Below, one piece after another: positions 1 to 25,342 of a stretch of DNA of 25,342 nt (the stretch's first letter is position 1; every line of letters begins with the position of its first letter). Position numbers and translations under genes: made by a program. Under the pieces are notes generated by a model, which searched no databases, was not told the origin of the DNA, and saw nothing but the letters and a program-made list of their open reading frames with translations. Source of the stretch: Spirogloea muscicola (Eukaryota > Streptophyta > Zygnematophyceae > Spirogloeales > Spirogloeaceae); assembly GCA_009602725.1 (NCBI GenBank), contig WELB01000057.1:637010-662351 (forward strand), read 5' to 3'.

Positions 1-112
1 CCAGCTGCCCCCGCGCGGCCTTCTCCCACGGCCCCGCCGTCAGCAGCACCTTCACCGCCGCCTGCTGCAGCGTGTCGCCCGCGGCGGGCGGCGGCGGCGG
101 CAAGGGCGGCAT
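1..112 (-). CDS. Partial 5' end of an unidentified gene (runs off the left edge)
   Basis: A minus-strand reading frame opens at an ATG at 112-110 in a good initiation context (purine-rich GCCAGCC before it) and stays open to the window edge, 37 codons. The product begins with a Pro-rich stretch (MPPLPPPPPAAGD) followed by an apparent helix, TLQQAAVKVLLTAGPWEKAA. The helix resembles the N-terminus of ferritin-like DUF455-type proteins, in which a short helix ends in a DPxEK-like turn. That resemblance is from memory, and too little sequence is present to name the gene. The extreme GC content and the ATG context match first exons elsewhere in the window. Confidence 0.4.
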   Translation of the reverse strand, partial: MPPLPPPPPAAGDTLQQAAVKVLLTAGPWEKAARGQL

Positions 113-680
113 GGCTGGCGGCGCCGGCGTGGCGGAGCGAATTGGGACGTCCTGGTGTCTCCGCATCCCATTCCTGGGAAAGGCGCGCGGCGCGCATGGA
201 ATTGAGAAGCGAAGCCAAACCAGGCAATGCACTGTTCAGGCGAAGCTAATCTAGGGGCTACATAAAGTGATGCCTTTTGCTTGTCTGTCGGATTTGAGGC
301 TCCTCAATCATTTATATTGAGTACTTGGCGATTTGGCCTTTTTTTGCTTCAATCACACGAAAAGTCCATATTGAGTGATACATCCTACGCCGATGTTGAG
401 ACCGCGCTTCTGGCCCCTTCGTAGTCTGGCCTCTTCGAACCTTTGTCAATTCATCTCGGGCTGCAAAGATAACGGCTGCTGATATGAAAGAATCGGCTGT
501 AAACTTTCAGCCAGATGCATACAGGTGTTCATGACGGAGCCAAAGGCTAGGCAGACAGGGCGCCCTCAATACCCCCGTGTCAGCAGTAGGAAGTCAGATG
601 AGCTGAGGGGAGGAAGAGCAACCCCTCTGCGCAAACCAGAGGCTGCTGCAAGGATATATTCCGTGTGTTAGAAACGAATG
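113..680. other. Spacer with repeat fragments, no gene seen
   Basis: The first part is GC-rich and may be the 5' UTR or promoter of the minus-strand gene at the edge. Positions 180-280 match a dispersed repeat module (GCGCATGAATTGA-like core, then CAATGCACTGTTCAGGC, then GGGGCTACATAAAG). Positions 407-458 match a second repeat piece also found at 14670-14730 (GGCCCCTTCGTAG ... CTTCGAACCTTTGTCAATTC). No convincing coding exon is visible. Confidence 0.5.
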
Positions 681-1205
681 TAGGCCAAATGGCCAAGTAC
701 AAAGGCAAGCACATCTAAAGATCTACATAGCCTACAGCAGATTGACCCGCTCAATAAGCACGGGTCAAAACATAAAGGTCACTAATCGATGCATGAATAC
801 TAGATGCCAGAAACGGAGCCCTTCTGCCGCCAACTTGAGCTTGTCCAGCTTTCTGTTGCAAGGCATTAACCCGAGCACGCTGCAAACAGGCCGAAACTCG
901 TCGTCGCAAGAGCGACAGATATGCAGCTGGCAAGCCCATCTCAGCCGGAAACACATCTGCACGTCGAGTGTAGCCTAAATTGGCAATGTTTTGAAGGAGA
1001 GTGTGGAAACGAGGACCCAGACAGCCAAAGATATCGATTGCCGCTGGCAGGAGCTGATCGCATTGGGGGTAATCGGAGTAGTGCCGCCGTTTTCATTGTT
1101 CTGCACCGCCCACTGCGTGCCCAGCGATGTTTGTCGATGCTGGGCCTTCATGTGCCTCCGTGACAACAACGTCGACCAGGGCCCGTGGTCCTCCACCAGG
1201 TAAAG
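681..1205 (-). mobile_element. Non-LTR retroelement family A, 5'-truncated 3' end with an internal stop
   Basis: On the minus strand, reading from about 1205 to the TGA at 753-751, the sequence encodes the C-terminal part of a retroelement protein: PGGGPRALVDVVVTEA, then GHAVGGAEQ, then a stop codon (TGA at 1095-1093), then HYSDYP ... LPAAIDIFGCLGPRFHTLL, ending SDLYVLTRAY. The copy at 20700-21313 encodes the same protein with Lys in place of the stop, so this copy is dead. After the stop come the shared 3' UTR words TGTGCTTGCCTTTGTACTT and a terminal palindrome GGCCAAATGGCC at 683-694. It is truncated at its 5' end, as is usual for target-primed reverse transcription. Confidence 0.85.
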
Positions 1206-1300
1206 GGCGCAACCAGCCCGGCGATGCAAAGCAATCGCCTGGGACCGCTGTAGGCACATAGATAAACGCATTCGGTAGCAGGAAACAAGACCAAAGGCAC
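1206..1300 (-). mobile_element. Fragment of a second retroelement family (B), interrupted by the family A copy
   Basis: Directly upstream (minus strand) of the family A truncation point, one frame reads CYRMRLSMCLQRSQAIALHR and RAGCAL. This matches the C-terminal part of the family B protein at 21605-22750 (YYRMRLSLSLQRSQALALHQ, RAGRAL). The rest of family B does not follow; family A sequence begins instead. The likeliest reading is that a 5'-truncated A element inserted into an older B element, leaving only this piece next to the junction. Confidence 0.65.
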
Positions 1301-1384
1301 CCCGAGCCACCGGGAAGGGCTGCACCCGGTTCCCGGCGCCGCAGGTCAGCTTGAGAGAAGAAGTGGCACTCCCAATGGGGGCAA

Positions 1385-1404
1385 GGGCTGCGAAAAGCCA
1401 GCCC
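1385..1404. repeat. Dispersed hairpin repeat (GGGCTG...CAGCCC)
   Basis: GGGCTGCGAAAAGCCAGCCC is a short imperfect palindrome followed by an A-run. Near-identical copies in either orientation occur at 4748-4767, 5214-5233, 13848-13866, 14013-14032, 14726-14745, 14791-14809, 24527-24545, 24775-24793 and 25004-25023. Flanking words are shared too (AAAAAGAATT next to the A-run, and GGGGGCAA or CCCCCATTGGG on the other side). Confidence 0.75.
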
Positions 1405-1745
1405 AAAAAGAATTCACAAAGGTCAGCTTGAGAGAAAGGGAGTGGACTGAAGGTCTGAAAGCGCCGGATGGCGCAAAAAGCAGCACCAGCAAAACCCACC
1501 AAAGCCCGACCGACTGTCAGGCAGCGCACAACCGAGTTCCAGCCGCGACGACACCGGCGCCGCCGCCGCCGCCGCCGAGAGCGACGGTCGTCGCGGCGCT
1601 CGCGGCGGCGGCGGCGGCGGGCGCAGGGCGCGGCGCAGTGGAAACGCCGTCGTGGGAGCCCGCGCCCGGCATCGTGACCGAGACGTCGGGAGGACTCGCC
1701 TAGTTGTGTTGCACTGGGAGGGGGGCACCGAGAGCCGCCACCACC

Positions 1746-3753
1746 ATGCACGTCCCAGGCGGCGGCGCCGGCGCCGGGCCCGCCGCCGGCGGGACGGGCT
1801 TCGACGAGTACGGGCCGCGAGTGCCGGGCGCGCAGCACTCGGCGGCGTCGGCGGCGGCGGGCCTGGACGGCGTGCTCTACGGCGCGAGCCACGGCCTGCT
1901 GCGCAGCGGCCTCGGCGCCTACGGCGAGCGCGTCTTCGGATCCGGCCGCAACTTCGTCCAGACCAACGTGAGCCGCTCGGCGCACCGGCGGCTCGCTCAG
2001 CAGCTCCAGGCCCGGCGGCCATGGCTGAGCAGCGACCGGGGGCCAGGCTAGCAGCGGCAGGGCCTTCTCTGAGGCCAGGAGCCGGTGGCTCTTGGGGCGA
2101 AGTCAGTGGATGGACAGTGGAGCCGCAAGCGGCATTACTCTTTCCTGGTCCCCTCGTGGCGGTGGCCATCTCTCGACCATCTCGGGGCCAAGGTGCTGCT
2201 AAACCCTGTTTGCTGGCGGCCTGAGTGCTCTGTGGCGGCTGTCACACGCCGGGCGTGCCAGGTGAGCCGCTACATCACGGGCAACGACGCGCAGTACTAC
2301 TTCCAGGTCAACGACCAGTATGTGCGCAACAAGATCAAGGTCATCGCCTGCCCCCTGGTGCACAAGGTGAGCCAGCTGCCCTCCCTGCTGCCTTTGACGC
2401 CACTCCAGCCTGCTTCTGCTGTGAATATCATGCGCCCAGTTGATTGTCAGGAGCTAGCTTATTTGATAGGCCCTTCTTCATGTCCTTGCCAGGTAAAGGT
2501 CAATTGACAGCTATATACTGGATCAGTTTTGGCTGAGACATTACCATGCCCCTGGCCCCACTTTGACCCATGCCTGCTGCTTGACATGGCCGTGAGCAGG
2601 GCCACTGGACGAGGATAGCGGAGCAGGTGGCAGGCGGCCTCACATACAAGCCGCCGAGATTCGACATCAATGCACCTGACCTGTACATACCCCTCATGGC
2701 AATTGGTACCTACATGGTCCTTGGAGGTTTCGCTGTTGGCTTTTACAAACTGTAAGCCAGCCTCTTTATGCTCAAGCGCACGTGCAGAAAAAGATATGCA
2801 AACATGCTTGCATGCACTTGCTTACACGCTCTTCAGCTCACACAAAATCTGCACCTCCTAGCTTAGATTCACTTTTTGGTATGCAGAAGAGCCTGCCACC
2901 ACCTGGTAAAGAGCATGCGAACAAGCCTCCGATAGATTTCTCCTTCGAGTACCAGCACCTACTTCCACTAGGGCAGAATAATAAGAGAGATAGAAGGTGC
3001 AGGAGTCAGTAAGCGGGCATGTGGTTCTTTGCTTGTGCATACTTGCAGGGCTATAGCCGCCACAAGGTTTTCGCCGCACGTTTTGAGTTCTCGCCTCACG
3101 CAGGGGCTGATCGGCTGGGCTGCCGAGACTGCTCTCTTGCGCTTTTCTCTTTACAGCCTTGGCAGCGGTGACGCTCCTCTACTTGATCTCATAGCTTACA
3201 GGCAAGTTTCCTTCCCCTTCCCTTCGCTTTGACATATATTTGTTTGTATGTATTGTACGGCACATGGCTGAAAGACGATCTGCCGAGCTTGTCTTATGCT
3301 GCTAATTGGGCGGGATATTGCAGTGGCTACCTCTTTGTGGGCGTCTGCATTTCCATCTTTGCATGGACGGTCTGGCATCCAGCTTATTACCCTGTCACTA
3401 TCTACTTAAGGTGCGATGTTACTCAGTGCCTCTTGTCAGGGTTGCCTGTAGCAGCTCTTTATGTCTACAATTGCAAGATGATGATAATTTCCAGGTCAAT
3501 GTGCTGTGATTTATCATGAACAACTTCAGGGCCTGTGCTTTCAAAGGTTCGCTTCTTGCTCTTGAAAACTGACAACCACGTTGCCCTTCTTGGAATCAGC
3601 TTGTGCATGGGCATCTTTCTGGTGAAGACAATGAAGCGGGTGCTCTTTGCGGAAGTCCGAAATTACGACCAGGACTCTTCCAGGCACCACTACCTCCTCC
3701 TATTCATCGCCCTGGCGCAGTTTCCACTCGCCCTCTGGCTTGGCCGTCTCTAA
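1746..3753 (+). CDS. YIF1: YIF1 family ER-Golgi membrane protein, six exons
   Basis: Exons: 1746-1967, 2262-2366, 2600-2751, 3049-3201, 3324-3410, 3600-3753; phases agree throughout and give 290 residues. The start ATG at 1746 sits in an ideal context (GCCACCACCATGC). After a Gly/Ala-rich N-terminus come the family blocks [73 protein letters not shown] and [10 protein letters not shown], with about five hydrophobic membrane spans from residue 150 on. YIF1 partners YIP1-type proteins in vesicle traffic between ER and Golgi; that role is family knowledge. Length is slightly above plant homologues (about 270) because of the N-terminal low-complexity part. Intron 4 (3202-3323) starts with GCAAGT, so it is a GC-AG intron. 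Intron 1 is bounded by a 10-base direct repeat (see findings). No frame damage is seen. Confidence 0.95.
1968..2261 (+). other. YIF1 intron 1, bounded by 10-base direct repeats
   Basis: The intron begins with GTGAGCCGCT (1968-1977), and the same ten bases open exon 2 right after the acceptor AG (2262-2271). Only the second copy is coding (Val-Ser-Arg-Tyr, matching plant YIF1). A duplicated target that supplies the donor site is what is expected when an intron arises by insertion with target-site duplication, but chance similarity of a donor consensus is also possible. Confidence 0.6.
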
Positions 3754-4740
3754 GAGACTAGGAGAGGTTGAACCCCCGTTACGACCAGCGGACCTGCTGG
3801 AATGAAGGTGTCACCTTGCCTGCCATCTGCCAGCTCTCTACTCCCTTTGTATCCTACCTGTTCATAATAGCCAAACATTCCCATCAGTTGAGCGCTGCAG
3901 TCTACAGACCAAACCGTGCCTTTGGCCCATGCAATAAGATTTGCAGCCGGCCCATGCATTCAGTTGACAAGCGAGCCACTTTAGGTGCTGGCTGGTCCTT
4001 GCAGGTACAAATAAGTAACCGTTGCAGCTTCTCTGTATAATCTTGACCAATCCTTCCACGAGGTCGGGGGACCGGCAGTAAAGTCAAAACTGGAATTTGA
4101 CGCAGATTCTCCTCAGAGCTGGTGATGAACGACCTGAATAAGTGATTGTTGCCAGTGCAAGATTGGTCGATCTGCATTGCTGGCTTGCAGAAGAGCTGAG
4201 TAGTGGCTGCTGTGCTGTTGGAGGTCTGAAAGTTGGAGAAGAAAAGTACTTGCTGGTAGTTACAGAGGGGTAGTGATAGCCAGCCAAGTCCACAGCGATG
4301 GGAAATGGGCGCGCCTAAGCCGAGGCAGCTCAGTAACTCCTTATCACAACATCGGATGAGCGATTGAAGGTCAGCAGATTCCTACTGCGAGCCAGACGCA
4401 GCCACAGCTGGAGGTCAATGCACATTGGAACCCTGGCTTGAGAGACACAATAACCTGCATCCGCTGCACAGGACACCAGATGTAACCTCACAGGTTCAGC
4501 AGGTGGCATCACAGCCTGCTCACCCGCTCGCTTCTATGCTGGTTGGCTTGGCAAGCATCAGCTCAGAGAATATTGGAACCCCTGCTAGTTGAGCAGTTAA
4601 TTGTCCATGGCTGACAGATAGTATTGCTGGCAAATTGGTCCAAGGACTCCATTGACCATCTTATGTGCCAACCTCGGGGTGGGGAAGAGGAATTGCGCCG
4701 TCGTTGAGAGGCACAAGGGTATAAGGGTCAAAAGTGGCTC
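3754..4740. other. Intergenic, no gene seen
   Basis: This covers the YIF1 3' UTR and a spacer of mixed composition. Short open frames exist on both strands, but none shows a recognisable domain, consistent splice structure or the GC-rich coding bias of neighbouring exons. Confidence 0.5.
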
Positions 4741-4747
4741 TTCCAAA

Positions 4748-4935
4748 GGGCTGTGAAAAGCCAGCCCACAAATGACCGAACACGGTCCAAATACATGACT
4801 GGACGCGTTTCCCAGAAGGAGAAAGACAAAGAGAGCCCGCGGTGAAGTTGAAATTGAAGGTGACCAAGCCAAGCCAATGCATTGCTCAGGGAATGAATAG
4901 TGCAAACAATTGGGGCTACATGAAGCGAACCCCTA
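4748..4935 (-). repeat. Dispersed repeat: hairpin plus GCATGAATT-type module
   Basis: A hairpin copy (GGGCTGTGAAAAGCCAGCCC, 4748-4767) is followed at 4836-4930 by the module seen at 180-280, 14556-14640, 14984-15065 and 21478-21560. The shared words here are AAGCCAATGCATTG and GGGGCTACATGAAGCGAACCCC, the latter itself a small stem-loop. At 21415-21600 the same arrangement forms the 3' flank of the family B retroelement ORF, so this may be a solo B-type 3' end lying on the minus strand. Confidence 0.55.
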
Positions 4936-5165
4936 TGCGACGGTCAACCTGTCTGCAACGAGCTCAGGCGTATGCTCTGCATCAGAAAGCTGGTCGAGCC
5001 TTAGCTGCTGGCACAAGAGCTAGTCAATTGCCGTCCGGTATTCGAGCGTCAGCTAGCGACCTCTATGTGCTGACTCGTGGTTACTGAGCGGGTCAGCTTA
5101 GCAGCAGGTGACGTACATTTGTCCAATGTGCTTGCTTTGTACTTGGCCACACATGGCCTCCCCAT
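4936..5165 (+). mobile_element. Solo 3' end of retroelement family A, almost identical to the copy at 21169-21380
   Basis: From 4943 the sequence matches 21169 onward for about 175 bases with no difference seen by eye until the 3' UTR. It encodes the last 48 residues of the family A protein (TCLQRAQAYALHQKAGRALA ... SDLYVLTRGY, stop TGA at 5086-5088). The common tail follows (GAGCGGGTCAGC ... AATGTGCTTGC) with a terminal stem GGCCACACATGGCC at 5145-5158. No more upstream coding sequence is present, so it is extremely 5'-truncated. Confidence 0.85.
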
Positions 5166-5213
5166 CTCTTCATATACACGCATTTTCTTATGCGACGGTG
5201 GCAAAGTGGGCGA

Positions 5214-5233
5214 GGGCTGTGAAAAGCCAGCCC
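5214..5233. repeat. Dispersed hairpin repeat just upstream of a gene
   Basis: GGGCTGTGAAAAGCCAGCCC followed by AAAAAGG, the same palindrome as at 4748 and 1385. It lies about 80 bases upstream of the start codon at 5314, inside the probable promoter or 5' UTR of that gene. Confidence 0.7.
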
Positions 5234-5313
5234 AAAAAGGCTGTTGTTTGGGGTTTAGGATTGGGGGTTTGAGTTCCGCCGGGTCGTGGCCAGAGGCCTT
5301 GGCGACGCCCGCC

Positions 5314-7884
5314 ATGGCCGCCGCGCCGAGGCTCCGCCTGAAGCGCAAGGCGCCCGCGGCGGCGGCGGCGGGCCTGCCGCAGAGGCAAGGCCAGGAGGCG
5401 CCAGCTCCACCGCTTGGCGACCGCTGGGCTGCCGCGGAGCCGGATGCTGCAGCGGCAGAGGGCGCTGCTCCAGCGGCCGCTGCCGCGGGGCCGCCCGGCG
5501 GACGTGACGGCGGCGGTCACGAGCGCTCAGAAGACGCCGACGATGGCGAAGACGCACGTCTTGAGGCGGCCGCCGGCGCCCACAGCAGCGCCGCCCTGGA
5601 GGCTGTGGACGCAGAGCTCCGGAGGCTCGCCGCGGCCGCCCTCCAGCCGGACTCGCTAGGCCTGCCGGCTCGGCGGGAAGCGCCGGGCATCGAGGAGCCG
5701 CCTCTCGGCCGGCTGGCGAGAGCCGCACTCGGCGCATCCGCACTCGGCATGCCGCAGGTGGGCAAGCTCGCCATAATTGGGCTGTCCAGGCCCGCTTTTA
5801 CTGCTGCGAGACCCCCGAGCACTGCAGTCCAGCTGTGTTATCATGCTCTGCACTTTGGGCTTTTGGGTCAGGCTCGAATTAAAAAATGTCAATCAAGGGC
5901 TATAGGGGTTGGGTTTGAGGTGCTGCATGTGATTTGGCTCTGAGATTTAGAACCCTGCAACCCCACAGCCCCACGCTCTTGCCAGAAAGCGCAGGCCGCT
6001 GGAGGGTGAGCAGCCTGTGTCCAATAGCCGCAACAATGTCGCTGCTGCTGGTGAAGGTGACCCGTGTGTGATACCATGCCAGCAGGTGTACGCCGCTGCA
6101 GCAGACTTCTCTGCGGGAGCCCTTGTCGAGCTCCTCAGCATACTGGCCCCTGCGCTCACCTGGCAGCACTTCCTCGGCCAACCAGCCTCGTGCTGCCGCA
6201 GCAAGACCAGCGTTTCCAACAGCAGCCTGCACGGGAGATTGACGGCAGCTCAACTTGAGGAGCTGGCAGCTGGGGCCCTGCCCTACATTTTGCGAGGAGG
6301 TTGTTTTACGCCCTTGCTCCTGCAGCTTAGCAGCCAACAAGCCCGAAGCTCAACTCAAGTAGTGCAGGTTGACAGAAGGGTAAGGATGAAGTCCTAGAGA
6401 CGGGCGAAGCGCGCAGTGACGCGCAAAGTGTCCCTGGGATTTGTCGCAAAACACACAGTGTGTTGCATGCTCCCAACACTTTTAGCCGGTGGAAGCTGCT
6501 GCTAGCTAGCACAATTTGATACTGTCTGGATGCTCTCTCCAGGAACCTTGGCGATGCCTCTGAGCGAAATGCTGCTTCACACGGCAGTGTGCTGCCTTGA
6601 ACCGCAGGGTGGTCAACCTAGGGGCACGAGCTTGGCGCATGTGGAAGTAGCAGTGCAAGTTGCATGCGAGTCAATGGCTCTGGGTCCAACCATGATGCAG
6701 CTGCTCCACAAGGCTCGACTAAACCCTGGAATCAGCTCTGCAGCAACGTGAGCCACCACCTCTTAAGCAGCTTGTCCTCAGAAGATCAGGCTGACTCCCA
6801 TGTTGAAGCAGTCACTGCCAACCTTCACCCAAAGCACAACCATTATTCATTCAGTTGCTTTTTAACCACACAGCTCTTGTGGTCTAGTATCCTAGTTTCA
6901 AGTTGTGGGGCGCCCCATGCACAGCTGTACGAAAGAGCTTGCAGGCCTGACTCATGGGGCCCTTCTGCTGCAGGCTAGCCACGTGGAGATTGAAGCCGCA
7001 GCTCCTAGCAGCCGACCTGTCAGAGCTTGTCAGACTGGTGCTTATGCTGCCAGGAGCTCAGGAGCTTTCACTGTCAGTGCGACGGCTAGCTGGAGCATTA
7101 GCCATGGCTCCTGACGCCTTCCGAGAGGCACGGAGCTTACTTCATAATTGGTTCCTCAAGACGTAATCATCGTGATGCCCCATACATTGTCTCGCTCTCA
7201 CCCTACCTTGCACACTGTCCATTTTCCGCTTAGGCCCCATCTGTCTGCCATTGTGTATTTGAGACATCATGGAGTCATGGTTGTGCAGGGGCCTTAATGT
7301 GCTGTGGCAAGTAAGGGCAGACTTGGTGGGAGCCATCACCAGCCTGCTAACAGCTCCAGAGAAAGATAGCGGATGGCTTCCTCTTGACGCACTCTACGTC
7401 CGAGGCGCGAGGCCGTTCCTGAGACTCTTGAGATGGCAGCCGTCGAGGCCAGGCCTGCTCCAGCTGGCAGCCGTCTTTGATCGGTGGCGGGACGCACCGT
7501 CGAAGGACGCCCTTGTAGATGGCACAGGAGTCACGTCCTTGTGGTAAGCAGATCTGCACTCATTCAAGAGCAATCATGTACAATATAGAGCTGCAGGACT
7601 TTCCGTCTCTCCTCTTGCACACCGTGCAATTGCTGCAAGGTTGTAGAAAGGTTGCGAGCAAGTTGGCGGAGTGCATGGAATCTGGTCTCTGGGTTATTTT
7701 TGGCATAGCGGCCTGCTATATCTGGACCATGCTGGTGTGCTTGCCCAGCAACAGGGCACTCTTCTTGGACTTCAAGCCCTGGTGCGACCTCATCCTTGCG
7801 ACGCCAGACGCACTGGAGCCGGCCGCTGCCGGGCTTCTTCGTCTGCGAGATTGGCTGCGAGACCCGCGCACTGCAGCATCTTGA
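5314..7884 (+). CDS. Unidentified helical protein, six exons
   Basis: Model: 5314-5757, 6086-6379, 6506-6747, 6974-7162, 7289-7543, 7755-7884; phases agree and give about 517 residues. Start ATG is in a CGCCATGG context. Residues 1-148 are Ala/Gly/Pro-rich and low-complexity, with a basic start (RLRLKRK) that could be a nuclear or organelle signal. The rest is a chain of Leu/Ala-rich helices, for example ADLSELVRLVLMLPGA, WFLKTGLNVLWQVRADLVGA, ARPFLRLLRWQPSRPGLLQL and DFKPWCDLILATPDAL. It looks like an alpha-helical repeat or scaffold; I do not recognise the family. The exon 2/3 junction is the weakest point (the acceptor at 6505 fits the phase; the better-looking AG at 6542 does not). The last acceptor has alternatives at 7748 and 7754 giving the same frame. 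It converges on the COBRA-like gene, 249 bases apart stop to stop. Confidence 0.7.
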
Positions 7885-8133
7885 ACGACTGCTGCAGTAC
7901 TAATGGGATAAGCAGGAGCCAGCTGCCCGACTGGCATCTTGTTGAGAGAGGAGTTGAGGTACCGGAAGAAAGCCCCATATCATACGTGTGCATAATAGAA
8001 GGCATTATTCTCAGCATGTCTATGACCAATAAGACATGGTAAGTAGGTGTGACTCTGTCTGATTGTTCCGGGTAGAGTAGCATAGGCTTCTATACAGCAA
8101 CACGAGCTGCTAATACATCCTCCTATGGCTGCA

Positions 8134-11100
8134 TTACAGAAAGCCGAAAACAAGGAGCACCAACAGCATCGCCAACCAACGCTCTCGCCGCACCAAGGCG
8201 TTTTGTGGTGCTTTATTGAGAGGCAAGTAATCTGGCATTCTACATTGCCGGCCATCGTACCACACTTCTGTTGGAAAGAGGCTCTCAGACAGCTTCATGA
8301 TTTTCCCGCCCGTTGTATTATATGTGGCAGAACCTGGTGTGCGATTGAATAGCAGTGTGAACATCACATTGCCCCCTCCCAGCAGCCAGCTATTGTAATA
8401 AGGAATGCCTTCAATCAGCAGGTTGTCTTCTGCAGTCATGTAAGTGGTTTCGGGCATCACAACTGTGTCACACATCATGCCTCCTCCATTGATTCCTCCA
8501 TTGATGGACTGGATAGATGCAGTCTTGAGTATGGTGCTTGCACTGGACTGCAGCATGCTGTGGAGGAGATGGGAAGGAGTGAAGAGGAAGCTAACCATAA
8601 GGGGGCATGTCAAATGAGGAGTTGACAGAGTAGACATCCTGAAGACTTATATTATAGAGTGGAGGGAGCTGCAGAACCATGTCCCAGTTCTTGTCGGTTA
8701 CTTGTCCCTTATTTGCTGCTGCAACCTGCATGCTTGGGCGAGAGGTCAGTATAAGCCTCCTTGAAAGTGCTTTGCATATGTCTAAAGTGGCTATTGCGGT
8801 ACCTGCAGGATCCAGCCTCTGCTGTCAGTAGGCTGGGGTATATTCATGTGAATAGTTGTGCCACAGTTGTCATCACACCTCTGCCACCACGTCAAAGTCA
8901 CCCTTCCAACATTAGTATGCGCAGTGAACATCAGGAGATCTTGCAAGCTGCACACCATCTTTCAATTTTTCAAGCATGCTTGACTAATTGAGCAAGTGGA
9001 GACTGATTCGGACAAACAGCTTCTTCCAGTCAGAATGCTCAAATTTGGGTTGTCATGTCAATTGTCATGTCAAACACCAAGTGACCTACCCCTGTTTTGC
9101 TGCCAACCACTTGGAAGCCACCCAGATCTTTCCCAAGAAGTAGCAGTGCTGCAGGATTGGGCTTTGCTGGAGCTGCAATGTCGCAGCTGTTCGTATAAAT
9201 AAGAGTGCTGTCACACTTGCAGGCACAGGAAGTGCAAGGGGACATTGTCTTATTCCAGTATCCTGTCATGATAAGCGGCAGGAAGGTGATTGAGAATTGA
9301 GCTCTTGCAATCGAACGAGTACAACATGGCATGTCTTATGCAATATCAGAGGCAGCGGGGCTCCATCGATGGGCAGATGGCAGAAAAGGTGCAAGGTGGT
9401 CATAAGCTAAACAAGTATTGCTCATAGCAGACAAGCATTCCATTACTGGTGCCCTGACACAGTGTAAGAGTACCAGAGATAGAGACACAGCAGGAGAAGT
9501 TGGCAAGTGCAGCTCTTGTCTGGCCACATTCCATTGCATAGGAGGCTGCTCGAGTGAGGGTTAACAAACGTGTCAGGCATGTACAAGAGATTTCTGAAGA
9601 TGAAGCAGAAGAAGGATTGACAAGGTCTTATTTGCCAAGTACCTTTGGCTGGCACCATTTGGCGTGCAGATTGGCTCGAGGAAGGAAAGCTGTTGACCTG
9701 AGCATTCCGTTCTGGTGGATCACAGTCATAGCCTGGAATACTGAGTGAAAAGTTGGCAGGAAACAACAAGTTGTCTGCTCCCCAGAAACGACGACCTCGT
9801 CTCTGTTGCACACACAGGAGCTTTATATTATTAACAGATGCTGAAGAAATTTGTCGAGAGTGCTCTGCGGGCTAATGCATTCTGTGACCTGAAGGAAGCA
9901 TCAAGTGACTTTAGACTTTGGAGGAGAGACCATGGTCATCGTGAAATTGGTCCTGCTTCCTGCTACATCATAGACTGCGGCAGTCAAAGATCCGTTGAGC
10001 CTGCACATAATGAGGGGCTTCTGTATCATGAATAACGAATGGAAATCAGCTCTCACACAAGCACTGTCAGATAACTTGATGAAGGGCTAGGCATGCTGTT
10101 GTCCTCCATAAAGCGAATAGAAGAAGCTTACGGGCTATTGTCAACAACTGTAGGTGCAGGATCACAAGAGTAGGCATGCTTAAAAGTTGGCTTATCGTGG
10201 CAGGCTGCACAATTGTCGCAATCTGGACAAGCAAACGAAGAGCAACTAAGCTTCAACCAAGGGCAGCTTATAAAATATTAGCGAGCTCTACATCGTCTTC
10301 ACAGCGTTTGGAAGGAGACCATCACCTCCGTATGTCAGAGTTTGGCAATCTTGACAGTCCAAGAGCACTCTGTGGTAGTAGGAGTCATGGGTATGCTGGT
10401 CATGGCGTGATTGTCCAACGATTTCACGGACAAGCAAGAAATTTGGCCTGTATCTATAGAGTGCACACTGGCCAAAACCCTAACTTTCAACACACCAAGA
10501 AAGCATGAACACTTGTAGACACTCACTCGTCCATCTGCCACACCCACTGCAGTGCCCAACCGGGATTCATGGAGATATTTGTATACTGCTGCAGATTGTC
10601 TATCCGGACAAAGACCTGGCAACCAGTCGATGTAAGTGGAAAAATATGAGTGTGACAGTCAACAACATCGTTGGCCCTCATAGGCACTCAATGTCCTTGA
10701 CATTCTTGTATGTAGTCCATTGAATGAGCTGTTGCAGCAACAATGAACAGGTCAGTCTGTCGCCAGGACAAGTTCTGAATGGTTGGACTCATCGCAAATG
10801 AACTGCTCACTTCGTAGTTGTAGTAGTCCGACTTGATGACATCCCAAAAGACGGCCACATCATGATAATCTGCTGATGGTGGCAACGTGTTCTCTGATCC
10901 TGCACATGACATGCTTCATAGCTTGAAGTACTTGCTTGCAGAGTGCTCTGGGCAGGACAGATCATAATTATATAAATTTATCGATGGACAGATCAGATCA
11001 AGAAGTACCGAGCCTATTACCGGCCGAAGTAGGCCCTGATGCACCACCGTTGTAGGTGCAGCATTGACGGAGAGTGTTTGTGGCTGTTCACCAAACACAT

Positions 11101-12586
11101 AGAACGAAATCACAAAGTGCCAAGATGCCTACATAGCAATCTAGTTTCAGTTGCTTCCATGGCCATTGTCTTGATTGCGATGCAGTGTGGGCTTTTCCGA
11201 GCTGGTCACCACGCAGTATCAGCACTTGCCAGGTGGCGGCAGGATGTCAGAAGGCTTGCAGGAAAACCCATCAGAAATCAGCTCAAAGCCGTTGGGTAGG
11301 GCCTGCTGAGATATTTTTGCGCCAATCTCTGTACCGGATAACTTGATGGTGTGACTATAGCTGGAGAGTTGGCCTGCTGCAGCATATGCTGTTGGCAGGA
11401 CTTGCAATCCCGGGGGATTTTCAAGGAGGAGGTTGTTTCCTGCAGAGGTGGCATCACCAAGGACATTGACCTAGTATGTTAACGTTGGCCACGTGAATCC
11501 ATGCCTCAGTCAATGCCTACTGTGAGTAGGTTGATTCTCAAAGCATGTAGACGGCTGAATCCTTGTAGTCTAGTGACGTGCTTCAATTGGTCGGTCAGCT
11601 TGCATCCTCCGCGGATGCAAGCAGGCGCACAGAGTTGACAATATAGCTACGATAGAGTCTATGTGGACCAAGATAGCGAGACGGGAGCTAGTTACAGAGG
11701 TGATGTATGTATAGGAGGAGAATAAGAGATGACCGAGACAGCACAAAGCGTCTCAATATGCATTACAGGAACAATTTGCTAGGTCATGCAGATTGTAACC
11801 TGCCAACGGAAGTGCTGCTGCAGGAGGTAGCGACACGCCCGACACCATGGTGATAACCTCATTGTTCTTGAAGTCAATCTCAAGCTGCCACTGATGCAGG
11901 TTGGTCCTTCCTATGTTGTACATCACGGCTGTGGCATTGAATTGGTATGCAGCAGCATCTGGATACATGATCCGACGAAGCGACCACACAGTGTAGTCTA
12001 TAAGTATGCCATTGCAAGAGGGAAGTCGGAGAAGACGGGTGTTTGGTGAGACAGGTTGACTGCTGTGAAGTCCGTGGGAGTACACATGAGCCTTGCGTTT
12101 TGGTGGAGCTGGTCCAGGAGCACCGACTGGTGTCATTGATGGACTTCTTGGAGCTGGTCCAGGAGCACCAACTGGTGTCGTTGATAGACCACTTGGAGCT
12201 GGTCCAGGAGCATCTTCTGTGGTGGACATTCCCGGAGTTTCACATGCGGAACAGCTTCCAAGAGCACCATCCACATCTGGCGATATAGAATTACCATCTG
12301 CGAGCAGCCGCAGAGCAGCACGTGCAGACAGTATAAGGTTTTGCAGACGTGCCAGTCTTTCGTAAGCCCCCTTCATGCAGACGTAGGCTGATATCGTCAC
12401 TCAGCAAATGGGCTCATGTGACCAGCAGGACAGAGTCACTATGATGTAAGCCTCTTGCATTTGCACGGGCAGTGGAATAATACCTGATGGTGCTGCTGCC
12501 AAGTGTACTTGGCTAGCAACAAGCTCAAGATAGAAGGATGTAATGATGGCAGCCGCCAGCAAGCTTGGGAGCAGTCGTATATGCAT
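8134..12586 (-). CDS. COBL: COBRA-like GPI-anchored extracellular protein (COBL7/COBL10-like), about 14 exons
   Basis: Exons fixed by phase and family match: 12586-12484, 12387-11800, 11439-11230, 10899-10811, 10615-10527, 10447-10326, 10222-10132. Approximate: 10000-9905, 9802-9643, one near 9550-9470, 9332-9112, 8947-8803, 8725-8596, about 8570-8134. It starts with a signal peptide (MHIRLLPSLLAAAIITSFYL). An Ala/Pro/Thr linker follows, then an N-terminal domain (CNGILIDYTVWSL ... WQLEIDFKNNEV). The COBRA domain has DVAVFWDVIKSDYYNYE, VRIDNLQQYTN with PGWALQWVW, APTVVDNSP, a Cys cluster (PCTSCACKC), RCDDNCG, and a last block PTEVWYDGRQCRMPDYLPL. The C-terminus is basic then hydrophobic (RRERW, LAMLLVLLVFGFL, stop), a typical GPI signal. 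In plants COBRA proteins act at the cell surface in cellulose and wall organisation; that role here is inferred. Product is roughly 800 residues. The conserved CC pairs of plant COBL are partly absent or in unmodelled exons. Confidence 0.88.
10900..11229 (-). other. COBRA-like intron 3, probable GC-AG intron
   Basis: The reading phase (one base carried, completing Gly in the next exon) and family alignment require the donor CCACCTG|GCAAGTGC rather than a GT. The GC donor is followed by the AAGT expected of GC-AG introns, and the acceptor is TGTGCAG at 10900. Confidence 0.55.
12105..12220 (-). repeat. 45-base tandem repeat coding an Ala/Pro/Thr linker in the COBRA-like protein
   Basis: GGAGCTGGTCCAGGAGCA recurs at 12105, 12150 and 12195, exactly 45 bases (15 codons) apart. 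On the minus strand it encodes three copies of a unit with APGPAP and (T/M)TPVG. Ala-Pro and Thr-Pro runs of this kind are substrates for proline hydroxylation and arabinogalactan-type glycosylation in the plant lineage (family knowledge), which suits a wall-facing linker between signal peptide and first domain. Confidence 0.85.
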
Positions 12587-13200
12587 GTTGTTGCAGACTT
12601 TGAGTGCAGGGTCTCGCAGCATCACTTGAAGACACAGGCCGCCCACTGTCGGATCCTGATTTGTAGGCGGTTCACCGCTTGGCCTTGACCTTGCGTCTCT
12701 GACAGTTCCGCTTTGCTACTGTGCTCTGACAAGAGTCGCCTGCACGATGCAGACTGGAGCCGGCTTGGAGGGCGTCCTCTTCAGCCAGCACTCGGAGAAG
12801 GTGGTTAGTGATAGCGACGCCGTTGGATTGGCTCTCGACTGCCGCGACGGTGCGTCCTCCAAGAGGAGGGGGGGGTTGCCGCGGGAGAGGCGGGTAGGAC
12901 GGAAGCGTCTGCGCCTCGGTCCTGGCTTGGAGCCGCCAGACCTGCTGCCGCCGGCTTGGCGGCTCAGCAGAGGCGCACTGCAGTCAGCTGGCGCGGATGG
13001 AAGCCGCCCGCAGACGTGGAAGACAGCGGTTGAGAGGGAACCGGGGCGGCGGAGCAGATGGGAAGGCCTCGCTCGACATGCTGACCCGGCCGGCCGTCGG
13101 CCTGCAGCTCGCGCGTGGCTCCCCGTCGGCTGGCTTCTACAGCTGTTCTTCTATTACCAGCAGCCGCATTCGTCCAGGAATGGTGTAATTATCAAGTGAT
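12587..13200. other. COBRA-like promoter region and a GC-rich open frame of uncertain meaning
   Basis: The first 160 bases upstream of the COBRA-like start should hold its promoter and 5' UTR. On the plus strand an ATG at 12747 opens a 150-codon frame (MQTGAGLEGVLFSQHSEK, then Arg/Gly/Pro-rich sequence, ending RNGVIIK). Its base composition is like first exons here, and it would be divergently arranged with the COBRA-like gene. No domain is recognisable and the frame ends where a retroelement tail begins, so it may be a first exon or a gene cut by insertion. Confidence 0.3.
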
Positions 13201-13290
13201 GGAGGCCTGAGTGGCCAAGTACAAAGGCAAGCATATTGACAGAGGTACTGACAGATGTACATCACCCGCTGCGCATGTACATCACCTTTC
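13201..13290 (-). mobile_element. Solo 3' UTR of retroelement family A
   Basis: Read on the minus strand this is GCGGGTGATGTACATCTGTC ... CTGTCAATATGCTTGCCTTT, then GTACTTGGCCACTCAGGCC. It aligns with the 3' UTRs at 681-750, 5089-5165 and 21314-21380. The terminal stem GGCC...GGCC is at 13204-13216. No coding sequence is left, so this insertion contains only the tail. Confidence 0.75.
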
Positions 13291-13840
13291 GTGATCACAG
13301 GCCGCAAGGCTTTCCCGCTGTGATCGCTCGTCCGTGACTACACGGCCGCAGCACCACGAGAGGACCGTTTCCGCGCCGCCCGAGGAAGGCCCCGGCGGCG
13401 TCGTGCTCGAGCCCCCCCCGTTGCTCCCCGGCGCCGCGGCCGAGGCGGCCACCATCGCTTCAACCAAGGGGGCCCCGGGCAAGGCGCTGCACGTGACATG
13501 AAGGAGCGGTCGTAGTGCTGCCAATCACTGGTCGACTCTACGCCCGCGGAGGGAGCGACGCTGCCTCTCCAGCGGATCGGGCAATTCGAGCGACACTGCT
13601 TCTCTTCTCCCGTGTGACGTATGGACCCGTCGACGGCCGGGCCTTGACTAGTCCTCTGTCGTGGCATGGCTCCCCTTCAATCTGCGGGTTGAACGTACCT
13701 TGGCTGCCGCTTCAGAATACTGACTGCACCCCCTGTATCGGCTGTTGACTAGGATTTACTGAGGTGCCATCCGCCATAGCCACCTGATAAGCCAAGTCAT
13801 TTGTGCTTTCCTTCTGGGCCTTCCCCTTCACTTCGTCCAA
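13291..13840. other. GC-rich stretch with open frames, no gene assigned
   Basis: Positions 13350-13500 are very GC-rich and open on both strands. The plus frame reads SAPPEEGPGGVVLEPPPLLP and then AAAEAATIASTKGAPGKALH before a stop. It could be a first exon (a GTGACA follows) or a CpG-rich promoter. I see no conserved domain and no downstream exon that continues it. Confidence 0.3.
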
Positions 13841-13847
13841 TCCCTTT

Positions 13848-14120
13848 GGGCTGGCCTTCCACAGCCATCGCCTCCTTCTGCGAGGGCTCTCTGTTCTTCT
13901 CTATTATTAAACTTACAGGTGTTGCCTCTGCTTTACTGAGCGGCTACTGTTTAGCTGATGATTGGGTCTTTGGTGTTGGGCTATACCTCCTCGGACCTTG
14001 TGTCACCTTTTTGGGCTGGCCTTATACCAGCCACCGCTGAAGCGCCGGCAAACATCAGAGCCTCTAACCCCTCTGCCCAGAGAGAGGCGCGCGATGGCTG
14101 TGGAAGGCCAGCACCATCGA
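13848..14120. repeat. Foldback element: 22-base inverted repeats made of the hairpin repeat
   Basis: GCTGGCCTTCCACAGCCATCGC at 13850-13871 is exactly the reverse complement of 14091-14112, about 220 bases apart. A further copy of the hairpin word lies between them (14013-14032). Each arm is itself a copy of the dispersed GGGCTGGC...AGCC repeat, so the arrangement could be a MITE-like unit or two insertions in opposite orientation. Confidence 0.6.
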
Positions 14121-15070
14121 GGTCCCAAGGACAAGGTCGGGGCCATTTCCGCCTCTTCAGTCCCTTTCTTGTCACGTCCATCTTGCATGAGAAGTGTGTT
14201 GACTAGGTTCAGCTCACTTTCATTCTGAAGCGCATTGCGCACCTTACTCGTAAAAGCTGATGGTAAATCGTAAAAGCTGATGGTCAATTCATCACCTCAA
14301 GCCCGGCAGATATGGTCACACGCGGGCAGCTCCAGCGCACACAGGGCGGGCGATCGGGCGCCGCTCCTTGATGAGTTGGCAACATGACAGGGCTTGCATG
14401 GGCGGGCCCGCCTGGCGCGCCGCGTGGCGGCATGCTCCACAGGAGAGCAGCCGGCACGACCACGGCGGCTCAGCCACACCGTCATGATCGTCTCGCCTCC
14501 AGATGGCCCAGCCCCTCAACAATTAAGACGACCCTCGACCCAGCATGTAGAGGTGCGCATGAGATGAAAGGGAGGCCAACCCAATTCATTTTAAATGAAG
14601 CCTACGGAATGGGCTACACAGAGCGAAGCCCTTGGCACCCTCCTCCCGTTCTGACTGAGCTTCTTCAGGCCCCTTCGTAGCTGCTAAGAGTTTTTGGCCC
14701 CTTCGAACCTTTGTCAATTCTTTTCGGGCTGGCTTTTCATAGCCCTTGCCCCCATTGGGAAAGAAGAAAGGGCTCGCCCATTGAGGATAGGGGCTGGACA
14801 AGCCAGCCCAAAAAAGAATGAACAAAGAACGAGAAGGGGGCCGGGAGTGCCACTTCGTGTCTTGGCTAAGAGGAGAGGAGGAGTTCTTCAGGAAAGCGGG
14901 ATAGCTGTGAGGCCAGCCCAAAACCCAGGTACGGTGGGGCCGGGAAGCGCAAAGCACGCAGCTACGATAGAGCCCAGGAGGAGAAGGCGCGCGCGGTGCG
15001 CATGAATTAAGAGAGGCCCAACTTAAGCCAATACACTGTCTGGCATAAAGAAATGGGGGACCAATATTAG
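14121..15070. repeat. Cluster of dispersed repeat modules between COBRA-like and cyanase genes
   Basis: Modules seen: GCGCATGAGATGAAAGGGAGG and GGGCTACACAGAGCGAAGCCC at 14556-14640; GGCCCCTTCGTAGC and CGAACCTTTGTCAATTC at 14670-14720; hairpins at 14726-14745 and 14791-14809; a half hairpin at 14903-14919; and GCGCGCGGTGCGCATGAATT with CCAATACACTG at 14987-15050. A short tandem (TCGTAAAAGCTGATGGT, twice) lies at 14250-14284. No gene is evident. The cyanase promoter must lie at the right end of this cluster or in the following 300 bases. Confidence 0.6.
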
Positions 15071-15377
15071 ACGGGCGTATTCTTCCGTTTAGACAGCTCC
15101 GTTGTATTCGCAGCACACTGCACCCGAGTTGCGGCCGCCGCCGAGCTCAGAGCCGGAGCCGGCGCCCAGCTGCTGCCTGCCGCGCCCCGCTTCCAGCGCG
15201 GCGCAGCTGCGCGGCAAGCGGCTGCACGAGCCGCGTTCGCGACCGGCTTGCGGAGTCGCCAGCCAGCGAGCGCCACATGCGAGTTGGCAACTCCACTCAA
15301 CGAGCGCCAAAGGACGGCTGCTGAGGCACCCCCGCCACTCTTCACCTCCGAGTCGCTGTATTGCATTGCCCGGGGCC

Positions 15378-16656
15378 ATGGCCGACGACTACTACACTGA
15401 GAGGAAGGCCGAGGTGGTGGCGAAGCTGCTGGAGGCCAAGAAGAAGAGTGGCAAGACATTCGAGGAGATCTCTCAGGAGGTGGGGCTCACCAACTGCTAC
15501 ACCGTGCAGCTTTTCTTCCGGCAGGTGCGTGCCCGTCGTATAGCAGGTCTGTGATGCAATCAATCCTTCTGCGCATATGTCCCTCCTAGTTCTTCATTCT
15601 AAGTTCCCTGCCCTTCTGGTGTCATGACATTCTTCTACCTCCACTCCTTGGGATCCTCAGCGTGGCATGCCCTTAGCCAGGAGAAGCCGGAGCTTTGCTG
15701 ACAATGATCAAGCTTGTCCGCACTATGAAGATCTTGGCTTGGCGATGACTTCTTGTACAGGCTCAGCTTAAGAAGGACACTGCAACATTGCTGAAGAAGG
15801 CTGTTCCAGACCTCGACGATGAGGTGCTGAAGGAGATGCAGGAGCCTCCATTTCGCTCCTATGATGAAGAGATACTGCAGGAGCCGAATGTTTACAGGTG
15901 GAGGCTGCTGGCACCTGCAGTGACAGTTATCTTGTGCATTCATAAAACTGGTCTTGGATAAGATATAACACAGCCTGTCTTTCCCGTCTTCCCCAATGTA
16001 TTGATTGATGGCCAGATTGCCGGTCAGTCTTTTGCTTGCTCGACAAGTTCGTGAAAATCTCGGACTCCCTCTTCATACTAGACATGATCCCAGCGCTTGC
16101 TAAAGTTGCTCAGACTCTATTCTGGTGCCAGGATCCATGAGGCTGTGATGCACTATGGAAGGACGTTCACTGTTCTCCTCCAAGAGAAGTTTGGAGATGG
16201 CATGTATGCCCAGACAGCAATTGCCCTTGCTCAGCCCTCAGTGTGCATGTGATTGCCTGAATCGTTCCTAGATTTAGAGAAGACTACATAGTGTTTCAGA
16301 ATGCGGTTATGATATCAGCCTGCCGCAGCTAAGATTTGCTCAATAAGAGTGCATGCATGGCACCAGTGAGGAAGTAGTAGGGCTGGCAAATTTTCTGGGG
16401 GCTCTTAGCTGTTCAAGCTTAGGAAGTGACTTTGACTCGGCAGGATTGTGTCAAGTGCCGGCTGCCAAAAATTGGGGAGTGATATACGTCTACAATGCCT
16501 CTTCATGTGAACAGCATGTCTGCTATAGACTTCTTCTGTACCATGGACAAAATTAAGGGCAAGCACGGTGAGGACAGGTGCCTCATTTCATTCAACGGGA
16601 AATTCCTGCCCCATACTGAACAGGTGATGATCTTTCCTCAAGGTCTCAAGCTTTGA
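15378..16656 (+). CDS. CYN: Cyanase (cyanate hydratase/lyase), four exons
   Basis: Exons 15378-15524, 15761-15897, 16132-16203, 16515-16656; phases agree and give 165 residues, the normal family length. The N-terminal helical domain reads [20 protein letters not shown] and [11 protein letters not shown]. The catalytic domain reads [46 protein letters not shown] and [11 protein letters not shown]. The catalytic Arg and Glu (NVYR-IHE) and the Ser (GIMSAID) of the E. coli enzyme are conserved. Cyanase forms a decamer and converts cyanate plus bicarbonate to ammonia and CO2 via carbamate. The frame is open 92 codons upstream, but the ATG at 15378 (GGCCATGG) is its only ATG, so no cleavable targeting peptide is needed to explain the model. 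The final ten residues ([10 protein letters not shown]) may be a local tail read past an unused splice site. Confidence 0.95.
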
Positions 16657-17529
16657 CATGATTGTCCATTTCCAGAGCATCCATATTGAATTTCGAGACA
16701 GATAGTCTGAATGGGAATGATGTGGTTTGAGGTAGTAACATCTCTTGATCTCAAGCATCTGTTACACCCTGACGGTGTCAGACTGGCCAAGGGCAAGTAA
16801 TCTATCTTGCAACACTTGTCGTGCTGCAGAAGCTGGACATGAATACGGCGCCACGACCTCAGAAGGAGTAAACATCTGTTGGGCCTTGAGAGTGTTGCTG
16901 ACGGCACGCCAATCTCTTCTTGCAGACATGAGTAGCATGCTAGCAGGGCTTTCGGGTTGTAGCAGTCCTTTAGGTTGTCTCTCGACTGAGCCACTCACTC
17001 AAGCTAAGTTGTGGCGTGAAGATTGATGACTGCACAATGCCACAACACCCAAGTCGACACTTGCAATAGTATAGCAGAAACTGTAGTAACTTGTACTTGA
17101 TTGCTGCCTTGTAGCATTGTACATGTATGACCTTGCTAGAGCTCTGTATCACTCAGCCAGGCCCGAAATGAAATTGTCTTTGCATGCTTTTGCAATGACC
17201 AATTATGCTGAATGTACAAGAATGGGCTTCAGTTGTAGTGACCACAGCGCCAGTGCACGTGCAAGATCGGCTGACGCGCAATTAAGAACCACTTGACTAC
17301 TTTAGGAAGAAGACCAAGGAAGAGGACTGACTCTGCTGCAGTAGTACGAGGGCTGACTCTGAAGCCAAAATACCATGCCAGTGCTAATATTGACATACAC
17401 TTCTGAGCTTCAAGAAGAATAAGGATCTGACTGAGACAGTCCTCTGCAAGAAGATGGACTCTGTCAGAGGCTCAAAAAAACGAGGGCTCCTTGCGTATCC
17501 AGGACAGTAGACCAGGCTCACTAGCATGA
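16657..17529. other. Spacer between convergent cyanase and CSN6 genes
   Basis: The stretch lies between two stop codons facing each other and should hold both 3' UTRs and polyadenylation sites. Small open frames occur, but none has homology I recognise, and the AT-richer composition is non-coding in style. Confidence 0.5.
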
Positions 17530-20376
17530 TCAAGCAAAAGCAGTTCTGCTTCCTCTCCTGCCTTGCTTGTCATAAGCAAGGCTGAATTTGTCCACCATCT
17601 CATTCATAATACTGCAGTCCACATTCCATGGATTAGCCAGCACTGAGATTGACAACTGATCTACAGCCTTCAATCAACGGGGACCCTATCTACTGCTTGT
17701 GGTGACATGATCAAACATAGCAGATTTTGCTATATTAATGCCATTGCTGGGTATGCTATCCAAACACGATGACATCAGATTGACATGCCCACGTCTGTGT
17801 CGTGATGAAGCAGTCAGTGGCCTACCTTGTAGTTTTGGTCATGCTTGCCAAGTATGTCATCAGCAATGTGTCATTGTACTCCTGCAATCAACAACAAGTG
17901 CATGCATACTGGCAAAATGAGGCCAGACAGAAGATCGACTGATCCAGTACACATGTACAACATGTTCGAGTCACAACGCGCTGCATGACACGCACCAGCT
18001 TGAGGGCTTTCTAAGATCTGCAAGCTGATGCTTGCTATTCATACCGTAAGGAAGTCGTCTTGGAACTGTGAAGAATCAATAGCAGGTAGCTTCTGAACCA
18101 GGCTGGCAATCTGCCTCAGCAATGACCGCTGATGGGGCACGTCCCCTGCAGGTATATGCACTTCGGACTCAGTTACAGAGGTATGTGCACTGGACAAACC
18201 ATTATCGTGCTAATTCAGATCAATGCCATCACAAGAGTTGCACATACGTGTTTACCTTTCTGCACTGTGCTAAGAAAGGTGTGCAGCACTCGTATGCGGC
18301 TGCTAAGCATTTTGATGGCGCTGTGCATGCCCGTGAGGTGAGCAGCAACTGGCAAAGCCACGTCAACAAAAGCGTTAGGCACTCAAGGTGTAATGTGACA
18401 CTCTGTTGTTGGAGCACCTAACCACTATACTGAGCTAGTGATGAGTAGTCTGATGCAGGCTCTTAGATGCAAGATGGTTTGGCGCATCGCAAAGTCGGTA
18501 TCTTGATTCATACGCTGAGTGGCTGCTGAACTCCCGTCTGAGGGCTTGATGTGTGCCACGTGATCAACAGATATTCTCTCAGCCTCCACAGTCTGCTTAA
18601 ACAGATCGATCAGCAACCAGAGTCAACACTCTGCAACATCAAGCTTGTCCAGCTCCAGAATCTTGGTGGGCTGCTCCAGGCTACAAGAACAATCTTGATC
18701 AGCAGGGAAGTGTGAGATATATAGCAGGTAGAGGTTCTCAACATGGACGACCTAAATGTGGCAGGAAAAAGACTTGCACATGATCCAATGCGTCTTCAAG
18801 GATATACCTCTATGGTGTAGCTGGACTTCACAAAAATCAGAGAAGGCACGCCTTCAATAACGTGAAGCTCTGCATTTGCAGACAGGCAAGAGATGACTAG
18901 AATCAGAAAAGCTCAAAAAGTGAGACATGTCTATAAGGTAGTGCTGAGCAAGAGAGTGAGATGGTAACAGCGGATCCATGCACATCCTACACTTATCATG
19001 TTCCTCTCGGAGTGCCCCAACGCCATGAGGCAGTGGCAATTGAGATATCAAACTTCTAAGGACTTCAATATTTCCCCTATGTAAGATTGTTGCAGGGCGG
19101 CAAAGTATGGCTGCCCGGCGCTGGGAAGGGGACGCTCAGCAGCGGATGCAGCTGGATTTCACATCCCCTCAAAAAGAAGGTGTCCAATGTACGGTTATTA
19201 ACCCCCTGAATTTGAATGTTCAGACCAAAACATTGTGCAGGAATGCCGAAGCAGACAACAGCAGTAGCCAAGCCCCCATTCAACGACCTGACCCAGCCTT
19301 GTAATTTGGGCCCCAGGTCCAAGGACATCCTCAAGGACTCAGAGAGAGCTGACCCAGACTCGTCCCAATCCCACAGGTACTAGGACAGGCTGAGGGGCAG
19401 GTCTGTACCGCTCTCGTAGATGCTGATCGGCAAGTCCTTTTGGCCGTGGGTGATGGCAGGGTTGAGGAGCACGTAGATGGGGCTCTCGTTGATGTCCATC
19501 AGCTGTGCGCGACCAGCAGCCACTGTAAGCCCGTCGAATTCTGGCAGGCCAATCAGTGCCATTTGAGTGGTCTGCTGCCACTGTGGTCTGCTCGAGTTTG
19601 CTACTTTCTCCTACTTTCTCGCGAGCTATCTTGGACAAGGGGCGATGATGGACAAGGGGAAGCTTTAAGGGCAGGGCTGTTGCTAAGGGCTTCGGGAACA
19701 TACGTGGCTAGATCTCAACCCGAAAAGCTCAAGCTCTTAGGCGAGGATTGTCCATTGCTGGCCAAGAGAGGGCGCAGCGCAGACACTGACTGGCGTGGGG
19801 CAGCTGCAAGCCTCACCGCACGGTGGACCTGCATGTCAGCATCCTCGACGCTGGTGCCGGTGGAGTACCAGCCCAGCACGTCGTACTTGGGGAACACCTT
19901 CTTGTCTGCAAGCTCTCACACCTCGCGCTCGTCAGTAGGACGTGGGCTCCAGTCCACCTTGACGACCCCAGCAAAGGCGACGCTGGCCCCAGGCAGCGGA
20001 GTGAGGCTCGGGCATCGACAGACGCCATGGTCGGGCCCCTCGAGCCTTGGCAGCGAGAGCGGCTCAGTGGGTACGACGCACACTGCTCGATCTTGGTGTC
20101 GAGGAAGTCGCGGGCGAGCACGACGGCGCCGCTGGCGGCGTCGCGCTCGTGCTTGAGCTCGAACGAGTTGAAGATCTCGACGTGCCGCCCGGACTGGGCG
20201 CCCAGCACGCAGCCCAGGACGCGCGGCGGCGCGCCGGCGGCGGCGGAGGACGACGACGACGAGGACGCGCCGCCGCCGTCGCCGGCCTGCGCGCGCGTCC
20301 GCGTGAAGTGGTCGGAGATGTTGAGGAGCACCAGCGGGTGCAGCTTGAAGGTCAGCCCGCTTGCGCCGCCCGCCAT
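17530..20376 (-). CDS. CSN6: COP9 signalosome subunit 6 (MPN- protein), nine exons
   Basis: Exons (5' to 3'): 20376-20082, 19905-19817, 19502-19409, 18869-18808, 18592-18514, 18348-18256, 18145-18045, 17881-17826, 17611-17530. All phases agree, giving 316 residues, matching plant CSN6. The MPN domain shows LTFKLHPLVLLNISDHFTR, RHVEIFNSFEL, YKKVFPKYDVLGWYSTG, LMDINESPIYVLLNP and KDLPISIYE. The C-terminal part shows VEAERISVDHVAH, LAAHLTGMHSAIKMLSSRI and SLLRQIASLVQKLP, ending RRGSRTAFA. No HxH metal motif is present, as expected for CSN6, which pairs with catalytic CSN5 in the complex that removes NEDD8 from cullins. A Ser/Ala-rich insert (SSSSSSSAAAG) in exon 1 is lineage-specific. The start matches plant N-termini (M-(A)-x-GLTFKLHP). 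A retroelement copy lies 320 bases upstream. Confidence 0.96.
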
Positions 20377-20695
20377 GGCCGCCGCCGGGGCGGCGGCCTC
20401 GGCGGTGGAGGCCGTGCCCGGGGGGAATGCCAAAGGCGAGGAAGGTGGGAATGCCGAAGGAGGCCCCTTAAACCCCGCATGATGAATGGACTCGGGAACA
20501 CCGCACACATGGAGCCCGCTAAACCCCGGCTCTGCCAGGGGCCCCACCTGTAAAGAATGCTGTGGATCGCCAAGCCCGGGCTGCCGGCGGCGCAAGGAAA
20601 AGCGGGGAGGCATTGGAATGGGGGCTGCAACGGTAAAATTGAGCAACGGATACTGCAGGAGCAAGGGTCCAGGGGTCTGAGGTTGGGTGAAGAAC
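20377..20695 (-). promoter_or_regulatory. CSN6 upstream region (promoter/5' UTR by position)
   Basis: Only about 320 bases separate the CSN6 start codon from retroelement sequence. The frame stays open upstream of the CSN6 ATG and contains another ATG, but that extension is low-complexity and absent from CSN6 proteins. No core promoter motif can be identified with confidence. Confidence 0.35.
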
Positions 20696-20699
20696 GCAC

Positions 20700-21390
20700 C
20701 CCCTGAGGTGGTGGGCGTCCACAATCTCCTACGGGACGCCCTGGCGGGCTTGATGCGCGACGCCGGCTACCGCGCCATCGTTGAAGTGAGCAATGTAATG
20801 CCCATCACCACGGATTCCCAGGGAGGCCATCACCGTCGCACCCTGGACATTGTGGGTGTACAACCTGGCGGAGGCCCACGAGCTTTGGTTGATGTGGTGG
20901 TGACTGAGGCATACAAGAGTTCCGCTTCCACACACATTGCTGGCCACGCAGTGGGAGGTGCTGAGCAGAAAAAGCTCCGACACTACTCAGACTACCCCCG
21001 CAGTGACCACCTCCTCCCGGCCGCAATCGACACTTTCGGCTGCTTGGGTCCTCGCTTCCATACCCTACTCGAGAACATAGCGAGTCTGGGATATGCACGA
21101 CGCGAGGATATGCTCCCAGCCCAGATGGGTATGCCGGCAGCCTATCTGTCATTTCTGCGACGTCGAGTGTCAACCTGTCTGCAACGAGCTCAGGCGTATG
21201 CTCTGCATCAGAAAGCTGGTCGAGCCTTAGCTGCTGGCACAAGAGCTAGTCAATTGCCGTCCGGTATTCGAGCGTCAGCTAGCGACCTCTATGTGCTGAC
21301 TCGTGGTTACTGAGCGGGTCAGCTTAGCAGCAGGTGACGTACATTTGTCAATGTGCTTGCCTTTGAACTTTGCCACAAATGGCCCTCCAT
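20700..21390 (+). mobile_element. Retroelement family A, intact C-terminal ORF segment and 3' UTR
   Basis: A continuous frame from about 20700 to TGA at 21311-21313 encodes the last 200 residues of a non-LTR retroelement protein: HNLLRDALAGLMRDAGY, EVSNVMPI, HHRRTLDIVG, GPRALVDVVVTEAYKS, LPAAIDTFGCLGPRF, and the end SDLYVLTRGY. The spaced E...D...DVVVTEAY pattern resembles a PD-(D/E)xK restriction-like endonuclease core, the nuclease found C-terminal to reverse transcriptase in R2/NeSL-type elements; this assignment is inferred. The reverse transcriptase itself is missing, so the copy is 5'-truncated. The 3' UTR carries AATGTGCTTGCCTTTGAACT and the stem TGCCACAAATGGCC (21371-21384). Confidence 0.85.
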
Positions 21391-21414
21391 CTTTTTAACA
21401 CACGCATTCGTCCA

Positions 21415-21600
21415 TGCGTTTGGCTGGCCTTCCAGGCGGGCTACGCAGTCAGCCAAGCGGCGAGAGAAAGAGAGAGAAGGCGCGCGGGGCGCATGAATTG
21501 AAAGGGAGGCCAATTCAAGCCAATACATTGTTCAGGCAGAGTCGAGTGCAGACTAAACAATGCTACATAATACGGAGACCTAATCTAAGGTACCTAAGAT
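21415..21600 (-). repeat. Family B 3' flank / dispersed module
   Basis: This lies directly behind the family B stop codon (minus strand). It contains the GAAGGCGCGCGGGGCGCATG, AATTGAAAGGGAGGCCAA and CAATACATTGTTCAGGC words found alone at 180-280, 4836-4930, 14556-14640 and 14984-15065. Beyond them is a degenerate hairpin (GGCTGGCCTTCCAGGCGGGC, 21421-21440). Its place here suggests the dispersed module is the family B 3' UTR. Confidence 0.6.
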
Positions 21601-21604
21601 GACA

Positions 21605-22750
21605 TTAGTACCCACGGGTGAGCACAAACAAATCTGACAAGCTAACTTGGGGAGCTGGAGCGCCGCCACGAAAGCCGGAGGCCTGACTTAGAGCGCGCCC
21701 TGCACGTTGATGAAGAGCCAATGCTTGCGAGCGCTGCAAACTAAGCGAGAGCCGCATTCTATAATATGCAACTAAGGCCTGCGGAATGCTGGAGTGGCCC
21801 AAGCTGCCCCCCCGACTTCGACGACGCGCATCAACCAGCCGGGCCAGATGCTGGATCAGGGAGGACCATTTCACGCCGTAGCCTCCATAGATATCCATGG
21901 CACACGGGTAAAGATGGTCCCCTCGAGGATGATCATGGTAGTGCCGCTCCTTCTTGCGCTCCGCGCTGGACGTGGCCCAGCCAGACACGGTTGACGTTGG
22001 TGCGCCAGCCTTGTATGCGTCGATCAGTACCACGTCCAAGAGCAGACGAGGCCCACCGCCCCGCGGGGTAGCGACCACGTCCAGACGCCGCACGTATGGC
22101 TTGCCGCGCCTTGAGGAGATTGGCATGATCCCAGACACCTCCATCGCCGGATGATATCCCGCCTCTCGCACAATGCCAAACATGGTATCCCTTAGTAGGT
22201 CGTGGGAGGCAATGCGCTCACCCCCCTCAACACACCTCAGCATGTGCGAAGCTAAGGCGAGCTTGTCGTCGGCAATGTGGCCACACTCGCACTGGCGGAT
22301 GCCAGCCAAGCAAGGGGGGGGGAGGCCAAGGTGGTGGTGGAGCGCCGTGCGGAAAAGGTTGTCAGAAAGCCGAAGGGACTCGTAGATCGGCAGAGCGTTT
22401 AGCCACTCCGACGCGCCCGGGGAGCCGATTGAAAGGAGCCGGGTAAGGCCACGTCTATCGTCCTTGAGCAGTCCCTTCAAGTCGGAGGCGGCCTGCACGT
22501 CCGCAGCGTGTGTGTAGTGAGCCTGCGCTTTCCTATCGGAACAGCGTGCCCATGCCGCAAAATCTGCATGACCCTCGGCAAGTGTTGGTAGGGAGCGCGA
22601 GAGGTCATGCAGTGCTGCGGTTAGGGAAAGCTGGAAGGGCCTGGTCCCTGTTGCAACACCCGCTATAGCGGGTGCTAAAACAGCCTGGCCCCTCAGGATG
22701 AAGCGACTGGAGATGGTGGAGGCCACTTGGGGCCCAGCAACCCAGGTGAG
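21605..22750 (-). mobile_element. Retroelement family B, C-terminal ORF with CCHC motif and restriction-like endonuclease
   Basis: The minus-strand frame runs from just after a TAG (22753-22751) to the stop at 21605, about 380 residues, with no break. A helical region leads to a Cys-His motif (CECGH ... ASHMLRC, C-x1-C-x12-H-x3-C). Then comes the putative nuclease: SHDLLRDTMFGIVREAGY, MEVSGIMPI, VRRLDVVATP, GPRLLLDVVLIDAYKA, and the end QVSLSDLFVLTRGY. Order (Cys-His motif, then nuclease) is that of R2/NeSL-like elements that carry a restriction-like endonuclease after the reverse transcriptase. Family A (20700-21313) is a relative with about one-third to one-half identity by eye. No reverse transcriptase motif is visible upstream, so the copy is truncated or broken near 22750. 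Confidence 0.85.
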
Positions 22751-22759
22751 CTACTTGGG

Positions 22760-24080
22760 ATAGGCGAGCCAGTGGACGGCACCCAAGGCCGCCTATGCCG
22801 GAGGATGGCAGCCGGCGTGGCGGACAAATTGGGATGGTCCACCAGGAAGTAAAGGGAAGCCCCTGCAGCTGGCCCCTCTCTCGTCGGCCTTATCGTGCAG
22901 CCACTCTTGCCAGCCACTCTTCTCTATGGGCGCGCACTTCTCTATCGTGCAGGCCGCCCCTGGACGTTTACTCTACATGGAGCACCTGTCATGGGCGCAG
23001 ACCCACTCCACTCCTCGCGCCTTGCCATTAGCCTCTGCTGAGCGTACCTCATTCTTGCCTTGTGGGCCTCCAACAGCTGCTTCTCCTCCCCTCAAACGAC
23101 CGCGCTGGCTCGTTCTGTGCATGTCCAAGTCTAGCAAAGCCAGCTGCTGACATGAGAGTCGACTAGTAGCAAAGAAAAGAGCTTGTAGTAAGGTCTCGGC
23201 GTTTATGCATGAGCTTTAAGCTGGATGTCTAAACGGTACTGTTGATACACAGGTGTGCTGCAGTACTAGTATCTTGTAAGTGTATTTCGCTTCTTTGATG
23301 TGTCTGGTGGCTTGCTTACTCTTGACATATGCAGCCATGCAGTGCTCCTGGCTTCGCTTGCTATCGTCAGGGTGGGAGATAGGCAGTGCATTAACTGTTT
23401 GTTCCAATCTGTTGATAGGGTCGCGCAAAACGGCTGGCATGTAGGACCGTGCTCCAACACAGGGCAGCGCTTGCAGGCCACCATGCACTGTGAAGCTATG
23501 TGCTATGCTGCAAAGCTGTAGCACGCTACAAATGATCGCGCCTCCTCAGCCTTACTAATGTGCGATACTGCCCTGTGTGGTGGCTGCCAAGACAACGCTC
23601 CTGGTTCATCTAGCGACAAGTAGTCTCCCGCCTCAGTACTGAATCTGAGAGGTGAGCGGAGGACTTCCAGTAACTTGTGATCCTGCTGTCGCTCTCATCA
23701 GCACAAGCACAAGAGAAAGAGAGGATGAACATCTGGGAGCCCCGCCTAGTGGAGATTCTGCACGAAAAGTGGTTCACGTCAACAGTGCTGCTGTTGCTGA
23801 CAGCTTCAAAATAGTAGCAACCGGTTGTAGCTAGTTTCGAATCGCTGCGAAGAAGCGAGCGCAGCTATGTTGAAAGGCACACTGCATAAGATGGCCTGTG
23901 GCTGGACGAGAACTCAAAAGTAGGCATCCTCTTACAGAGGATTGCTTTCGTTAGCCCCATCTGCAGATCTAGAACCGGTCGGAGGGAAGGCGCCTGCGAG
24001 AGGGTGAGAATGAAGGGATGAGATGCAATTTGAAAAGTGGCTGTGATAACAAGCAAGAAATGGAGGACAACAGAATGATT
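22760..24080. other. Unassigned DNA
   Basis: No domain or splice-consistent gene was found. Positions 22895-23150 are moderately GC-rich with open frames, but these read as low-complexity Ser/Pro/Arg sequence. The remainder is AT-richer and resembles intron or spacer DNA. Confidence 0.4.
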
Positions 24081-24089
24081 GGTTTCAGG

Positions 24090-24400
24090 CGGCTGACACG
24101 ATGATCATTACATTGATTGCCGAGCACATCCTGAACAATATCTGCATGGTCAGCAGATAGGTCGCACAGACTGACTCGTTGGTTGAGTGTCACTGCTACC
24201 AAGAACTGTGGACCGAGAACTGTGGCCGAGCCTCTGACAAGACCTGCCATGCTTTCATCATGCTGTCACCAAAGAGACTGATTGGAGCATGACAAAACAG
24301 GAGGGCAAGGAATCAGATACACAACCGGGGTCGCCAGCCTTGACCAGAATCTCAACGGCGGCTGTATCAGCCAAGTAAGTACCTGATATACAAAAAAGAA
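24090..24400 (-). other. Possible exons of an unidentified minus-strand gene
   Basis: Two protein-like stretches lie in order on the minus strand: YLADTAAVEILVKAGDPG (from about 24375, after an acceptor GTATATCAG) and GSATVLGPQFLVAVTLNQ followed by RVSLCDLSADHADIVQDVL (24240-24130). The second has the alternating hydrophobic pattern of a WD40-type blade (FLVAVTLNQRVSLCDLS), but a single blade is not enough to call the family. No start, stop or further exons could be tied in. Confidence 0.25.
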
Positions 24401-24526
24401 AGCTGTGGCATCTCGGGGAAAGCTTTTGGCCTGCAAGGTCCGAGCCCAAGACAGTAGCCCAAGTGAGAGGGGGGTGGCTGTGGACTGCCTGCCCCCAAAA
24501 GAAGTAAGCTCTTACAAAGGCGGCGA

Positions 24527-25023
24527 GGGCTGTGCAAGCCAGCCCAGAAAGAATGAAAAAGGACAAGGACAAGGACAAGGACATGGACAAGGCAAATTCT
24601 GCCTTCAGAGGGATCGGGTTGTCGGGCGGGGTGAGGACCAACAAGCACCAGAAGATGGAAACTGCAACGGTGCAGACTTGGGGGCCCTCAAGCTGGTGGG
24701 GACGAGGGTTGGGAGCAGTAGGGTTTGGCGTTAGTGCTCCTATTGTTGGAGTGCTTCAGTGCTTCCATTGCTTTGGGCTGGCCTCTCACAGCCACTGCTG
24801 TCAAATTTGGAAGCGCTGTTTCTGTCGGAGGGTAGTGAAAAGGGGGGGGGCCTTCAAGAAAGTAAACCCCTCTTTCAGGAGCCTAGCATCTCTGATCTGT
24901 GGCTGCTTAGCAGGGGTTACTGGTAGCTGCTTTGTTTCTTTGTGTGCTTCTTTTTCTTAGCGCTTCCTCTGGCCCCCTTCCCGTACTTTGATCATTCTTT
25001 TTTGGGCTGGCTTTTCCAGCCCC
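24527..25023. repeat. Three hairpin repeats and a hexamer tandem
   Basis: Hairpin copies lie at 24527-24545 (GGGCTGTGCAAGCCAGCCC), 24775-24793 (GGGCTGGCCTCTCACAGCC) and 25004-25023 (GGGCTGGCTTTTCCAGCCCC). The last is followed by CTCAATGGG, as near the copies at 1385 and 14726. At 24559-24593 AAGGAC is repeated about five times with one change. None of this looks coding. Confidence 0.65.
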
Positions 25024-25248
25024 TAGCCTCAATGGGCGACCACTTTCTTCTTTTATGAAAGGGATCAAGAAATGTTCAGGCGCTTGAGAAGTGCTGCTGC
25101 AGGGGCCCGCCTGCTCGGAGAGGCGCCACGTAGCCGGACCACGGGGAGGCACCCCCCCCCCGTCCACCGTGGCGCACGTGGAGGGGAGCCGGGCGGCTTC
25201 CCGCCTGGGCCCCCCCCCTCCCTCCCCCCCTAGTGGCCACGTGGCGCC

Positions 25249-25342
25249 ATGATCAGCGCCCCCGCCGCCGCCGCCGCCGCCGCAAATCGCGCAGCCTCCG
25301 CCGTCGTCGTCGCCGCCGCCGCCGTCGCCAGCGCCGCTTCCG
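25249..25342 (+). CDS. Possible 5' end of an Ala-rich protein, runs off the right edge
   Basis: An ATG at 25249 (GTGGCGCCATGA) opens a frame to the window edge encoding MISAPAAAAAAANRAASAVV and more Ala/Val, about 31 residues. Ala-rich, acid-free starts with a few Arg are common for organelle targeting peptides in green algae. The codons are CCG/GTC trinucleotide runs, so this may equally be a simple repeat in a promoter; the opposite strand is also open. Confidence 0.3.
   Translation, partial: MISAPAAAAAAANRAASAVVVAAAAVASAAS

What the first reader, a model, noticed from the sequence alone, without database searches (positions are those of the whole stretch)
8134..12586. Complete COBRA-like gene with signal peptide, glycomodule-like linker and GPI signal
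Seen: a spliced minus-strand gene with a signal peptide, an N-terminal CNGxxxxYT domain, COBRA blocks (PGWALQWVW, PTVVDNSP, PCTSCACKC, RCDDNCG, the C-terminal WYDGRQCRMPDYLPL block) and a hydrophobic C-terminus after RRERW. Known: COBRA-like proteins with this two-part layout (COBL7-COBL11 type) are described mainly from land plants and their streptophyte relatives, where they organise cellulose at the wall. If the host is a chlorophyte, this places a full-length, GPI-type COBRA-like protein outside the group where its function is understood. The partial loss of the CC pairs suggests a divergent disulphide pattern.
Basis: partly seen in the sequence, partly recalled or inferred. Interest (0 to 1): 0.75.

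Follow-up and report, generated by a model that had tools for sequence, protein, structure and literature searches.

The report
COBRA-like cell-wall gene in streptophyte alga
The window holds an intact gene for a COBRA-like protein, a membrane-tethered protein that organises cellulose in plant cell walls; its host appears to be a streptophyte, the group that includes land plants and their algal relatives, where such genes are expected, so the find is real but largely ordinary.

Summary
I built a 14-exon minus-strand model (12586..8134, 747 aa, phases consistent; 12 GT-AG introns, one GC-AG). The spliced protein matches Pfam COBRA (61.9 bits, E 8.9e-17) and COB_C (72 bits, E 9.3e-20), each over nearly the whole profile. 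Order: signal-peptide-like start, tandem APGPAP linker, COBL7-like N-terminal domain, COBRA, COB_C, GPI-like tail. The aromatic positions tested in rice BC1's cellulose-binding module are kept. A collinear homeolog keeps all 14 exons and 13 intron borders, with dN/dS 0.32.

The chlorophyte premise fails: plastid psaB, six loci with strong plant-type CesA matches and plastid ycf2 point to a streptophyte. Segments occur in three copies, fitting the triplicated zygnematophyte Spirogloea muscicola (inferred, not proven). COBRA genes are already reported from Mesotaenium (PMC10505561, passages), so this is a new member of a known kind.

Oddities: five CxxC-spaced cysteines in an insert of the COBRA domain, loss of every CC pair but CCVS, and only two-part COBRA genes found here, by searches of limited sensitivity.

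The parts
12484..12586 (-). exon 1: start codon, signal-peptide-like start MHIRLLPSLLAAAIITSFYLELVAS
   Evidence: hydrophobic 11-mers at residues 5-8; homeolog exon 95.1% identical
11800..12297 (-). exon 2: APGPAP linker and first part of the COBL7-like N-terminal domain
   Evidence: homeolog 94.5% identical, lacking 45 nt of the repeat
12104..12212 (-). 45-bp tandem repeat inside exon 2 encoding APGPAP units (3 in the protein, 2 in the homeolog)
11230..11439 (-). exon 3: rest of the N-terminal domain; followed by a GC-AG intron (11229-10900)
   Evidence: GCAAGT donor kept in the homeolog
10811..10899 (-). exon 4: start of the COBRA domain (DVIKSDYYNYE)
10527..10615 (-). exon 5: cellulose-binding block VFVRIDNLQQYTNISMNPGWALQWVWQMDE; 100% identical in the homeolog
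10326..10447 (-). exon 6: COBRA domain, first part of the Cys-rich insert (CQDC)
10132..10222 (-). exon 7: CDNCAACHD..SCDPAPTVVDNSP; 100% identical in the homeolog
9931..10063 (-). exon 8: MCRLNG..NFTMTM; both ends uncertain by a few codons
9643..9802 (-). exon 9: LLFPANFSLSIPGYDCDPP
9474..9545 (-). exon 10: end of COBRA domain and CCVSIS
9090..9262 (-). exon 11: GYWNKTMSPCTSCACKC, start of COB_C
8803..8880 (-). exon 12: RCDDNCG..GWILQ (COB_C)
8596..8725 (-). exon 13: COB_C
8134..8429 (-). exon 14: end of COB_C, spacer and GPI-type hydrophobic tail RRERWLAMLLVLLVFGFL, stop
8430..8595 (-). intron 13, open in frame with the last exon; 161 of 162 aligned bases identical in the homeolog apart from a 4-nt deletion there

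Best explanation
This is a functional nuclear gene for a two-part (COBL7-type, group II) COBRA-like protein of a streptophyte, most likely the zygnematophyte Spirogloea muscicola. Inferred mechanism: the protein is secreted, decorated on its AP-rich linker, held by a GPI anchor on the outer face of the plasma membrane, and its CBM-like COBRA domain (with the extra N-terminal domain) holds newly made cellulose during wall assembly, as shown for rice BC1. Shown here: gene structure, domains, kept aromatic positions, homeolog and purifying selection. Inferred: anchoring, glycosylation, cellulose binding, role in the wall, species name.
For: Consistent 14-exon model. COBRA 61.9 and COB_C 72 bits over nearly full profiles. 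Positions Y299, W320 and W326 are invariant in the three-row alignment with recalled AtCOB and AtCOBL7 and by spacing correspond to BC1 Y46, W66, W72 (PMC3749933, passages; BC1 sequence itself not seen). N-terminal domain matches recalled COBL7 at 65.9 bits, Smith-Waterman 170 against a maximum of 58 in 500 shuffles, but not recalled COB (42 against a maximum of 50). Homeolog on C110: 14 of 14 exons without frameshift, 13 of 13 introns with the same border type, dN/dS 0.316, bootstrap 0.21-0.47. Host: psaB, plastid genes, CesA, three-copy segments.
Against: No transcript evidence. Only 24% identity to recalled COBL7, and Pfam scores (62, 72) well under those of the recalled Arabidopsis proteins (210-323). 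The five-cysteine insert and loss of CC pairs could mean an altered function. W66A had little effect in BC1, so conservation of W320 says little. Signal peptide and GPI site rest on hydropathy only. COB_C tail and linker evolve faster than the domains (dN 0.086 and 0.069 against 0.020). The Spirogloea name rests partly on recall.
Confidence: 0.88

Rival explanations
1. One reading: a full-length COBRA-like protein in a chlorophyte, outside the group where its function is understood.
For: High GC, compact introns.
Against: psaB ranks, ycf2 and cysA-like plastid pieces, plant-type CesA matches at six loci, three-copy segments fitting a zygnematophyte.
Confidence: 0.03
2. A COBRA relative that has been repurposed: with the Cys-rich insert and lost CC pairs it no longer handles cellulose but serves as an adhesion or mucilage-organising surface protein.
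For: Five CxxC-spaced cysteines (361, 364, 372, 375, 378), kept in the homeolog; one CC pair left; low identity to recalled land-plant proteins.
Against: Aromatic positions of the cellulose-binding face are kept; exon 5, which holds the PGW and WVW positions, is identical between homeologs; six CesA loci in the genome.
Confidence: 0.1
3. A decaying duplicate (pseudogene) left after polyploidy.
For: A near-identical homeolog exists.
Against: Both copies have open frames with all splice borders kept; dN/dS 0.316 with upper bootstrap bound 0.47.
Confidence: 0.03

Closest known systems
Group II COBRA-like proteins (AtCOBL7-COBL11 type)
   Same: Extra N-terminal CNG domain, COBRA domain, CCVS, CxxCxC block, COB_C, GPI-type tail; full-length match 159 bits to recalled AtCOBL7. 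Two groups, AtCOB-like and AtCOBL7-like, are described in PMC10540467 (passages).
   Different: 24% identity; tandem APGPAP linker; five-cysteine insert in the COBRA domain; PGW form of the binding block as in group I; missing CC pairs.
Group I COBRA (AtCOB, rice BC1)
   Same: COBRA and COB_C domains, PGW..WVW block, CCVS.
   Different: Group I lacks the N-terminal domain; recalled COB aligns only from residue 237 on (93 bits).
COBRA family genes of Mesotaenium endlicherianum

Membership tests
COBRA-like family | COBRA domain (PF04833) above cut-off | tested here: met
   61.9 bits, cut-off 27, profile 1-167 of 169
COBRA-like family | C-terminal domain COB_C (PF25079) above cut-off | tested here: met
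   72 bits, cut-off 27, profile 1-209 of 209
COBRA-like family | CCVS motif | tested here: met
   CCVS at residue 517, homeolog 502
COBRA-like family | N-terminal signal peptide | tested here: inconclusive
   hydrophobic stretch near residues 5-18 in both homeologs, no predictor run
COBRA-like family | GPI-anchor signal (omega site plus hydrophobic tail) | tested here: inconclusive
   hydrophobic tail with 11-mer hydropathy up to 3.14, kept in homeolog; omega site not predicted
COBRA-like family | Aromatic residues of the cellulose-binding module | tested here: met
   Y299, W320, W326 invariant in a 3-row alignment with recalled AtCOB and AtCOBL7; BC1 residue numbers from PMC3749933
COBRA-like family | Binding to crystalline cellulose | not testable with these tools
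   needs a binding assay
Group II (COBL7 type) | Extra N-terminal domain homologous to that of COBL7 | tested here: met
   65.9 bits, E 3.4e-17 to a COBL7 recalled from memory; 170 against at most 58 in 500 shuffles
Group II (COBL7 type) | Placement with COBL7-COBL11 in a tree | not tested
   no eukaryotic reference sequences available; only two recalled Arabidopsis proteins
Spirogloea muscicola as host | Streptophyte plastid and triplicated genome | tested here: inconclusive
   psaB ranks; three copies of a neighbour gene, three-copy flanks of a CesA locus; triplication of Spirogloea is recalled; published size 174 and figure 566.4 (PMC11096116, passages) against an interpolated N50 of 540 kb for 174 Mb

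The most novel reading that the evidence does not exclude
In this alga two-part COBL7-type genes are the only COBRA genes, and they combine a group II N-terminal domain with a group I-like PGW binding block. That would mean the two-part form is the older state, with land-plant COB arising by loss of the N-terminal domain, and that algal COBRA is locked by a CxxC cluster instead of the CC pairs used in land plants.
Probability: 0.15. Interest if true: 0.5.

Novelty: new member of a known kind. Interest (0 to 1): 0.2.

Why it matters
It gives a checked gene model, with a homeolog, for a COBRA-like protein in what is probably a close algal relative of land plants. That is useful for asking when the two-part COBRA architecture and its cysteine pattern arose. 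It does not extend the family outside streptophytes, which PMC10037820 (passages) already gives as the range of the family.

Tried and rejected
Rejected: (1) chlorophyte host. (2) A third COBRA locus on C15 (E 0.44): the surrounding frames carry unrelated sequence, and the local match (40% over 52 residues, E 4e-4 in an 8-kb subject) lies in another frame context with no other COBRA block. (3) A COBRA gene beside CesA on C40 (E 0.186): contains a stop, and neither homeologous flank gave the match. (4) 8595-8430 as coding; against this, it is the most conserved of the 13 introns (161 of 162 aligned bases), which I cannot explain.

Inconclusive: absence of group I COBRA. PF04833 gave 0 matches at E 0.001, but PF25079 up to E 10 gave 4 matches, all from the two known loci and below cut-off, and a recalled COB query missed even the window's own exons, so these searches would miss diverged genes. 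The third homeolog cannot be judged: contig C104 keeps the neighbouring block (window about 14.1-25 kb) and then turns into N (8,645 of 18,000 letters fetched). N-terminal domain against the protein's own COBRA+COB_C: score 51, reached by 2 of 500 shuffles, so a weak hint of internal duplication only. Relatives in prokaryote genomes: 37 stretches matched a pattern, none confirmed. No solved relative by sequence: 2 PDB hits at E 0.55 and 0.82. No structure prediction was run, since spliced proteins are not a contiguous reading of the window. Rfam found nothing in the window.

Full report
Observation. I placed exon borders by hand from splice signals, reading phase and the layout of the family, and checked them in a script: 14 exons, 2,244 nt with stop, 747 aa, 13 introns (12 GT-AG and one GC-AG at 11229-10900), all phases consistent. 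Before splicing, 3 of 8 exon frames scanned hit COBRA or COB_C below cut-off (22, 20.4 and 14.6 bits). The spliced protein scores 61.9 bits for COBRA (residues 299-506, profile 1-167 of 169) and 72 bits for COB_C (residues 516-719, profile 1-209 of 209), both over the cut-off of 27.

Anatomy. From the start: a hydrophobic leader; a linker with three APGPAP units coded by a 45-bp tandem array; a CNG domain that matches the N-terminal domain of COBL7 as I recall it (65.9 bits; Smith-Waterman 170 against a maximum of 58 in 500 shuffles) and not recalled COB (42 against a maximum of 50); the COBRA domain; CCVS and CTSCACKC; COB_C; a spacer and a 13-residue hydrophobic tail. The protein has 11 N-glycosylation sequons and 24 cysteines with one CC pair. 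An insert in the COBRA domain carries five cysteines in CxxC spacing (361, 364, 372, 375, 378), all present in the homeolog.

Homeolog. A whole-genome protein search returned 27 matches: 13 from this locus, 13 from C110:330130-333912, and one chance match on C15. The C110 copy aligns over all 14 exons (92.1-100% identity) and its 13 introns begin with GT or GC and end with AG as in the window; the only exon gap is one 45-nt linker unit. It gives 732 aa. By Nei-Gojobori dS is 0.103, dN 0.032, ratio 0.316 (bootstrap 0.21-0.47). COBRA plus COB_C are most constrained (dN 0.020); linker and tail least (0.069, 0.086). Introns differ at 196 of 2,162 aligned sites. Exons 5 and 7 are identical in the two copies. 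Intron 13 is identical at 161 of 162 aligned sites, which I cannot explain.

Host. The genome held has 153.1 Mb in 471 contigs. Plastid psaB from contig C392 scores 1627-1623 bits against four PDB chains (8htu, 9lut, 6l35, 7ksq), of which I recall 8htu, 6l35 and 7ksq as Physcomitrium; chains that I recall as angiosperm follow from 1594, and chains that I recall as Chlamydomonas and Bryopsis stand at 1519 (best 60 of 170 listed). The same contig carries psbD, psbC, a ycf2-like frame of 1,782 aa and a cysA-like piece (labels read by eye). Among 114 matches to the cellulose synthase family, six loci (C139, C40, C55, C140, C179, C13) have matches above 410 bits; five further contigs (C47, C221, C46, C214, C200) have weaker ones. 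A neighbouring exon that I read as cyanase occurs three times, on C57, C110 and C104; the window is collinear with C110 along most of its length and with C104 from about 14.1 kb on; the flank of one CesA locus is also present three times (C40, C55, C139). This fits the zygnematophyte Spirogloea muscicola, whose triplication I recall; a table in PMC11096116 (passages) gives 174 and 566.4 for it, which I take as Mb and N50 in kb, and interpolation of contig lengths seen here gives 540 kb for a 174-Mb total. The name remains an inference. The third copy of the COBRA gene would fall where C104 turns into N, so its fate is unknown.

Mechanism. BC1 of rice is GPI-anchored and binds crystalline cellulose by its N-terminal CBM; Y46 and W72 matter, W66 hardly (PMC3749933, passages). 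By alignment with recalled AtCOB and by spacing these are Y299, W326 and W320 here, all kept. COBL10 shows a role of group II proteins in pollen-tube tip walls (PMC10756762, passages). The best reading is a surface-anchored cellulose organiser. Anchoring, glycosylation and binding are inferred.

Comparison. The family is given as restricted to streptophytes (PMC10037820, passages), with two groups, AtCOB and AtCOBL7 (PMC10540467, passages). Mesotaenium COBRA genes are already reported as co-expression hubs (PMC10505561, passages; see also PMC12185132, passages). A search for COBRA with Spirogloea found 2 papers, these same two, COBRA-like with chlorophyte and cellulose found 2 (listing only), and COBRA with Penium margaritaceum found 7 (listing). 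So the gene is an expected member of a known family. What may be new is in the detail: the cysteine cluster, and the combination of a group II N-terminal domain with a PGW block. Whether this genome lacks group I COBRA cannot be settled: the searches are not sensitive enough, as shown by the recalled COB query missing the window's own exons.

Noticed in passing
window 8430-8595: Intron 13 is 161 of 162 aligned bases identical between homeologs, against about 9% divergence over all introns; recent gene conversion or a functional element are possible.
   Followed up: partly
window 15386-15532 (+): Exon read by eye as the start of a cyanase, present in three genome copies (C57, C110, C104). Pfam gave no family for the surrounding frame.
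   Followed up: partly
window 19813-20766 (-): Frame with a JAB/MPN domain (41.3 bits, E 1.5e-10), which resembles COP9 signalosome subunit 6 by recall.
   Followed up: no
window 21605-22750 (-) and 20681-21313 (+): Two related-looking frames (RRLDVV..GGGPR..DVV) that look like remnants of a mobile element; no Pfam family.
   Followed up: no
window 4943-5188 and 20995-21408: Dispersed repeat: both match the same stretch of contig C104 at up to 98.7% identity.
   Followed up: no
window 10326-10222 region, exons 6-7: Five CxxC-spaced cysteines inserted in the COBRA domain, present in both homeologs; possibly an alternative disulphide or metal site.
   Followed up: partly
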